Positions 1 through 64,000 of a stretch of DNA of 64,000 nt are shown here, in pieces; the first letter of the stretch is position 1; each line of letters starts with the position of its first letter. Both the position numbers and the translations under genes were made by a program. The stretch comes from Paucibacter sp. B2R-40. GTDB lineage: Bacteria; Pseudomonadota; Gammaproteobacteria; Burkholderiales; Burkholderiaceae_C. The DNA is taken from positions 248,001 through 312,000 of the forward strand of contig NZ_JAJIRP010000001.1 of assembly GCF_025717555.1 (NCBI RefSeq), read 5' to 3'. The notes beneath the pieces were generated by a model. The model saw only the letters and a program-made list of their open reading frames with translations. It was not told the origin of the DNA and did no database searches.

Positions 1-40
1 GTTGCCAAACCTTGTTCGCAGGCCTTGGCAGACCGGATGA

Positions 41-75
41 GCCCCGACGCTTCAGTGATGAGCGGGGCCTTTTTG
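41..75 (+). terminator. Rho-independent terminator of the gene left of the window
   Basis: GCCCCG (41-46) pairs with CGGGGC (63-68), and a run of T follows. It sits directly before the FadL gene, so it most likely ends transcription arriving from the left. Confidence 0.6.
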
Positions 76-90
76 AAAATAGGAGACACC

Positions 91-1593
91 ATGAAGGCAA
101 ACCAGCCGCAGCGCCTTGCGCGCGCGCTTCAGCATCGCCGGGCCTTGGCGATGCTGACCTTGAGTAGTTTGGCGATGGCCATGCCTGTTCGTGAGGCCGC
201 AGCCGCCGGCTATCACTTCGGCACCCAAAGCGCCGCCGCCGAGGGCACAGCCAATGCCAATGGCGCCGAAGGCAACGACGCCAGCACCATTTTTGCCAAC
301 CCTGCGGCGCTGACGCGGCTGTCCGGTTTGCGTTTTTCCGGCGTGCTTGATTACGTCAAGCCTGATGTGAAATTCACCGACGCCGGCTCGACGATTGCGC
401 TGCCAGGCTCGGGCCTGCAGCCGCGGCCGATATCCGCCGTTGGCGATACTCAAAGCCCGGCCAAATCGGTTGTGGTGCCCCATCTTTACGCCAGCTACAA
501 ATATTCCGACAGCTTGGCCTTTGGCATGGGGACCTTCGTCCCCTTTGGCGCCAAGTTGGAATATGGGGAGAACTGGGGCGGGCGCTACAACCTGCGCTCC
601 ATCGATCTGAAGTCCATGGCTTTCAATCCCAATGTGGCTTGGAAGCCCAGTTCAAACCTGTCGCTCGCTTTTGGTGTGACGGCCGAATACATGGACGGCG
701 AATTGAAGCGCGCCGTACCCTACGCCTCAATCTATGCCTCCGGCCTCTTGGCAGCGGCTCAACAAGCGGCCGCCGGCGGAGCACCCGGTTTGGCGCAGGA
801 TTTGCAGCGCCAGGCCAGCCAGGTCTTCGGCAACGCCGGCCTTGACGGCTCCATCAAGATCAAGGGTGACGGCTGGGGCTACGGCGCCAATCTGGCCTTG
901 CTGTGGGAGCCCGATACCAATACTCGCTTTGGCCTGGCCTGGCGCTCCAGCATTGCCCACACGCTCAAGGGCACGGCCGATTGGACCCAACCCAGCAATC
1001 TGCCCGCTTCGGTGCTGGCCGGCGTGACCGGCAAGCCATCCGACGGCCATAGCAAGCTCGACCACAACGACTCGGGCGCCAGCATCAAGGCGGACACACC
1101 TGAATCGCTGTCCTTCCAAGCCTTTCGCCAACTGGACGAACGCTTCGCGCTGATGATGGACGCGACCTGGTACCGCTACTCGCGCTTCGAGTTTTTATCC
1201 ATCAATTTCGATAGCACGGCAGCGCCGTCCATCACCGCTGAGCATTGGAAAAATGCCTGGAGGGTTTCCCTGGGCGGCAACTGGCGCCTCAATCCGGACC
1301 TGCTTTTGCGGGCCGGTGTCAGCTATGACAAGTCACCGGTCAGCGCCGTCTACCGCAGCCCCTCGCTGCCGGATTCAGATCGCACCTGGTTTGCCTTGGG
1401 CAGCAACTACAAATTCAGCCCGCAACTCGATCTCGACCTTTCCTTTGGCTATATCAAGCTCAAGGACGCGCCGATGGCGGCCACCGACGACGGCGAGGGC
1501 ATTACGCCTTGCAGCTGCGCCTTCTCGACCGCGCGTGGCAATTTTCAAAGCTCGGCCAAGACCTTTGGCGTGCAGCTGAACTACAAGTTCTGA
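91..1593 (+). CDS. FadL/OmpP1-family outer-membrane transport protein
   Basis: The 500-residue product looks like a FadL-type 14-strand beta-barrel, a channel for hydrophobic substrates such as long-chain fatty acids or aromatics. A signal peptide ends in an Ala run near residue 38, and the mature protein begins GYHFGTQSAAAEGTANAN, the N-terminal plug motif of the family. A P-A-A-L-T-R-L segment follows, and the last residue is Phe, as usual for barrel insertion by BAM. The ATG at 91 was chosen because AGGAG lies just upstream; the open frame extends further left. A paralogue with almost the same mature N-terminus lies at 11149-12657. The substrate cannot be read from the sequence. Confidence 0.9.
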   Translation: MKANQPQRLARALQHRRALAMLTLSSLAMAMPVREAAAAGYHFGTQSAAAEGTANANGAEGNDASTIFANPAALTRLSGLRFSGVLDYVKPDVKFTDAGSTIALPGSGLQPRPISAVGDTQSPAKSVVVPHLYASYKYSDSLAFGMGTFVPFGAKLEYGENWGGRYNLRSIDLKSMAFNPNVAWKPSSNLSLAFGVTAEYMDGELKRAVPYASIYASGLLAAAQQAAAGGAPGLAQDLQRQASQVFGNAGLDGSIKIKGDGWGYGANLALLWEPDTNTRFGLAWRSSIAHTLKGTADWTQPSNLPASVLAGVTGKPSDGHSKLDHNDSGASIKADTPESLSFQAFRQLDERFALMMDATWYRYSRFEFLSINFDSTAAPSITAEHWKNAWRVSLGGNWRLNPDLLLRAGVSYDKSPVSAVYRSPSLPDSDRTWFALGSNYKFSPQLDLDLSFGYIKLKDAPMAATDDGEGITPCSCAFSTARGNFQSSAKTFGVQLNYKF

Positions 1594-1618
1594 GCGCTAT
1601 TCAGCCAACCCTTGTCCC

Positions 1619-1651
1619 GGCCGGGCCGACTCCACCCGAGCGGCCCCGGCC
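1619..1651 (+). other. GC-rich hairpin between fadL-like gene and phoD
   Basis: GGCCGGGCCG (1619-1628) is nearly complementary to CGGCCCCGGCC (1641-1651), with one extra base. No T run follows, so it is not a clear terminator; it may reduce read-through or stabilise the 3' end of the upstream message. Confidence 0.4.
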
Positions 1652-1676
1652 TTCACCTTAGACAGGCAGACCCATC

Positions 1677-4007
1677 ATGGACAGACGCAGTTTTTTGCGC
1701 AAATCGGTCATTCAAACCGGCGCTTTGATCACCGCCTCATCGGCGCTCACCGGACTCTCGGGTTGCATGGGCGGCGGCGACGGCGGCCCCACCATTGAAC
1801 CCTTGCCACCCACCTTCCCCGGCACCGGCACGCCCTTGCCGGACACCCCGGCGGCCACGGGCACCTTCAAGTTCCCGCAATCCATCGCCTCGGGCGACCC
1901 CAAGAGCGACGGCGCACTGCTGTGGGCGCGGGTCGTGCCTAATGCGGCCGACGACATCAAGACCTCGGCCACAGAAGCCAACTTCAAACTCAAGCTGCGT
2001 ATCAGCAGCGCTGACAACTCGGCCTCGCTGGGTGGCAACACCGCGCTGAGCGGCGCGATGGACGCCGAAGTCGATGTGCCCGTCTATGCCTTTTACGACA
2101 ATACCTTGCGCCACAAGGTCAGCGGCCTCAAGGCCGCCACGACCTACTACTACCAGTTCGTCGCCGGCGACAGCCGCTCCAATGTCGGCCGTTTCAAGAC
2201 CGCGCCGGCCGCCGATGCCGACATCGATGCCTTGAAGTTCGCCTTCATGACCTGCCAGGACTGGAGCGTCAATCATTGGGCCGGCATGAACAGCCTCTTG
2301 GCCGAGAACCCCGATTTCATCGTCCATCTGGGCGACTACATCTACGAGGCAGTGGGTGCCAGCTACCAAGCCGGTGCGGTCGAACCCGGCCACACACCCC
2401 TGGTCTTGCCAGACGGCGCGGCGCTTGAGGGCGGCGGCAAGTACGCCAGCACGCTGGCCGACTACCGCTATCTGTACAAACGCTATCGCAGCGATGCGCG
2501 CTTGCAAGCGCTGCATGAGCGCTTTGCCTTTGTGGCGATCTGGGATGACCATGAGTTCTCGGATGACTGCTGGCAGGACCGCTCCACCTATGACAACGGC
2601 ACATTCAACGCCGCTACCGGCGCTGCCGACAACACCGCCCAGCCGACGCGTCGGCGCTCGGCCAGCCAGGCCTGGTTCGAGTTCATGCCGGCGGAGATTT
2701 CCTTCTCGCTGGAAGCCGGCTTGGGCGTCAGCAATATCCGCATCTACCGTGATCTGAAGTTCGGCAAGCTGATGCATCTGGTGATGACGGATGAGCGCCT
2801 TTACCGCGCCGACCACATCATCCCCGAGGCGGCACCCAGCCCCTTGACCGGCAAGCCGCTGGGCTCAATCGGTGCGCGCTATATGGTGCCCGAGGCCACC
2901 CTGGCCGGCATCGAGGCGCAAAAAATCGCTGCGGCCACGGCCAACGGCTTGCCCGACCCGATGACGCTGGTCACCATGCTGGGCACCAGCCAGCGCCAGT
3001 GGTGGATGGAGACGATGAAGGCCTCCACCGCGCTATGGAAGATCTGGGGTAACGAAACCTCGCTATTGAAAATGGGCGTGGACGGCGCGGCGCTGCCCAC
3101 CGCACCGGCGGCGCTCAAAACCAACTTCGTGTTGAACGCCGATCAATGGGATGGCTACAACGCCGAGCGCAAGGCCTTGATGGGCCACCTCAGCAGCAAC
3201 AAGATCAGCAATGTGGTCGCCATCACCGGCGATCTGCATGCCTTCTTTGCTGGCGAGGTGATGGACGACTACAAGGCAGCCACGCCGAAAGCGGTGATGG
3301 TGGACCTGGTGACGGCCGGCGTTTCCAGCAACTCCTTCTTCAGCTACTTTGTCGGCGCGGCGGCCGACCCGAGCTTTGCGCCGGTGAAACCGCTGGTGCT
3401 GGTCAATGAGGTCGAGTGCGAAGGCATCGCGATCCAGATGCTGTCGGCAGCGATTGCGATCGCCTCCGGCGTCACCGATCTGAGCAACACGGCTGCGGTG
3501 CAAGCGGCCGTGATGGCCGCAATTGGCGCCGGCTTGATCCCCTTGGCCGCCGTGCAGCCTACCCCCGGCTTGAGCACAGCCGTCATCAACACCTTCAATG
3601 AGACCCTGGCCGCGCATATGGGCGACACCATTGCCGCCACCAATGCGGGTTTGGCGGGTGCATCCAAATCGGTGCCGGCCATGACGCTGTACGGCTTGAT
3701 CGCGCAGAAGCTGGCAACGGCCCTGGGCATTCCGGTCGCTTTTGTGCCCGCCAGCGAGGTGATCAAGCGGATGAACCCCTTTGCCAACAGCACGACCGGC
3801 GTGCCACCGGCAATCAACAACCCTTGGTTGCGCTATGCCGATGCGAACGCGCAAGGCTATGCCCTCGTCAACCTCAGTAAGACCGAGTTGGTGTGCGATT
3901 TCAAGAAGCTGACTCCGCTGAGCGGCGGCCTGGCCCCTACAAGCCCGGTCGCCTCGGTACAAAGGGTCAGGGTGCCGGTAGGCAAGGCGCAGGTCAATTT
4001 GGGCTGA
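1677..4007 (+). CDS. phoD: PhoD-family alkaline phosphatase, Tat-exported lipoprotein
   Basis: A 776-residue metallophosphoesterase of the PhoD type, expected to release phosphate from phosphodiesters or monoesters outside the inner membrane. The N-terminus carries a twin-arginine motif (RRSFLRK, residues 3-9) and a lipobox ending in Cys30 (LSGC), so it is probably Tat-exported and lipidated. Metal-site motifs are present in order: HLGDYIYE, WDDHEFSDD and ITGDLHAFF. An Ala-rich insertion of about 180 residues (roughly residues 585-715) makes it longer than many PhoD proteins. It follows the FadL-type porin with an 83-bp gap holding a hairpin and ends at a strong terminator. Confidence 0.9.
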   Translation: MDRRSFLRKSVIQTGALITASSALTGLSGCMGGGDGGPTIEPLPPTFPGTGTPLPDTPAATGTFKFPQSIASGDPKSDGALLWARVVPNAADDIKTSATEANFKLKLRISSADNSASLGGNTALSGAMDAEVDVPVYAFYDNTLRHKVSGLKAATTYYYQFVAGDSRSNVGRFKTAPAADADIDALKFAFMTCQDWSVNHWAGMNSLLAENPDFIVHLGDYIYEAVGASYQAGAVEPGHTPLVLPDGAALEGGGKYASTLADYRYLYKRYRSDARLQALHERFAFVAIWDDHEFSDDCWQDRSTYDNGTFNAATGAADNTAQPTRRRSASQAWFEFMPAEISFSLEAGLGVSNIRIYRDLKFGKLMHLVMTDERLYRADHIIPEAAPSPLTGKPLGSIGARYMVPEATLAGIEAQKIAAATANGLPDPMTLVTMLGTSQRQWWMETMKASTALWKIWGNETSLLKMGVDGAALPTAPAALKTNFVLNADQWDGYNAERKALMGHLSSNKISNVVAITGDLHAFFAGEVMDDYKAATPKAVMVDLVTAGVSSNSFFSYFVGAAADPSFAPVKPLVLVNEVECEGIAIQMLSAAIAIASGVTDLSNTAAVQAAVMAAIGAGLIPLAAVQPTPGLSTAVINTFNETLAAHMGDTIAATNAGLAGASKSVPAMTLYGLIAQKLATALGIPVAFVPASEVIKRMNPFANSTTGVPPAINNPWLRYADANAQGYALVNLSKTELVCDFKKLTPLSGGLAPTSPVASVQRVRVPVGKAQVNLG

Positions 4008-4042
4008 TTCAGCCTCGGCAGCGAGCACTGGCCTTGATGGCC

Positions 4043-4072
4043 AAAGGGGTCCCGATTGGGACCCCTTTTTTT
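4043..4072 (+). terminator. Rho-independent terminator after phoD
   Basis: An 11-bp perfect stem (AAAGGGGTCCC at 4043-4053, GGGACCCCTTT at 4058-4068) with a GATT loop is followed by a T run to 4072. It isolates phoD from the origin-like region immediately to the right. Confidence 0.9.
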
Positions 4073-4134
4073 CGTCCTTTTTGGGTCCGTTTCCGCCCTG
4101 CCTCGGCAGGGCCAGCGCTGTCAAGGAACAAGGC

Positions 4135-4143
4135 TGTGGATAA
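4135..4143 (-). promoter_or_regulatory. DnaA box 1
   Basis: TGTGGATAA, the reverse complement of the perfect consensus TTATCCACA. It is the left arm of an inverted pair with the box at 4163-4171. Confidence 0.85.
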
Positions 4144-4162
4144 AAAATGATTAACCAAGTAG

Positions 4163-4171
4163 TTATCCACA
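4163..4171 (+). promoter_or_regulatory. DnaA box 2
   Basis: Perfect TTATCCACA. With box 1 it makes a 12-bp inverted repeat separated by 19 bp of AT-rich sequence. Confidence 0.85.
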
Positions 4172-4281
4172 GCCGAAACTGAGCTTTGAAAGTTGTTCGC
4201 GTTTCGCGTACAGCAGCAGCAGCCTTCCACCCACAAGCTTTGAGTCGAGCTAACTACTTGTCAGGATTGATGAATTTAGGC

Positions 4282-4290
4282 TTATCCACA
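4282..4290 (+). promoter_or_regulatory. DnaA box 3, next to the DnaA-trio-like element
   Basis: Perfect TTATCCACA, 14 bp before the CTACTAAGACTACTAAG element. The spacing and order resemble the box that loads DnaA onto the trio element in other origins. Confidence 0.85.
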
Positions 4291-4304
4291 GAATCAGGCG
4301 CCCT

Positions 4305-4321
4305 CTACTAAGACTACTAAG
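4305..4321 (+). other. DnaA-trio-like repeat and start of AT-rich unwinding tract
   Basis: CTACTAAGACTACTAAG reads 3'-GATGATTCTGATGATTC-5' on the other strand, that is, GAT-GAT repeated twice. The DnaA-trio motif is a run of 3'-GAT-5'-like triplets that binds the DnaA filament on single-stranded DNA. An AT-rich stretch to about 4350 follows directly. Confidence 0.6.
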
Positions 4322-4402
4322 TTAAAAGATTGAATTGATATGAATAAGAGCCGCTTGAACATTCTTCGGATCTGCACAGTCGGCCCCTGAGGGGCTACAG
4401 CC

Positions 4403-4747
4403 ATGCCACACTTGCCTCCCATGAACATCGAAGACTTGCAAATGCGGCTGCGCAAGTTCGCCATCGAGCGCAACTGGCAGCCGTTTCAAACTCCCAAAAA
4501 CCTGGCCATGGCGATGGTGGTCGAGGCGGCCGAGCTGGTGGAAATTTTTCAATGGCTGACGCCTGAGCAGTCTCAGCAGATCGCGGCCGATCCGGCCAAG
4601 CACCAGCATCTCGGTGAAGAAATTGCTGACGTGATGCTTTACCTGCTGCAAATTGCCGATCACAGCGGCATCGACATCAATGCCGCTGTGGAGCGCAAAC
4701 TGCTGCTCAATGCGATCAAGCACCCGGTGGCTGCTGCACAACAATGA
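4403..4747 (+). CDS. MazG-like nucleotide pyrophosphohydrolase
   Basis: A 114-residue all-alpha NTP pyrophosphatase of the short MazG-like (dCTPase/RS21-C6) type, which would hydrolyse (d)NTPs to NMP and pyrophosphate in the cytoplasm. The metal-binding pattern is visible as EAAELVEIFQW followed by EEIADVMLYLL. The length fits single-domain members rather than two-domain E. coli MazG. AGGGG at 4390-4394 supports the ATG at 4403. Its stop overlaps the start of the exonuclease gene (ATGA), so the two are probably co-translated. It is the first gene to the right of the candidate origin. Confidence 0.85.
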   Translation: MPHLPPMNIEDLQMRLRKFAIERNWQPFQTPKNLAMAMVVEAAELVEIFQWLTPEQSQQIAADPAKHQHLGEEIADVMLYLLQIADHSGIDINAAVERKLLLNAIKHPVAAAQQ

Positions 4748-5409
4748 CGCTGCGAAACTCACAAACCATCGCGGTGATCGACTTTGAGACCACCGGTTTG
4801 TCTCCTAACGGCGGCGGCCGCGCGACCGAGATTGCTGCTGTGCTGGTGCGCGATGGCCAGATCGTCGACAGTTATCAAAGCCTGATGAAAACGGGCGCCT
4901 GGGTGCCGCCATTCATTCAAGAACTGACCGGCATCAGCAATGAGATGTTGGCCGACGCACCGAGCGCTGCAAGCGTGATGCAGGACCTGGCATCGTTTAC
5001 ACGGGCCTGCCCCCTGGTCGCGCACAACGCGGCCTTTGATAGGGGCTTCTGGCAGGCTGAGATGGCATTGGCGGGTTGCGCATCCGACCCGTCTCACGAG
5101 GGCTTTGCCTGCACCGTTTTGCTTTCGCGCCGGCTTTACCCGGAAGCACCGAACTGCCGTTTGGGAACCTTGGCGCAATTTCACCGCTTGCCGGACTCTG
5201 GGCGCGCCCACCGTGCACTGGCAGACGCGATGACGACCGCGCACCTGTTATTGCGTATTCAGAGCGATGTGAGCGAGCGATTTGCCGAAGATCTCGCCGG
5301 GCAAAGGGCCGAACACAGCTTGTTGGCTCGGCTGCAAAAAGCCAATCGATTGGCGCTCAAACGCTGTGTGCAGGACTTCGCCAAAAGGCAGGGTTTGCAA
5401 GCCGCTTGA
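4744..5409 (+). CDS. DnaQ-like 3'-5' exonuclease (DEDDh family)
   Basis: The 221-residue product has the three exonuclease motifs: IDFETTG near residue 13, AHNAAFD in the middle, and HRALADA near residue 158, the last supplying the catalytic His and Asp of the DEDDh class. Such proteins trim 3' ends of DNA or RNA, and this one could act in proofreading or repair. It has no polymerase or other domain. The 4-bp overlap with the MazG-like gene suggests a shared housekeeping role in nucleotide-pool or DNA quality, which is an inference. Confidence 0.87.
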   Translation: MTLRNSQTIAVIDFETTGLSPNGGGRATEIAAVLVRDGQIVDSYQSLMKTGAWVPPFIQELTGISNEMLADAPSAASVMQDLASFTRACPLVAHNAAFDRGFWQAEMALAGCASDPSHEGFACTVLLSRRLYPEAPNCRLGTLAQFHRLPDSGRAHRALADAMTTAHLLLRIQSDVSERFAEDLAGQRAEHSLLARLQKANRLALKRCVQDFAKRQGLQAA

Positions 5410-5538
5410 GGTCGGGATGATCGATTTTTGAATCAAGGGCCAAGAAAATTTCGCGCTGTCAAGCGCTGATGCAGCGCGCATTGGCGGGCAGAATGCGCCC
5501 CTTCCGATTCGTATTTGTTCCAGCAAAGTTGCTTCCGT

Positions 5539-6057
5539 ATGTCGAGTATTCAGGTTCGCCCCGCCACACTGCGTGATGCCAAAGGCATCGCAGAAATTCA
5601 TGTTGCCGCTTGGCAGGACGCGTACAAAGGGCTGCTGCCCGACGCAGCGCTGGATGCACTCTCGGTGCAAAAACGCCAGGCTTTTTGGCGTGAAGCGATC
5701 GACCTGTGTGAGCCCCAGGTCATCGTTGCCCATATCGACAACGAGCTGATGGGTTTTGTCGGCTTCGACCGTTCGCGCGACAAGGGCACACCGTCCAGCA
5801 CCGGTGAGATCTGGGCCATGTATGCCAACCCCATCCATTGGGACAAAGGCGTGGGTCTGGCCTTGTGGGACGCCGCCCGCGACGGTCTGCAAGAAGAGGG
5901 CTGCACCAAGGTGACTTTGTGGACCTATCTGCGCAACGAGCGAGCACTGCGCTTCTTTGAGTTGGCCGGCTTCAAGCGCGAGCTCGGCAGCGCCAAGACC
6001 ACCGAGGTCGCCGGTACCCGTCTGGAAGAGTTGCGCTTGCAGCGTTCACTGGTCTGA
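5539..6057 (+). CDS. GNAT-family N-acetyltransferase
   Basis: About 172 residues with a GNAT fold: an N-terminal IRPAT-like strand (IQVRPATLRDAKGIAEIH), a central strand ending at EIWAMYANP, an acetyl-CoA loop region (WDKGVGLALWDAARD), and the common C-terminal pattern NERALRFFELAGF. It should transfer acetyl from acetyl-CoA to an unknown amine. The ATG at 5539 places the start just before the domain; an in-frame TTG lies at 5515. The loop is less canonical than Q/R-x-x-G-x-G/A, so activity is likely but not certain. It has its own terminator downstream. Confidence 0.8.
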   Translation: MSSIQVRPATLRDAKGIAEIHVAAWQDAYKGLLPDAALDALSVQKRQAFWREAIDLCEPQVIVAHIDNELMGFVGFDRSRDKGTPSSTGEIWAMYANPIHWDKGVGLALWDAARDGLQEEGCTKVTLWTYLRNERALRFFELAGFKRELGSAKTTEVAGTRLEELRLQRSLV

Positions 6058-6105
6058 ACTGACCCCAAGCCAGCGCGGCCATCGCGAGATGGCCCACGAT
6101 TGAAG

Positions 6106-6137
6106 AGCCGTGAGCCCGGGTGCCGCGGCTTTTTTTT
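6106..6137 (+). terminator. Rho-independent terminator after the GNAT gene
   Basis: AGCCG (6106-6110) pairs with CGGCT (6126-6130), with further pairing possible inside the loop, and eight T residues end at 6137. Confidence 0.7.
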
Positions 6138-6265
6138 CGGCCTGTTTTCCTGTGCAGTCCAAGCCCGTTTTGGGCCCTTGATTTTGCGTTGAGGGTCAGG
6201 TCCTGCCAGTCCTATTTTCTGCTCATTGCTTTCGTAGTTTCCGGCTGCAAGGGAATGCGAAAGTA

Positions 6266-6670
6266 ATGATTCCTTACTTTCCGAAACGACGAAAATTGCT
6301 CGCCAAACTCACTTCAAAAAATCAGCTGACCCTGCCCAAAAGCGTGACCGATGAACTCGGACCGGTGCAGTACTTCGAGGTCGAAAACAAGGCCGGGCAA
6401 ATCATCCTGACGCCGGTGCGGATTCAACGTGGCGATGCGCTCAGGGCCAAGCTGGCCGAGCTCAAAATCGACGCCAAAACCATTGAGTCAGCGCTGGCCT
6501 GGCCAGCACCGGCAGCGTCCAACAAATCAGGCAAGCCACGCGCTGCTAAAAAGGCGGCTGCCAAACCATTGAGACCTGTTTCACTCGCCGGACGAAACCA
6601 GGCAGCCGCCACGACGACTGATTTGAAAGCGAGTCTGAGTCGCGCCTTGGCACAGGTGGTCAAGCGATGA
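6266..6670 (+). CDS. AbrB/SpoVT-type antitoxin-like DNA-binding protein
   Basis: A 134-residue protein. Residues 11-55 look like an AbrB/MazE swapped-hairpin domain: AKLTSKNQLTLPKSV, then a strand ending in ILTPVR. This fold typically autoregulates a toxin-antitoxin operon. The C-terminal half is low in complexity, rich in Ala and Lys (KAAAKPL and similar), like a histone-type tail, and could add non-specific DNA affinity. Its stop overlaps the start of the PIN-like gene by ATGA, the usual antitoxin-first order of VapBC modules. The ATG at 6266 is the only upstream start I see. The toxin-antitoxin role is inferred from the pairing. Confidence 0.7.
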   Translation: MIPYFPKRRKLLAKLTSKNQLTLPKSVTDELGPVQYFEVENKAGQIILTPVRIQRGDALRAKLAELKIDAKTIESALAWPAPAASNKSGKPRAAKKAAAKPLRPVSLAGRNQAAATTTDLKASLSRALAQVVKR

Positions 6671-7113
6671 ATCGACACCACGCGCCGCGGGTAGCCTTCG
6701 ACACCGCCGTGGTCTTGAGGGCGCTGCTGCTCAATGATGCGAAGTCCAAGCAATTGCGCAGGGCTTGGCAAACGGGGCAGTGCCAGGCCTTGGTGGCGAC
6801 CGAATCGGCCCAGGCTTTGATGCAGGCACTGGCCTTTCCCGCTTTCAAGCTTGATCAAGCGCAGCAACTGGAGCTGTTGGCCGATTTCTTACCCTACGCC
6901 GAGGTAGTGGGCGGGCAGGGGTCGGCCAGTGCCGAGGGCAGTTCGTTGCCTTTGCTCACGCTGGCTCGATCGGCCGCGAGCGCCGAAGCGAGCCTGGATC
7001 ACGTCGTCAGTGATTGCCCGAAGTTACGCAGCAGTCTTGTGCGCTACGCGAGGGATTTGAAGCAGGCAGCGTTCAGCGTGCTTGGCTCGGAAGAGTTTTT
7101 GGCTCAGCTTTGA
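6667..7113 (+). CDS. PIN-domain-like protein, putative degenerate VapC-type toxin
   Basis: The 148-residue product starts like a PIN RNase: VAFDTAVVLRALL keeps the first catalytic Asp, then ESAQALMQALAF and a helix before a late VSDCPKLR segment that keeps an Asp where intact PIN proteins have TGD. The middle acidic pair expected around DPxDD is replaced by a Ser/Ala-rich stretch (GQGSASAEGSS). It resembles the PIN family of putative toxin components but may be catalytically weak or dead. It is translationally coupled to the AbrB-like gene before it. Confidence 0.6.
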   Translation: MNRHHAPRVAFDTAVVLRALLLNDAKSKQLRRAWQTGQCQALVATESAQALMQALAFPAFKLDQAQQLELLADFLPYAEVVGGQGSASAEGSSLPLLTLARSAASAEASLDHVVSDCPKLRSSLVRYARDLKQAAFSVLGSEEFLAQL

Positions 7114-7202
7114 CGCTGCTTACAGGCAAGTAACGGCTTACTCTGATACATTGCCGCCTCCTCATGCTCAACAACAGTTTCAGTCAATCCGTCTCCACAG
7201 GT

Positions 7203-7388
7203 ATGTGGCGTGTCGTCTTCTACGAGCGCCGTGCCAACCGTGTGATTCTCGATAAAACCGGGCCCTGGCTACCGACAAAAAAATTGGCCCAACAATGGGC
7301 CAATTGGTTCGGAGCACTGGGCTACCACGTCGCTTTGCAAGACCAGTTCGGCGACTTGGAGCGGCTCAGCGTGGGCCTGCCGGGCTGA
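7203..7388 (+). CDS. Small conserved-type hypothetical protein
   Basis: A 61-residue basic cytoplasmic-type protein beginning MWRVVFYERR, with no signal peptide or membrane segment. It contains a compact Trp-rich helix (QQWANWFGALGY) that could be a small alpha/beta fold. An in-frame ATG at 7164 would add 13 residues that look unlike the rest; neither start has a good ribosome-binding site. Codon use matches its neighbours, which is why I keep it. I do not recognise the family, and no function is proposed. Confidence 0.55.
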   Translation: MWRVVFYERRANRVILDKTGPWLPTKKLAQQWANWFGALGYHVALQDQFGDLERLSVGLPG

Positions 7389-7414
7389 AGCTCGACAGGC
7401 CTGTTTGTTTCCGT

Positions 7415-8194
7415 TTACTTGGCAGCGCGGCGGCGAGCCACGAAGCCAACAGCGGCCAGACCGGCCAGCAGCATGGCGTAGGTTTGTGGCTCGGGGACAG
7501 CGGCTGCGACCGTGAAGGCGGTGGTGTCGGGGACGGTTGTGGTGTAAGTACCGTTCGTGGTGTCCACTGTCCAGTTAGAAACGTCGCCAATCAAAGCCTT
7601 GTAGCCGTCGAATGTCGTCTGGCCGGAGCGAACACCTGCGTACACGCCGTAGTCCGGAGTTGTGGACGTATTGTTTGCGTTCAAACGAATGCCATTGCTA
7701 GTGCCAACGGTCAGTCCGGTGTTGGTCAATACGCCATCGGTTGCCAGAGCAAAGCCTCCATTGGTAATGGCAGCCAGAAAGGTTGTTGGCGCTGTAGTGG
7801 ATGAACCAAGGAAGGCATAGACTGTTTCGTTCGAGTTGCCCAGAGCGAGCAGCCCGGTGCCAACGCGTTTCAAGCCAGTTGCGGAGGCATTTGCCTTATC
7901 AATATTGGAAAAGCGCAAGACGGTGCCAGCGCTGATATAGGCCGATGTCACCCACTGATCAGAACCTTCATTGGCGTCAATGAACTTGCCGCCATTGCCG
8001 ATCGCCAAGCCGTTCCATTCGTTGTCTGAAAAATACAGATTTGTGCCGACGTCAATGCCGACGAGCGTGACCAAAGAGAAGCCGTCTTCATCGGCATTGA
8101 ACGATGTGAAAGCCAGGTCGCCAGTTGTCAAAGCCGCTTGTGCCGGCGCGATGGCCGCAGCCGCGAGGGCCAGGGCGAGCAGAGTCTTTTGCAT
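7415..8194 (-). CDS. PEP-CTERM sorting-domain surface protein
   Basis: A 259-residue secreted protein. A standard signal peptide (MQKTLLALALAAAAIAPAQA) is followed by a Thr/Ser/Asn-rich beta domain, and the C-terminus shows the exosortase signal: VPEPQ, then a hydrophobic helix, then ARRRAAK. PEP-CTERM proteins are processed by an exosortase and exported to the envelope, often with exopolysaccharide. The start at 8194 was chosen because GGAG precedes it and the signal peptide begins there; the open frame runs 16 codons further upstream. No exosortase gene is in the window, so the sorting enzyme must be elsewhere. Function beyond export is unknown. Confidence 0.87.
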   Translation of the reverse strand: MQKTLLALALAAAAIAPAQAALTTGDLAFTSFNADEDGFSLVTLVGIDVGTNLYFSDNEWNGLAIGNGGKFIDANEGSDQWVTSAYISAGTVLRFSNIDKANASATGLKRVGTGLLALGNSNETVYAFLGSSTTAPTTFLAAITNGGFALATDGVLTNTGLTVGTSNGIRLNANNTSTTPDYGVYAGVRSGQTTFDGYKALIGDVSNWTVDTTNGTYTTTVPDTTAFTVAAAVPEPQTYAMLLAGLAAVGFVARRRAAK

Positions 8195-8382
8195 GGGGTG
8201 CTCCAAAAAGAGAGATGTGTTTGGTTCGTGATGTTCAATCACCCCTTTGCAAAACTTCGGACGATTCCTCCTCCCTGTCAGCGCTGGTGGTGCACATGGA
8301 CTGTGCTTGCGGCTCGTGACGAGGGCGTGAATTGGGCCTCGTAGTCCTCCCCCTCATTCAGGGGGTCGGCGCGCCGAACCAT

Positions 8383-9528
8383 TTAATGCCCTTGGACTTG
8401 GCTGACGGCACAAAATCCGCCCCGCTCCAAGGCCCAGCCATCAATGGCGTTGGGTTGGCTCATATGCTGCACATGAACGGCATTGACCAGGTGTTTGGCG
8501 GCTGCACGTTGCAGCAAGGCTTCCGCCTGCGCCGCGTTCAGGTGCAGCGCAAAGCGGGTCCAGCGCTTGAGCAGCAGCGGCTGTTGCCAGGCATCTTCCA
8601 GCGCCCAGCGAATCTCTTGCTCGCGGTGCAGATTGCTGACAGCGAGCACGCGCGGCGCCAAGGCCAGCACAAAGCGATTGAAGTCGGCCTTGCAGGCTTG
8701 GCTGGGCAAGAGTGCTTCGATGCGCGCCAAGCGCGCACTCCAGCCCGGCGTGGCCAGCTGGCGCGTCAGCATCGCTTGCAGGGCCTGGATGGGGTTGAAC
8801 AAGCGCAGGCGATTGGGTGGCAAGACCAGCAAGGGCAGGGCGGCCGCCTGCTCATGCGGCAACTCGGTCACAAAGCTGCACAGCAAGGCGACGCGCTGCC
8901 ACTCGCTTGAGCCCAGCCCTGCGATGCGGTGGATAGGGCCTGCTTCGACGCTGCGGGCCACCTCGGCGGCCTCTTGCCAGCCATAGTGGGCCTTGGCCAG
9001 ATTGGCGGCGCGGCTCATCATCACCAGATTACCCGCAGCGTAGCCGGCATCATCGCGAACTCGGTCAATCTGTGCCTGGTTGCGGCTGGCTTTGTGGGCA
9101 TCCAGCGGCTGGCGGGTGATGGGGCAAAAGCCGACCTCAATCTGCTGCAGGTAATTGGGCGTCAGCTGCACATCTTCGAAGCTGCGCCCGCGTGACCAGG
9201 CATGGGTGCGCAGCAGCAGCCATTGCTGTGTGTGGCGCTTGGCGCTGAGGGTGCGGCGGCCAAAAGTGGCGCTGCCGGCCTGGAAGCCTTGGCGCAGCGG
9301 TGAGTTGGCATAAAGCTGCAGCGCCGGTGGGGTCAGGCCGTGGTGGGCATAGTCCCAGCCGAGCGCGAAGCCCACACTTTGAGTGGCCGGCACCAAGACA
9401 CTGGGCTCGCGGGTGTCTTGAATGCCAACCGGCTCGATGCCAAGCTCTAATTGGGCCGGGCTTTGCGCTGGCCCAAATTTGTGATTTTCTAGATCTAGAA
9501 CTACTGCCGCTGCGGTGATCTGTGCCAT
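8383..9528 (-). CDS. Hypothetical protein with an HNH-like segment
   Basis: A 381-residue soluble protein I cannot assign to a named family. Residues about 133-172 read GFCPITRQPLD followed by NQAQIDRV-x-DDAGYAAGNLVMMSRAAN, the pattern of phage- and restriction-type HNH nucleases (Cys-Pro, I/L-D-R-I/V, GY-x-x-GN, then R-x-N). The second Cys pair and a clear metal-binding His are not evident, so it may be a degenerate or non-catalytic HNH fold. The C-terminal half is Leu/Ala/Gln-rich helical. It stands alone, with two perfect hairpins upstream at 9557-9632. Confidence 0.5.
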   Translation of the reverse strand: MAQITAAAVVLDLENHKFGPAQSPAQLELGIEPVGIQDTREPSVLVPATQSVGFALGWDYAHHGLTPPALQLYANSPLRQGFQAGSATFGRRTLSAKRHTQQWLLLRTHAWSRGRSFEDVQLTPNYLQQIEVGFCPITRQPLDAHKASRNQAQIDRVRDDAGYAAGNLVMMSRAANLAKAHYGWQEAAEVARSVEAGPIHRIAGLGSSEWQRVALLCSFVTELPHEQAAALPLLVLPPNRLRLFNPIQALQAMLTRQLATPGWSARLARIEALLPSQACKADFNRFVLALAPRVLAVSNLHREQEIRWALEDAWQQPLLLKRWTRFALHLNAAQAEALLQRAAAKHLVNAVHVQHMSQPNAIDGWALERGGFCAVSQVQGH

Positions 9529-9556
9529 GGTGTGCTCCGGGGTTGCCGGCCAGTTC

Positions 9557-9580
9557 CGAAAGAGAAAAACACCTCTTTCG
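9557..9580. repeat. Perfect 8-bp inverted repeat upstream of the HNH-like gene
   Basis: CGAAAGAG (9557-9564) and CTCTTTCG (9573-9580) flank an A-rich 8-base loop, 29 bp before the HNH-like start. It could be an operator or a 5' leader hairpin. Confidence 0.45.
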
Positions 9581-9609
9581 TCTGACCGTGCAGCGGAGTT
9601 TGTCTGGCG

Positions 9610-9632
9610 ACTAGCTCATATGCCGAGCTAGT
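9610..9632. repeat. Perfect 8-bp inverted repeat downstream of the DUF3597 gene
   Basis: ACTAGCTC (9610-9617) and GAGCTAGT (9625-9632) enclose a 7-base loop, with seven A residues on the right side. For the minus-strand DUF3597 transcript the T run lies before the stem, so this is not a standard terminator. Confidence 0.4.
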
Positions 9633-9639
9633 AAAAAAA

Positions 9640-10032
9640 TCAGCTCAGCAATTCAACCGGCACATCGCCGCCGTTGTCCGCCAGCTTTTGCAGCACGGTC
9701 TTGTGCAGCCACATATTCATCTGCGCCGAGTCGCCCATCTTTTCGGCCGGGCAGCCGAGTTCGGTGGCCAACTCTTTGCGAGAGGCCAAGCTGCTGTCCA
9801 GGTCCAGCAACTTCATCAGATCAACGATGGAGACTTTCCAGTTCAGTTTTTCGGCGTGTGCCGCAGCCAGACTGTCGAGTTGTGCGACCACATCAACGAC
9901 CGAAATAGCGACCGGCGCGACTTCGACCACGGCGGGGGCTGCTTCGGGGGCGGCGGCTACCGGCGTTTCGACTGCTGCTGCAGGCTTGGCGCCGAAGCCG
10001 AGCTTGCTGAGGATATTGCTGAACATTCCCAT
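9640..10032 (-). CDS. DUF3597 domain-containing protein
   Basis: A 130-residue protein with an N-terminal helix (MGMFSNILSKLGFG), an Ala/Val/Pro-rich linker, and the conserved C-terminal DUF3597 helical domain, recognisable by KLNWKVSIVDLMKLLDLDSSL, then a second conserved stretch ending MWLHKTVLQKLADNGG. The family has no established function; its domain resembles a small DNA/peptidoglycan-associated helical bundle. The start at 10032 was chosen because AGGGAG lies 9 nt upstream; an ATG at 10041 overlaps that ribosome-binding site. Confidence 0.85.
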   Translation of the reverse strand: MGMFSNILSKLGFGAKPAAAVETPVAAAPEAAPAVVEVAPVAISVVDVVAQLDSLAAAHAEKLNWKVSIVDLMKLLDLDSSLASRKELATELGCPAEKMGDSAQMNMWLHKTVLQKLADNGGDVPVELLS

Positions 10033-10122
10033 TTGAATCATCTCCCTGAGTTGAATGGTCGGGCCAGTTTGGCCGTCCAAGGCGACAGCAATATGACTGC
10101 CTCGGTCAGTCTAATTGAAAGT

Positions 10123-10704
10123 TTAGGCGTCGGCGTCCTGGCGCTGCAGGCGTTCGCTGTGCCAATAGACATCGTCGCCACCCAGGCCATCCAGATTGGC
10201 CCGGTTCAACACGCGAGCCAGTACGAATAACAAGTCAGATAAGCGGTTCAGGTATTGGCGCGGCGCGGCGTTGATAGTCTCCTGCGCGGCCAGGGTGACG
10301 ACTGCGCGTTCGGCGCGGCGCGCCACGGTGCGGCAGACATGCGAGATCGCCGCGCTGCGTGTGCCGGCCGGCAGGATGAACTCCTTCAGCCGAGGCAGCT
10401 TCTCGTTGTAATGCGCCAATGCCTCATCCAGACGCAAGACGGCATCCATCTTCAGCAGCTCATAGCCCGGCATGCAGAGTTCGCCGCCGAGGTTGAACAG
10501 CTCATGCTGTATGGTGATCAGCAACTCGCGCACATCGGCCGGCAGCGGCTCAGCCAAGAGCACACCGAGGTTGGAGTTCAATTCATCCACGTCACCCATC
10601 GCCTGCACGCGCAAATGATCTTTGGGTACGCGGCTGCCGTCGCCCAGGCCGGTGCTGCCGTCGTCACCGGTGCGGGTGGCTATTTGAGAGAGTCGGTTGG
10701 CCAT
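10123..10704 (-). CDS. PduO-type cob(I)alamin adenosyltransferase
   Basis: The 193-residue enzyme transfers the 5'-deoxyadenosyl group from ATP to cob(I)alamin, making adenosylcobalamin. It belongs to the PduO/MMAB class: the N-terminal ATP loop TRTGDDGSTGLGDGSRVPK, then VDELNS, and late catalytic-site motifs CRTVARRAER and YLNRLSDLLFVLARV are all present. Length is normal and it has no fused domain. It is unlike the CobA/CobO P-loop class. No cobalamin riboswitch is visible in the short upstream region and no B12 biosynthesis genes are nearby, so it probably serves salvage for enzymes such as methylmalonyl-CoA mutase. Confidence 0.92.
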   Translation of the reverse strand: MANRLSQIATRTGDDGSTGLGDGSRVPKDHLRVQAMGDVDELNSNLGVLLAEPLPADVRELLITIQHELFNLGGELCMPGYELLKMDAVLRLDEALAHYNEKLPRLKEFILPAGTRSAAISHVCRTVARRAERAVVTLAAQETINAAPRQYLNRLSDLLFVLARVLNRANLDGLGGDDVYWHSERLQRQDADA

Positions 10705-10795
10705 GGCTGCTGCGCAATATGAAGTTCAGGAATGGCCGGCATCTTGCCTGAACTTGGCCGGGCCTCCGATTTGCCGGGCTCAAGGCCCGACGGCT

Positions 10796-11053
10796 TCAAT
10801 GCCTTTTGCCCGAGCGGTGGATTTCTGGCTTGTGATGGGCGGGCTGTTGATGCTGTTCGGCATGGTGCAAGTCGCGCGGTGCTTCGCCGAATTCGGCGGC
10901 GGCCTTGGTGACCGGGATTTCGCCCTTTGTTTGGGCTGACTTTTCGAGTGCGTCGCGCCCGATCGCCCGCAGCAGATCCCAGCGCATCACACCGGCCACC
11001 GCCAGCAGCAAAACCACAATCAGTGCGAGCCAGCCAAGATCGATTCCGAACAT
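10796..11053 (-). CDS. Small single-pass membrane protein
   Basis: An 85-residue protein starting MFGIDLG with one hydrophobic helix (WLALIVVLLLAVAGVM) and a cytoplasmic-type hydrophilic tail rich in His, Gln and Lys. The start is supported by GGAG 7 nt upstream. It lies between the cobalamin adenosyltransferase and the second FadL-type gene, all on the minus strand. The layout (short N-terminus, helix, soluble tail) is reminiscent of small envelope or preprotein-associated proteins, but I cannot name a family. Confidence 0.6.
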   Translation of the reverse strand: MFGIDLGWLALIVVLLLAVAGVMRWDLLRAIGRDALEKSAQTKGEIPVTKAAAEFGEAPRDLHHAEQHQQPAHHKPEIHRSGKRH

Positions 11054-11148
11054 GCGTATCTCCAGACAATTTTGATACTTCATGCTCGCACCGCAGCGAG
11101 CCAATTACAAGGGCTAACCGTCAAGCTGCGGTGAATTCAAGGCTGAAT

Positions 11149-12657
11149 TCAGAACTCCCGGTTGTACTGGATGCCCAGCAATGCGGAGCTCAACTGGTAG
11201 CGGCCACGCACGGTGGCGCAGCTTGAGGTGTTGCCGCTGGGGTTGCAGATGGCCGATCCAATCGCGTTGGTTTGCCCGCCGTTGTCGAAACTGTTGACCT
11301 GGCTGTCTTTGACATGCACATAGCTGAGCGCAAAGTCCACGGAGCTCTTGTTGTCAAGCTTCCAGTTCAGACCGGTCGACACCCAGGCGCGGTCGTTGTC
11401 GGGCAAGGACGGTGTACGAGTTCTTTGGCTGACCGGTGACTGATCGAAGGCCAAGCCGCCACGCAGCTTGATGCTGTCGTTGAGCAGGTAATTGACACCG
11501 AAGGAGGCGCGGAAGGTATTGATCCAGCCTTCAGGCGTCAGCGAGTCCGGCAGCTGGTTGGCGAAATCGATGCGCAATTCTTTAAAACGCGAATGACGGG
11601 TCAGCGTCAGATCCCCCATCACGGCGAGCTTGTTCTCCTGCTTGAAGAAGGAGAAGGACAGCGACTCGGGCGTGTCCACCTTGAGGCTGGCGTCGCTGTC
11701 GGTATAGGCGGCCAGCAGGCGCGCTTCAACCTGTGAGCCAGCACCGGGCAGCGCGCCATTCAATAGAGCGGCGAGATTGCCGGCGGGTGTTTTGACGTTC
11801 CACTTTGCTTCGCCTTCAAGCCGGTTCTTGATCGAGGAGCGATAGGCGAGGCCAAAGCGGGTGTTTTCGTCGTACTGGTACATCAGGCCGAGGTTGAAAC
11901 CAAAGCCCCAGTCATCGCCTTCGACCTTGACGCCACCCGAGTAAAGCGGGTTGCCGGAGACTTGCTTGATCAAGCCGCTGAGCTTGTTGATGACGGCGGC
12001 GCGCACGACCTCGATCGGCACGCCGGGCTGGGCGTTCGCGGCCACTTGCTGCTCCACCACCAGGGCCAGCGCCCCGGAACCGAAGTCGGCGCCCTTGCTC
12101 AGCTTGCCTTCAATGAACTGCGCGGTGAGGCCGGCGCCCAGGCTCAGCTTGTCGTTCAATTTGTAGGCGATCGAAGGGTTCAGCGCGATCGTCTTCAGCT
12201 CGGTGCCGATGGAGTTGTAGCGGCCGGTCCAGTCGGGCTCGTACTCGCTCTTCGAGCCGAAGGGCACGAACATCGCAAAGCCGGCCGACAAATCCTTGTT
12301 CAGTTGATAGGTCAGGTAGGCGTGAGGAACGGCGGTGGTCTTGACGAATTTTCCGCCATTGCCGCCGCCGGTGGGCAGATTGAATTGCGTGGTGCTGCCT
12401 TGGTCGGTGTACTTGCCGTCTGGAATCACCACATTGAGCACGCCAGAGGCATTGATGCCCTTGAGCCGCGTCATGCCGGCCGGGTTGTAGAACAGCAGCG
12501 AGGCATCGCTGGCTTCGGCAGCGTTGGCATTCGCCGTGCCTTGGGCGGCGGCAGACTGGGTGCCGAAGTGGTAGCCGGAAGCGAGCGCGCTGCTTGCACA
12601 GAGGCTGGCCAGCAATGCGGCGCTCAGCGAGGAAGCGGTAGTAAGGGCATATCGCAT
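11149..12657 (-). CDS. FadL/OmpP1-family outer-membrane transport protein (second copy)
   Basis: A 502-residue FadL-type barrel. A signal peptide (MRYALTTASS, ending SALA) precedes a mature N-terminus SGYHFGTQSAAAQGTANAN, nearly identical to that of the porin at 91-1593. NPAGMTRLKG and the C-terminal Phe are also typical. The start follows GGAGACC; an open frame extends 24 codons upstream. It is transcribed divergently from the acylase lipoprotein gene at 12800. The two FadL proteins differ in loop regions, so they likely take different hydrophobic substrates. Confidence 0.9.
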   Translation of the reverse strand: MRYALTTASSLSAALLASLCASSALASGYHFGTQSAAAQGTANANAAEASDASLLFYNPAGMTRLKGINASGVLNVVIPDGKYTDQGSTTQFNLPTGGGNGGKFVKTTAVPHAYLTYQLNKDLSAGFAMFVPFGSKSEYEPDWTGRYNSIGTELKTIALNPSIAYKLNDKLSLGAGLTAQFIEGKLSKGADFGSGALALVVEQQVAANAQPGVPIEVVRAAVINKLSGLIKQVSGNPLYSGGVKVEGDDWGFGFNLGLMYQYDENTRFGLAYRSSIKNRLEGEAKWNVKTPAGNLAALLNGALPGAGSQVEARLLAAYTDSDASLKVDTPESLSFSFFKQENKLAVMGDLTLTRHSRFKELRIDFANQLPDSLTPEGWINTFRASFGVNYLLNDSIKLRGGLAFDQSPVSQRTRTPSLPDNDRAWVSTGLNWKLDNKSSVDFALSYVHVKDSQVNSFDNGGQTNAIGSAICNPSGNTSSCATVRGRYQLSSALLGIQYNREF

Positions 12658-12799
12658 AAGGTCTCCGTTGTTTTTGAGGGTTGACCACGCTGGCCAGGCC
12701 ATTGCGTTTGATGATAGCCTGACCATCATATTGATCGGGTCGCAACTTGGTGATTAGACTGCCATGCCCGGTAGTTGAAAAAGCTAAAAGGAGACAGGT

Positions 12800-15277
12800 A
12801 TGAAGAAACGTCAGTTGAAGGCAACGGTTTGGCGGCTGTCGCCGCTTTGTGCCCTGATGAGCAGCGCCGTGCTGCTGAGCGCCTGTGGCGGTGGTGACAC
12901 CGACCCGACCCGGCCCGAAACACCTGCCGTGGCGAGCTTCGCCGCCGAGATTCGCTACACCAGCTATGGCGTGCCGCACATCAAGGCGGATGATTTCAAG
13001 GGCGCCGGTTATGGTTACGGTTATGCCTTTGCCAATGACCATATCTGCCTGTTTGCCCAGGAAGTGTTGACGCTGCGCGGCGAACGCTCGCGTTACTTCG
13101 GAGATGTTGACGCCAAAGGCGTGCCCATCACCTACCTCGGCCAGTTTGGCGACTTCACGCCGAATTTGGCCTCGGACTTTTTCTACAAAGCCTTGATGAC
13201 GCCGGCCCAGGCCACGGCGCTGAAGGCCGGCGCAGGCCCCGAGATTCGCGAGCTGGTGACGGGCTTTGTGGCCGGCTACAACCGCTTTTTGCGCGACAAG
13301 GGCGCCAATGGCCTGCCCAGCGATTGCAAGGGTGCAGTCTGGGTCAAACCGCTGAGCGAAGACGAGGCCTATTTCCGCTTCAGCCAGGCGGCAATGGCGG
13401 GCAGCTCGCTGCAGTTCATTGCGGCCATCGGCGGCGCGCAGCCGCCCTTGGTCAAGCCGGCTGGCGCGGCCCCGGTCTTGAGTGCGCGCGCCTTGAAGTC
13501 CAAGGCCACGCAGTTCGCCGTGCTCAATTCACCGCTGGTGCGAAACACCCATTGGCTGCAAGAGCATGTGATCGGCTCCAACGGCTATGGCCTGGGCAAG
13601 GGCGTCACGCAAAGCGGCGCCGGCATGGTGCTGGGCAACCCGCATTTCCCTTGGTGGGGCGCGCTGCGACTGCATCAGCTGCATCTGACGGTGGCGGGTA
13701 AATACGATGTGATGGGCGCCACGCTCTTGGGCTCAGTTGTGCCCTTGATCGGCTTCAACAAGGATGTGGCCTGGACGCACACCTTCTCGACCGATAACCG
13801 TTTCACATTGCATCAGCTCAAGCTTGACCCCACGGACGCTACTCGTTATGTGATGGACGGCGTGTCCAAGCCGATGACCCAATCCAAGCTCACTGTGCAG
13901 GCGCTGCAAGCCGACGGCTCGGTCAAGACCATTGAGCGCACCATGTACGCGACCGAGTTCGGCCCCATGGTCAATGACGGCGCCACTTTTGCGTGGGGCA
14001 GCAGCACGGCCTATGCGATTCGGGATGCCAATTACAGCAATTACAAGTTGCTCGATCAGGCCTTGCTGAATGGCAAGGCCAGCAGCGCCGAAACCCTGCA
14101 GACCGCCTTGGCCACCTATAACGCCATGCCCTGGGTCAACACCATGGCGGCGGATAAGAACGGCAAGGCCTTGTATGCCAATTACTCGGTGGCCGCCAAC
14201 GTCAGCGATGCGCAACTGGGCGCCTGCGTCAACAGCCCAACGGGGCAGTTTTTGCTCGCCACGCGTGGCCTGGTCTTGATGGATGGCAGCAAGTCCAGCT
14301 GTCAATGGACCGGCGCGATTCCCAGCGCGCAGCGGCCTTTTGTGCTGCGCGATGACTACATCGTCAACGCCAATGACAGCCACTGGTTCCCGAGTGAGCA
14401 GACGCGTTTGAGCGGCTATCCCAAGATCATCGCCACTGGCCCGGATGCCGAGGGCATGGTTCAGGGTGAACGTACTCGCACCGGCCATGTGCAGGTGCTG
14501 GACCGTGTCGCCGGCAGCGATGGCCTCACCGGCAAGGGCTTCACGCTGGCCAATCTGCAGCAGGTTTACCAGAAGAGCCGCTTCTTCAAGGCCGAGATGT
14601 GGTTGGATGAATTCTTGGCCGCGACTTGCGCCGGCGGCGCGCCCAGCGCCAAGGACAGCAAAGGCAATACGGTTGATCTCAGCAAGGCCTGCGGGGTCTT
14701 GAGCATCTGGAAGAAGACCGAAGGCCTGGTCGACCCAGGTTCGCTCTTGTTCCGCAAGCTCTATGAGTTGTCGGGTGAATTGAAAGAGGCCAGTTATTGG
14801 CGCGTCGCCTACGATCCGGCCGACCCGATCAAAACGCCGCGTGGTTTCAACACCAGCAATACCAAAGCCGCGATGCTGCTGGCCGATGCGGTGCAGTGGT
14901 TTGCCGAGCAGAAGATGCCGCTGGAAGAGGTCAATGCGCGCCGCCAGGTGATCGTGCGTGACAGTGCGCCGATCTCCATTCCAGGCGGGCGCTACACCTT
15001 CAACAATGTGCGCGGCAATCTGAACGCAGGGCTCTATGGTGACCCGGTTTATGGCAATAGCTATATGCAGTTCGTCACCTTTGACGCCAATGGTCCGGTC
15101 GCCGAAGGCCTGCTGACTTATTCGCAGTCCACCCATATGTTGTCGGCGAATTTTTCGGATCAGACCAAGCTCTATTCGGACATCTATCTGAAGGGTGCCA
15201 AGTGGCCCAAGCTGCCGTTCAGCGAGGCAGAAATCAAGGCCGACCCGGCCTACCGGACTATGTCCATCAGCGAGTAG
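12800..15277 (+). CDS. Penicillin/AHL-acylase family Ntn hydrolase, lipoprotein
   Basis: An 825-residue acylase precursor of the PvdQ/aculeacin/penicillin-acylase type, which cuts amide bonds between an acyl chain and an amine such as homoserine lactone. A lipobox ends at Cys29 (LLSAC), so it is probably anchored in the outer or inner membrane facing the periplasm. The alpha region shows YGVPHIKADD and GYGYAFANDHICL. The autoprocessing site reads IGSNGYG, making Ser260 the new N-terminal nucleophile, followed by GNPHFPWWGALR and TFSTDNRFTLHQL. AGGAG precedes the ATG. Substrate (AHL or other acyl amide) cannot be told from sequence. Confidence 0.85.
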   Translation: MKKRQLKATVWRLSPLCALMSSAVLLSACGGGDTDPTRPETPAVASFAAEIRYTSYGVPHIKADDFKGAGYGYGYAFANDHICLFAQEVLTLRGERSRYFGDVDAKGVPITYLGQFGDFTPNLASDFFYKALMTPAQATALKAGAGPEIRELVTGFVAGYNRFLRDKGANGLPSDCKGAVWVKPLSEDEAYFRFSQAAMAGSSLQFIAAIGGAQPPLVKPAGAAPVLSARALKSKATQFAVLNSPLVRNTHWLQEHVIGSNGYGLGKGVTQSGAGMVLGNPHFPWWGALRLHQLHLTVAGKYDVMGATLLGSVVPLIGFNKDVAWTHTFSTDNRFTLHQLKLDPTDATRYVMDGVSKPMTQSKLTVQALQADGSVKTIERTMYATEFGPMVNDGATFAWGSSTAYAIRDANYSNYKLLDQALLNGKASSAETLQTALATYNAMPWVNTMAADKNGKALYANYSVAANVSDAQLGACVNSPTGQFLLATRGLVLMDGSKSSCQWTGAIPSAQRPFVLRDDYIVNANDSHWFPSEQTRLSGYPKIIATGPDAEGMVQGERTRTGHVQVLDRVAGSDGLTGKGFTLANLQQVYQKSRFFKAEMWLDEFLAATCAGGAPSAKDSKGNTVDLSKACGVLSIWKKTEGLVDPGSLLFRKLYELSGELKEASYWRVAYDPADPIKTPRGFNTSNTKAAMLLADAVQWFAEQKMPLEEVNARRQVIVRDSAPISIPGGRYTFNNVRGNLNAGLYGDPVYGNSYMQFVTFDANGPVAEGLLTYSQSTHMLSANFSDQTKLYSDIYLKGAKWPKLPFSEAEIKADPAYRTMSISE

Positions 15278-15284
15278 CTCTGCA

Positions 15285-16667
15285 ATGAAGGCTGCGCTTC
15301 CTGAGGCGCTGCTGCGGGCCCTGCAGCAGCGCTTCGGTGAGCGCTGCAACACCACGATGGCCATGCGCGAGCAGCATGGTCGGGATGAGTCGCCGTTCGA
15401 CGTCGCACCGCCCGACGCGGTGGTGTTTGCCGAGTCGGCCGACGAGGTCGCCTTCGTCGTCGGCCTGGCGCATCAGCAGCGAGTGCCCGTCATTCCCTAC
15501 GGCGCCGGCAGTTCGCTGGAAGGGCATTTGCTGGCGGTGCAGGGCGGCATCAGCCTGGATGTGTCGCGCATGCAGCGTATCTTGCAGGTGCATGCCGAGG
15601 ATCTGACCGTTACCGTGCAGGCCGGCGTGACCCGCAAGCAGCTCAATGAAGAGCTGCGCCATCAAGGCTTGTTCTTCCCCATCGACCCCGGCGCCGACGC
15701 GACCTTGGGCGGCATGGCCGCGACCCGCGCCAGCGGCACCAACGCCGTGCGCTACGGCACGATGCGCGAGAACGTACTGGGCCTGCAAGTGGTGACAGCC
15801 TCGGGCGAGGCGATTCGCACCGGCACGCGGGCGCGCAAGAGCAGCGCCGGCTATGACCTGACGCGCCTGTTCGTCGGCAGCGAGGGCACCTTGGGTGTGA
15901 TCACCGAGCTGGTGCTGCGCATCTACCCGCTGCCCGAGGCGGTATCGGCGGCGGTTTGCTTCTTCCCCAGCATTGACGCGGCGGTGCAGACCGCCATCCA
16001 GATCATCCAGGTCGGCGTGCCGATCGCGCGTTGCGAGCTGCTCGACGCGCATGCGATCCGTGCGGTCAATGCGCATGACAGATTAGGTCTGCGAGAGTTG
16101 CCGATGCTCTTGATGGAGTTTCACGGCAGCCCGGCAGGTGTCGCCGAGCAGGCGCAGCTGGTGCAAGAGATCGCGCGAGACTTGGGCGGGGAAGACTTTG
16201 ATTGGGCAACTACGCCGGAAGCCCGCAGCAAGCTGTGGGCCGCCCGCCATCACGCTTATCTGTCGGGCCTGCAGACCAAGCCCGGCTGCCGCAGCGTGAC
16301 CACCGACGTCTGCGTGCCGATCTCGCGCCTGGCCGAGATCATCGAGGCCTCGGTTGCCGAGGTCGAGGCGACAGGCCTGGCCTATTTCATCGTCGGCCAT
16401 GTCGGCGATGGCAACTTCCATATGGCCTATCTGATTGACCCTTTGATACCGGCCGAGCGCGAGACGGCCGAGCGCTTGAGCCATCAAATGGTGGCGCTGG
16501 CCCTGCGCCTGGAAGGCACTTGCAGCGGCGAGCACGGCGTCGGCCTGCACAAGCAGGGCTTTTTGATCGAGGAGGCGGGGGCGGGTGCGGTGGCTCTGAT
16601 GCGCAACATCAAGCAGGCGCTGGACCCGCACAACATCATGAACCCGGGCAAGATCTTTTCGATTTGA
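15285..16667 (+). CDS. GlcD-like FAD-linked oxidase (D-lactate/glycolate dehydrogenase type)
   Basis: A 460-residue FAD-binding oxidase of the GlcD/Dld2 family that oxidises 2-hydroxy acids such as D-lactate to 2-keto acids. The PCMH FAD domain is in residues about 35-215 (VPVIPYGAGSSLEGH, PGADATLGGMAATRASGTNA, GYDLTRLFVGSEGTLG), and the C-terminal domain has VGHVGDGNFH, the metal/substrate His motif, and GEHGVGLHK. The ATG at 15285 lies 8 bp after the acylase stop and gives a normal start; an open frame begins further upstream inside that gene. The two may share a message. Confidence 0.9.
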   Translation: MKAALPEALLRALQQRFGERCNTTMAMREQHGRDESPFDVAPPDAVVFAESADEVAFVVGLAHQQRVPVIPYGAGSSLEGHLLAVQGGISLDVSRMQRILQVHAEDLTVTVQAGVTRKQLNEELRHQGLFFPIDPGADATLGGMAATRASGTNAVRYGTMRENVLGLQVVTASGEAIRTGTRARKSSAGYDLTRLFVGSEGTLGVITELVLRIYPLPEAVSAAVCFFPSIDAAVQTAIQIIQVGVPIARCELLDAHAIRAVNAHDRLGLRELPMLLMEFHGSPAGVAEQAQLVQEIARDLGGEDFDWATTPEARSKLWAARHHAYLSGLQTKPGCRSVTTDVCVPISRLAEIIEASVAEVEATGLAYFIVGHVGDGNFHMAYLIDPLIPAERETAERLSHQMVALALRLEGTCSGEHGVGLHKQGFLIEEAGAGAVALMRNIKQALDPHNIMNPGKIFSI

Positions 16668-16685
16668 AATGACGTGGGGCTGGCT

Positions 16686-18284
16686 TCAAGCCGGCGGTGC
16701 CGCCACCGTCCAACGCTTGCTGACCTCGCCTCGGTCATCAACGCTCTCCAATTGCACGCCAAAACCCCACAGCCTGGCCACATGCTTGAGCACTTCCTGC
16801 GCGCTGTCGTGCAAGGGCCTGCCCATATGCTGGGTGTGGCGTAGGGTCAGTGAGCGATCACCGCGCAAATTGACGTTCCAGACCTGGATATTGGGCTCGC
16901 GTGTGCTCAGATCGTATTGACGCGACAAGGCCTCGCGCACATGCTGATAGCCGGCTTCGTCGTGGATGGCAGAGATCTCGTATTCGGATAATTTTTCGTC
17001 ATCCAGGATGGAAAAAAGGCGGAACTCACGCATCAGGTTCGGGCTCAGGTATTGGCCGATAAAGCTTTCATCCTTGAAGTTGCGCATCGCATGATCGATG
17101 GTGGGCAGCCAGTCGCCGCCGGCGATATCGGGGAACCAGCGCCGGTCTTCTTCGGTCGGCTTCTCGCAGATGCGCTTGATGTCGGTATACATCGCGAAAC
17201 CCAGCGCATAGGGATTCAGGTTCGCCATCGGCTGCTGCGCCACCACATTGGTGTGCGACTTCAGCCATTCGATCATCATGCCGTCGCTCAGATAGCCGTC
17301 GTCATACATTTGATTCAGCAGGCGGTGGTGCCAGAAGGTGGCCCAGCCCTCGTTCATCACTTGCGTCTGGCGCTGCGGGTAAAAGTACTGAGCGATCTTG
17401 CGTACGATGCGCACAATTTCCCGCTGCCAGGGTTCCAGCAGCGGCGCGCTCTTCTCGATGAAATAGAGGATGTTCTCCTGCGGCTCATCCGGGAAGCGCT
17501 GGGCCGCAGCGGCCTCGGCGGCTGCGTCAGCACGCTTGGGCAGGGTGCGCCAGATGTCATTGATCTGCTGCTGAGCATGAGCCTCGCGGTCGGCCACGCG
17601 GCTGCGCTCTTGCGCCAGCGAGAGCTTGGCGGGGCGGCGGTAGCGGTCAACCCCGTAAGACATCAGCGCATGGCAGGAATCGAGCACTTGTTCGACCTGC
17701 GAAATGCCGTGGCGCTGCTCGCATTCGGCGACGAAATTCTTGGCATAGACGAGGTAGTCAATGATGCTGGACGCATCGGTCCACATGCGGAACAGGTAGT
17801 TGCCCTTGAAGAAGCTGTTGTGCCCGTAGCAGGCGTGCGCGATCACCAGGGCCTGCATGGCCATGGTGTTTTCTTCCATCAAATAGGCGATGCAGGGGTC
17901 GGAGTTGATGACAATCTCATAGGCCAGGCCCATCTGGCCGCGCTTGTAATTGCGCTCGGTGGCGATGAACTCTTTGCCATAGCTCCAGTGGCGGTAATTG
18001 ACCGGCATGCCGACCGAGGCATAGGCATCCATCATCTGCTCAGCGGTGATGATCTCCAGCTGATTCGGGTAGGTGTCCAGGCCGTAGCGTTCGGCGGTGG
18101 CGCGAATGACGTCGTGGTATTCGTCGATCAGGCCAAAGGTCCAGTCGCTGGGCGAGGGCAGGGGGCTGGCGGGCCGGGGGCCGGCCGGCTTCATTTCCTT
18201 CAAGGCCGGTTTGCAACGGCGCCCGCCATAGTCATCGGTGCTGGGGGCAATCGCGCGGTGGCGGCGGTTTTCGATGTCGGTCAT
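16686..18284 (-). CDS. spoVR: SpoVR family protein (YcgB)
   Basis: A 532-residue SpoVR/YcgB homologue. Family-typical segments include YHDVIRATAERYGLDTYPNQ, WSYGKEF near residue 105, HACYGHNSFFKGNYLF, and NEGWATFWHH. SpoVR proteins are linked to spore cortex formation in Bacillus and to stress or stationary phase in proteobacteria; the biochemical activity is not settled. It is the last gene of the three-gene set yeaG-yeaH-spoVR, 42 bp after yeaH, an arrangement conserved across many proteobacteria. The N-terminal 45 residues are Pro- and charge-rich and probably disordered. Confidence 0.93.
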   Translation of the reverse strand: MTDIENRRHRAIAPSTDDYGGRRCKPALKEMKPAGPRPASPLPSPSDWTFGLIDEYHDVIRATAERYGLDTYPNQLEIITAEQMMDAYASVGMPVNYRHWSYGKEFIATERNYKRGQMGLAYEIVINSDPCIAYLMEENTMAMQALVIAHACYGHNSFFKGNYLFRMWTDASSIIDYLVYAKNFVAECEQRHGISQVEQVLDSCHALMSYGVDRYRRPAKLSLAQERSRVADREAHAQQQINDIWRTLPKRADAAAEAAAAQRFPDEPQENILYFIEKSAPLLEPWQREIVRIVRKIAQYFYPQRQTQVMNEGWATFWHHRLLNQMYDDGYLSDGMMIEWLKSHTNVVAQQPMANLNPYALGFAMYTDIKRICEKPTEEDRRWFPDIAGGDWLPTIDHAMRNFKDESFIGQYLSPNLMREFRLFSILDDEKLSEYEISAIHDEAGYQHVREALSRQYDLSTREPNIQVWNVNLRGDRSLTLRHTQHMGRPLHDSAQEVLKHVARLWGFGVQLESVDDRGEVSKRWTVAAPPA

Positions 18285-18326
18285 GTCAGCCCCTTATGCC
18301 TTGATGTAGCGGGTGAGTGCAGGCAC

Positions 18327-19610
18327 TCACTTAGCTGAACTTTCCTTCTTGAACAGATCCCGGAATACCGGATAGATTTGCGAGACTTCGGTGGCCTTGC
18401 GCATCGCAAAGTGGCGCACCTCCTGGCTGAGTTTGCTGTATTCGTCCCAGAGGTTTTGCTCCTGCTCGGCCACTTGCACATAGGCAAAGTAGCGGCACAG
18501 CGGCAGAATTTTGTCGGCCAGCAGTTCACGGCAGCGGCCGCTGTCGTGGTGCCAGTTGTCGCCGTCGCTGGCCTGTGCGCCGTAGATATTCCATTCGCTT
18601 CGCGGGTAGCGGGACTGGATGATTTCTTCCATCAAGACCAAGGCGCTCGACACCACGGTGCCGCCCGTTTCGGTGGCATGGAAGAAGTTTTGTTCATCGA
18701 CTTCTTGCGCCTGCGTGTGGTGGCGAATGAAGACGACGTCGATCTTCTCGTAATGCCGGGTCAGGAAGAGATAGAGCAGGATGAAGAAACGCTTGGACAG
18801 ATCCTTGCGGCCCTCGTCCATCGAGCCCGACACATCCATCAGGCAGAACATCACCGCGCGGCTGGTCGGCACCGGCACGCGCACCCGGTTGCGAAAGCGC
18901 AGATCGATCGGGTCAAGAAATGGGATAGCCTTGAGCCGCTGGCGCAGATGATTGATGCGCGCCTCCGTCTCCAACAACATGCGTTTAACCTCGTGGTCGG
19001 CCTGATTCTCATGTTTGAGCATGGCCAGTCGCTCTTCCAACTCCAGCAACTCGCGCCGCTTGTCGGTGCCCAGGGCGATGCGCCGGCCAAGCGCTCCGCG
19101 CATCGAGCGCACGATGTGCAGATTGGTCGGGTTGCCGTCGCCGGTGTAGCCGGCGCGGTGGGTCTTCCATTCGGGCGTGTCGGCGAGTTGGGTGCGCTCC
19201 AGATTGGGCAGGGCCAAGTCTTCAAAAAAGACCTGCATGAACTCCTCGCGGCTGAGGTGGAAGACGAAGTCGTCGTCGCCCTCACCGGAGTCGCTGGCCT
19301 GGCCGCCACCTTGACCTTGGCCGCCGCCCTTGGGCTTGGCGACGCGGTCACCTTTGACATGCTCAGTATTGCCGGGCCGCACTACCTCGCGCACACCGCC
19401 GTCACCATGGCCAAATACAGGCTCGCTCAAGTCCTTTTTCGGAATGTGCACATCCTCGCCACGCTGCAGATCGCGGATGCCGCGGCCATCGACGGCGCGC
19501 CGCACGGCTTCGCGCACCTGCTCTTTGTGGCGCTGAAGGAAGCGCTCCCGGTTGCCTATCGACTTGTTCTTGCCCGACAGGCGACGGTCGATGATTTGTT
19601 GTAGTGCCAT
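18327..19610 (-). CDS. yeaH: YeaH/YhbH family protein (DUF444, VWA-like)
   Basis: A 427-residue DUF444 protein, partner of the YeaG kinase in stress and nitrogen-starvation responses. The N-terminus (IIDRRLSGKNKSIGNRERFL) and the Gly/Gln-rich low-complexity linker near residue 95 are typical. A von Willebrand A-like MIDAS motif, DVSGSMDEGRK, and THETG-like HATETGGTVVSSAL lie in the C-terminal half. The ATG at 19610 was chosen over an upstream ATG at 19685 because the conserved N-terminus begins there and the longer frame would overlap yeaG. Confidence 0.92.
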   Translation of the reverse strand: MALQQIIDRRLSGKNKSIGNRERFLQRHKEQVREAVRRAVDGRGIRDLQRGEDVHIPKKDLSEPVFGHGDGGVREVVRPGNTEHVKGDRVAKPKGGGQGQGGGQASDSGEGDDDFVFHLSREEFMQVFFEDLALPNLERTQLADTPEWKTHRAGYTGDGNPTNLHIVRSMRGALGRRIALGTDKRRELLELEERLAMLKHENQADHEVKRMLLETEARINHLRQRLKAIPFLDPIDLRFRNRVRVPVPTSRAVMFCLMDVSGSMDEGRKDLSKRFFILLYLFLTRHYEKIDVVFIRHHTQAQEVDEQNFFHATETGGTVVSSALVLMEEIIQSRYPRSEWNIYGAQASDGDNWHHDSGRCRELLADKILPLCRYFAYVQVAEQEQNLWDEYSKLSQEVRHFAMRKATEVSQIYPVFRDLFKKESSAK

Positions 19611-19654
19611 GGCGCTCACGAAGTTTTGTATGTCCTCTTGAGGTGAGTCCCTAA

Positions 19655-21577
19655 CTACGAACTTTTGCGCACCCTCAAATACCACTCACACAGCAGCCGC
19701 ACCTGCTTGGCCGTGTAGCCCTTGTCGACCATGCGCTGGACGAAGTTCTCATGCTTTTTGGCTTCGTCCGCGCTGGCTTTGGCGTTGAAGCTGATAACGG
19801 GCAGCAACTCCTCGGTGTTGGAGAACATCTTTTTCTCGATCACCGTGCGCAGCTTTTCATAGCTGGTCCAAGACGCATTTTTCCCGCCATTATTGGCGCG
19901 CGCACGCAGTACGAAGTTGACGATCTCGTTGCGGAAGTCTTTCGGGTTACTGATGCCGGCGGGCTTCTCGATCTTCTCCAACTCGGCGTTCAGGGCCGAG
20001 CGGTCAAACACTTCTCCGGTGTCGGTGTCGCGGTATTCCTGATCCTGAATCCAGTAATCTGCATAGGTGACGTAGCGGTCGAAGATGTTCTGCCCATACT
20101 CGCTATAACTCTCCAGATAAGCGGTCTGAATCTCCTTGCCGATGAACTCGGCATAGCGCGGTGCCAGATTCTCTTTGATGAAGCCGACGTACTTGGTTTC
20201 GGTCTCGGTCGGGAATTGCTCGCGTTCGATCTGCTGCTCCAGCACATACATCAGATGCACCGGGTTGGCAGCCACCTCGGAGGAATCGAAGTTGAAGACC
20301 TTGGAGAGAATCTTGTAGGCGAAGCGGGTCGAGATGCCGCTCATGCCTTCGTCGACGCCGGCGTAGTCGCGGTACTCCTGGTAGCTCTTGGCCTTGGGGT
20401 CGGTGTCCTTCAGGCTCTCGCCGTCATAGACCAGCATCTTCGAATACAAGGACGAGTTTTCCGGCTCCTTCAGGCGTGTCAGGATGGCGAACTGGCTCAT
20501 CATCTTCAGCGTCCCCGGTGCGCATTTGGCAAACACCAGCGAGGAGCCGCGGATCAGCTTCTCGTAGATCTTGACCTCTTCGCTAACGCGCAGACAGTAC
20601 GGCACCTTGACGATATAGATGCGGTCCAGGAAGGCCTCGTTGTTCTTGTTATTGCGGAAGGTTTTCCATTCGCTCTCATTGCTGTGGGCCAGCACGATGC
20701 CGTCGAAGGGGATGGCACCGAAGCCTTCGGTGCCTTTGTAATTGCCCTCCTGCGTGGCGGTCAGCAGCGGATGCAGCACCTTGATCGGCGCCTTGAACAT
20801 CTCAACGAATTCCAGCAGACCTTGGTTAGCCAGGCAAAGGCCACCGGAGTAGCTGTAGGCATCCGGGTCGTCTTGCGAAAAGGTCTCGAGCTTGCGGATA
20901 TCGACCTTGCCGACCAGCGAGGAGATGTCCTGGTTGTTCTCGTCACCCGGCTCGGTCTTTGAGATGCCGACCTGCTTGAGCACGCTGGGGTAGCGCTTGA
21001 CCACCTTGAAGCGGCGGATATCGCCGCCGAATTCCTCCAGCCGTTTGACTGCCCAGGGGCTCAGGATGCGGTTCAGGTAGCGGCGCGGAATGCCGTATTC
21101 CTGCTCCAACAAATGGCCGTCCTCGGCTGCGTCAAACAGGCCCAGCGGCGACTCATTGACCGGCGAGCCTTGCAGCGCATAGAAGGGCACTTGCTCCATC
21201 AACTGTTTCAGGCGCTCGGCAATCGAGCTCTTACCGCCGCCGACCGGACCCAGCAAGTAGAGGATCTGCTTCTTTTCTTCCAGGCCTTGGGCCGCGTGGC
21301 GGAAGTAGCTAACGACTTGTTCAATCGCCTCTTCGAGCCCATAAAACTCCGCGAAGGCAGGGTAGATTTTGATCGTCTTGTTGGCAAACAGACGCGACAG
21401 CCGCGTGTCATTGCGGGTGTCAATCATTTGGGGCTCACCGATGGCCTGGAGCATGCGCTCGGGCGCGGTAGCGTAGGTGATGGGGTTGCGTTTGCACTCG
21501 GCGAGGTAATCCTCCAGCGAGAGTTCTTCAACGCGAGTGCGCTCGTAGCGAGCGGTGAAACTGCTGATCACGTCCAT
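19655..21577 (-). CDS. yeaG: PrkA/YeaG family serine protein kinase
   Basis: A 640-residue AAA-type protein with a PrkA kinase C-terminus. The P-loop GPVGGGKSS lies near residue 110 and the AAA domain continues to about residue 380. In E. coli YeaG is induced by stationary phase and nitrogen stress and acts with YeaH. The protein keeps family signatures SPWAVKRLEEF, HSNESEWKTF and DEGMSGISTRF. It opens the yeaG-yeaH-spoVR operon after GGAG at about 9 nt. The 313-bp upstream region should carry its stress promoter, but I could not assign a sigma factor. Confidence 0.94.
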   Translation of the reverse strand: MDVISSFTARYERTRVEELSLEDYLAECKRNPITYATAPERMLQAIGEPQMIDTRNDTRLSRLFANKTIKIYPAFAEFYGLEEAIEQVVSYFRHAAQGLEEKKQILYLLGPVGGGKSSIAERLKQLMEQVPFYALQGSPVNESPLGLFDAAEDGHLLEQEYGIPRRYLNRILSPWAVKRLEEFGGDIRRFKVVKRYPSVLKQVGISKTEPGDENNQDISSLVGKVDIRKLETFSQDDPDAYSYSGGLCLANQGLLEFVEMFKAPIKVLHPLLTATQEGNYKGTEGFGAIPFDGIVLAHSNESEWKTFRNNKNNEAFLDRIYIVKVPYCLRVSEEVKIYEKLIRGSSLVFAKCAPGTLKMMSQFAILTRLKEPENSSLYSKMLVYDGESLKDTDPKAKSYQEYRDYAGVDEGMSGISTRFAYKILSKVFNFDSSEVAANPVHLMYVLEQQIEREQFPTETETKYVGFIKENLAPRYAEFIGKEIQTAYLESYSEYGQNIFDRYVTYADYWIQDQEYRDTDTGEVFDRSALNAELEKIEKPAGISNPKDFRNEIVNFVLRARANNGGKNASWTSYEKLRTVIEKKMFSNTEELLPVISFNAKASADEAKKHENFVQRMVDKGYTAKQVRLLCEWYLRVRKSS

Positions 21578-21890
21578 GCTGAGCTCCTGTCAAGCCCCGT
21601 CCAAACCAAGGCACCCGTTTGCCTTGGGATTTCAGGGAAGTTGTGATGGCGTCCCGGCCGCGACCGCCTGTCGAAACAGGGGCGTCATCAGAGCTTTCCG
21701 TGCATTTCTTTCGTGCTTCTCAGCCTTGAACAGAGCTTGCTACTTGAGCGCGCAAGTCAAACCAAGAATAAGCCTGCACTTGAGGTGCTTTCAAGCATAT
21801 TCAAGTGAGCAGCCTTGGCTCAATGCTACGCCGATTTTGCTTGGCGCGGGGGGCATGACCTGACCCCCAAACCCTAGGAGCTTTTGCTGC
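21578..21890. other. Gene-free region between parB and yeaG
   Basis: About 310 bp with no credible reading frame. It must hold the yeaG promoter and the 3' end of the parB message. Visible items are a small hairpin, CCTGT (21667-21671) with ACAGG (21676-21680) around CGAA, and the short element CCTGACCCC at 21859-21867, which recurs in two other intergenic regions. No clear -10/-35 or -24/-12 promoter stood out. Confidence 0.5.
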
Positions 21891-22802
21891 TTATTGAGGG
21901 CCGCGCAGCCGGTCGATCAAACCGTTGAGCTCGTCAAGCGATGCAAACTGAATGGACAGTTCGCCCTGTTCGCCGCGCTTGGTGCGCTTCTTGACGCGGA
22001 CTTCGACCACTGCCGTGAGCAGATCCGACAACTCTTCTTCCAAGCGTAGCAGGTCGCGGCTCTTGTCGTTCTTGGCGCGCAGCAAGGTTGTTTGGCGGCC
22101 CACACCTTGGCGTGCGACCATTTTCTCGGCCTCGCGCACGCTGAGTTTTTTGGCCGCAATTTCGGTCGCGCAGGTGATCTGGTGGGCGCCGTCCAAGGGC
22201 AGCAGCGCGCGAGCGTGACCCATATCAATATCGCCGGCCATCAGCATGTTTTGCACAGGCTCCACCAGTTGCAGCAGACGCAGCAAATTGCTGGCGGCAC
22301 TGCGCGAGCGGCCGACCGCTTGCGCGGCTTGCTCATGCGTCAAATGGAATTCGCTGACCAGGCGCTGCAGGCCCTGCGCTTCTTCGAGTGGGTTGAGGTC
22401 TTCGCGCTGAATGTTCTCGATCAAGGCCATCGCGGCGGCGGCCTCGTCGGGCACCGCTTTGACCAGTACCGGCACTTCGCGCAGACCGGCCAATTGTGCG
22501 GCGCGGAAGCGCCGTTCGCCGGCGATGATCTCGTAACGCACCTCGCTCAAGTCCGAAGGCGGTTTGATCGGCCGCACCAGAATCGGCTGCATGATGCCTT
22601 GCGCCTTGATGCTCTCGGCCAGCTCATACAGCGAGCCCTCATCCATGCGCGTGCGTGGCTGATACTTGCCGGCCTGCATCTGCTCGAGCCGCAAGGCGTT
22701 AGGGGCGCCTTCGCGGGCTGCTGCTGCGTCTGAATCGCTGACGGTGGGGCCTAAGAGTGCTTCCAAGCCGAGGCCGAGGCCTTTGAGTTTTTTGGTGACC
22801 AT
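21891..22802 (-). CDS. parB: Chromosome-partitioning protein ParB
   Basis: A 303-residue ParB that binds parS and spreads as a CTP-dependent clamp to organise the origin region. After MVTKKLKGLGLGLEALLG, the N-terminal CTPase domain shows GERRFRAAQLAGL and ENIQREDLNPLEEAQ; the helix-turn-helix (LTHEQAAQAVGRSRSAASNLLRLL) follows, then a C-terminal dimer domain. The ATG at 22802 gives the normal N-terminus; the frame is open far upstream but overlaps the hydrolase gene. Three canonical parS sites lie at 26.0-27.2 kb. It is not adjacent to parA, which is 2.3 kb to the right. Confidence 0.95.
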   Translation of the reverse strand: MVTKKLKGLGLGLEALLGPTVSDSDAAAAREGAPNALRLEQMQAGKYQPRTRMDEGSLYELAESIKAQGIMQPILVRPIKPPSDLSEVRYEIIAGERRFRAAQLAGLREVPVLVKAVPDEAAAAMALIENIQREDLNPLEEAQGLQRLVSEFHLTHEQAAQAVGRSRSAASNLLRLLQLVEPVQNMLMAGDIDMGHARALLPLDGAHQITCATEIAAKKLSVREAEKMVARQGVGRQTTLLRAKNDKSRDLLRLEEELSDLLTAVVEVRVKKRTKRGEQGELSIQFASLDELNGLIDRLRGPQ

Positions 22803-22816
22803 CTTGCAATTGTCCC

Positions 22817-23356
22817 TTACTCGAGCAAGCCCGCCAGCAGCGCTTGGCCGGCGGGCCAGTCGCCGAGCTTTGAGGCCGTGTTCAGGTGCCCCAACGGCCC
22901 TGCCGCGACCAGTCGACAACCCCAATTGGCGGCCATCTGCGCGCCTCGCTCGAAAGCACAAAAAGGGTCATCGCTGCTGATCACGGCGATCGAGGGGAAG
23001 GGCAGACGCTGGCGGCGAATGGGCCGCCAGTTATGCAACTGCGGCGGCATATCAGCCGCCTCGGTGTCGGGCGGTGCCACCAGCAGCGCGCCGCTCACGC
23101 GATGACCATGCTTCGAATGCTCCGCCCAGCTGGCGACCAATTGGCAGCCGAGCGAATGGGCCACCAGGACGGCCGGGCGCTCGTCGGCCAGCAAAACTTC
23201 GTCCAGGCGCGCCATCCAATCGCCGCGCCTCGGCCAGTCCCAGTCGGCCTGTTCGACCCGCTCGTAGCCAAATTTCTGCTCCCACAGGCTTTGCCAATGT
23301 TCAGGGTCGGAGTTCAACCAGCCGGGCAGTAAGAGGACGCGTCGCAGGTCTTTCAT
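22817..23356 (-). CDS. RBBP9/YdeN-type serine hydrolase
   Basis: A 179-residue alpha/beta hydrolase of the small RBBP9 family. The nucleophile elbow AHSLGC lies near residue 67, an Asp region (SSDDPFC) near residue 127, and a late His in GHLN near residue 156. Family members are serine hydrolases of uncertain substrate. It sits between parB (14 bp downstream) and the divergent argC gene, so it may drive parB transcription from the same message. That is unusual, because parB is normally preceded by parA. Confidence 0.87.
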
Positions 23357-23407
23357 CGGCTTGCCTTAAGATTTCGGTTCTTTGAATTTGATTGTGCTGG
23401 AGAGATC

Positions 23408-24349
23408 ATGACTTACGCTGTTTTTGTGGACGGACAAGAGGGTACGACAGGGCTGCGTATTCATGAATATCTGGCGGCGCGCAAGGACGTGGAAGTGCTG
23501 CGCATTGACGCCGACAAACGCAAGGACGCGGCCGAGCGCGCGCGCTTGCTCAACGCCGCTGACGTGGCTTTTCTGTGCCTGCCCGACGCTGCTTCACGTG
23601 AAGCAGCCGCGATGATCAGCAACCCCAATACCTGCTTGATCGACGCAAGCACCGCGCACCGCACTGTTCCCGGCTGGGCCTTTGGCCTGCCCGAATTGGC
23701 CAAGGGTCAGCGCGACAAGCTGCGTGCCGCCAAACGGATCTCCAACCCCGGCTGCCATGCCTCTGCCTTCATCCTGGCCTTGCGCCCGCTGGTGGACGCC
23801 GGATTGCTGAGCCCACAGGCGCTGGTTTCGGCCACGTCCATAACGGGTTACTCGGGCGGCGGAAAAAGCATGATCGCCGAATATGAGGCTGGCGGCAATG
23901 CGGCCCTGCAGGCGCCGCGCCCCTATGCGCTGGGGCTCGCGCACAAGCATCTGCCTGAGATGATGAATTACACCGGCTTGGCTCATGCGCCGGTCTTCAT
24001 GCCTATCGTCGGCAGCTTCTACAAGGGCCTGTGCGTGAGCGTGCCGCTGCATCTGAGTCAGCTGCGCGCGGGCGCCCGCGCCGAAGATGTGCAGCAGGCC
24101 TTGGCTGCGCATTACGAAGGTGAGCGTTTCATCCGCGTGATGCCGCTGCGCGATGCGGCGACGCTGGAGAGCGGTTTCTTCGATGTGCAGGCCTGCAATG
24201 ACACCAACCGGGTCGACCTGTTCGTGTTCGGCTCAGAGACCCAAATCCTGGTGATGGCTCGCCTGGATAACCTCGGCAAGGGCGCCAGCGGGGCCGCTGT
24301 GCAGTCGATGAACGTGCACCTAGGCCTCGATGAGGCTCTGGGTCTTTAA
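23408..24349 (+). CDS. argC: N-acetyl-gamma-glutamyl-phosphate reductase, type 2
   Basis: A 313-residue ArgC that reduces N-acetylglutamyl phosphate to the semialdehyde with NADPH, the third step of arginine synthesis. The shorter type-2 form is recognisable by the N-terminus [18 protein letters not shown], the catalytic Cys in [10 protein letters not shown], and the [10 protein letters not shown] loop. GGAGAG precedes the ATG. No other arg gene is close. It stands on the opposite strand between the par genes, and a parS-like palindrome lies in its codons 61-66, encoding Ser-Arg-Glu. Confidence 0.95.
23588..23607. promoter_or_regulatory. parS-like palindrome within argC
   Basis: GCTGCTTCACGTGAAGCAGC is a perfect 20-bp palindrome. 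Its 16-bp core TGCTTCACGTGAAGCA differs from TGTTTCACGTGAAACA only at positions 3 and 14. It may be a weaker ParB site; it could also be chance within a coding run of Ala codons. Confidence 0.5.
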
Positions 24350-24355
24350 AGCGAA

Positions 24356-25147
24356 CTAGGCCGCTGTATTTGCCGTGGCCGTTGTCGTGGCAGTCGCCGG
24401 GCTGCGGTAGTGGTAGCGGTAGGCGAAGCTGAAGCCCAGACGCGCGTAGACGCGCTGGGCCTCAAAGTTATCGGAGCCGACCTGCAAATAGGCCTCATGG
24501 GCGCCCTCGCTGCCGGCGATCTGCAGCAACTGTCGGCAGAGATTCAAGGCGCAGCCCTGGCCGCGCTGCTCGGGCGGCGTGAAGATATCAAACAGGCCAA
24601 CGATGCCGCCTTCGCGTGCGAACTGGCCGCAGGCCAACAAGCTTGTGTCGGCGGCCCGCAAAGCAAAGCCTCGATAGGGCACCGGTGAAGCTTGCAGGCG
24701 CTCGGCGTGAGCGCTGATCTCTTCGGCACTGGAGGCTCGCAAATGGCCGACCAGTTGCGCGTAGGCCGGTGCCTCCAATGCTTGTAAAACTTGGCCGGCC
24801 GGGAGCTCCGCTGTGGCGGGCAGGGCGGGTAGGACCATCACATCGGCGGCGTCCGATGCCGGCCAGCCTTTGGCGGCCAGTTGCTCATCCAAATCGGACG
24901 GCTGGCTGTACGGCGTAACGCGTACATAGAGCGGTAGATGGGCCGCCGCAAATGCCGCTTGGCAACGCGCCAGCAATTCGTCCAAGGGCAGGCTGCCGGC
25001 GGCCAGCGCGTTGATGCAGCGCGAGCGTTTGGCCTTGCCGGGTGAGAGCCGGATCAACCAGCCTTCAATCAATTTCTCTTGCGGTGGGGCGCTGGCGTTC
25101 AACCCCGCCTGTTCGGCACGCTGCGCCAAGTCAGCGGCGCGCCGCAT
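24356..25147 (-). CDS. GNAT-family N-acetyltransferase, coupled to parA
   Basis: A 263-residue protein with a C-terminal GNAT domain: GIVGLFDIFTPPEQRGQGCALNLCRQLL carries the acetyl-CoA loop Q-R-G-Q-G-x-A, followed by QVGSDNFEAQRVYARLGF. The N-terminal half (LIEGWLIRLSPGKAKRSRCIN) is a GNAT-like extension as in two-domain acetyltransferases. Its ATG overlaps the parA stop (TGATG), so it is probably translated from the parA message. A Thr/Ala-rich tail ends the protein. The target amine is unknown, and I see no evidence that it acts in partition. Confidence 0.83.
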   Translation of the reverse strand: MRRAADLAQRAEQAGLNASAPPQEKLIEGWLIRLSPGKAKRSRCINALAAGSLPLDELLARCQAAFAAAHLPLYVRVTPYSQPSDLDEQLAAKGWPASDAADVMVLPALPATAELPAGQVLQALEAPAYAQLVGHLRASSAEEISAHAERLQASPVPYRGFALRAADTSLLACGQFAREGGIVGLFDIFTPPEQRGQGCALNLCRQLLQIAGSEGAHEAYLQVGSDNFEAQRVYARLGFSFAYRYHYRSPATATTTATANTAA

Positions 25148-25917
25148 CACATGCTGCCGACGCGGCGCACCATTTCACGTGCGAATTCGACAAAGGATTG
25201 CGCTCCCTTGGAGGAGGGGTCAAACACGACGCCGGGCAGGCCATAGCTCGGCGCTTCGGCCAAGCGCACATTGCGCGGGATCACGGTGTCGAACACCTTG
25301 TCGCCGAAGTGGCTCTTGAGTTGATCGCTGACCTGGTTCTGCAAGGTGATGCGGGGATCGAACATCACCCGCAAGAGTCCGATGATTTGCAGATCGGGGT
25401 TCAGGTTGGCATGCACCTGCTTGATGGTATTGACCAAGTCAGACAGGCCTTCCAGCGCAAAGTACTCGCATTGCATGGGCACGACCACGCCATGCGCGCA
25501 ACACAGACCGTTCAGCGTGAGCATCGAAAGCGATGGTGGGCAGTCGATCAGGATGAAGTCGTAGTCGTCCTTGACCGCGCTCAGCGCAGTCTTCAGGCGC
25601 CGCTCACGGCGCTCCAGCGACACCAGTTCTACCTCGGCGCCGGCCAACTCACGATTGGCGCCGAGCACGTCATAACCGGCTTTTTCGCTGTGCTGCTTGG
25701 CCTCGGCGACGCTGCTGGACTCCAGTAGCACGTCGTAGACGCTGAGATCAAGGGCGCGCTTGTCTATGCCCGAACCCATGGTCGCATTGCCTTGTGGGTC
25801 AAGGTCAACGACCAACACCCGCTGGCCGACCTTGGCCAGGCCGGCAGCGAGGTTGACGGTGGTGGTGGTCTTGCCGACTCCGCCTTTTTGATTGGCAACG
25901 CAAAAGATCTTGGCCAT
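25147..25917 (-). CDS. parA: Chromosome-partitioning ATPase ParA
   Basis: A 256-residue ParA/Soj-type ATPase that binds nucleoid DNA non-specifically and moves ParB-parS complexes. The deviant Walker A motif is in NQKGGVGKTTTTVNLAAGLA (residues 9-28), Walker B in DFILIDCPPSL, and a conserved DPR with late IPRNVRLAEAPS. Length and domain layout match chromosomal, not plasmid, ParA proteins, which carry extra N-terminal helix-turn-helix domains. It follows rsmG with a 63-bp gap and is the last conserved gene of mnmG-rsmG-parA before the coupled GNAT gene. Confidence 0.95.
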   Translation of the reverse strand: MAKIFCVANQKGGVGKTTTTVNLAAGLAKVGQRVLVVDLDPQGNATMGSGIDKRALDLSVYDVLLESSSVAEAKQHSEKAGYDVLGANRELAGAEVELVSLERRERRLKTALSAVKDDYDFILIDCPPSLSMLTLNGLCCAHGVVVPMQCEYFALEGLSDLVNTIKQVHANLNPDLQIIGLLRVMFDPRITLQNQVSDQLKSHFGDKVFDTVIPRNVRLAEAPSYGLPGVVFDPSSKGAQSFVEFAREMVRRVGSM

Positions 25918-25980
25918 GTGCTCAGTATTTGTGGACGCTGACAGCTTAATCGCTGTGCCTGGCTATTTTGTTTAAGAGGC

Positions 25981-26634
25981 TCAGTTTTTTGGGCGAATCC
26001 AGATCAGGCAACGCTGGGCGTCGAGGCCTGGGACTTCCAGTTGTTCCACGTGAAACACATCGAGGTCAGCTGGCAAGGCGGCGATCTCGTCGGCAGGGTG
26101 TTGGCCCTTCATCGCCAGCCAGATCGCAGCTGGTTTCAGGTGCTGGCGGGTGAGGGTGGTGAAGTCTAAGAGCGAGGCGAAGGCCCGCGAGGTGATCAAG
26201 TCAAAGGCAGGCGTCTTCAAGGCTTCGACCCTGGAATGCACGCCATGCAGATTGGCTAGCTTCAACTCGGCCGCAACCTGGGTGATGAAGCTGGCTTTTT
26301 TCAGAACCGCATCCACGCAAGAGACGTCGATCTCGGGGTTGCAAATGGCGATCACCACGCCAGGCAAACCGCCGCCACTACCCACATCCATCAGTCGTAG
26401 TGCCTGACCGCCGGTATGCCTGCGCAGTGCCGGGAGCAAGCTCAGGCTGTCGATCAAATGGTGGGTCAACATCGCCTGCGGGTCGCGCAGCGAGGTCAGG
26501 TTGTAGACCTTGTTCCACTTTTCCATCATGGCCAGGTAGGCCAAGAGTTTTTCGATTTGGGCCTCGCTGAGTTCCAGTTGCAAGGTCGTTGCGGCGGCGA
26601 CCAGGGGTGCGCGCAGGCTGGCAATATCAATCAT
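25981..26634 (-). CDS. rsmG: 16S rRNA m7G527 methyltransferase RsmG (GidB)
   Basis: A 217-residue methyltransferase that makes m7G527 in 16S rRNA from S-adenosylmethionine; loss is linked to low-level streptomycin resistance in other bacteria. The SAM loop is LMDVGSGGGLPG near residue 82, the N-terminus has MEKWNKVYNLTS, and ITSRAFAS lies near residue 148. The late segment LDVFHVEQLEV is written by the parS site at 26042-26057 and is not needed for catalysis. It lies 30 bp after mnmG in the same direction. Confidence 0.95.
   Translation of the reverse strand: MIDIASLRAPLVAAATTLQLELSEAQIEKLLAYLAMMEKWNKVYNLTSLRDPQAMLTHHLIDSLSLLPALRRHTGGQALRLMDVGSGGGLPGVVIAICNPEIDVSCVDAVLKKASFITQVAAELKLANLHGVHSRVEALKTPAFDLITSRAFASLLDFTTLTRQHLKPAAIWLAMKGQHPADEIAALPADLDVFHVEQLEVPGLDAQRCLIWIRPKN
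26042..26057. promoter_or_regulatory. parS site within rsmG
   Basis: TGTTCCACGTGAAACA matches the ParB consensus TGTTNCACGTGAAACA exactly. On the minus strand it spells the residues FHVEQ region of RsmG (about codons 192-197), so the site is kept inside a reading frame. Confidence 0.88.
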
Positions 26635-26664
26635 TGTTGTCGTCGGGGTCGGGGTCGGTGTGGG

Positions 26665-28641
26665 TCAGGCGCTGGGAGTCGCCGCCGCTTCTTCAGCGCC
26701 GAAGCCCTTGAAGCGCTTCTTCTTCAGATGGACCAGCAGCAAGGAGATGGCTGCCGGCGTAACACCAGAGATGCGCGAAGCTTGGCCGAGGGTCTCGGGC
26801 TTGAGCTTGTTTAACTTCTGGCGTGCCTCGAAGGAGAGGGCGCTGACCTGCGAATAGTCGAGGTCGACGGGCAGCTTCAGGTGTTCGTAGTTCGCGGCAC
26901 GGGCCACGTCGTCAACCTGCTTGTTGATGTAGCCGGCGTATTTGACGCTGATTTCTATCGCTTCGATCACCGCTGCGGCCAAGGTGCCGCCCAACTCGAC
27001 GTTCATTGTTTCACGTGAAACAGTTGACTCCGGTCTTGCTATGGAGGCGACTTCTGCCAAGGTGTCATAGACGACGCCGGGCCGGCGCAGCAATTCTATG
27101 AAGTTGTATTCGCGCTCCAAAGCCTTGCCAACCAGACGCTCGGCGTCGGCGGCGGGCAGGATGGCCGGGTGAACCCAGGTTGCTTTGAGCTTCTCTGTTT
27201 CACGTGAAACAGCATCGCGTTTACGGTTGAAGGCAGCCCAGCGTTCGTCATCCACCAGGCCCAGCTCGCGGCCCATTTCGGTCAGCCGCATGTCGGCGTT
27301 GTCTTCGCGCAGCTGCAGGCGGAACTCGGCGCGGCTGGTGAACATGCGGTAGGGCTCGGTCACGCCCTGGGTGATCAGGTCATCGACCAAGACGCCCAGA
27401 TAGGCTTGGTCGCGGGCCGGCAACCAGGGGCCGCGGCCCTGCACCTGCAGTGCGGCGTTGAGGCCGGCGAACAGACCTTGGGCGGCCGCTTCTTCGTAGC
27501 CGGTCGTGCCATTGATCTGACCGGCGAAGAACAGGCCCTGGATGTCGCGGGTCTCGAAGCTGGACTTGAGTCCGCGTGGGTCGAAGTAGTCGTACTCGAT
27601 CGCGTAGCCGGGCCGCATGATGTGGGCGTTTTCCAGACCGGGGATCGAGCGCACGGCGGCGAGTTGAATGTCGAAGGGCAGGGAGGTCGAGATGCCGTTC
27701 GGGTAGTACTCGTGTGTCGTCAGGCCTTCGGGCTCCAGAAAGATCTGGTGGCTGTCTTTGTCGGCGAAGCGATTGACCTTGTCTTCGATGCTGGGGCAGT
27801 AGCGTGGGCCAACGCCTTCGATCACGCCGGTGAACATCGGGCTGCGCTCAAAGCCGGAGCGGATGATGGCGTGCGTCGCCGTTGAAGTGTGGGTGATGAA
27901 GCAGGGCACTTGGCGCGGGTGCTGCTCGACCCTGCCCATGAAGCTGAAAACCGGCAGCGGGTTCAGGTCGCCGCCTTGTTCCTCGCACTTTGAAAAGTCG
28001 ATCGAGCGGCCATCGATGCGTGGCGGCGTGCCGGTCTTAAGCCGGCCCTGCGGCAGCTTCAATTCCTTCAACCGTGCCGACAGGCTGATCGCCGGTGGGT
28101 CTCCGGCGCGGCCGGCGGCATAGTTCCGCAGGCCGACATGAATGCGGCCGTCGAGAAAAGTCCCGGCGGTCAGCACGACAGCACGGGCGCGGAACTGCAG
28201 ACCCATCTGCGTGACGGCGCCGACGACCCGCTCGCCTTGGCCGTCCGACTCGACCATGAGGTCGTCCACCGCCTGCTGGAACAGCCAAAGATTGGGCTGG
28301 TTCTCCAGCTTGTGACGAATCGCCGCCTTGTACAAAACCCGGTCGGCTTGGGCGCGGGTGGCGCGCACGGCCGGGCCTTTGGAACCATTGAGGATGCGGA
28401 ATTGGATGCCGGCTTCGTCGGTGGCCGCCGCCATCGCGCCGCCCAGCGCGTCAACTTCCTTGACCAGATGGCCCTTGCCGATGCCGCCGATCGAGGGGTT
28501 GCAACTCATTGCCCCAAGCGTCTCGATATTGTGGGTCAGCAGCAGCGTGGCGCAGCCCATGCGGGCGGCGGCCAGCGCGGCCTCGGTGCCGGCGTGGCCG
28601 CCGCCGACCACGATAACGTCGAATTCCTTGGGGTATTGCAT
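26665..28641 (-). CDS. mnmG: tRNA uridine-5-carboxymethylaminomethyl(34) modification enzyme MnmG (GidA)
   Basis: A 658-residue FAD enzyme that, with MnmE, builds the cmnm5U/cmo-type modification at the tRNA wobble uridine. The FAD motif [20 protein letters not shown] lies near residue 12, and the central motifs [18 protein letters not shown] and [13 protein letters not shown] are typical. The ATG at 28641 gives [15 protein letters not shown]; an open frame runs to 28788 but the extra residues look unlike the family. Two VSRET stretches near residues 478 and 541 are encoded by parS sites. The gene starts the mnmG-rsmG-parA cluster. Confidence 0.96.
27007..27022. promoter_or_regulatory. parS site 2, within mnmG
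   Basis: TGTTTCACGTGAAACA is a perfect 16-bp palindrome and canonical ParB site. Read on the minus strand it encodes TVSRETM at about residue 541 of MnmG. Confidence 0.92.
27196..27211. promoter_or_regulatory. parS site 3, within mnmG
   Basis: A second perfect TGTTTCACGTGAAACA, 189 bp from site 2. It encodes AVSRETE at about residue 478 of MnmG. Confidence 0.92.
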
Positions 28642-28722
28642 GAGTGGGTTTGCCTTGATGGGGAGTGGCCTCGACACGGCGGATAACGCGCGCATGGGCA
28701 AGCGGCAGATTTTACGCGGGGC

Positions 28723-28731
28723 TGTGGATAA
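28723..28731 (-). promoter_or_regulatory. Single DnaA box upstream of mnmG
   Basis: TGTGGATAA, a perfect DnaA box in reverse orientation, lies 82 bp before the mnmG start and within the mnmG/ykgJ divergent region. It could tie mnmG expression to DnaA. Confidence 0.65.
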
Positions 28732-28770
28732 GTGCCGACTGTCGGCGTCTAGTGGACGGACAATTGCGCG

Positions 28771-29037
28771 ATGAAATGCCGAGAACATTGCGCCGCCTGT
28801 TGCATCGCCCCGTCCATCAGCTCACCCATCCCCGGCATGCCTGTCGTGGACGGCATCTCCAAGCCGGCTGGCGTTCGCTGCGTGCAGCTTGATGCGGCGA
28901 ACCGCTGCAAGATTTTCGGTCGGCCCGAGCGGCCGGCGGTGTGCGGCTCGCTGCGGCCGTCCGAGTTGATGTGTGGCGAGAACCGCGAGCAGGCGATGCG
29001 CTGGCTGGGCTGGATGGAGCAACAGACAGCGCCCTGA
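28771..29037 (+). CDS. YkgJ-family cysteine-cluster protein
   Basis: An 88-residue protein of the YkgJ (UPF0153) family, thought to bind zinc or an iron-sulfur cluster. Cysteines appear as [11 protein letters not shown] at the N-terminus, CVQL and [13 protein letters not shown] in the middle, and [13 protein letters not shown] near the end. Length fits the short proteobacterial form. It is divergent from mnmG with the DnaA box between them. Its function is unassigned. Confidence 0.88.
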
Positions 29038-29073
29038 GTCCAGCCGACCCATTTGAATGGGCTGCCTTTGAGT

Positions 29074-29295
29074 TCAGGCCGAGCTGACTGTAGCTGCACG
29101 TGTCCGGTGACGCGCCCACCAGGCCAGCAAAGCAGGGTGGCCCCAGTACTTTTCAAAGAAGTGATGCATCACCGTGTTGACCAGTGGCTCGATGAAAGTC
29201 ACTGCGCCAGCGATGGCGATATTGCCCGTCAAGGCATAGGTGACGCCAAAGGAGGTGCCAAGATGGAGGATGCCGAAGCTCGCGGTTTTGGCCAT
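29074..29295 (-). CDS. DUF2061 small membrane protein
   Basis: A 73-residue protein of the DUF2061 family with two hydrophobic segments. The pattern KTASFGILHLGTSFGVTYALTG, then a second helix with FIEPLVNTVMHHFFEKYW, is characteristic of the family. It should be an inner-membrane protein of unknown role. It faces ykgJ tail to tail and lies 142 bp downstream of the peptide exporter gene. Confidence 0.85.
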   Translation of the reverse strand: MAKTASFGILHLGTSFGVTYALTGNIAIAGAVTFIEPLVNTVMHHFFEKYWGHPALLAWWARHRTRAATVSSA

Positions 29296-29437
29296 ATCTG
29301 TTGTGCTGAAGTAGTTACTATTGCTGAGATTGGATCAATAGGCTCACTCTAAGCACAGCGGCAAGCGCCGTCCAGTTGGGAGTCTCGATGGCGGCCATAG
29401 CCGAGGCTCCTGCCCCGGATTTCATGTCGGCGGCTTT

Positions 29438-31552
29438 TCAAGTCACCAAACGGCCTGCTTGCATCCGAATCACCCGCTCTGCCGCCGCGATGGTCTCGGG
29501 CCGGTGGGCGATCACAATTCTTGTCAGCTTCAAGCTGCGCAGCGAGGCATTGACCTCGCGTTCCCTTGCCACATCGAGGGCGCTGGTTGCTTCATCCAGA
29601 AGCAGAAATTGCGGCCGTTTGTAGAGCGCGCGTGCCAGCAACACGCGCTGGCGTTGGCCGCCCGACAGGGTGCTTCCCATATCGCCGATCAGGCTTTGAA
29701 AGCCCATGGGCATGGCCTTGATGTCTTCCAGCACACAGGCCAGCCGTGCGCACTCCTCTATCCACTGCGGGTCGGCGTCGGGGTCGAAAAAGGCGATGTT
29801 GTCAGCGATGCTGCCGGCGAAGAGCTGATCGTCTTGCATCACCGTGCCGATGCGGGCACGCCAGGCACTCAGGCCTATTTGCGCGAGCGGCACACCGCCG
29901 ACCCGAATTTCGCCGTCTTGTGGCTTGTGAATGCCCAGGAGCAGTTTGAACAGTGTGGTCTTGCCGCAACCCGACGGGCCGACGATGGCGACCGATTCGC
30001 CAGCTTCTATGCGCAGATTGCAGTCGCTCAACACCACCGGCTCGCCGTCCGCATAACGGAAACTCACAGCGTGCAAGTCCAGCGCGGCGGCATGCTCCGG
30101 CATTGCAGCCGGGGCATCGGCATCGGCCTCCGGCGCCGTCAGCACGATATCGGCCAAGCGCTCACCCTGTAGCCGCAACATGCTCAGCTCCACGCCCTTG
30201 TCGATCAGGCCGGCCAGGCGCAGCGTGAACTGCTCCTTATAGGCCAAAAATGCAAACAGCATGCCGACCGACAGCTCGCGCTCCAGCACCAGCAGCGCGC
30301 CCAGCCAGATGATGGCGACCCGCTCAAGGCCGAATAGCAGCTTGTGGCCTACATCCATCCAGAGGTCGAGCCGGCGCACCGCAATGCCGGCGTTCATCTG
30401 CTCAACCACCAGGTTGGCAAAAGCGGCACTGCGCTCGGCCTGCGCGTTAAAAAGTTTGATCGCCTGTGCGCCGCGCAGTGATTCGAGGAAATGGCTGTTC
30501 TGTTTGGCCTCATGCACCAGCGCCTCTTCCGAGGCCTCACGCAGCGGCCTGAAGAATGCCCAGCGCAGCAGCGCGTAGGTTGCCACCGCCAGCAGCGCCA
30601 CCCCGCTCAAACGCGGGCTGTAGACCCACATCAGGACCAGGGTGAGGATGACCATCACACCGTCCAGCACCGCCTCGGCAAAGCGGGTCGAGAGCGTGCG
30701 CTGAATCAGCTGCACGCTGCCAAAGCGCGACCAGATGTCGCCGATATGGCGTTTCTCGAACCAGGCCAACGGCAGCTTGAGCAGATGGCCGAACACCTGG
30801 GTCAGCCACTGCACATTCAGTGAGGCCGACAGATACAGCACCGCCCAGGAACGCAGCGCGCCAACACCGACTTGCAGCAGCACCAACAGGCCAAAGCCCA
30901 GGCCCAGCGTGACCAGCAAGTCGTGGTCGGCGCTGACCAGCACGCCGTCCACCACCCATTGCAGAAAGAATGGCGAGAGCAGCGCCAGCATCTCCAGCGC
31001 CAAGGCCAGGCCCAGAATCTGCATCAGCGAACGTTTGAGCCCGCTGATGCGGCCGAAGAGTTGGCGCCATTGCAGGCGCGGCGCGGCGGATTGCGGGGCG
31101 AAATGATGGCCGGGGCGCAGCTCCAAAGCAACGCCGGTGAAGTGGCGCGACAGCTCGGCCAAACGCATGCGACGCCGACCATGGGCCGGATCATGAATCA
31201 CGCAGTCGTCGCCGCTGACCTCGGCCAGCACGACGAAATGATTGAAGTCCCAATGCAGGATGGCCGGCAGCTGCAGCTGCGCCAAATGCGCCGGCTCGGC
31301 CCGCAAGGCGCGGCTGCTCAAGCCCAGATCGGCCGCCATGCGTACCAAGTCGGCCATGGACGCGCCCTTCAGCGAGAGCGAAAAGCGCGCCCGCATCTGG
31401 GCCAGATTGAGCTGCAAGCCGTAACTGCTGGCGACCATGGCCAGGCAGGCCAAGCCGCATTCGGCTGCCTCGGTTTGCAGCATCAGCGGCACGCGAGAGC
31501 GGCCACGCCAGCCCAGGTGCAGCCGCTCAATCAAATTCGGCGACTCAGACAC
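29438..31552 (-). CDS. C39 peptidase-containing ABC exporter for a double-glycine peptide
   Basis: A 704-residue ABC transporter that removes the leader of a peptide and exports the core. The N-terminal C39 domain keeps Gln26, Cys32 (QTEAAECGLACL), His105 (HWDFNHFVVL) and Asp121 (HDP), so it should be an active cysteine protease. Six membrane helices lie at about residues 175-450. The nucleotide-binding domain has Walker A GPSGCGKTT near 523, LSGGQRQR and LLLDEATSALD. It overlaps the HlyD-type gene by 8 bp and lies in one direction with the leader-peptide gene at 32864-33028, its most likely substrate. Confidence 0.93.
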   Translation of the reverse strand: MSESPNLIERLHLGWRGRSRVPLMLQTEAAECGLACLAMVASSYGLQLNLAQMRARFSLSLKGASMADLVRMAADLGLSSRALRAEPAHLAQLQLPAILHWDFNHFVVLAEVSGDDCVIHDPAHGRRRMRLAELSRHFTGVALELRPGHHFAPQSAAPRLQWRQLFGRISGLKRSLMQILGLALALEMLALLSPFFLQWVVDGVLVSADHDLLVTLGLGFGLLVLLQVGVGALRSWAVLYLSASLNVQWLTQVFGHLLKLPLAWFEKRHIGDIWSRFGSVQLIQRTLSTRFAEAVLDGVMVILTLVLMWVYSPRLSGVALLAVATYALLRWAFFRPLREASEEALVHEAKQNSHFLESLRGAQAIKLFNAQAERSAAFANLVVEQMNAGIAVRRLDLWMDVGHKLLFGLERVAIIWLGALLVLERELSVGMLFAFLAYKEQFTLRLAGLIDKGVELSMLRLQGERLADIVLTAPEADADAPAAMPEHAAALDLHAVSFRYADGEPVVLSDCNLRIEAGESVAIVGPSGCGKTTLFKLLLGIHKPQDGEIRVGGVPLAQIGLSAWRARIGTVMQDDQLFAGSIADNIAFFDPDADPQWIEECARLACVLEDIKAMPMGFQSLIGDMGSTLSGGQRQRVLLARALYKRPQFLLLDEATSALDVAREREVNASLRSLKLTRIVIAHRPETIAAAERVIRMQAGRLVT

Positions 31553-32795
31553 GGTGGGCCAGGCTCAACAAGGGCTCAAAAATCCATTCGATCAAACGGC
31601 GCCGCTCCAGCAGCACATCGGCGTCCAGCTGCATGCCGGCGCTCAAGGCTTGTTCCCGGCCATAGGCGCTGACGGTTTGGCGGTCCAGCTCGACGGTGAT
31701 GCGGTACAGCGGCTCGCTCTGTGCGCCCTGGCTGAGCGCGGCCGGCAGGTTCAGCAGCGCGAGTTCGGCCGGCGTCAGCGGTGTGCGCGAGACCTGCAAG
31801 ACCCGGCCGCTTTGGCTGCCGAATTTCTGATAGGGGAAGGCTTGGTAGCGCAGGTTGACCGCTTGCTGCGGCCGCACGAATCCCACCGCGCTGGACGGTG
31901 CGTACAACTGCGCCAGCATCTGCGCCTGAGCAGGCAGCACGCTGGCCAAGACCGCGCCGGCGTTGACACTTTGACCGGGCTCGGCCTGCAGCGTGGCGAC
32001 CACGCCGTCGCTCGGCGCGCGCAGCACCAGGCGGCGCCGACCCTCGGTTTCCAGGCCAAGCCGGTTCAGCTCAGCGCTGTCGCGCTCAATCACGCCTTGC
32101 AGCACCTGCTCCTTCAGCGGCAATTGCTGAGCCTCGGCCAGTGTCGCTGCTTGTTCGCGCAGCAAGGTCTCGCGCTGCCGCTCCAGCGCTTGGCCCTGCG
32201 CGCGCAGGCCCAGCACCTCCTCGCGCTTGGCCTGCACCTGGGCGGCGGAAATAAAGTTGTCGCGGTTGAGCTGCTCTAGCCTCACCAAGGCCGCGTCAGC
32301 CAGCGCCTGGCGCTCTTGCTGCAAGCCTGCCTCGGCCTTCAGCAAGGCCAATTCGCGTTCAATGCCCTTGCTGCGCAGCGTTAGCGTTTGCTGCTGAGTG
32401 TGCGCTAACTGCCGCTGATGTTCGGCGCTAGCTTGCAGGCTTTGCTGGCCAGCCGTCAGGTTCTTGGCGATGGCCTCGGCACTTTGGTTGGCGCTGTCCA
32501 GGCTGAGCACAAACAGCACATCGCCGGCCTTGACCGATTGGCCTTCGCTGACCTCGCGCGTCAGCACGGTCGCCGCTTGCGCCGTGCTGACGCGCAGCAC
32601 ACCGCGGTCGGGCAGCAAGTAGCCGCTGACGCGCGCTTTGCGGGTGTATTCAGCCTTGCTCAGAAACACGGCCACGGCCACTACCGCCATGATGGCGGTA
32701 AAGCTCAAGACCTTGAGCGAAAGCGGACGCAGCAATTGGATGCTGCCCAGCCAGGCCTTTTGCTGGCCTTGGATGGCCTCGGGGCGGAAGAGCAT
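31545..32795 (-). CDS. HlyD-family adaptor protein for peptide export
   Basis: A 416-residue periplasmic adaptor with one N-terminal membrane helix (residues about 28-47), a lipoyl/barrel-sandwich half (GYLLPDRGVLRV, VSEGQSVKAGDVLFVL), a long coiled coil of Gln/Ala/Leu heptads (about residues 105-230), and the second half motif VLRAPSDGVVATLQAEPGQS. It would link the ABC exporter to an outer-membrane TolC-like channel, which is not in this window. The start is fixed by an in-frame TAG 18 bp upstream. It lies 68 bp after the peptide gene. Confidence 0.9.
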   Translation of the reverse strand: MLFRPEAIQGQQKAWLGSIQLLRPLSLKVLSFTAIMAVVAVAVFLSKAEYTRKARVSGYLLPDRGVLRVSTAQAATVLTREVSEGQSVKAGDVLFVLSLDSANQSAEAIAKNLTAGQQSLQASAEHQRQLAHTQQQTLTLRSKGIERELALLKAEAGLQQERQALADAALVRLEQLNRDNFISAAQVQAKREEVLGLRAQGQALERQRETLLREQAATLAEAQQLPLKEQVLQGVIERDSAELNRLGLETEGRRRLVLRAPSDGVVATLQAEPGQSVNAGAVLASVLPAQAQMLAQLYAPSSAVGFVRPQQAVNLRYQAFPYQKFGSQSGRVLQVSRTPLTPAELALLNLPAALSQGAQSEPLYRITVELDRQTVSAYGREQALSAGMQLDADVLLERRRLIEWIFEPLLSLAHRV

Positions 32796-32863
32796 AAGGA
32801 GATGGGAGGCCTAGTTGGCCCCTGTCCTCCTCATGCTGCAAGGAGCTCCGCAGTCACCAGCAA

Positions 32864-33028
32864 TTACCACCCACCCTTGGGCGATGGGTCTGTAGGCGAA
32901 GCTTGAGTTTCGGCATTGCCTTGTGTCGCGCCTCCGCTTACCAAGTGCAGCAATTGCGCGTCGATTTCCACCGGGGCTTGGTTTGGAGTGGCCTGAGAAG
33001 TCATGGACTGAGTTTGTTCGTTTTGCAT
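32864..33028 (-). CDS. Double-glycine leader peptide, putative secreted signal or bacteriocin
   Basis: A short gene of 54 codons, read directly from the sequence. It encodes a 33-residue leader ending LLHLVSGG and a 21-residue core starting ATQGNAETQ and ending SPKGGW. The leader has the pattern used by C39 exporters: hydrophobic residues at -12 (Ile), -7 (Leu) and -4 (Val), and Gly at -2 and -1. GGAA lies 6 nt before the ATG at 33028. The core has no Cys and is small, polar and Pro-rich, so it is more like a signal peptide than a pore-forming class II bacteriocin. It lies between luxR and the HlyD/ABC genes on the same strand. Confidence 0.78.
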   Translation of the reverse strand: MQNEQTQSMTSQATPNQAPVEIDAQLLHLVSGGATQGNAETQASPTDPSPKGGW

Positions 33029-33072
33029 GGCTGATTCCGATTAAGAGGAGTGCGCGTTATCGGCACAGGGTG

Positions 33073-33078
33073 ATTGCA
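33073..33078 (-). promoter_or_regulatory. Candidate -10 of the peptide promoter
   Basis: TGCAAT on the minus strand agrees with TATAAT at four of six positions. It starts 24 bp after the lux-box end, within one base of the place expected when a LuxR site replaces the -35 element. Confidence 0.35.
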
Positions 33079-33101
33079 GCAGGAGCAGCGCAGTTTGGTA
33101 A

Positions 33102-33117
33102 CTGTCAACTCTTACAG
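33102..33117. promoter_or_regulatory. lux-box-like site upstream of the peptide gene
   Basis: CTGTCAACTCTTACAG, that is CTGT-N8-ACAG, has the same half-sites and spacing as the Vibrio fischeri lux box core. It lies 73 bp before the peptide start and just after the luxR stop, and matches the site at 33910-33925 in 12 of 16 bases. Confidence 0.7.
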
Positions 33118-33133
33118 GGAGGCCCCAGCCGGC

Positions 33134-33847
33134 TCAGCGTATCAAGCCTAGCCGCATCGCCTTTAGTACGGCTTGATGCTTGTTATTGCAATCAAGCTTG
33201 CGCATTGCATTGCTGAGATGCAGCACCGCAGTGCGTTCGCTGATGCTCAATATGGCTCCCACCTCCCAGGCAGTCTTGCCGTCCATGGTCCAGCGCAAGG
33301 CCTCTAACTCTCTTGGCGTCAGATGGGGGCGGTCGAGTTGCTGCTCGGGCGGTAACAGGACTCGCAGCGCCGTATCTACGGCATGTACGGCAAACAACTG
33401 CATGTCCGCAACCAGACGCGTCAGTTGTGCGGCGTCCGACGGAAGATCGGCGCTGCGATCCATACCGAGAACAAAGTGCCGGCCCTCGGGTAAATGCAAG
33501 GCGAGACAGACACCGGTTCGATAACCGAATCGAGCCTGCACCTCCCAAAGATGCCCGGCGTTCTTGTTCACATAGGTTCGCTGGTCCCAAACAATGGGCA
33601 CGCTTTGTCGTTTGCAATGCTGCATGACGGGATCGAGCGATGCCAGAGATGGATCACTCCAGGCGTCCTTGAAGCCGGGTGGGCAGTTGTCAATATTGAT
33701 GAAATCAGACCGCCCCAGCGAATGGTCCACCACGGTCATGGCCGAGAAATTGTCAAAGCCCATGGCCTTGGTGAAGTGCTCCAACTCATTGGCGAACACA
33801 TCCCGACTCCGAGCTTCAAGCACCGATTGGTATCGCCCGTCTAACAT
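33134..33847 (-). CDS. LuxR-family regulator with autoinducer-binding domain
   Basis: A 237-residue regulator. The N-terminal autoinducer domain keeps DP in LASLDPVMQH, the Trp in VPIVWDQ and the Gly in FGYRTGV, but lacks the usual YPxxW-Y segment (here NCPPGFKDAW), so ligand choice may differ from classic AHL receptors. The C-terminal helix-turn-helix runs LTPRELEALRWTMDGKTAWEVG to LSNAMRKLDCNNKHQAV. The ATG at 33847 was preferred because GGAGG precedes it. No luxI is in the window, so it is a LuxR solo as far as seen. It lies directly upstream of the peptide gene. Confidence 0.88.
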   Translation of the reverse strand: MLDGRYQSVLEARSRDVFANELEHFTKAMGFDNFSAMTVVDHSLGRSDFINIDNCPPGFKDAWSDPSLASLDPVMQHCKRQSVPIVWDQRTYVNKNAGHLWEVQARFGYRTGVCLALHLPEGRHFVLGMDRSADLPSDAAQLTRLVADMQLFAVHAVDTALRVLLPPEQQLDRPHLTPRELEALRWTMDGKTAWEVGAILSISERTAVLHLSNAMRKLDCNNKHQAVLKAMRLGLIR

Positions 33848-33909
33848 CGAATCGCCTCCCTCCATGCAAGGCTAGCGCCGATTTGGCGTTTTGCCCATCC
33901 GTTGTCTCC

Positions 33910-33925
33910 CTGACAAGGTTTACAG
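33910..33925. promoter_or_regulatory. lux-box-like site in the luxR/unknown-gene divergent region
   Basis: CTGACAAGGTTTACAG keeps the CTG/CAG ends and agrees with the peptide-promoter site at 12 of 16 positions. It could control luxR itself (63 bp to its start), the divergent gene at 34009 (83 bp), or both. Confidence 0.6.
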
Positions 33926-34008
33926 CTAGCGTGCCATTTGAGCAGCCTGCACACTTAGAGCCAGTTACCCGCGCTTTTCTAGCGCACTTCATTTCTTATA
34001 TCAAAAAT

Positions 34009-34377
34009 ATGACTCCTGCTTGGATTGTGTACGCATGGCCCCGAGTTTTGTGTGAAACCCAGCACGTTCCTGATTTGCAATTGGCGCATTTGAGTACCCA
34101 GGTGTTGGTCGCCGGCGACGGCGAGCACCCAGCCATGGGACAAACCCTGTGGCAAGGGGCCGAGGGGCATGCGGTTGCCGGCGTGGCCTGGGATTGGGTC
34201 AGTCTGCCGGCGGGCTTGGTGGCGATGGTGGACCCGATGGCCTTGATCACCAACCTGCAGTTCGTCAACCACGCAGGGGAGGTGTTGGCGCCCTTGGAGT
34301 CAGCGCGGCAACTGAACGAAATTGTTCATGCGCTGCCTTGGCAATACGAGGTGCAGCGGGCGCTGGGCTTGCATTGA
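34009..34377 (+). CDS. Hypothetical protein divergent from luxR
   Basis: A 122-residue soluble protein beginning MTPAWIVYAWPRVLCE, with Trp and Ala-rich stretches and a C-terminal helix (WQYEVQRALGLH). It has no signal peptide, membrane helix or motif I recognise, and it is clearly not a LuxI-type synthase. The open frame extends upstream to 33883, but the ATG at 34009 leaves room for the shared promoter region. It is followed by a strong hairpin. Its place next to luxR and a lux-box-like site suggests it belongs to the same regulon. Confidence 0.7.
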   Translation: MTPAWIVYAWPRVLCETQHVPDLQLAHLSTQVLVAGDGEHPAMGQTLWQGAEGHAVAGVAWDWVSLPAGLVAMVDPMALITNLQFVNHAGEVLAPLESARQLNEIVHALPWQYEVQRALGLH

Positions 34378-34378
34378 G

Positions 34379-34404
34379 GCAATGGGCAGCGAGCTGCCCA
34401 TTGC
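34379..34404. terminator. Strong hairpin between convergent genes
   Basis: GCAATGGGCAGC (34379-34390) and GCTGCCCATTGC (34393-34404) are perfectly complementary over 12 bp. It lies between the stop of the gene at 34009-34377 and the facing ABC permease gene. There is no clear T run, so it may act as a bidirectional RNA 3' stabiliser or a weak terminator. Confidence 0.6.
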
Positions 34405-34461
34405 TAGGCGACTCGGTTCTGGCTGCCTACCCGCCCTGCGCAGGTTCAGGAGCCCACGGGA

Positions 34462-35667
34462 CTATTTGTGTCCGGCCACGGCCAGTCGCATGGACTTGGC
34501 GACGAACAGCAGGCAGGCCAGCGTCAGCCCCGCCCCCACCAAGACCCCCGGCATCACCTGCGCCCAAGTCAAGGCCTCGCCCTTCAGAACCAGCATCATC
34601 AGCGTGTTCTGGGCCAGTCCTGGTACCCACAAATACCAGGCCGCGTCACCGCCCGGGTTGAGCATGCTCACCATGGGCGCCAGGCCCACCAGCGTGACGA
34701 TCAGGCCGCTGCCGGCCTGCGCCTCTTTGAAGGTCTTGGAGCGAATCGCCATCGCCATCAAGACCGCGCCCAGGCCGGCCGCCAGCGGCAGTTGCAGCAG
34801 CAAAAAGGCGAACACCTCGTACCAACCGAACTGGAACATCGCCTGCAAGCTGTCGCTCCTGAGCAGCCATTGCGCCGGGATGAAGCTCAGGCTGGCCAGC
34901 AGCGCCACCAACAAGCCCAGCAGCGCCACCGCGCCCCATTTGCCCAGCACCAGGGCCAGATGCTGGACCGGGTTCATCAGCAGCGGCTCCAGCGAACCAC
35001 GTTCGCGCTCGCCGGCCGTGCTGTCGAGCGCGGCCGTGAGCGCGCCGTAAAGCACGGCCATGATGATGAACATCGGGATGATGCTGGTGATGCGGGTGGC
35101 GCGGGCCTGGGCGCTGGCCAGGTCACGCTCTTCCACCAAGACCGGCTGCAGCAGTTCGGTCGAGACGCCGCGCAGCGCCATATTCAGCGACGCGCGCTCA
35201 CGGTTGAAGCCGCCGAGCAATCGGCTCAGGCCGCCCAGGCCGGTGCTGGCACGTTGGTTGGCGCTGTCGCTGACCAGCTCCACGGTCGGCTGTTGGCCTG
35301 TCAGCAACTCTTTTTCAAAATCTTTGCCGATGACCAGCACCGGCTCCAGCAATTTGGTGTTGCGCAGCTGGCTCTCATAGTCGGCCGGGGCCGCTTTGAT
35401 CGTGTAGGTCTGGCGCTCCAGATAGTTGCGCAGCGTCGGTGCGTGTTCGATGCCGGCCACCATCACTTCGCGCTTGTCTGCGCGTTCTTCCAGCGAGGAG
35501 ATAAAGCCTGACAGCGCCAACAACAATAGCGGCCCCATCAGCACCGCCGGCACCATCAGGCGCAGCAGCGTACGGCGGTCGCGCAGCGCGTCCAGCACCT
35601 CTTTGACAAAGACGATCCAGAAATTCTTGCCCATACTTGCTTGTTGCTTTGCTTGCAGTTGTTTCAT
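34462..35667 (-). CDS. ABC-2 type permease, NatB-like
   Basis: A 401-residue membrane subunit of the NatB type. One helix lies near residue 35, followed by a large extracytoplasmic segment (about residues 60-190), then five helices in the second half, with the family signature STAGERERGSLEPLLMNPV near residue 218. With the ATP-binding protein it would form an exporter, often sodium or drug linked. Its ATG overlaps the ATPase stop by 4 bp (ATGA), so the two are co-translated. Confidence 0.9.
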   Translation of the reverse strand: MKQLQAKQQASMGKNFWIVFVKEVLDALRDRRTLLRLMVPAVLMGPLLLLALSGFISSLEERADKREVMVAGIEHAPTLRNYLERQTYTIKAAPADYESQLRNTKLLEPVLVIGKDFEKELLTGQQPTVELVSDSANQRASTGLGGLSRLLGGFNRERASLNMALRGVSTELLQPVLVEERDLASAQARATRITSIIPMFIIMAVLYGALTAALDSTAGERERGSLEPLLMNPVQHLALVLGKWGAVALLGLLVALLASLSFIPAQWLLRSDSLQAMFQFGWYEVFAFLLLQLPLAAGLGAVLMAMAIRSKTFKEAQAGSGLIVTLVGLAPMVSMLNPGGDAAWYLWVPGLAQNTLMMLVLKGEALTWAQVMPGVLVGAGLTLACLLFVAKSMRLAVAGHK

Positions 35668-36455
35668 GCCGCAACTCCTGCCTGTTCCTGGCTGAAAGCC
35701 AGTTTGACGAAAGCGTCTTCGAACTTGCGCTCGCCGGCTTGTTCAAGCAGTTGCTCGACCGAGCCTTCGGCCACGCTGCGCCCATTCGCCACGATGACGA
35801 CGTGTTCGCACAGCTGCTCCACCTCCTGCATGATGTGGGTCGAGAAAATGATGCATTTGCTGCCGCCCGCTGCCGAGCACAGATGGCGCAGCGCCTCGCG
35901 CAGCGAGCGGGTGGCCAGCACATCGAGGCCATTGGTTGGCTCGTCCAACACGATATTGGCGGGGTCATGCACCAGGGCTCTGGCCAGTGCCGTCTTCATC
36001 CGCTCCCCCTGGCTGAAACCTTCGGCACGGCGGTCGAGAATCTTGCCCATGTCCAAGAGCTTGGCCAGTTCCTCGGCGCGCGCATTCGCCGCGCCTTCTT
36101 CCATGCCCTGCAAGCGGCCGAAGTAGATGATGTTTTCGCGTGCCGACAGACGCGGGTAGAGGCCATGGGCGTCGCCCAGAATACCCATGCGTGCCAGGGC
36201 CTGGCGGGGCTGCTCGGCCACTTTGATGGTGTCGACGGTGATGCTGCCGCTGTCCGGCGTGAACAAGCCACCCAACATGCGCAGCGTGGTGGTCTTGCCG
36301 GCGCCATTGGGGCCGAGCAAGCCGGTGATGCGACCGTCGGGCGCGTCCACCGTCACCGCCTTGACCGCCTGCACCAGCAGCTTGGCCGGGCGCTTGAGCA
36401 GCGAGCCGCCACTTTTGGCGATGAACTGTTTGCTGACGTTCTCGATCTGAATCAT
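35664..36455 (-). CDS. ABC transporter ATP-binding protein, NatA-like
   Basis: A 263-residue ATPase with Walker A GPNGAGKTTT near residue 50, signature FSQGERMKTALARAL (a variant of LSGGQ, as in NatA-type proteins), and Walker B IVLDEPTNGLD. A 20-residue insertion before Walker A (SLLKRPAKLLVQAVKAV) is common in this subgroup. It is paired with the NatB-like permease, and its start overlaps the stop of the secreted hydrolase gene by 4 bp, so the three form a tight operon. Confidence 0.92.
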   Translation of the reverse strand: MIQIENVSKQFIAKSGGSLLKRPAKLLVQAVKAVTVDAPDGRITGLLGPNGAGKTTTLRMLGGLFTPDSGSITVDTIKVAEQPRQALARMGILGDAHGLYPRLSARENIIYFGRLQGMEEGAANARAEELAKLLDMGKILDRRAEGFSQGERMKTALARALVHDPANIVLDEPTNGLDVLATRSLREALRHLCSAAGGSKCIIFSTHIMQEVEQLCEHVVIVANGRSVAEGSVEQLLEQAGERKFEDAFVKLAFSQEQAGVAA

Positions 36456-38005
36456 GGCTGCACCTTGGCGGCTGACGTGCTACTGGCCTGCACCGGCAGG
36501 AAGGCGCCGGGGCGCGGAATCTTGGCTGCGCAGGCCGCGTCTTGCGGCAGCGCCAGCGCATCGGTCTTGGCGTCCACAAAGCGGAACAGCAACTCGCGTA
36601 TGCAGCCCACGCCCATCACGCCGTGGCCGGCCTCGGGCACGACGATGTGCTGTACCAGCTTGGCGTTGGTGGCGCCCAAGGCCTTGGCCGCGCGCTCGCC
36701 GTGGCGCGGCGGTGTGGCCGGGTCGGCGCCGCCGCTGAGCAGCAGTACCGGCGAGGCGGTCGGCGGCATGCTGAAGAAGGCCGGCGCGATCTGGGCGCGT
36801 GGCCATGACTGGCAAACCTGGGTGTAAAGCCTTGCGTCATCGCGGCCAAAGTCAGCACCGGGCAGGTCGGCGCTTTTCTCCAAGCGCGGCACGTCCTCTG
36901 CGCAGACGACCGAGAAATGCATGCCCATGGCAAGCCGGCTTGACTTGCCGCTGGCCAGGGCACCACTCAGGCCCATCAAGCCCTCCAAACGCCCTTGATG
37001 GGCGGCATGGATGGCCGCGGGCAGGGCAGCCGCCAAAGCCGGTGAATACAGCGGCAAACGTACGCTGCGCAGCAGCATCTCCCGGCTCAGTGTGAAGCTC
37101 TCTGGCTGGCCGGTCAGCGGGTGCATGACGCTGACTTGGCGCGGCATGCTTTGCAAGAGGGCGGCCCATTCCTGGCGCAGCTTTGGAAACAGCTGCTGGC
37201 AAGCCGGCTCTTGTTCGCAGGCCAGCAAGCTGGCGTCGAGAGCGGCCTGGCCATCGGTCGAGAAGCTGGCCGGCAAGACCATATCGGGCGGCGCCACGCC
37301 GTCCAGCACGGTGCGGCGCACCTGCGCCGGGAACAGACGCAAATACTCCAGCGCGGCGCGCGTACCGTAGCTGCCGCCGATCAGATTCCATTGCGGTGCG
37401 CCGAGGGCTGCGCGCACGGCCTCGAAGTCCTGCATGGCAATCGTGGTCGAGTAAAAGCGCATATCGCCATGCGGCAACTTGGCCAACGCCAAGCGGCAAG
37501 TCTCTAGCCGTTTGAACTGTGCGCTCGCGTCCAAGGCCTCGGCGATAGGCAGATCGCGGTCGTCGGCGCATTGCAGCGGCGCCGACTTGCCGGTGCCGCG
37601 CTGGTCGATGAAGACGATGTCGCGGCGGTTGTTCAGCCGCGCCAGCCGACTCATCACCATCGGCGCCACGGCCATGGCGCTCTGGCCGGGGCCGCCCGCC
37701 AGCATCAAGACCGGGTCAGGCTGCTTGTTGCGTGCCATCGCCGGGACCACCAGGAAGTGGATATCGATCTGCGTGCCGCCCGGCTCGGCCGGGTTCAGCG
37801 GGCGCTTGATATGGCCGCATTGCAACTCATTGGGCATGCCCTCGATGCGGCAGGGGCTGGTGCCGCTGCTGGGCGGACTCGTGGCTGAATGGGCGGGATT
37901 GCTCGCGGTAGTGAGCGCGATGGCGAGGGCGATGCCGGCCGTCGCAGCGATCCGCGCACCCTGGCGTAGCAGGCCGGAGGGTCGTGTTGGTATTCGGTCT
38001 GTCAT
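36452..38005 (-). CDS. Secreted alpha/beta hydrolase of the tripeptidyl/proline-aminopeptidase type
   Basis: A 517-residue exported hydrolase. A long signal sequence ends near SNPAHSATS (about residue 42). The oxyanion loop LAGGPGQSA, the nucleophile elbow GGSYGTRA, the Asp region SGGADPATPP and the catalytic His in PEAGHGVMG are all present, as in the TAP/SCO7095 peptidases that trim N-terminal residues from peptides. It heads the operon with NatA/NatB-like genes. A role in peptide degradation or detoxification is inferred. The long N-terminal region before the hydrophobic stretch might allow a later start. Confidence 0.85.
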   Translation of the reverse strand: MTDRIPTRPSGLLRQGARIAATAGIALAIALTTASNPAHSATSPPSSGTSPCRIEGMPNELQCGHIKRPLNPAEPGGTQIDIHFLVVPAMARNKQPDPVLMLAGGPGQSAMAVAPMVMSRLARLNNRRDIVFIDQRGTGKSAPLQCADDRDLPIAEALDASAQFKRLETCRLALAKLPHGDMRFYSTTIAMQDFEAVRAALGAPQWNLIGGSYGTRAALEYLRLFPAQVRRTVLDGVAPPDMVLPASFSTDGQAALDASLLACEQEPACQQLFPKLRQEWAALLQSMPRQVSVMHPLTGQPESFTLSREMLLRSVRLPLYSPALAAALPAAIHAAHQGRLEGLMGLSGALASGKSSRLAMGMHFSVVCAEDVPRLEKSADLPGADFGRDDARLYTQVCQSWPRAQIAPAFFSMPPTASPVLLLSGGADPATPPRHGERAAKALGATNAKLVQHIVVPEAGHGVMGVGCIRELLFRFVDAKTDALALPQDAACAAKIPRPGAFLPVQASSTSAAKVQP

Positions 38006-38143
38006 AGATATCCGTTCTCCGAGAACATGTGGTGCAGAACTGGAGCGGATTATGGGCAGCGCCAGCGGCGCAAACGGGCTCGAAGCGGCGAACGGCGAAT
38101 TGCGCCGTTGAATGGCAGTCCGCCAGGCTTGGCCGGCGCCGCC

Positions 38144-38962
38144 TCAGTCGGTGGCTGAGCGCAGCGCCATGTTGGCCAAGCGCAGCAGCAGCCACAGCAG
38201 CAGCAGCGGGAACACCAAGGTCTGCAATAGAAAGGCAACGATCAAGTTCACGACATCGCTGACCGCCTTGTCGGCCGCCAACTGCATGCGTTCCGCATAG
38301 GCCCGAACATCCGGCAGCGTAGCTGCGCGTTTGAGCTTGTCAAAGGCCGACTCAGTGGCCGGGGCGTTGGCTTGCTGCACCGAAGCGGCCTGGCGCCCCA
38401 ACTCGCCGGCGGTGTTGGCGATGCCTTGCTGGCTGGCTTGGTAGTTGTCGGCCAACAAATGCCGGAAGGCCAGATCGCTGCCCAGGATGGTCAGCGGTAC
38501 GGCAAAGCGCAATACCAGCAAGGCGATCAAGAGCGTGCGGGCATAGCCCGGCAGCCTGCGGCGCTGCCAGACGGCCCAGCCAGTGCCGAATGCCATCAGC
38601 GTCAGCGCCGCGCTGACCCAGGCGTTGCCGCCGAGCGAGATCAATACTTTTTGCACGCCGAAGGACACCGAGGCCCCCAGCATCAGCGTTGAGAACTGCT
38701 CGATCAGATCATTGATGGGGTCCAGCGCCTGGCCGGGAGCGAGCGTCAGGCCGACGCCCAGCGGCTGCAACGACACGGTCGTTTCCTGCAGCGTCGAGAT
38801 CACGGCGTTGAGCGTGCGCGCGGTGGCAAAGGTGATCAAGGCACGTTTCAAGCCCGCGTCGACGCGCGCGCTGGCCATCGCGTCCAGCTGCGGCAGCCAA
38901 GCCAGGGCGGCGCTGGCGAGCAGGGCAAGGATGATCAAGAGGCGGTGATGGGGCGACGACAT
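38144..38962 (-). CDS. Multi-pass membrane protein of unknown function
   Basis: A 272-residue protein with an N-terminal helix (HRLLIILALLASAALAWLP), an amphipathic region, central helices at about residues 90-165, and two C-terminal helices ending in LLLWLLLRLANMALRS. A soluble Ala/Gln-rich segment near residues 185-235 looks coiled-coil. The start at 38962 is a choice; an ATG at 39010 would add 16 residues. No recognised domain. The gene stands alone, between the hydrolase operon and pspC. Confidence 0.6.
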   Translation of the reverse strand: MSSPHHRLLIILALLASAALAWLPQLDAMASARVDAGLKRALITFATARTLNAVISTLQETTVSLQPLGVGLTLAPGQALDPINDLIEQFSTLMLGASVSFGVQKVLISLGGNAWVSAALTLMAFGTGWAVWQRRRLPGYARTLLIALLVLRFAVPLTILGSDLAFRHLLADNYQASQQGIANTAGELGRQAASVQQANAPATESAFDKLKRAATLPDVRAYAERMQLAADKAVSDVVNLIVAFLLQTLVFPLLLLWLLLRLANMALRSATD

Positions 38963-39128
38963 TTTCAAAGCATAAGCGATGATTTCAGCGGCATGGGCAA
39001 GTTTACGCATGCATATCGTGCGCCTGGCCGCCAAGTTCAGCCAGGCGTAACAGCAGTTCGTCGCAACTTGCAAACAGTACGTGCAGGCCCCACGTTAAGC
39101 TACGTCCATCACTTTGTAGGAGCAAGCA

Positions 39129-39482
39129 ATGTCTGACAGCATCGAGCTGGATAAATTGGCTGAATTGCATCAGCGCGGTGTGTTGACCGCCGAAGAATTC
39201 GCCCGCGCCAAAGAGCGCCTCCTGGGTGGCGCTGGCACCGGTTCGTCCTCGACCACGTCCGGCTATGGCGCCACGCGCAGCGCCGCAGCGGGCGGCATCA
39301 ACGAGCTGCGGCGCAGCGTTGATGACCGCTGGATCGGCGGTGTCTGCGGTGGCATTGCCAGGTTGACCGGCATCGAGTCTTGGCTTTGCCGCTTGCTGCT
39401 GACGGTGCTGGCGCTGTTTGCCGGCTCCGGTGTGCTGGTCTACATCCTTTTGTGGATCTTCGTGCCCGAACAAGAGGCCTGA
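39129..39482 (+). CDS. PspC-domain protein with SHOCT-like N-terminus
   Basis: A 117-residue protein. The first 35 residues (LDKLAELHQRGVLTAEEFARAKERLL) form a SHOCT-type short helical domain, and residues 60-115 are a PspC domain: RRSVDDRWIGGVCGGIARL, then a hydrophobic helix LLLTVLALFAGSGVLVYILLW. PspC proteins sense envelope stress at the inner membrane. GGAG 9 nt upstream supports the start. No pspA or pspB is nearby. Confidence 0.88.
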   Translation: MSDSIELDKLAELHQRGVLTAEEFARAKERLLGGAGTGSSSTTSGYGATRSAAAGGINELRRSVDDRWIGGVCGGIARLTGIESWLCRLLLTVLALFAGSGVLVYILLWIFVPEQEA

Positions 39483-39493
39483 GTCGCCAGTCG

Positions 39494-40183
39494 CTAGCCA
39501 CTGACCAAGCCGTCGATCACCTGGATCGTGCGGTCGCAGCGTGCGGCCAAGGTGGGGTTGTGTGTCACGAACAGCACGGCCGTGCCCTGCTGCTGGTTGA
39601 CGCGGCGCAGCAGCTCGAACACCGCATCGGCGCTTTTGCTGTCCAGGTTGCCGGTCGGTTCATCGGCCAAGAGCAGGGCAGGCTTCATCGCCAGCGCGCG
39701 TGCCACGGCCACACGCTGTTGCTGGCCGCCACTCAAGTTGCCGGCCAAGTTGTCTTGCCAGGGCGTCAAGCCGACGCTGGCAATCAGCTCCAATGCACGC
39801 TGGTGCATCTCGGCGTTAGGAAAGCCGGCCGCACCCAACATCGGCATCATCACGTTCTCCAGCGCGGTGAATGCGGTGATCAGGTGGTGGTACTGGAATA
39901 CAAAACCGATGCTGTGGCCGCGCAGCCGGGTCAGCGCGCGGTCGTCCAAATGGGTGGTTTCTACGCCATGAATCGCCAGGCTGCCGCTGCTCGGCCGGTC
40001 CAGCAGGCCGACGATATTGAGCAGCGTGCTTTTGCCCGAGCCCGAGGGCCCCATCACGGCGCAGAACTCACCCTTGTGCAGGCTCAGGTCGATGCCATGC
40101 AGCACTTCGGTCTCGATCGGCGTGCCGGGGTTGAAGACCTTGCGCACGCCATGCAGCTGCACCACCACCTCGGTGCTCGTCAT
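39494..40183 (-). CDS. ABC transporter ATP-binding protein, LolD/MacB type
   Basis: A 229-residue ATPase with Walker [10 protein letters not shown] near residue 41, LSGGQQQR and [11 protein letters not shown], as in the LolD/MacB/FtsE group. The ATG at 40183 was chosen over an in-frame GTG at 40204 that would overlap the permease. It closes the three-gene set adaptor-permease-ATPase, a MacAB-like efflux system split into separate permease and ATPase. Confidence 0.9.
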
Positions 40184-40196
40184 GTTGCTGCCCGGC

Positions 40197-41447
40197 TCAG
40201 CCACGGATCGCCACCACGGGGTCTAGTCTTGCCGCACGCAGGGCCGGCGCAAATGCAGCGAGCAAACCCGTCAGCGTGGCCAAGAGCAGCGCGGCGCCAA
40301 ACAGCTGCGGATCGAACACCAGCGGAAACAGCGGCGTGCCATCGGCATTGCGTGCATATTGTTGCCACAGCCACAAGGCGAGGGCGCCGATGGAGCTGCC
40401 CAGCAGCGAGCCGCCCAAGCCCAGCAGCCCGCCTTGCAGCAGAAAGACGCGCAGTATCTGCGCCTGTGAAATACCCATCGCACGCAGAATGCCGATCTCG
40501 CGCGATTTCTGCACCACCACCACGACCAGCACGCTGGCGATGCCAAAGGCTACCGAGAGCCCGACAAAAAAGCGGATCGCCGTGTTCGCGGTGGTTTGCG
40601 CGCTGATGGCCGAGAAGAACTGCGCACTCGATTTGATCCAGCTGTCGGCCTGCACGCCGGTGTTGGCCGCGATCGACTGCGCTATCCGCTCGGCCGCGTA
40701 GACATCGCGCACCGTCACGTCCAGGCTGGTGACGCCGCCGGGCAGGCCCAGCAGGCTTTGGGCGGTATGGCGCGCCACAAAGGTGCTGCGTTGATTGGCG
40801 CCTTTGTTACCAAGATCGAAGATGCCGATGATGGTCAAGGTACTGGCCTGCGCGTTTTCCGAGTTGGCGGTCGACAGGCGCAGCTTGTCACCGATGTCAA
40901 CGCCCAGATCGGTGGCCAGATCGATGCCGATCAAGATGTCCGTGCCGCCGAGATCGGCGCGCCCGCGCACCAGCTTGTCGTTCAAGTCAACGATGCGGTA
41001 ATACAAATCGGGGTCGATGCCGTTGACCGAAATTGCCCGGCTTGCATTGCCGCGCAGCACCAGCGCCGAGCCGCTGCTCAGCGGCGAAACTACCAGCACA
41101 TCGGGCGTGGCACGCACCTGCGCCGCCACCGCCTGCCATTGGTCAATCGACTTGAGCCGCTGCAGCGGCGGCTGGACGATGGCGCCCGGCTGCTCGGTCG
41201 GGCTGGCCGGCCGCAGCGCGCGCGTCACTTCCTGGTGCGGCAACAGCTGAATATGCGCTTGCGCCGTCAACACGCGCCGGATGAAGTTGCCCTGCAACCC
41301 AGCCAGCAAGGCCGACATGAACACGATCACGGCCACGCCTATCGCCACGCCGATGATGATGAACAAGGTCTGCAGCCGCCCTTCACGCAAAAAGCGCAGC
41401 GCGACGATCCATTCGAAAGGCAAGCCGGCGGGCAGTGTGCGGGCCAT
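40197..41447 (-). CDS. ABC transporter permease, FtsX/MacB-like
   Basis: A 416-residue permease: one N-terminal helix ([19 protein letters not shown]), a periplasmic domain of about 200 residues, and three C-terminal helices, the MacB_PCD plus FtsX layout. Typical motifs [13 protein letters not shown] and VAIRG at the end are present. The ATG at 41447 was preferred to 41504 because the latter would overlap the adaptor gene. Together with the neighbours it should export a small molecule or lipid across the envelope with an outer-membrane channel encoded elsewhere. Confidence 0.9.
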
Positions 41448-41460
41448 AGGGCTCAGGCCT

Positions 41461-42747
41461 TCAACGACCGGCGAGCGGGGCGGCGCCGCCAGGTTTGGCG
41501 CCAACTGGATCCGGTCTGGCGCGTACCCTGGCGCCGTCCTTCACCGGCTCGCTGCCCAGCACCAGGCGGTCCCCTTCGACCAGGCCGTCCAGCAGCTCGG
41601 CATAGCCGCCGCTGCGCAGGCCCAGGCGCACGCTTTGGCGGCGTGCTATACCTTTGTCGCGACCGTCCTCACCGACACGCAGCACCCAGGGCGCAGCGCT
41701 TTGAGGCTCACGCACGACGGCCAGCGGCAGCAGCAAGGCCTGCGGGCGGCGCGCCACCTCGATGTCCACCGACACCGTCATATCCTGGCTCAAATAGGGC
41801 GGTGGCGCCGGCACATCGAGCTTGACCTCGACCGCGCCGGTCTGCGCATTCACGCCGGGGTTGATGAACACCAAATGAGCCTCAAAGTGCTGATCGGGGT
41901 AGGCGTCGGCCGACGCCAGGGCTGGTTGGCCGGGTGCGATCAGGCGCAGATTGCGCTCGTCGATGCTCAAGACCAACTGGGTGCGCCCGGCCGGAGACAG
42001 CGTCATCAAAACTTTGCCGGCCTGCACCACATCGCCGACCTCCACCTTGCGGCCGATCAGCGTGCCGGCGGCCGGCGCGCTGATGCGGGCATAGCGGCTG
42101 CGGGCGGCTGCCGCCTCGGCGTTGGCACGCGCCTGCGCCAAGGCGGCGTCGGCCAGCGCGGCGTCGCTGCCGCCGGGGCGCAGCGCTTCGCTCTGTTTTT
42201 GGCTCAAGCGCCATTGCGCTTCATTGAAGGCCAGCGTCGTGCGAGCTTGATCCAGGGCGGCCTCACCGATGAAGCCCTGCTCGAACAGGGCTTGTTGCCG
42301 GTTCAGCTGAGATTTGGCGTTATTCAAATTGGCCAGTGCTTGGCGCAGCTGCTGTTCGGCCACCGGCGCTTGCAGTTCAGCGACTTGGCGCACCCGAGCC
42401 AAGGCCTGCTGCACCGCCAACTCGGCCTGGCGTTGACTGGCGCGCAACTCGGCCGATTCCAATTCCACCAGCAAATCGCCAGCTGCCACCTGTTGCCCCT
42501 CGGCCACCGGCACGCGCGTCACGGTGCCGGTGATCTGCGCGGCAATATCGGCCCGGTGCGGCGCCTCAACCCGGCCACTGGCCACCACCGACTGCACAAA
42601 ATCGCGCCGCAACAGCGTGCTGGTCATCACCTCCGGGCCGCGCCAACTGCGCCATGCGAGAGCGAGCAAAGCAAGTGCAAAAGCGAGCAAGGCGAGGCGC
42701 GAGGGCCAGCCTAGCTTACTCAGCATTGCGCGCAGGTCAATGTTCAT
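41461..42747 (-). CDS. HlyD/MacA-like periplasmic adaptor
   Basis: A 428-residue adaptor with one N-terminal helix (LALLAFALALLALAW), a lipoyl half (VPVAEGQQVAAGDLLVEL), a Gln/Ala coiled coil (about residues 95-205) and a second half (ISAPAAGTLIGRKVEVGDVV). It would join the ABC permease to a TolC-like channel. The ATG at 42747 (MNIDLRAML) gives the expected short cytoplasmic tail. It is the first gene of the efflux operon and lies 13 bp before the permease. Confidence 0.88.
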   Translation of the reverse strand: MNIDLRAMLSKLGWPSRLALLAFALALLALAWRSWRGPEVMTSTLLRRDFVQSVVASGRVEAPHRADIAAQITGTVTRVPVAEGQQVAAGDLLVELESAELRASQRQAELAVQQALARVRQVAELQAPVAEQQLRQALANLNNAKSQLNRQQALFEQGFIGEAALDQARTTLAFNEAQWRLSQKQSEALRPGGSDAALADAALAQARANAEAAAARSRYARISAPAAGTLIGRKVEVGDVVQAGKVLMTLSPAGRTQLVLSIDERNLRLIAPGQPALASADAYPDQHFEAHLVFINPGVNAQTGAVEVKLDVPAPPPYLSQDMTVSVDIEVARRPQALLLPLAVVREPQSAAPWVLRVGEDGRDKGIARRQSVRLGLRSGGYAELLDGLVEGDRLVLGSEPVKDGARVRARPDPVGAKPGGAAPLAGR

Positions 42748-42971
42748 GTGGGGCGGCGTCGGGGATTGCTGAACTGCCAATCTACGCCCGCTGTTTGAAT
42801 GCCGTCTTGTGCTGGGTCAATTTGGCGCGTGGAAAAAACGAACCTGACCCCATTTTTTTCCCAGATTCTCTACTGAGCTTGGCTCGCTGTGGCGCAAAAG
42901 CTGGGTGTGATGTGGGTGAATTCATTTGGGCGTACCCTACCGCGTCTTTCAACCCGCAAGGAACTCCCGTT

Positions 42972-43580
42972 ATGAAGCTCTATTACAGCCCCGGTGCCTG
43001 CTCACTGTCTCCGCACATTGTCTTGCTTGAAGCTGGCTTGAAGTTCGAGCTGGTCTTGGCCAGCACCAAGTCCAAGAAGCTTGCCGACGGGACCGATTTC
43101 TACAGCATCAATTCCAAGGGTTCGGTGCCGGTCTTGGAGCTGGACAATGGCGAGCGCCTGACGGAAGGCCCGGCCATCGTCCAATACATTGCCGATCTGG
43201 CACCCGGGACAAATCTGGCGCCGGCCAATGGCACGATGGCGCGCTATCGCCTGCAGGAATGGCTGAACTTCATCACGTCCGAGCTGCACAAGAGCTTCTC
43301 GCCGCTGTTCAACCCGGCCACGCCGGAAGATTACAAGCCGCAGGTGCGTGCCAAGCTGGCTGAGCGCTTCGCCTGGGTCAATGAGCAGCTCGAGGGCAAG
43401 CAATACTTGCTCGGCGATCACTTCACGCTGGCCGATGCCTATTTGTTCGTGGTCAGCAACTGGGGCCAGTATGTGGGCGTTGATGTCAGCGCTTACGCCA
43501 ATCTGGTGGACTTGCGCGCCCGTGTCGCGGCACGCCCGGCGGTGATCGCGGCGATGACCGCCGAAGGTCTGCTGAAGTAA
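42972..43580 (+). CDS. Glutathione S-transferase, beta class (GstA)
   Basis: A 202-residue cytosolic transferase that conjugates glutathione to electrophiles. The N-terminal thioredoxin-fold half reads KLYYSPGACSLSPHIVLLEAG, with Cys10 as the beta-class active site residue, and has GSVPVLELDNG and LTEGPAIVQYIAD. The C-terminal helical half is intact (FTLADAYLFVVSNW). The ATG at 42972 starts the domain; the frame is open for 318 bases upstream without homology. Its 5' region contains the CCTGACCCC element. Confidence 0.93.
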   Translation: MKLYYSPGACSLSPHIVLLEAGLKFELVLASTKSKKLADGTDFYSINSKGSVPVLELDNGERLTEGPAIVQYIADLAPGTNLAPANGTMARYRLQEWLNFITSELHKSFSPLFNPATPEDYKPQVRAKLAERFAWVNEQLEGKQYLLGDHFTLADAYLFVVSNWGQYVGVDVSAYANLVDLRARVAARPAVIAAMTAEGLLK

Positions 43581-43595
43581 GCCGGCGTACCCGCG

Positions 43596-46193
43596 TCAGC
43601 TGCGCGCCTCCCAGGCACGCACCCAGGGCAGCATTTGTTCGGCCGGCATGGGTCGGGCGATGCCATAACCCTGTGCCAGCTCGCAGCCCATGGCGAGCAG
43701 TTGCTCGCCATGGCTTTGGGTTTCCACCCCTTCCGCGATGACCTGGCGCTTGAAGGCCGCAGCCAGGCCAATGATGCCTTGCACAATGGCCAGCGCCTCA
43801 TGATCGATCAACATGTCGCGCACAAAACTCTGATCAATTTTTAGCGTCTCAGCGGGCAAATTCTTGAGGTAGGTCAGCGAGGAATAGCCGGTGCCAAAAT
43901 CATCGATAGAAAAGTGCACGCCCAGCTGCCCGCATTCCCGCATCATTTGTGACACGACCTGCAGATTTTCCAGCGAGCTGGTTTCCAGTATTTCCAGCTC
44001 CAGCCGCCCATTGCCGACACGTGGATGGCGACGCAGGATCTGCGCCAGTTGGCTGACAAAGTCCTGTTGCTGAAACTGCCAGGCACTGACGTTGACGCTG
44101 ACAGCAAGGGCCAGATCCTGATCCTGCCACGCTTCAATGTGCCGCAAAGCGGTTTCGATCACCCAATAGCCGAGCCTCACGCCCAGCGCATGCCCCTCCA
44201 GCAGCGGCAAGAAGGCGGCCGGAGCGAGCAGGCCTTGCTGCGGGTGGCGCCAGCGGATCAAGGCCTCAGCACCCATCACAAGGCCGCTGCGCAAATTGAC
44301 CTTGGGTTGAAAATGCAGTTCGAACTCCGACTGCTCCAGCGCAACTTGCAGGCGCTGCAAGCCTTCGCCGCGATGCTTGAACTCGGCGTCCTGGGCGGCG
44401 TCAAAAAGTTGGTAGCGATTCTTGCCGTTTTGTTTGGCCTCGTACATGGCGCGATCGGCATGACGCATCAATTGATCGGCCTCCACATCGTCTTGCGGAT
44501 AGAGCGTCACGCCGATGCTGGCAGACACCTGCAACAAGTGCTCCCCGAAGATGATGGGCTCGGAGCAAGCCTTCAAGATGCGCTCGATCAAGGCGTTGAG
44601 TTCGGCCTGTCCTCGCACATCGACAAGCACCAACACAAACTCATCGCCGCCGATGCGCGCCAAGGTGTCGACCTCGCGCAAGGCCGACTTCATCCGTTGA
44701 GAGACCGTGATCAAGAGTTGATCGCCGACGCCATGACCATGCTTGTCGTTGACGGCTTTGAAGCCATCCAAGTCCAGATACAAGACCGCCAAGGTCTGGT
44801 CCTGGCGCGCACTATTGGCCATCGCCTGGCGCAGGCGGTCAGACAGCAGCAGCCGGTTGGGCAAGTCCGTCATCGCGTCGTAATGGGCGAAATGCTCCAG
44901 CTTTTCGGTCTGCATGCGCAGCGGCGTGATGTCCGCAAACAAAGCGACATAGCTTTGAATTTGGCCAGAGCTGTCCTCAATTGCGCTGACCGTCAACAGC
45001 GCAGCAAAGTCACTGCCGTCCTCGCGCCGACTCCAGACCTCGCCCTGGCAATGACCGGTCTGCCGCAAGGCTTGCCACATGGCTTCGATCTTGCTGGCGT
45101 CTTCGACGCCGTTGCAGACCTGCCGGTAGTCCTGACCCAGCACCGCTTGGCGGCTATGGCCGGTGATGCGTGTGAACGCCTCGTTGACGTCCAGCAGCAC
45201 GCCGGCCGGGCTGGCAATCACAATCCCTTCGCTGGTATAGGTGAATACATTGGCGGTCAGACGCAAGCGTGCTTCGGCGAGCTTCTTTTTGCTGATGTCG
45301 CGGGCAATCTTGGAGGCGCCGATGATGCGCTTGTGCGCGTCACGAATGGGTGAGATTGACACCGACACATGCACCAGGCTGCCATCCTTGCGTTGGCGCA
45401 CGGTTTCAAAGTGGTCAACCTTTTCGCCCGCCAGCAGCAGTTCCAGAATGAAGCGTTCTTCGTCCTTGCGATCCAAGGGGAACAGCAACAGCATCGGCTG
45501 GCCTATCATTTCCTCGGCGGTGTAGCCAAAAATAGTTTGTGCGCCGGCATTCCAGCTGGTGACGACACCGTCCAGGGTCTTGCTGATGATGGCGTCGTCA
45601 GAGGACTGGACGATGGCCTCAAAAAGTGCGAGAGCTGTGCGTGGATCTGACATCGCGCCAAAGTCCGCGTCTGGCATGCGAGTTTTCTGCGCAAGGTGGT
45701 CTGCTGGCGGGCTCACGTGGTGAACCAGCTTGGTCAAGTCGCGCGCCACCGTGACGACCGAACAGACCCGGCCGGCCGGTGTCAGTTCCGGCGTGAGCCG
45801 GGTTTGCATCAGATGTGCGCCCTCGGGCCCGGTGTAGGTGAACTGAATGGTGCTGGGCTGGCCAGTAAGGAAGACCTCGGTCAGCGAGGCATCCCAAAGT
45901 GCCACCTGGTCAGGCGGCATGCCCAACTCGGTATTGGAGCGACCGATGAACTGCGCCGCTGCGCGTCCGGTGATGCGCTCGATCGCCTTGTTGACGTAGA
46001 GGTGGCGAAATTGCGGGTCAAACTGCGCCACGACATCCTGCATGAAGTCCGCAAAACCCATGTCGATGCTACTGCTCGCAGCTTCGGGTGCTGGGCCTTG
46101 GCCATCGAGAACACATGGCTTTACCAAAGCATGCGCCGCCCTGAGCCTGGCCTGTTTGGCCGCAGCATCGTCCGGAATGTCACCAGGATTCAT
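43596..46193 (-). CDS. PAS-GGDEF-EAL cyclic-di-GMP signalling protein
   Basis: An 865-residue cytoplasmic protein. Three PAS-like modules lie at about residues 45-150, 195-310 and 320-430 (FGYTAEEMIGQ and ITGHSRQAVLGQDYRQ), followed by a GGDEF domain with intact RIGGDEFVLVL near 545 and an EAL domain with GAEALIRWRH, DDFGTGYSSL and KIDQSFV. It could make and break c-di-GMP; in such fusions often only the EAL part is active. The start at 46193 has GGAGG upstream; an earlier in-frame start at 46295 looks less likely. It has no membrane helix. Confidence 0.93.
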   Translation of the reverse strand: MNPGDIPDDAAAKQARLRAAHALVKPCVLDGQGPAPEAASSSIDMGFADFMQDVVAQFDPQFRHLYVNKAIERITGRAAAQFIGRSNTELGMPPDQVALWDASLTEVFLTGQPSTIQFTYTGPEGAHLMQTRLTPELTPAGRVCSVVTVARDLTKLVHHVSPPADHLAQKTRMPDADFGAMSDPRTALALFEAIVQSSDDAIISKTLDGVVTSWNAGAQTIFGYTAEEMIGQPMLLLFPLDRKDEERFILELLLAGEKVDHFETVRQRKDGSLVHVSVSISPIRDAHKRIIGASKIARDISKKKLAEARLRLTANVFTYTSEGIVIASPAGVLLDVNEAFTRITGHSRQAVLGQDYRQVCNGVEDASKIEAMWQALRQTGHCQGEVWSRREDGSDFAALLTVSAIEDSSGQIQSYVALFADITPLRMQTEKLEHFAHYDAMTDLPNRLLLSDRLRQAMANSARQDQTLAVLYLDLDGFKAVNDKHGHGVGDQLLITVSQRMKSALREVDTLARIGGDEFVLVLVDVRGQAELNALIERILKACSEPIIFGEHLLQVSASIGVTLYPQDDVEADQLMRHADRAMYEAKQNGKNRYQLFDAAQDAEFKHRGEGLQRLQVALEQSEFELHFQPKVNLRSGLVMGAEALIRWRHPQQGLLAPAAFLPLLEGHALGVRLGYWVIETALRHIEAWQDQDLALAVSVNVSAWQFQQQDFVSQLAQILRRHPRVGNGRLELEILETSSLENLQVVSQMMRECGQLGVHFSIDDFGTGYSSLTYLKNLPAETLKIDQSFVRDMLIDHEALAIVQGIIGLAAAFKRQVIAEGVETQSHGEQLLAMGCELAQGYGIARPMPAEQMLPWVRAWEARS

Positions 46194-46359
46194 GGGCACC
46201 TCCGCCTCACCAAAATCCTCTCCACCTTGCCCTGCCGATGGATAGGCGCTAGGGCCCGAGTACAACATGAGCTGCGCTTGCTTGACAAGCCTCAAATCAG
46301 CCGCGATTGCGAGCTGCGAGCTGCGATCAAGCCAGCATTCAGCCGCAGCCCTGCGTAGC

Positions 46360-47244
46360 TCAACCCGCCCCGCGCTGCTTGTAGAACTCCACCACCAGCG
46401 GATCCACGCCGACCAGTTCGGCGTCGGTCAATGTGACCAAACCATCATGTTGAGCGGCCTTGAGCATGACCTGACCCTCGGGCGTGGCCGGGAAGTCCAG
46501 CAAAGCTTGCCGCAAGCGTTCGACTTGCGGTCGCAGACGCGGATGTGTCATATAGGCCATCGGCGTGAGCCCCTTGGGCGCACGCAGCAGCACTCGAAAG
46601 CGGCCGCTCAGCTCGACCGGCAAGATGCCCAAAGTGGAAGCCGAACCGACTGCTGCTGCCGCGTCGCCCTTGAGCATGCGCTGCACGCCGTTGCGCTGAG
46701 TGCCGGCGATGATGAGTTTGAAGTCGCGTCCCGGCACCAGCCCCTGGTCGCGCATCGCGCGCAAAGCAATCAAGACATGCACGGCAAATGGGTCGGCCAC
46801 CAGTACCGCTTGTTGGGCCAGGTCTTGCAGGCGTTTGACCGGGCTGTCCTGCGGCACGATCAGCAGCGGCTCCAAAGGCGCGGTGGCGCGCACCAGCGGC
46901 AGGAAGCTGGCCTCGCGGTGCAGGATGCGGGCCACATGGGGCGAGGCGCCGACCAGATCGAACTCGCCGCGCCTGGCGCGTTCGATGAATTGCTCAAAGT
47001 CCGGCGCGGAGGCCAGCCGAGCGGGCTTGCCCAGCGAGCGCTCGAACAAGTTCACCACCGGCTCGTACAGGCGCACCAGCTGCTGCACCGGCAGATAGGG
47101 GACCATGCCGAAGACAATGCCGCCGCTGGCGCTTTCGCTCGTGCTGGTCTGGGCAAAAGTACTCGCTGCGCTGCTTGCACTCAGGCCGACCAGCCAGGCC
47201 AAACAATGGCGTCGCCGCAGCTTCAGGTGAACAACAGACATCAT
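46360..47244 (-). CDS. PhnD-like periplasmic substrate-binding protein
   Basis: A 294-residue secreted binding protein of the phosphate/phosphite/phosphonate family. A signal peptide (CLAWLVGLSASSAASTFAQ) precedes FGMVPYLPVQQLVRLYEPVVN, and RRGEFDLVGASPHVARIL and VLVADPFAVHV follow the PhnD pattern. It lies 21 bp after a sensor kinase gene with no permease or ATPase nearby, so it may serve as a sensor partner rather than a transporter component. It is 7 kb from the C-P lyase operon, which has no phnCDE. Start chosen for GGAG upstream. Confidence 0.85.
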   Translation of the reverse strand: MMSVVHLKLRRRHCLAWLVGLSASSAASTFAQTSTSESASGGIVFGMVPYLPVQQLVRLYEPVVNLFERSLGKPARLASAPDFEQFIERARRGEFDLVGASPHVARILHREASFLPLVRATAPLEPLLIVPQDSPVKRLQDLAQQAVLVADPFAVHVLIALRAMRDQGLVPGRDFKLIIAGTQRNGVQRMLKGDAAAAVGSASTLGILPVELSGRFRVLLRAPKGLTPMAYMTHPRLRPQVERLRQALLDFPATPEGQVMLKAAQHDGLVTLTDAELVGVDPLVVEFYKQRGAG

Positions 47245-47265
47245 CGGCGCTCCCACCTGACCCGC

Positions 47266-48783
47266 TCAGCCTTGCGCCTTGAGCGGCGCGACCAAGGGAA
47301 TATTGATGCTGAAGCAGCAGCCCTGGCCGGGCTCGCTGCGTACGCTGATTTGCCCGCCCAGCAGCCCGCTCACCAAATTGCGCACGATGGACAGGCCCAG
47401 GCCGGAGCCGCCCTGGCCCAATCTGGTCGTGAAGAAGGGCTCAAAAATACGGCTCTGTAACTCGGCCGTCATGCCATGGCCATCGTCGCGCACCTGCAAG
47501 TCCAAGCGCCCATCCGCTTGGCTGGCGCTGATCTGTATCACCCCGCCGAGCCGCCCGTTGAAGGCATGCCGCTCGGCGTTTTGAATCAAATTGCCAAGCA
47601 CTTGGTCCAGCGGGCCGGGATAGCTGTCCAACTCAATGCCGGCCGGCACCCGCAACTCGACCCGGGTTTGGCTGCGTTTGAGGCTAGGCCCAAAGCTCAA
47701 GACCAGATCTTCCAGCACCTCGCAAAGATCGAACTTGCGCCGATATTGGCTGCTGTCATCGACCGCCACTCGCTTGAAACTGCTGATCAACTCGGCCGCC
47801 CTTTGCGTCGCACGCAACACCAGGGCGGCCATCTGTTCGCCGTTATTGAGGGCATCGCTCAGGCCCCGGCGCGAGACTTGCTGCTGCTGCACCAGCAGCG
47901 CGGTGTCCTGCATCAGGCTTTGCAGTGATGAGGCGGCCGTCACCGCATTGCCGATGGGGGTGTTGAGCTCATGAGAGATGCCCGCCACCAGGGCGCCCAG
48001 CGAGGCCAGTTTTTGCGCCTCGACCAACTCGTCTTGGGTATACCGCAAGCGGGTCAGCGCTTGCTCAAGGTGTTCGGTGCGCTGGGTGACGCGCAACTCC
48101 AGCGCCTCATTGGCCTCTTGCAAAGACAGCTCGGCCGCTTGTTGTGCCTTGAAGCGTTCTGACAAGGCCTTGGACATCTGGTTGAAGGCGCCCGCCAGCA
48201 GCGCCAATTCATTGCTGCCACTGGCTTCGATTTGCACATCGGACTCGCCAGCGGCCATGCGGTCTGCGCCGGCGTGCAAGGCGCTCAGCCGCTGGGTCAG
48301 TAGGCGCGCCACCATGACCTGCGAGGCGGCGGCCAGCAGCAAGGTGCCCAAGCACAGCGCCAGCAATTGCCACTGCACTTGGGCGGCCGCTTGGCGCTCG
48401 CCGGTGCGGGCGATGCCGAAACTGGCTTGTCCGTAGTTGCGCGAGCCCATGTGCAAATCCCGCACAAAGCCTTGCGCATCGCTGCCTTGTGCCAGCCCGA
48501 CGCTGGCCAGCGTTACGCCGCGACTATCGCTGATCTGGATATAGCTGAAGTCGCCGCGCTGGACCAGGGTTTGGGCCAATTCTTCGATCGAGGCCAGGTC
48601 AGACACGGCCAGCATGGGCCCCAGCGACGCCGACAGCAGCGAGGCACTGCGCTCCCCGGCGCGCGCGGTTTCTTGCGCCATGGCATCAACGACGATCCAG
48701 CGTGCGGCCAACAAGATCACCAGGGTGGCAATCGAGAACACCACCGCAGTGGTCAACACAAGCTGTTGTCGGAGTGTGTGCAT
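47266..48783 (-). CDS. Membrane sensor histidine kinase
   Basis: A 505-residue kinase. Two N-terminal helices (residues about 8-32 and 136-156) bracket a periplasmic sensing segment of about 100 residues, followed by a HAMP linker (ALHAGADRMAAGESDVQI), a coiled coil, and the kinase core: H-box ISHELNTPIGN near residue 273, N-box NLIQNAERH and G-boxes DDGHGMT and GQGGSGLGLSIV. No response regulator is adjacent; the gene is followed by the PhnD-like protein. Signalling could run through that protein to the kinase. Confidence 0.92.
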   Translation of the reverse strand: MHTLRQQLVLTTAVVFSIATLVILLAARWIVVDAMAQETARAGERSASLLSASLGPMLAVSDLASIEELAQTLVQRGDFSYIQISDSRGVTLASVGLAQGSDAQGFVRDLHMGSRNYGQASFGIARTGERQAAAQVQWQLLALCLGTLLLAAASQVMVARLLTQRLSALHAGADRMAAGESDVQIEASGSNELALLAGAFNQMSKALSERFKAQQAAELSLQEANEALELRVTQRTEHLEQALTRLRYTQDELVEAQKLASLGALVAGISHELNTPIGNAVTAASSLQSLMQDTALLVQQQQVSRRGLSDALNNGEQMAALVLRATQRAAELISSFKRVAVDDSSQYRRKFDLCEVLEDLVLSFGPSLKRSQTRVELRVPAGIELDSYPGPLDQVLGNLIQNAERHAFNGRLGGVIQISASQADGRLDLQVRDDGHGMTAELQSRIFEPFFTTRLGQGGSGLGLSIVRNLVSGLLGGQISVRSEPGQGCCFSINIPLVAPLKAQG

Positions 48784-48866
48784 GCGCGTCGTTATGTCAG
48801 GCTCCCAGACCTGAGCATAAGCTTATTTGCTGGCGCCACCTGCAAAGCGGCCACCCAGCTCCCGCC

Positions 48867-50939
48867 TTACTGCGTCGGCAGGGCGTAGCGGGTGTAGTAA
48901 CGCCGCCCCGTCGAGTCTTGCGCGCCGAGCCAGAACTCGGCCGACACGGTAGCCGAGCTCGGCAGCGCCACGGGCGCCAACGTCAGCGTGGTGAGCGGTG
49001 CATTCGGTGGCTCGGTATCGACGAACAGGGGCAAGATAAAGCCGACCAGCAAGACCCGCACGCTGATCAAGCGCATATCCGGATTGGCCGCCGCCCAGGT
49101 GGCGAAATTGAAGGTCAGCCCGCTACGGAAGGCCTGCGCCGTGAGCGGCTGGCTGCTGCTCAAGGCGTCGATGGCGGGGAAGCGCGCGGTCGCCGACTCG
49201 GCCGGCACATCCGCCGGCAAATAAGCCGTGGCGGTCTCCGTCAGCGCCTTGTCATCGAGCGTGAAGCTGGCCATGTATTTGGCGCCGCGTTGGCTTTCGG
49301 CGCTGCCCAGCCAACCCAGTGCGGATTGTTTGAGCACCAGCTCGGTAATGCTGCCGGTGGGCTTCACCAGCTTGGCACCGGGCGTGTCGGACAGGCAGAG
49401 CAGCTTGCGGCTGCAGTAGGCGAAAGGGATGCTGTAGCCACTCTGCAATTGCACCGTGGCGGTATCCATGATCTTGGTCGGCGTGGCGGTCGATGTCTGC
49501 GCTTGAATCGCGACTTGTATGCCCACCCAGGGATTGGGTTCAGGGCTGGAGGCGCTGCCGCTGGCCGCGCTGACGCTGCCATCCGCCCCCAAATGAATCA
49601 CGCTGACCGGGTAGACATTGACGCCAAAGCCCTTGCCATTGCCGACCAAGCCCCATTGGCCTGGCGTGGTGGCGTTGGCGCCTTTGGTGAAGGACACCGC
49701 GTCACTGAACTGGGCCAGCAAGCTGCCGCTGGCGTCGCTGACATTGGCGGATACCAGCACTTTCTTGCACAAGCCCACCAGCAGCGCGTCATCGGCGCAG
49801 CCGGTCACCATGAAGCGGCCGATCTGGCCCTTCTTGCTCGCGAAGTCGGCCAGCTTGGCGGCCGTGGCGTCTTTGTCGGCGCTGTTGTGCTGGGTGTAGG
49901 CGCTCAGCTGCGCGGCCGCTTTGAAGTCAGCGGCCGTCTTGCCCTGCGAGATCAGGGCGTTCAGGCTTTTGGCCAGCTCATCCAGCAGCGGCAGATTGTC
50001 CAGCGTCGCCTTGGCGGTAGAGGCCAGCTTCAGCGTTGAGGTAATGGCCGTGGCCGGGGTGCCGCCGGTCGCTTTGAGCAATTCGGTCTGGGCCAGGCCC
50101 AAACTGACTTGCACCTCTGGGGTGGCGCTGGTGCTCAGTTTGTTGCTGATCAGCAGCTGCTCGATGCCCTTATTGTTCTTGCCCAATTGCACTCGCAAAG
50201 ACTCCAGCAGCAAATCTTGCGCCGACTTGTCGGCCACAAAGCTGGCGTCGCCGAGCAGATCCAGTGCGGCCGCATTGGTGAACTTGAGGTCGCTCAGCTG
50301 GGTTTTGATCATGCTCTTGACGAACTCGCCAGCGGCGCTGGCGGCCGAGGCGGCCGGTGCGGCCATCGCCGCTGCGCTGGCGGCCGGGCTGGCAAACACC
50401 GGCTGCGGGTCGCTGCCGATGGCCAATGCGACGATGGCATTGCTGAGCGGCGTGATATTGGCCCACATGGCCGGCTTGCTGGCATCCATCAAAGGCACGG
50501 CAGAGTGCAGGACCTGCGGATTGCCGGCGGCGTCGATGCCGCTGACCTGCACCAGCAGCGGGGCTTTCAAAACTTTGTTGTTGAGGGTCAGGGTGTAGCT
50601 GCCATCCGTGGGTCGGGTCGTGGCCGAGCCGACCGGCGCACCGGTGCCGTCCATCACCTTGACCCTTGCGTTGGTCAACGGCGAGCCCAGCGCTGCGACG
50701 CCGCTGAGTGTGGGTGCGACAGTAAAAGTGGTCACGCCGGGTGTAGTCGCGTCCGGTTTGGGGGTGCTGCCGCTGTCCGAGCCGCCGCCACCGCCGCAGG
50801 CGCCCAGGCTCAGCACGACGGCCAATCCCAAGCCCAATCTGAGCTGGGGTGCCCAGCCAAACAGCCACGCTCCTGCCTTGATGCGACCCGGCGAGGTGCG
50901 ACCCGGCAAAGCCGGCGCGGTGTTGGTGGAGCTGTGCAT
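48867..50939 (-). CDS. Large lipoprotein of unknown function
   Basis: About 690 residues, with a lipobox ending at Cys48 (LSLGAC) and a Gly/Ser-rich spacer after it. It has a carboxypeptidase-regulatory-like beta module near residue 75 (VKVMDGTGAPVGS...GSYTLTL), an Ala-rich region near residue 180 (ASPAASAAAMAAPAAS), and a long C-terminal beta-rich half. I do not recognise a family. The start is uncertain: ATGs at 50939, 50972 and 50996 are possible, and none has a good ribosome-binding site. It should be anchored in the envelope. Confidence 0.7.
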   Translation of the reverse strand: MHSSTNTAPALPGRTSPGRIKAGAWLFGWAPQLRLGLGLAVVLSLGACGGGGGSDSGSTPKPDATTPGVTTFTVAPTLSGVAALGSPLTNARVKVMDGTGAPVGSATTRPTDGSYTLTLNNKVLKAPLLVQVSGIDAAGNPQVLHSAVPLMDASKPAMWANITPLSNAIVALAIGSDPQPVFASPAASAAAMAAPAASAASAAGEFVKSMIKTQLSDLKFTNAAALDLLGDASFVADKSAQDLLLESLRVQLGKNNKGIEQLLISNKLSTSATPEVQVSLGLAQTELLKATGGTPATAITSTLKLASTAKATLDNLPLLDELAKSLNALISQGKTAADFKAAAQLSAYTQHNSADKDATAAKLADFASKKGQIGRFMVTGCADDALLVGLCKKVLVSANVSDASGSLLAQFSDAVSFTKGANATTPGQWGLVGNGKGFGVNVYPVSVIHLGADGSVSAASGSASSPEPNPWVGIQVAIQAQTSTATPTKIMDTATVQLQSGYSIPFAYCSRKLLCLSDTPGAKLVKPTGSITELVLKQSALGWLGSAESQRGAKYMASFTLDDKALTETATAYLPADVPAESATARFPAIDALSSSQPLTAQAFRSGLTFNFATWAAANPDMRLISVRVLLVGFILPLFVDTEPPNAPLTTLTLAPVALPSSATVSAEFWLGAQDSTGRRYYTRYALPTQ

Positions 50940-51071
50940 GGTTGCGATCTGTGGAGCGGAAGTTCCCGTCATGATAGGCAGGCCGCCCGCTGCCAAAGCG
51001 TCGATGAGCCGGGGCTTTCGGCTGGTTATCGCGGCCCGGCCAAACCCTCTAATTGACCGGCAAACTCCTTG

Positions 51072-52277
51072 CTAGTAGGCCCGCTCAACCCGGTTGCGGC
51101 CCTCGCGCTTGGCTTTGTAGAGCGCCGCGTCGGCGCGGCCCAGGAGGTCGTCGAGAGCCTCCTGCTGGGTGCGCGGCATCGCGATGCCGATGCTGACGGT
51201 GCAGTGGATGGCGCCGGCTTCGGTGCTGAAGCGCTCATCGGCGACGCTCTGGCGCAGCCGTTCGGCCAGCTTCACCGCATCTTCGGCGCTGACGTCTTGC
51301 CACACCACCGCAAACTCCTCGCCACCCATGCGCACGGCCAGGTCATTGGGCCGCACATGGCTGAGCAGCAGGAGACCCAAGCCGCGCAGCACCGCGTCAC
51401 CGGCGGCATGGCCGTGGCGGTCATTGATCTGTTTGAAGTGATCAAAATCAATCATGGCCACCACCATGCCAGGCGTGACATTGGCAGCAAGGCCACGTTG
51501 GCGCAGGCGGCCCATGCGGTTCTTCAGGCCACGCCGATTGAGCAGGCCGGTCAAGGGGTCGATCTCTATCATCGACCAGAGGCTGCGCTGCAACTCGCTA
51601 TTGACCAGCAAGAGCACGGCAAAGGCCTGACCTATCAGCAAAAGGATGAAGACCAGCAGCCACAAGCCGTTGTTGGCGACAGACTGCTCGGTCGAGCCAG
51701 CAAAAGCGGGTGTCACTGTGGCGGCGCGCAGCGCGTGAGCGGCCACCGACAGCGCCAGATCGATCAGCGCCAGACCGAGCGCAAAACCACCCCGGTTGCG
51801 CCAGCTGCGGATGATGGGGGCCAGCGCAAAGCCGCGCAGCAGCGCGCTGGCGCCCAGGGTCAGCGAGAGCGATGTCCAGAGCGGCAGCCCCCAGGCTCCC
51901 AACAAGATCGAGGCCAGGCAGGCCAGCGCGGTAAACAAAGCCACCGGCGGCCAGTGCAGGCGCAGGCCCAGAAAGCTGCGCACAGCCAGCAGCACCAAGG
52001 CGCTGGAAATGACGCCGCCGATGTGACCGGTATTCAGCCAGGGGATCGCAGTGCCGGTGGCCATCAGCAACACGCGCAGCAGTTGCGCCAGCGCGATGAC
52101 GCCAAATGCGCCCGCCCAGAGCCATAGCCCGTGGCGGCCACGCGCACTCCAGGCGCCACCGAGGGTGACGACTGCCATCAGCGTCGCCACGACCTGATAG
52201 ACGATCAGCAGTGTGGGGACATCCAGCGTTGGATAAATGGGGGCGGCGGTTTGCATGGGCGGCGTATTGTCGTCCAC
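51072..52277 (-). CDS. Membrane-bound diguanylate cyclase
   Basis: A 401-residue protein with six or seven N-terminal helices (residues about 18-225) and a C-terminal GGDEF domain whose active site reads RMGGEEFAVVW (GGEEF, an active variant). A conserved IDPLTGLLNRRGL opens the cyclase domain; the inhibitory RxxD motif five residues before GGEEF is not evident (PNDLAVRMGGEEF), so product inhibition may be absent. It makes c-di-GMP from two GTP. It follows the lipoprotein gene in the same direction after 132 bp. Confidence 0.9.
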   Translation of the reverse strand: MDDNTPPMQTAAPIYPTLDVPTLLIVYQVVATLMAVVTLGGAWSARGRHGLWLWAGAFGVIALAQLLRVLLMATGTAIPWLNTGHIGGVISSALVLLAVRSFLGLRLHWPPVALFTALACLASILLGAWGLPLWTSLSLTLGASALLRGFALAPIIRSWRNRGGFALGLALIDLALSVAAHALRAATVTPAFAGSTEQSVANNGLWLLVFILLLIGQAFAVLLLVNSELQRSLWSMIEIDPLTGLLNRRGLKNRMGRLRQRGLAANVTPGMVVAMIDFDHFKQINDRHGHAAGDAVLRGLGLLLLSHVRPNDLAVRMGGEEFAVVWQDVSAEDAVKLAERLRQSVADERFSTEAGAIHCTVSIGIAMPRTQQEALDDLLGRADAALYKAKREGRNRVERAY

Positions 52278-52295
52278 CCGGCAGTCGTCTCAGAT

Positions 52296-52979
52296 CTACA
52301 GCCAGGTGCTGATCTCTGCCAGTGGTTTTTTGATGCCGCCATGCACCGGCACTTGGCAGCCGGCCTTGGGGTAGCCCAGCACCAACAGGATCACCGGCTT
52401 CTCGGCCTCAGGCCGGCCGCATAGCTTGCTCAAAAAACCCATCGGGCTGGGCGTATGGGTCAGGGTGGCGAGGCCGGCGTCATGCAAGGCACTGATCAAA
52501 AAGCCGGTGGCGATGCCGACCGACTCGGGCACGTAGTAATGGCTGAAGCGCTCGCCGTTGGCGTCGATGCCGTACTTCTGCGCAAAGATTGCGATCAGGA
52601 CCGGCGCTTCTTCCAAAAATGGCTTGCTGGCGTCGGTGCCCAGCGGCGCCAGCGCGCGCAGCCATTCCTCGGGTGCGCGGCCGTTGTAGAAGCTGCGCTC
52701 TTCTTCTTCGGCGGCGGCACGGATCTGCGCTTTGCGATCGGCATCGGTGATGACGACGAAATGCCAGGGCTGCTGGTTGGCACCTGAAGGCGCGGTGCCG
52801 GCGGCGAGCAGGCATTGCTCGATCACCGCGCGCTCAACCGGCCGGCTGTCGAAGTCGCGCACGGTGCGCCGACGCAGCAGCTGTTGGTAGTTGGCCTGGG
52901 CTTGGGCCAACATGGCCTGGCTGGGCAGTTCGCGGTAGCCCGTCAAGGGCTCCATGGCTGGGGCGGGTAGGGTGTGCAT
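52296..52979 (-). CDS. Nitroreductase family protein
   Basis: A 227-residue FMN-dependent oxidoreductase. [15 protein letters not shown] is the FMN-binding N-terminal motif, [15 protein letters not shown] is the conserved core, and [13 protein letters not shown] a late substrate-loop segment. It reduces quinones, nitro groups or flavins with NAD(P)H. The start is between the ATG at 52979 and one at 52955; I chose the former. It lies 18 bp downstream-facing from the cyclase gene start, in the same direction. Confidence 0.88.
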
Positions 52980-53066
52980 CTGAGGGCTATCGAGTGAGGT
53001 GCGCCGCCAGCATAACGCCGACATGTGACGGATCAAATCGGGCCTGACCCCAGCTGCTGTCCCGAT

Positions 53067-53873
53067 CTATTGAATGCCGGGCAGCCAGGCCGCTATCCTG
53101 TAAACAAGCAACTCCTGCAACTGGTTCATCAGTGCAAAGCCAAACAAGCAGGCCACCACCACCCGCAGCAAGGTCCAGGGCCTGTGCCCCAACCAAGCCA
53201 GGTAGTAGGCGATGGTGAGCAGCAGCAAGGTTGCATCGGTGATGGTTTGCAGCATCGCCAGGGGCACTTGGGCCCATTGGCCCAGGCTGCTGAGCAGCAG
53301 GCCGAGCAGCATGGCCATGGCGACGCCGTACAGGCCCACCGCCCAAGCCTCGGCGATAGTGAAACCCCGCTGCGGGAACAGCAATCGCATCAAACCAGCT
53401 GTGGGCAAGGTGAAGATCAGCATCCAGTAGGGCATTGATAGGCTAAGCCACACATTGAGCTGCGCATACAGAGCACTGCGAGCCGGCGGCAAGCTGCCAC
53501 TGACCTGCTGCAGCAGCTGGGCCCGATAAGCCTCGAAATATGGCTCGCCGTAGAGATGGCCCAGCAGCACGCTGAGCGTGGCGATCGCCACCAAAAACGG
53601 CAGGGGGTGGGTGTAGCGCAGGCGTTGGCCCTGCAAAAATGCCTTGAACACCACGGCCGGCTGCCAGCACAAATGCCCGACCGTGCGCTTGAGACTCTTC
53701 TCTATATGCAGCACCCGCTCGCTAAAGTCCTGCCACATGTCGGGCAGCGTCAGCGGCAGGCACTGCGCCTTGATGCCGCAGACATGGCAGAACGCACCTT
53801 GCAGCGGCGTGGAGCAGGAGTGGCAAGTCAGGCACTTGATAGGTGTTGAGCCGCTTGCGGTCTCTTGGGGCAT
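53067..53873 (-). CDS. DUF3667-type zinc-ribbon membrane protein
   Basis: A 268-residue protein. An N-terminal zinc ribbon (CLTCHSC, then CHVCG) is followed by WQDFSERVLHIEKSLKRTVGHL and GQRLRYTHPLPFLVAIA, the DUF3667 signature, and then four to five membrane helices. The family has no known function. It lies alone between nitroreductase and the phn operon, transcribed in the same direction as both. Only a short, gene-free 225-bp spacer separates it from phnM. Confidence 0.8.
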   Translation of the reverse strand: MPQETASGSTPIKCLTCHSCSTPLQGAFCHVCGIKAQCLPLTLPDMWQDFSERVLHIEKSLKRTVGHLCWQPAVVFKAFLQGQRLRYTHPLPFLVAIATLSVLLGHLYGEPYFEAYRAQLLQQVSGSLPPARSALYAQLNVWLSLSMPYWMLIFTLPTAGLMRLLFPQRGFTIAEAWAVGLYGVAMAMLLGLLLSSLGQWAQVPLAMLQTITDATLLLLTIAYYLAWLGHRPWTLLRVVVACLFGFALMNQLQELLVYRIAAWLPGIQ

Positions 53874-54098
53874 GGGTCAAGTCCAGGTCGGCGGCGGGCT
53901 TATGCTCGGCAGCTTGAACCATAACATCCACCTCCGGCTGAGCGCCCGCAGCGAACGACGAAACCGGCTTGGGCCTGCATTTCCTTTTGGGCTTGGAACT
54001 GGGGCAGGGTCTCACTGATCACCGGCCATCCGCATGCCCGACGGTCTGCCGCCCAGCTTTATGCGTTGGGATCGCGACGACCTCAAGCCCGACCGGCT

Positions 54099-55241
54099 CT
54101 AGGCCACCCGCCGCCCCCGCACAAAGACCTCGCAAACCACCGGCTGGCCGGCGACCTCGCGCACCCGCACCAAGTCGCCCCGCAGCCCTAAGGCAATTTC
54201 CCCACGATCCGCCAAGCCGCAAGCCAAGGCCGGCCTGCGGCTGACGACGGTCAGCGCTTCGGGCAGGCTGAAGCCCGCATCGCGCCGCAGCAGCCAAGCC
54301 GATTGCAGCAGGCTGGACGGCACATAGTCGGAACTCAGCGCATCCAGCACGCCGGCGCGGGCCAAGTCCAACGCAGAGACATTGCCCGAGTGCGAGCCGC
54401 CGCGCAGCACATTGGGCGCACCCGCGACCGTGCATAGGCCCAGGCCGTGAGCGCGCTGCGCCGCCGCCAAGGTGGTGGGGAATTCGCTCATGCCTGCTCC
54501 CAGCGCTTGCGCCTCGTCGACATGGGCCATAGTCGTGTCGTCGTGCGTGGCCAAGGCGACCTTGTGCTTGCGCGCAAAGTCCGCAAACCAGGCCCGGTTC
54601 GGCTCGGCATGCTCGGCCTGACGCTGCGGCGCAAGGGCGACTTCGCGGGCCCAGACCGCGTCGCTCCAGCCCTTTTTGCCGGTGTAGTAGGTCTTGGCAT
54701 GGTCCAGATTGGTCCACTGGCGCTGGCCCGGCGTGTGGTCCATCAGCGAAATCAGGCGCAGACGCGGATGCTCGGCAAAGGGCTCGAACAACTCGCGCGC
54801 GTTCGGCGCCGGCAGCTCGCAGCGCACATGGATCAGGTGATCGGCCTTCAAAACGCCGGCCGCCTGCATTTGATCCAGCACGTCCAACAAGGCGCTTTGG
54901 TCGCGCGCCCGAAAGCCGTCGCCATAAGGGTCGCCGACGCCGATCGCGTCCAGCACGGTGGTGATGCCGACCGAGGCAATCTCGGCATCATGGGCCATCA
55001 CGGCGCCCAGCATCGGAAAGATGACCTTGGGTCTGGGCATCACATGCCGCTCAAGATTGTCGGTATGTACCTCGACCAGACCCGGCAGCAGATAGTCACC
55101 GCCCAGGTCGATCGCCCCCGCAACCGCGCTGCCGCCAGTGGCGATCTCGGTGATCACGCCGCCTTGCACGCGCAGGTGGCCACGAATCACTTCCTTGCCC
55201 AGCACCAATTGCGCGTTCGTCAACAACAGATCATTTTTCAT
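54099..55241 (-). CDS. phnM: PhnM, alpha-D-ribose 1-methylphosphonate 5-triphosphate diphosphatase
   Basis: A 380-residue amidohydrolase that removes pyrophosphate from ribose 1-phosphonate 5-triphosphate, the step before the C-P lyase reaction. Motifs are GLVEVHTDNLERHVMPRPK, the family metal-binding site, plus VRCELPAPN, THDDTTMAHV and RGGSHSGNVSALDLA. It is the last gene of the operon, and its ATG overlaps the phnL stop by 4 bp. Confidence 0.95.
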   Translation of the reverse strand: MKNDLLLTNAQLVLGKEVIRGHLRVQGGVITEIATGGSAVAGAIDLGGDYLLPGLVEVHTDNLERHVMPRPKVIFPMLGAVMAHDAEIASVGITTVLDAIGVGDPYGDGFRARDQSALLDVLDQMQAAGVLKADHLIHVRCELPAPNARELFEPFAEHPRLRLISLMDHTPGQRQWTNLDHAKTYYTGKKGWSDAVWAREVALAPQRQAEHAEPNRAWFADFARKHKVALATHDDTTMAHVDEAQALGAGMSEFPTTLAAAQRAHGLGLCTVAGAPNVLRGGSHSGNVSALDLARAGVLDALSSDYVPSSLLQSAWLLRRDAGFSLPEALTVVSRRPALACGLADRGEIALGLRGDLVRVREVAGQPVVCEVFVRGRRVA

Positions 55242-56014
55242 ACAAGACTTCTTTCTGGCTGGGCGGCAACCGGCAGGCTGACGCAGCGGCTGGCGACGGC
55301 CTCGCGCACTTCCTCGTCGTGAAAGATGCCGACGATGGCGGTGCCGGCGGCCTTGGCGGCGGCAATCATATCGATCACGACGCGGCGGTTCATCGCATCC
55401 AGCGAGGCGGTCGGCTCGTCCAGCAAGAGCAGGCGGGCCGGCTGCACAAAGCCGCGCGCGATATTGACGCGCTGCTGCTCGCCGCCCGAGAAGGTGGCCG
55501 GCGGCAAGTCCCAGATCGCCTCAGGCAAATTCAGGCGCGCGAACAGCTCGGCCACCTGGGCCCGCGCGGCCTGCTGCGCGGCCCGCCAGCGGGCCTCATC
55601 GGCGCTGCCCGATTGCAGTTCGGGGTCGGCCTGCAGCAGGCGCTCGGCCACCACATCAAGCGCGCCGACGCGCGGCAGCGCGCGCAGGAACTGGCTGACA
55701 TAGGCCAGCTCGCGGCGGCGCAGCGCCAGCACTTGCTGCGGACTTGCCTGGGCCAGATCGAGCGGCTCGGTGTCCGGCTGCTCGCTGGTAAACAGGATGC
55801 GGCCGCTGTCGACGCCGTAGCTGCCGTACAGGCATTTGATCAAGGTGGACTTGCCCTGGCCCGAGGCACCGACCAGCGCCACGCATTCGCCCGCCCGCAC
55901 ATCCAGCGAGACGCCGTGCAGGACCGGCAGCGCCTGGCCGCTGCGCAGATGCAGCGTGAAATGCTTGCGCACATCTTGCACGCTCAAGACAGGCGTTATT
56001 GAATTCATCGTCAT
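55238..56014 (-). CDS. phnL: PhnL, C-P lyase ABC-type subunit
   Basis: A 258-residue ATPase-like protein with Walker A GASGQGKSTL near residue 51, FSGGEQQRVNIARG and LLLDEPTASLD. With PhnI it works on formation of ribose 1-phosphonate triphosphate; its exact role is not settled. It has a longer DLPPATFSGG loop common to PhnL. Overlaps of 4 bp with phnK and phnM indicate translational coupling. Confidence 0.94.
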   Translation of the reverse strand: MTMNSITPVLSVQDVRKHFTLHLRSGQALPVLHGVSLDVRAGECVALVGASGQGKSTLIKCLYGSYGVDSGRILFTSEQPDTEPLDLAQASPQQVLALRRRELAYVSQFLRALPRVGALDVVAERLLQADPELQSGSADEARWRAAQQAARAQVAELFARLNLPEAIWDLPPATFSGGEQQRVNIARGFVQPARLLLLDEPTASLDAMNRRVVIDMIAAAKAAGTAIVGIFHDEEVREAVASRCVSLPVAAQPERSLV

Positions 56015-56802
56015 GGCGCCACCACCGAGGCGACCAGCAGCTGCGTGTAGGGATGCTGCGGGTCGTCCAGCACGCGGTCGGTGAGTCCCTCTTCAACGAT
56101 GCGGCCTTCGCGCATCACCAGCGTGCGATGCGCGAGCAGGCGCGCCACGCCCAGATCATGGGTGACGATCAGCGCGGACAGATGCATGCGCGCGACCAGC
56201 AGCCGGATCAGATCCAACAGCTTGGCCTGCACCGACACATCCAGCCCCGAGGTCGGCTCGTCCATCAGGACCAGGCGCGGCTTGGTGACCAGATTGCGGG
56301 CAATTTGCAGGCGCTGGCGCATGCCGCCGGAGAAGCCGCGTGGCGAGTCGTCGATGCGCAGCGGGTCGAGTTCGACCCGGCTCATCCAGTCCTCGCCAGT
56401 GGCGCGGAGCTGGCCATAATGGCGCAGGCCGGCGCCCATCAGGCGCTCGCCGATATTGGCGCCGGCGCTGACATTCATGCGCAGACCATCGGCCGCATGC
56501 TGCTCAACAAAGCCCCATTCGGTGCGGGCCAGCAGGCGGCGTTGGCGCTCGCTGATGCGGTGCACGTCCACCAGCTCACCGGCCGCGCTGCGGTACAGCA
56601 CCTGGCCGGCAGCGGGTTGCAGCCGCGCGGCGATGCAGTTCAAGAGCGTGCTCTTGCCCGAGCCTGACTCGCCCACAATCGCCACCACCTCGCCGGGGAA
56701 CAGGCTCAGCGAGGCCTCGCTGACCGCCGCGCGGGTTTGCCCGGCGGCATTGAAGCGGTGCGTTAGCCCCGTCACTTGCAAAAGAGGTTGAACGGCGTTC
56801 AT
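56011..56802 (-). CDS. phnK: PhnK, C-P lyase ABC-type subunit
   Basis: A 263-residue ATPase-like protein with Walker [11 protein letters not shown] near residue 52, FSGGMRQRLQIARNL and LVLMDEPTSGLDVSVQ. In E. coli it binds the PhnGHIJ core as a dimer and remodels it. The gene lies after the GNAT gene with a 4-bp overlap and before phnL. Confidence 0.95.
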   Translation of the reverse strand: MNAVQPLLQVTGLTHRFNAAGQTRAAVSEASLSLFPGEVVAIVGESGSGKSTLLNCIAARLQPAAGQVLYRSAAGELVDVHRISERQRRLLARTEWGFVEQHAADGLRMNVSAGANIGERLMGAGLRHYGQLRATGEDWMSRVELDPLRIDDSPRGFSGGMRQRLQIARNLVTKPRLVLMDEPTSGLDVSVQAKLLDLIRLLVARMHLSALIVTHDLGVARLLAHRTLVMREGRIVEEGLTDRVLDDPQHPYTQLLVASVVAP

Positions 56803-57257
56803 GACTTCAACTCAATCAGGAAACTCTTGCCATGCTGCTCGAAGCCCAGCTTCTCGTAGAAAGCATGGGCCTCGGTGCGGCGCAGATTGGACGACAGCGC
56901 CAGCTTGTAGCAGCCGGCCGCCGCCGCCAAATCTATTGCGTCTTGCATCAAGGCGCGGCCGACACCCTGGCCCTGCAGATCGGCCGCGACGCCGACACTT
57001 TCGACCACCGCCGAGGGCGTGCCCTGGTGCGAGAGCATGGGCAGGACGAACAGCGTCAGCGTGCCGACCGGGCGCTCATCCGTTTCGGCCAGGCGCACGC
57101 GCGCCGAGGGCAGGGCTTGAATCTGCTGCCAGGCTTGTTCAAGCCGCGCAAGGTCTGGATTCCCTGGGCCGTCCAGGCCGCTGCTCTGATACAGCGCCAA
57201 CAAGGCCGGTAGGTCGCCAATCTGCGCATCACGAATCGTTAACGGGTGCTCAATCAT
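56799..57257 (-). CDS. GNAT acetyltransferase within the phn operon, PhnO-like role
   Basis: A 152-residue GNAT protein. TIRDAQIGDLPALLALY opens the fold, VVESVGVAADLQGQGVGRALMQDAIDLA carries the acetyl-CoA loop Q-G-x-G-x-A, and YKLALSSNLRRTEAHAFYEKLGF closes it. Its place between phnJ and phnK and the 8-bp overlap with the phnJ end suggest it serves phosphonate use, possibly acetylating aminoalkylphosphonates as PhnO does in E. coli. Another start at 57263 is equally possible. Assignment to PhnO rests mainly on context. Confidence 0.8.
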   Translation of the reverse strand: MIEHPLTIRDAQIGDLPALLALYQSSGLDGPGNPDLARLEQAWQQIQALPSARVRLAETDERPVGTLTLFVLPMLSHQGTPSAVVESVGVAADLQGQGVGRALMQDAIDLAAAAGCYKLALSSNLRRTEAHAFYEKLGFEQHGKSFLIELKS

Positions 57258-58116
57258 GGTCATTCTTTCGCTCCATTTGCGCGGCACACCAGTCGCTGTC
57301 CGAGCAGGTCCATAGCGTTTGTCCTTCGCTTTGCACGACCTCATCCAGAAAGCTGGTCTTGCAGCCGCACAGCTCGCAGGCATGCCCCTGCGGTTCGATT
57401 TCAAACGGGTGGTCCTCGAAGTCGAGGCTGCGCACGCTGGTGTAAGGCGGCACGGCATAGAGCCGCTTCTCGCGCCCGGCGCCGAACAGCTGCAGCGCCG
57501 GCATGCGGTCCATCTTGGGGTTGTCAAAGGCCGGAATCGGGCTGGGCGCCATCACATAGCGGCCGTTCACCAGCACCGGGTAGTCATAGGCCGTCTCGAC
57601 CCGGCCCCATTGCGCGATGTCCTCGTACAGCTTCACATTCATCAGCCCATATTCCTCGGCCGCATGCAGGCTCTCGCATTCGGCCCGGTTCGGCTCGAGT
57701 CGGTACAAGGGCTCGGGTTGTGGCACCTGATAGACCAAGACCTGGCCCTCGCGCAGCGGCGTCTCGGGGATGCGGTGGCGGGTCTGGATCAGCGTCGCGT
57801 CCACCGTGCGGGTGGTGGTGGCCACGCCGGTCGTGAGGGCGAAGAAGTCGCGGATATTGACGGCGTTGGTGGTGTCGTCGCTGCCCTGGTCGATGACCTT
57901 CAAGACATCATCCTGGCCGATCACGGCGGCCGTGACCTGGATGCCGCCTGTGCCCCAGCCATAGGCCAGCGGCATCTCGCGCGAGCCGAACGGCACCTGG
58001 TGGCCGGGGATGGCCACCGCCTTCAACAGCGCGCGGCGGATCATGCGTTTGCTGCGCTCGTCGAGATAGGCGAAGTTATAGCCTTCTGCGCTTTGTTGCT
58101 TGATGCTTTCGCTCAT
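57250..58116 (-). CDS. phnJ: PhnJ, C-P lyase catalytic subunit (radical SAM)
   Basis: A 288-residue enzyme that cleaves the carbon-phosphorus bond using a [4Fe-4S] cluster and S-adenosylmethionine. The cluster region is visible as CELC-x-C near residue 245 and the later Cys pair TCSDSDWC, as in PhnJ rather than the classic CxxxCxxC motif. Other motifs are GYNFAYLDERSKRMIRRA and GWGTGGIQVTAA. It overlaps phnI by 4 bp and is the first of three genes after PhnGHI. Confidence 0.96.
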   Translation of the reverse strand: MSESIKQQSAEGYNFAYLDERSKRMIRRALLKAVAIPGHQVPFGSREMPLAYGWGTGGIQVTAAVIGQDDVLKVIDQGSDDTTNAVNIRDFFALTTGVATTTRTVDATLIQTRHRIPETPLREGQVLVYQVPQPEPLYRLEPNRAECESLHAAEEYGLMNVKLYEDIAQWGRVETAYDYPVLVNGRYVMAPSPIPAFDNPKMDRMPALQLFGAGREKRLYAVPPYTSVRSLDFEDHPFEIEPQGHACELCGCKTSFLDEVVQSEGQTLWTCSDSDWCAAQMERKNDHD

Positions 58117-59219
58117 GGCTGCTCCGCTGCTTGTCTGTCACTGCGCTCCTGGCGCAGTTGGCGTATCAGTTGCAACTCGGACTCGAAGGTCACGTAATGC
58201 GGCAGTTTGAGATGCTGCACAAAACCCGAGGCCTCGACGCTGTCGCCCTGCGGCAGTGCGAACTCCTGTTGCTGCGCGGGGCTGCTGACCTGCTCGCCGA
58301 ACTCATCGGCACGCAGCGCGCGGTCCAGCAGCGACATTGCCATCGCCTTGCGCTCGCCGTGGCCGAACACCAGGCCGTAGCCGCGCGTGAACTGCGGCGG
58401 CGCGCCTTCGCTGCCGACAAACTGGTTCAGCATCTGGCATTCGGTCAGCTCGACCTCGCCGACCTCGATCTCGAAGTCCAGCTCGTCCGGCTGCAAGGAC
58501 ACGGTTACCGCGCCGAAGCGGATGTCGCCGGCAAAGGGGTGCGTAAAAGCGTAGCCGCGCTGGGTCGAATAAGCCAGGCCCAAGACCCAACCCTCGTCGG
58601 CGCGGGCCAGCATTTGCAGGCGGCCGCAGCGCGGCAGCGGGTAGCGCGGCGGGTCGCGGGTGATGTCCAGCGGCTCGGGGTCGCCGTCGGGCGGCAGAGC
58701 GGGCTCGATCAGGCCTTGGGCGGACAGCGCCTCCAGCGCATTGCTGATGACGGACTGAGCTTGTTCCGGTGCCTGCTCCGGCGGCACTTGATCCACAGCC
58801 GCCGGTGCATCACCGCGCAACAAGCCAAAGTCCAGCAGGCGCTGCGTGTAGTCATAGGTCGGCCCCAGGACTTGGCCGCCGGGCAGGTCTTTAAAGATCG
58901 CCGAGATGCGGCGCTGCGGACGCATAGCGTCGCAATTGAGCGGCGCGCTGAAGGCCAGGCGCGGCAAGGTGCTGCGGTAGGCGCGCAGCAAAAAAGCGGC
59001 CTCGATCGCGTCGCCCTGCGCCTGCACCAGCGCCAAGGCGGCCAGTTCGGGGTCGTAGAGCGAGGCCTCGGCCATCACCCGCCCGACCAGCATGCCCATT
59101 TGCTCCTGCACCTGCGCCACGCCGATGGCGGGCAGATTCAGGTCGCCCCGGCGCGCGGCTGCGAGCAGATCGCGCGAGGCTTTGATGGCTGACTCACCTC
59201 CCTTGACGGCGATATACAT
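58113..59219 (-). CDS. phnI: PhnI, C-P lyase core subunit
   Basis: A 368-residue subunit that with PhnGHL transfers the phosphonate onto ribose of ATP. Family signatures MYIAVKGGESAIKASRDLL and EVELTECQMLNQFVG, and the C-terminal VTFESELQLIRQLR, are present. Length is normal. It overlaps phnJ by 4 bp and follows phnH by 4 bp. Confidence 0.95.
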   Translation of the reverse strand: MYIAVKGGESAIKASRDLLAAARRGDLNLPAIGVAQVQEQMGMLVGRVMAEASLYDPELAALALVQAQGDAIEAAFLLRAYRSTLPRLAFSAPLNCDAMRPQRRISAIFKDLPGGQVLGPTYDYTQRLLDFGLLRGDAPAAVDQVPPEQAPEQAQSVISNALEALSAQGLIEPALPPDGDPEPLDITRDPPRYPLPRCGRLQMLARADEGWVLGLAYSTQRGYAFTHPFAGDIRFGAVTVSLQPDELDFEIEVGEVELTECQMLNQFVGSEGAPPQFTRGYGLVFGHGERKAMAMSLLDRALRADEFGEQVSSPAQQQEFALPQGDSVEASGFVQHLKLPHYVTFESELQLIRQLRQERSDRQAAEQP

Positions 59220-59223
59220 GGCC

Positions 59224-59883
59224 TCAGCCCTCCAGCGTGATCAGGGTGGAACGGGGAATTGCAGCCAAGCGCGTGCCGCAGCACAGCAACAAGTCGATGC
59301 CGCGCGGAAAGTCCGCCGCCAGCGCTTGGCGCCAGCGCCAGAATTCGATCGGCAGCCCTTGCACGGCCAGCGTTTGCTGCGTCGCAATGCCCGGCCCGCG
59401 TAGCGTCAGCAAGCTCGCCTCGGCCAGCGCTACTTGCTCGTCCAGACCGCTGACCTCCAGCAAGAGCGTGCCGCCTAGTTGCGGCTGCTCATCGCTGCCC
59501 AGCGGCAATGCCTGCCATTGTTGGGCTCCGAGTTGCATCGCCTTGAAGGCCGAGAACTGGGCCTGCTGTGGCTCGGCCAGCTTGGCGCCGCAGTGAAATC
59601 GAAAATAGGCTTGAGCCGCCTTGCTGCCTAACTCCGCACCCAGATGGAGCGGGCTCTCGGCATCCAGCAGCGTCAACAGGCTCAGCGTCATGGTCAGACC
59701 GAAGGCTTCGGTGGGCGCCTGCACACCGCTGTCCACCGTTGCCAGCTCATGCACGCGGCCGGGCAAAGACATCGCATCGAGCAAATGCCTGAACGCCTGT
59801 TGCGCGCCGAACACCGGCTCGGTGAAACCACGCTTCAGCGTGGCCAGATCATTGTTGCCGTCCAAATGAGTGGCTGGCGTCAT
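59224..59883 (-). CDS. phnH: PhnH, C-P lyase core subunit
   Basis: A 219-residue subunit of the PhnGHIJ core. AFRHLLDAMSLPGRVHEL and LRGPGIATQQTLAVQGLP match PhnH signatures, and the C-terminus PRGIDLLLCCGTRLAAIPRST is typical. It overlaps phnG by 4 bp. Confidence 0.94.
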   Translation of the reverse strand: MTPATHLDGNNDLATLKRGFTEPVFGAQQAFRHLLDAMSLPGRVHELATVDSGVQAPTEAFGLTMTLSLLTLLDAESPLHLGAELGSKAAQAYFRFHCGAKLAEPQQAQFSAFKAMQLGAQQWQALPLGSDEQPQLGGTLLLEVSGLDEQVALAEASLLTLRGPGIATQQTLAVQGLPIEFWRWRQALAADFPRGIDLLLCCGTRLAAIPRSTLITLEG

Positions 59884-60365
59884 GGCTGAATCTCCGCCTG
59901 CAAGGTGTAGAACTGCACGCGGCTGGCCGCCGTCTCGCTGGCCTGCTGCACGCGCAGGGCTTGCGTCAAAGCCCGCAGCGGCGCGATCACTTCGGCCTGC
60001 AGGCGCTCAACCCAAGCCGGCTGCTGCAACAAGGCATCAGCCTGCGCGACCCAGCTCGCGCGCTCGACATCGCGGCCCAGCACATAGCCGACGCCGACGC
60101 TGACGTGATCCTCCCCCTGAAAACGCAACACGCAGCGCAACACGCAGCGTGTCAGCGTGGCCTCGCCCAGATTGAAGCGCTCGCCGCTGTTGCCGGCGCG
60201 TGCGCGCAGCATGGTCAGGCCGACCTCGGGCGCGCGCAGCGGCTCAAACTGCAAGCCTGTCATCAAGGGGCCAAGCAATTGCTGCAGACTTTCACGCGGC
60301 GCATGGGCCAGCACCGACAGCCATTGTTGGCGCTCGCTCGCTGGCAGTTCGGCTGTGGATTTCAT
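59880..60365 (-). CDS. phnG: PhnG, C-P lyase core subunit
   Basis: A 161-residue subunit, first gene of the operon. Signatures are WLSVLAHAPRESLQQL, EVGLTMLRARAGNSGERFNLGEATLTRCVLR and VGVGYVLGRD. A 12-bp tandem repeat at 60124-60147 writes CVLR twice (TRCVLRCVLRF); most PhnG proteins have one copy. The ATG at 60365 lies just below the candidate PhnF operator. Whether the repeat disturbs the subunit is unknown. Confidence 0.94.
   Translation of the reverse strand: MKSTAELPASERQQWLSVLAHAPRESLQQLLGPLMTGLQFEPLRAPEVGLTMLRARAGNSGERFNLGEATLTRCVLRCVLRFQGEDHVSVGVGYVLGRDVERASWVAQADALLQQPAWVERLQAEVIAPLRALTQALRVQQASETAASRVQFYTLQAEIQP
60124..60147. repeat. 12-bp tandem duplication in phnG
   Basis: CGCAACACGCAG occurs twice in a row on the + strand, adding four in-frame residues to PhnG. 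It looks like a recent slippage event. Confidence 0.8.
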
Positions 60366-60371
60366 GCTGAT

Positions 60372-60385
60372 GTCATCTAGACGAC
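60372..60385. promoter_or_regulatory. Candidate PhnF operator
   Basis: GTCATCTAGACGAC is a 14-bp inverted repeat with one mismatched pair and the TCTAGA centre seen at sites of related GntR/HutC regulators. It lies 7 bp upstream of the phnG start, in the phnG/phnF divergent region, so PhnF binding here could block the operon. Confidence 0.5.
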
Positions 60386-60449
60386 TTTAAGATGCAGCCA
60401 GTATCACAGCAGCCGGTGACAGTTTCTTGACCAAATCAAATCATGTTGA

Positions 60450-61217
60450 ATGAATAAAGAGCCCGAGTCCTCGGCCCCAAGCCTGGCGGCCGCGCCGCTG
60501 AGCAAGCGTTGGGAAGCCATTGCGGCGGCGCTGCGCGCAGAGATCGTGCAAGGCGGTTTTGCGCCCGGCTCACGCCTGCCGAATGAGTCGGCCCTGGCCG
60601 AGCGCTTTCAGGTCAACCGCCACACGCTGCGCCAGGCGATGCAGGCGCTGGCCCGTGAAGGCTTTGTGCAGGTGCGCCATGGCAGCGGCACTTTTGTGCG
60701 CGAGCTGGTGCTGGACTACGCCTTGCAGCGCCGTACCCGCATGAGCGAGAACCTGGCCGAGGCCGGCGAGCAGGGCAAGCGCGAACTGCTGAGCCAGCAA
60801 GCATGCGCCGCCGGCAGCCGCTGGGCCAGTGGTTTGCGCGTCAGCCCGCGCGCGATGGTGCTGCAGATGAGCACCCGCGCCTTGGTGCGGGGTCGCCCGG
60901 TCAGCCTGAGTTGCGCTGCCTTCCCACTGCCGCGCTTGGGTGGCATGGCCGAAGCCTTTGTGCGCCTGGGCAGCATCACCGCCGCATTTGCGGAGTTGGG
61001 TGTGGCCGACTACACCCGTGCGCGCAGCGTCATCTCCAGCCGCCTGCCCAACCAGCAAGAAGCCGACGCCTTGGCCCGCCCGGTGACGCAGCCGGTGCTG
61101 GTGGTGGACTACAGCAATGTGGACGCAGCCGGCCTGCCGGTTGAAGCGGGTTGCACCTTGTTTGCGGCCGATGCGGTGCAACTCACGGTCGGGCCGGATG
61201 GCTGGGAGCGGCCGTGA
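60450..61217 (+). CDS. phnF: PhnF, GntR-family regulator of phosphonate use
   Basis: A 255-residue regulator with an N-terminal winged helix (RWEAIAAALRAEIVQGGFAPGSRLP, then FQVNRHTLRQAMQALAREGFV and GSGTFV) and a C-terminal UTRA ligand domain (LVRGRPVSLSCAAFPLPRL to DYSNVDAAGLPVEAG). It is divergent from phnG across 84 bp, which contains the candidate operator. PhnF likely represses the operon and its own pair. Its stop overlaps the start of the DUF1045 gene. Confidence 0.94.
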   Translation: MNKEPESSAPSLAAAPLSKRWEAIAAALRAEIVQGGFAPGSRLPNESALAERFQVNRHTLRQAMQALAREGFVQVRHGSGTFVRELVLDYALQRRTRMSENLAEAGEQGKRELLSQQACAAGSRWASGLRVSPRAMVLQMSTRALVRGRPVSLSCAAFPLPRLGGMAEAFVRLGSITAAFAELGVADYTRARSVISSRLPNQQEADALARPVTQPVLVVDYSNVDAAGLPVEAGCTLFAADAVQLTVGPDGWERP

Positions 61218-61897
61218 ACGCCGGATCCGCAGGCTTGGTCCGTTACGCCGTCTATTGGGCGCCCGAGCCACAGCATGCGCTGGCGCAGTTGGGCGAGCAA
61301 TGGCTGTCACAAATGCCCGCCGAGGCACCGGTCAGCGAGCCGGCGCTGTATGGTTTTCACGCGACATTGAAGCCGCCGTTCCGACTGGCGGATGGGTGCA
61401 GCGAGGCCGAGCTGCTGGCGGCAACCCGACGCCTGGCCTTGGCCCATCGTGCCTTCGACATGCCGGCCTTGCAAGTGGCCTGGCTGCAGAACTTCGTGGC
61501 CCTGCGGCCGCAGCCGCCGATTGCGCCCGCCCATCCGCTGTGGCGCTTGGCCGATGCCTGCGTCAGCGAGTTGGACGGTTTTCGCCGGCCAGCCGCCGAG
61601 GCCGAGTTGCTCAAGCGCAGGGCGGCAGGTCTGGATGCTGAGCAAGAGGCCCTGTTGCTGCGCTGGGGCTATCCGCATGTGCTGCAGCGCTGGCGTTTTC
61701 ACATGACCTTGACTAGCCCTGTTTTTGAGCGGCAAGCACAACATCGCCCTGAAGCCAAGGCGATGCTGGCGCGCTTGCAGCAGCTGTTCGCGCCCGCACT
61801 GGCGCAGCCCTTGCGCTGCGCCTCGATCTGCATCTTTGAGCAGAGCGAGGCGGGCCTGGCATTTCGCTTGAGTCACCGCTTCGGCTTGGCGCCGTGA
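61214..61897 (+). CDS. DUF1045 2H-phosphoesterase, phosphonate-metabolism protein
   Basis: A 227-residue protein of the DUF1045 family. Two HxT motifs of the 2H phosphoesterase fold are visible: FHATLKPPF near residue 51 and FHMTLTSP near residue 159. The start GTG at 61214 overlaps the phnF stop (GTGA). The family occurs in phn clusters, and its fold could let it open the 5-phosphoribosyl 1,2-cyclic phosphate made by C-P lyase, which PhnP does elsewhere. No phnP is in the window, which supports but does not prove this. Confidence 0.88.
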   Translation: MNAGSAGLVRYAVYWAPEPQHALAQLGEQWLSQMPAEAPVSEPALYGFHATLKPPFRLADGCSEAELLAATRRLALAHRAFDMPALQVAWLQNFVALRPQPPIAPAHPLWRLADACVSELDGFRRPAAEAELLKRRAAGLDAEQEALLLRWGYPHVLQRWRFHMTLTSPVFERQAQHRPEAKAMLARLQQLFAPALAQPLRCASICIFEQSEAGLAFRLSHRFGLAP

Positions 61898-61966
61898 GCT
61901 GCCGTTTGAGCAGCCTGCACGCCATAAAATCAAACGATTGATTGATCGCCATTTCAGGAGTTGCAC

Positions 61967-62581
61967 ATGTTGACGAAACTCGGCCGCTTGGCCTTGCTGC
62001 CATTTTTCGGGATTCTTCTGAGCTCTTGCGCGACCATGTCCCCCGAAGAATGCAAGGTCGCCGACTGGGGTCAGCTGGGTGAGCGCGATGGCATGGAGGG
62101 CAGAACCTTGGGGCAACTCAGCGACCGGGCCGCTGATTGCGCCAAGGTCGGCGTCAGCGTCAATACACAAGCCTACCAGCAGGGGCGCGATCTTGGTTTG
62201 CGCAGCTACTGCCGCCCGGATAACGCCGTGCGTGTCGGCCTGAGCGGAGGCTTTTATGCCGGTGTTTGCCCGCCGGAAACACATGCTGGTTTTTTGACGC
62301 GTTATGAGGCGGCCCGCTCGGTCTGGGATTTGCGCAACGAGGTGACCAGCCTGGACGGGCGGGTTGAGAACCTCGAGCGTCGCCTGCGCGATGTCAACCG
62401 TGGCGAGGAAAAGCGCCTGGCGGACGCGACGACCGACGAGCAGCGCAAGGCGGTTCGCAAGGCGATCGACGACGAGCGCCGCGATATTCGCAACGAGTTG
62501 AGTGAGAACGATCGCCGCCTGCGCCGCAAGCGCGACGAGTTGCGCTCGGCTGAGTTTTCTTTGAGTAATTTGCGCTACTGA
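61967..62581 (+). CDS. DUF2799 lipoprotein
   Basis: A 204-residue lipoprotein. The signal peptide (LTKLGRLALLPFFGILLSSC) ends at Cys21. The mature part shows the DUF2799 pattern MSPEECKVADWGQLGERDGMEG and YQQGRDLGLRSYC; the C-terminal half is a charged coiled coil rich in Arg and Glu. AGGAG precedes the ATG at 61967. Its role is unknown; it should be envelope anchored. Confidence 0.87.
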   Translation: MLTKLGRLALLPFFGILLSSCATMSPEECKVADWGQLGERDGMEGRTLGQLSDRAADCAKVGVSVNTQAYQQGRDLGLRSYCRPDNAVRVGLSGGFYAGVCPPETHAGFLTRYEAARSVWDLRNEVTSLDGRVENLERRLRDVNRGEEKRLADATTDEQRKAVRKAIDDERRDIRNELSENDRRLRRKRDELRSAEFSLSNLRY

Positions 62582-62587
62582 ATCGTT

Positions 62588-62608
62588 GGGCCTTGTCAGA
62601 TAAGGCCC
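62588..62608. terminator. Hairpin between convergent DUF2799 and chrA genes
   Basis: GGGCCTT (62588-62594) pairs with AAGGCCC (62602-62608) around the chrA stop codon. No T run on either side, so it is a weak terminator candidate. Confidence 0.4.
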
Positions 62609-63957
62609 GGAGCAAGCCAAGTCACCGCCAAGCCCAGTGCTGCGCAAGCGCCCAACAAGGGCAGCACGCCGAGCTTGAATCGGAAGAGCGCCAGCATGGC
62701 GGTCAGTGCGATCGATGCCGAGATCCAGTCGAAGTGGCCGCCAAAGCCCTTGGGCCACAGCACATGGTAGGCAAAGAACAAGGCCAGATTGACGATCACG
62801 CCGACCACCGCCGCCGTGATGGCCGACAGCGGCGCGGTAAAGCCCAGCTTGCCATGCGTGGCCTCGACCAGCGGCCCGCCGGCCAGGATGAAGACGAAGG
62901 ACGGCAAAAAGGTGAAATAGGTGACGACGGTGGCCGCCACCGCGCCCGACAAGAACTGGCTGTCGGACCCGAAGACCGGCTGCAGCCAAGCGCCGACAAA
63001 GCCGACAAAAGCCACCACCATGATCAAGGGCCCGGGCGTTGTTTCGCCCAGCGCCAGGCCGTCCATCATTTGCGCAGCGCTCAACCAATGATGTTGCTCG
63101 ACAGCACCCTGGTAGACATAGGGCAACACCGCATAAGCGCCGCCGAAGGTCATCAGCGCCGCCTTGGTGAAGAACCAGCCCATCTGCATCAGCAAGCCGT
63201 CAAACCCTTGCGTCAGCAAGAGCCATCCCATGCCCGCCAACCAGAGGCTTGCGCCGACAGCCAAGACCCGGATCAAACGGGCGCGGGTGAAGCGCGCATG
63301 GGCCGGTGTGGGTGTGTCATCGTCAATCAGCGCGGGCCCGTAGCCCGTCTTGGTCGCGGCATGGCCGCCGCCGAGGGCAAAGACCTGCGGCGCCCAGCGC
63401 GCACCAGCGCTACCGATCAAGCCGGCCGCCAGCACGATGGCCGGGAAGGGTGCGTCGAAGGCAAAGATCGCCACAAAAGCCAGCGCCGCAATGCCCCACA
63501 TCCAGCGGTTCTTGAGCGCCCGGCTGCCGATGCGATGCGCGGCGTGCAGTACCAGCGCGGTGACGGCGGGCTTGAGGCCGTAAAAAATACCGGCCACGAC
63601 CGGCAAGGCACCAAAACGCAGATAGACCCAGGCCAGCGCGATCAAGATGAACAGCGAGGGCAGCACGAACAGCGCACCGGCGACGACGCCTCCGCGCGTG
63701 CGGTGCATCAGCCAGCCGATGTAGGTGGCGAGTTGCTGTGCCTCGGGGCCGGGCAGCAGCATGCAGTAGTTCAAAGCGTGTAAAAAACGCTTCTCGCTGA
63801 TCCAGCGCCGGCGTTCCACCAACTCCGCGTGCATGATGGCAATCTGCCCGGCCGGGCCGCCAAAGCTGATGAAACCCAGCTTGAGCCAGAAGGCGAAGGC
63901 CTGCCAGAAGCTGACGGGCGAGGGGGGTGTGAGGCGGGCGGTTTCTTTGGTCGTCAT
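62596..63957 (-). CDS. chrA: ChrA-family chromate transporter
   Basis: A 453-residue two-domain CHR transporter that expels chromate from the cytoplasm. The N-terminal CHR half has GFISFGGPAGQIAIMH and LPGPEAQQLATYIGW, and the C-terminal half repeats FGGAYAVLPYVYQG and GLALGETTPGPLI. About 10-12 hydrophobic segments are visible. Length is normal for the long-chain CHR family. The start has its own upstream region at the window edge. No chrB or other chromate genes are seen. Confidence 0.94.
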   Translation of the reverse strand: MTTKETARLTPPSPVSFWQAFAFWLKLGFISFGGPAGQIAIMHAELVERRRWISEKRFLHALNYCMLLPGPEAQQLATYIGWLMHRTRGGVVAGALFVLPSLFILIALAWVYLRFGALPVVAGIFYGLKPAVTALVLHAAHRIGSRALKNRWMWGIAALAFVAIFAFDAPFPAIVLAAGLIGSAGARWAPQVFALGGGHAATKTGYGPALIDDDTPTPAHARFTRARLIRVLAVGASLWLAGMGWLLLTQGFDGLLMQMGWFFTKAALMTFGGAYAVLPYVYQGAVEQHHWLSAAQMMDGLALGETTPGPLIMVVAFVGFVGAWLQPVFGSDSQFLSGAVAATVVTYFTFLPSFVFILAGGPLVEATHGKLGFTAPLSAITAAVVGVIVNLALFFAYHVLWPKGFGGHFDWISASIALTAMLALFRFKLGVLPLLGACAALGLAVTWLAPGLI

Positions 63958-64000
63958 ACTGCAAGTGCAAGTTGCGGCGCAGAGGCGTCGGCCGAGGCGG

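Follow-up and report, generated by a model that had tools for sequence, protein, structure and literature searches.

LuxR receptors are regarded as small-molecule sensors, as in the LuxI/LuxR systems built on AHLs (LasR, TraR, QscR, SdiA), and what the LuxR 'solos' sense is a long-standing question. The signals of PluR and PauR are small molecules made by enzymes, and in the RRNPP systems a short linear peptide is secreted, trimmed and re-imported, to be read by a cytosolic TPR regulator. According to PMC10134790 and PMC4981722, PluR (photopyrone) and PauR (dialkylresorcinol) are LuxR proteins with an endogenous non-AHL signal. PMC4981722 further describes PipR as responding to peptides (Ser-His-Ser at high concentration) and to plant extracts, its natural signal being plant-derived and unidentified; RRNPP peptide pheromone systems of Gram-positives are named in PMC13220807.

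The locus described here, part of a window of 64,000 nucleotides from Paucibacter sp. B2R-40 (the whole stretch of DNA that was analysed), shares with the LuxI/LuxR AHL systems the receptor fold and domains, a lux-like box at about -43 before what would be the signal-making gene, and exoprotease targets; it differs from them in that a peptide gene replaces luxI, the W57-equivalent of the receptor is replaced in 89 of 94 loci, and the pocket covaries with the peptide. With the class D solos PipR and OryR it has in common a LuxR without LuxI, a response to peptides (here proposed) and peptidase genes nearby, but whereas no peptide gene of PipR's own is mentioned in the abstract and discussion of PMC4981722, in the present locus the peptide gene is linked to the receptor and co-evolves with it. 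Like PluR and PauR it would use an endogenous non-AHL signal, theirs being small molecules and this one a ribosomal peptide. By analogy with RRNPP systems, secretion, trimming, re-import and cytosolic reading of a short peptide are proposed, but the receptor has a LuxR rather than a TPR fold, export would follow the Gly-Gly/C39 route, the host is Gram-negative and a precursor can hold several copies. Double-glycine microcins and their C39 type I secretion, finally, have the same Gly-Gly leader, HlyD adaptor and C39 ABC exporter, but not the tiny repeated motif, the covariation with a LuxR pocket, the loss of the leader in some lineages or the lack of a recognised immunity gene. A described LuxR-peptide system of this kind was not among the matches listed in the open-licence literature, which is a limited negative, nor does one appear in the available parts of the LuxR-solo surveys PMC10134790 and PMC4338825 or of the review PMC13220807. 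We propose, with a probability of roughly 75%, that the locus encodes LuxR-type quorum sensing with exoproteases under its control, in which a peptide gene standing in the place of luxI supplies the autoinducer.

Results

All elements of the locus lie on the minus strand. The peptide precursor gene (32864..33028; ATG to TAA, 54 codons), identified from its sequence and its relatives, encodes the leader MQNEQTQSMTSQATPNQAPVEIDAQLLHLVSGG and the core ATQGNAETQASPTDPSPKGGW. The double-glycine leader, residues 1-33 (32930..33028), is supported by an alignment of the leaders of 23 relatives and carries I at -12, L at -7, V at -4 and GG at -2/-1, while the core comprises 21 residues without Cys and has at its C-terminus the hexapeptide SPKGGW (32867..32884), which we propose, based on motif conservation, as the core of the mature signal. 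Co-oriented with this gene are those for the HlyD-family periplasmic adaptor of the exporter (31545..32795) and for a C39-peptidase ABC exporter of 704 aa (29438..31552) with C32, H105 and D121, which is proposed to cleave after Gly-Gly and to export the product. The peptide gene follows a luxR-type gene (33134..33865) for a protein of 243 aa, the proposed peptide receptor and activator, whose matches to Autoind_bind (PF03472, 7.6e-25) and GerE (PF00196, 4.1e-16) place it in the LuxR family. A sequence-only reading of this DNA had described leader, core, catalytic residues and gene context in just this way, and each of these elements is borne out. The window peptide thus has both the Gly-Gly leader and the linked C39 exporter with Cys-His-Asp, from which cleavage and secretion are inferred.

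The peptide matched no Pfam or NCBIfam model at E ≤ 0.01, and a plasmid search using the locus returned no matches. No peptide importer was found among the ten neighbours scanned at the window locus, and no immunity gene was recognised among the annotated neighbours, for which no immunity-specific search was made. The flanking features expected of a class D solo of the OryR/PipR type are a pip gene (proline iminopeptidase) and a peptide ABC importer. Upstream of luxR lie an ABC-2 type permease (34462-35667), an ABC ATPase-like protein (35664-36455), judged only from its match to the nucleotide-binding part of the exporter, and an S33/TAP-like peptidase with an N-terminal signal-like stretch (36452-38005; pro_imino_pep_1 match at 1.9e-13, below the cut-off). 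The role of all three in the system is unproven. Their linkage is common, but the 5 kb upstream showed no S33 peptidase or ABC-2 gene in L107, L159, L162, L164, L173 and L174, and we therefore do not count them as part of the system.

To place the peptide in a family, 148 related genomes were searched with the window peptide and exporter, and the DNA between luxR and hlyD was then read. Twenty-five loci had an exporter at least 63% identical, of which L071 was dropped because it meets a contig edge. In 23 of the 24 usable loci a related ORF lay between luxR and hlyD, so that related peptides do occur beside homologous exporters; the exception, L079, has neither luxR nor the peptide there. A LuxR-alignment scan of named genomes, from which the best 80 of 172 relatives were kept, again yielded such a peptide in the same place. 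Removal of duplicate strains reduced 103 loci to 94, with L071 and L079 also dropped before the counts and L264 (genome G028) standing outside the 94. Leaderless peptides, missed by the Gly-Gly filter, were recovered by three-frame translation. In each of the 94 non-redundant loci, luxR is followed by a peptide of the family, and the 54-codon frame predicted from sequence alone is accordingly a real gene. Since these loci were selected for their similarity to the LuxR or the exporter, they are uninformative on more distant LuxR proteins. As labelled, with the taxonomy unchecked, the 80 loci of the LuxR scan come from Burkholderiales genera, namely Roseateles, Paucibacter, Mitsuaria, Pelomonas, Rubrivivax, Methylibium, Ideonella, Piscinibacter, Rhizobacter, Leptothrix and Aquabacterium, or from unresolved bins, one bin being named Vitreoscilla.

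What is conserved in these peptides is a short motif rather than the 21-residue core that the sequence-only reading had taken as the unit. An xPxxxW hexamer is present in 85 of the 94 loci, and seven have a related motif without Trp (LPRVS, LPRVG or LPRIG); of the remaining two, L178 carries a 7-residue TPRGGSW in a five-unit array and L111 a hexamer in a frame without ATG. Pro2 and Trp6 occur in 85/85, as demanded by the search pattern, and positions 1, 3, 4 and 5 are variable. A gene holds between one and seven copies. Two to seven are found in 45 of the 85 genes, and in 41 of these 45 all copies are identical, though they differ between species; first and last copy agree with a frequency of 0.911, compared to a shuffled mean of 0.064 and a maximum of 0.244. 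Codon pairs between copies within a gene differ synonymously in 151 cases and non-synonymously in 7 (82 and 7 for first and last copies only). This excess of synonymous change, together with the identity of copies within genes, indicates that the repeated peptide, and not the DNA, is under selection. The end of the motif is the C-terminus of the peptide in 78 of 85 genes, and the first copy starts at most two residues from Gly-Gly in 54 of the 81 genes in which a leader was assigned by a simple pattern.

Between luxR and the peptide gene lies a lux-box-like palindrome, CTGTAAGAGTTGACAG (33102..33117), centred at about -43.5, with the -10 element TGCAAT (33073..33078) 23 nt past the box. A box within one mismatch of CTGTMAGANYTGACAG is found in 85 of 94 loci, and its spacing to the -10 element is exactly 23 nt in 93 of 94, although 19-27 nt were allowed. 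A centre near -43.5 fits the class-II activation position of LuxR (lux box near -42.5). Judged by sequence and without binding data, a lux-type box before the proposed signal gene is the arrangement of a LuxR-family activator circuit. The earlier suggestion of quorum control is thereby strengthened by the conservation of a LuxR-type box spaced as for an activator.

When the strict pattern TGTMANNNNTGACAG-N23-TNNRNT was scanned in 59 genomes, we obtained 29 matches, compared to none for the reversed pattern used as a control. Seventeen of these genomes encode this LuxR at E ≤ 1e-40 (the LuxR+ set), and 16 of the 17 contain 23 strict matches, all of which precede either a peptide gene (15) or the gene of a secreted metalloprotease (five M4, two M9 and one M35). 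The window's own genome has exactly three strict sites, one for this peptide and one each for an M4 and an M9 protease. The isolate Paucibacter sp. TC2R-5 (L101), whose motif is CPKGTW and in which no LuxI was found, likewise has M4 and M9 sites besides its peptide promoter. Among the other 42 genomes, one M35 match fell in G002, which is 76% complete and in which luxR was not found, and the remaining 41 gave five matches. The only LuxR+ genome without a strict match, G008, is missed because its peptide box ends in ACAC, and in 10 of the 17 the strict search matched only the peptide promoter. Protease identity rests on Pfam for one or two members per family and on blastp (76-100% identity) for the others; one of the proteases, L257, lies at a contig edge and is represented by a fragment of 140 residues. 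A looser box, with up to one mismatch, gave many sites without a sensible downstream gene, which were not counted as targets. We kept as possible targets an M35 gene in G008 and M4 genes in G007 and G015 (Pfam for G007), and further possible ones are an M28 gene opposite an M4 gene and DUF5916-like genes behind a lux-like box, namely L235 in G010, with a weak Pfam match, and L236 in G009, similar-looking by eye.

The form CTGT-N8-ACAG also resembles a LexA/SOS box, and in G009 and G004 a DNA polymerase IV-like gene (recognised by eye) follows a one-mismatch site. We disfavour a LexA box: in LuxR+ genomes it is peptide and protease genes that follow the strict box with its 23-nt spacing, and the other 41 genomes contain few such sites (five).

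By sequence and predicted structure, the receptor resembles SdiA, QscR and LasR. Its AF2 model (pLDDT 86.4) found QscR (6cbq) as the best PDB match, followed by SdiA, with a TM-score of about 0.6 against the whole of QscR and of 0.8 against CepR2 when only the ligand-binding domain is compared. The AHL site of LuxR proteins comprises W57, Y61, D70, P71, W85 and G113. With this numbering mapped through LasR, Trp occupies the W57 place in only 5 of 94 loci, with Y or F there in 88, and Tyr the Y61 place in 24; the other equivalents are kept (D70 in 91/94, P71, W85 and G113 each in 94/94). By these substitutions, the receptor does not satisfy the six-residue definition of an AHL receptor. LuxI (PF00765) was not found in the window's genome, and by the criterion of a cognate luxI the system is not a LuxI/LuxR AHL system. 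Among 89 relatives the same search detected LuxI in 17 at E ≤ 0.001, 11 of them over the cut-off. AHL input is not excluded everywhere, since two of the 17 LuxR+ genomes, G008 and G009, have a LuxI.

We then compared motif positions with LuxR columns by normalised mutual information weighted for relatedness, using the 85 hexamer loci and leaving out the seven non-Trp loci, L178 and L111. The list of pocket residues was checked against PMC9654057 and PMC8472786, and Arg61 was added in a rerun. For each of the variable motif positions 1, 3, 4 and 5, the top LuxR column was a pocket column (4/4), compared to none of 11 controls; these columns are the equivalents of LasR T115, W60, Y64 and A70, with z of 8.5-12.3. 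Entropy-matched p values for pocket excess at positions 1, 3, 4 and 5 were 0.0064, 0.0002, 0.0014 and 0.093, and plain rank-sum values 0.23, 5e-5, 0.011 and 0.28. As a caveat, three of the 11 controls (leader -5, -7 and -12) also had an entropy-matched pocket excess (p = 0.0014, 0.034 and 0.046). When co-change was counted along the branches of a tree built without pocket columns, the top column again lay in the pocket for 4/4 positions, which none of 1000 branch-length-weighted null runs matched. Under this null the pocket-minus-rest score reached p = 0.005 and the summed pocket score p = 0.16; the minimum p alone was unusual only for positions 3 and 4 (0.49 and 0.29 for positions 1 and 5). 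Exporter columns (452 in all) reached z of only 4.9-7.6 over the same 70 loci for which LuxR columns reached 8.0-11.0.

The clearest of the individual pairings joins Thr5 of the motif to Gly75 of the receptor, with both present in 34 loci, neither in 47 and only four discordant. The receptor has Gly75 in 34 of 35 Thr5 loci, and this is the best of 360 column/residue splits; the two states switch on 12 shared branches, compared to 2.1 expected (p = 5e-5). Gly5 goes mostly with a bulky residue 75 (W13 M10 H4 Y4 A3 Q2 F1), and the window pair, SPKGGW with Ala75, is among the less extreme. Receptor residue 106 is K, R or Q in 11 of 21 loci that lack K/R at motif position 3 and in 0 of the 64 that have it (branch p = 4.5e-4), and a larger motif residue 4 pairs with a smaller receptor residue 69. 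The Thr/Gly and charge splits were picked after the tables had been seen. In the seven non-Trp loci the receptor has L/V/M for Phe55, which is F in 85/85 Trp loci, and carries Met at residue 45; these loci look like one or two events. Taken together, the residue tables look like contacts, which in the absence of binding data remains an inference from aligned sequences. Given that the motif co-evolves with the ligand pocket, we favour a signal where the sequence-only reading had left signal or antimicrobial undecided, secretion itself not having been shown; LuxR, taken there as a regulator alone, is probably also the receptor of the peptide.

The Gly-Gly leader and linked exporter, as described for the window, do not hold throughout the family. 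At some loci the hlyD and C39 genes have been lost. Seven of them (L115, L128, L136, L145, L151, L167, L175) keep Gly-Gly without a locus exporter, and all seven genomes have an exporter relative elsewhere, matched over the C39 part too. Six exporter-less loci have no Gly-Gly leader (L119, L131, L141, L154, L178, L264), and in L159 it reads Gly-Ser. At E ≤ 1e-60, no exporter relative was found in the genomes of L119, L131, L141, L178 and L264, while that of L154 has two and that of L159 one; some exporter-less genomes are bins and may be incomplete. With five leaderless-locus genomes lacking an exporter relative at this threshold, C39 export cannot be general. L119, L131, L141 and L154, which have no Gly-Gly leader, still follow the Thr5/Gly75 rule.

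Several of these loci have features of their own. L119, L131, L141 and L264 carry leaderless peptide genes of 18-20 codons, e.g. MQATHQTQTTTLLPRNGW, beside luxR and the box, and for L141 the 18-codon start is preferred because an in-frame upstream ATG precedes the -10 element. L154 contains, at about 4450-4640, a head-to-tail array of seven AGPRGTW units that differ in their synonymous codons; it has neither a Gly-Gly leader nor a locus exporter. In L151, L152 and L167, about 0.4 kb after luxR, a stand-alone C39-domain-like protein (30% identity in L167) is encoded beside a 4-copy SPKGTW gene; by eye it seems to lack the catalytic Cys and is possibly a remnant or a carrier.

Discussion

The gene, the conservation of its motif, the box with its spacing, the regulon sites and the covariation of motif and pocket are in silico observations, and in the circuit that we propose they would be joined as follows. 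With luxR followed by a lux-like box at the position of class-II activation, and with the peptide gene occupying the luxI slot, the arrangement would provide positive feedback. The adjacent C39 ABC/HlyD exporter would cut the precursor after Gly-Gly and export the core, which would be trimmed down to a short product with xPxxxW at its C-terminus, in the window SPKGGW (631 Da); the invariant Pro2 would block general aminopeptidases, and extra copies would raise the yield. The peptide would then re-enter cells and occupy the AHL pocket of LuxR, and peptide-bound LuxR would activate the operon of the peptide along with secreted metalloproteases, namely an M4 and an M9 in the window genome. Export, trimming, import, binding and activation are thus inferred, with binding the best-supported of these steps and export and import plausible.

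The main rival to this reading is that the peptide acts as LuxR ligand inside the producing cell, as co-inducer, folding partner or timer, with export serving as disposal or as an added function. The leaderless peptides of 18-20 residues (LPRNGW, LPRAGW) and the 7-copy GPRGTW gene, all of which occur next to luxR and the box at loci that have no exporter, speak for it, as do the five genomes without an exporter relative and the persistence of the Thr5/Gly75 rule in leaderless loci. However, the leaderless forms may exit via another transporter, and the many loci that retain the Gly-Gly leader and an adjacent HlyD/C39 pair in conserved order would make little sense for a purely internal ligand, so that we regard a solely intracellular role as unlikely, though not negligible.

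We give far less weight to the idea that LuxR senses an AHL or another small molecule and that the peptide is merely an output, a bacteriocin or other secreted effector. A Gly-Gly leader with a C39 exporter is classic for microcins, the D70-, P71- and W85-equivalents are mostly kept and some relatives do have LuxI; yet the window's genome has none that was found, the W57-equivalent is mostly Y or F, no immunity gene was recognised in the limited survey of neighbours, and the motif covaries with the LuxR pocket and not comparably with the exporter. It appears just as improbable that the peptide is secreted together with the co-regulated metalloproteases in order to inhibit them or to mimic their substrate. 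Such a role would suit the M4, M9 and M35 targets, the resemblance of P-[KR]-G to collagen triplets and the Trp-ending tripeptide metalloprotease inhibitors of viper venoms such as pEKW, but the covariation found is with LuxR (no protease comparison was made), the peptide persists in leaderless, exporter-less loci, and in 10 of the 17 LuxR+ genomes only its own promoter is matched, even if in G007 and G015 an M4-type gene follows a looser box.

Beyond the window, we consider it probable that peptide-based LuxR signalling of the proposed kind forms a Gram-negative quorum-sensing class, in which receptors of the LuxR fold recognise linear, gene-encoded peptides whose sequences evolve together with the AHL pocket, in species-specific 'dialects' of up to seven copies and with some lineages exporter-free; examples of dialects at the locus are SPKGGW, APKNTW, TPKGTW and LPRVS. 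Should binding be shown, this would be a new class of quorum-sensing pair, while fold, box logic and export are already known. If true, the ligand would be encoded beside its receptor, peptide pheromone signalling would be joined with the LuxR fold, and Thr5/Gly75, Lys3/Leu106 and Trp6/Phe55 would represent a specificity code across dozens of receptor-ligand pairs, possibly orthogonal.

Components of the system also occur in further copies. The window's genome encodes a second C39-type exporter (L088; G000:C1:737628-739712), 54% identical and accompanied by HlyD, for which there was no luxR match in 13 kb and no Gly-Gly peptide in the 1 kb before HlyD. At L082 (8639-11917), luxR itself is present in tandem: four paralogues are almost complete and a fifth is partial, and a second HlyD/C39 exporter pair lies close by.
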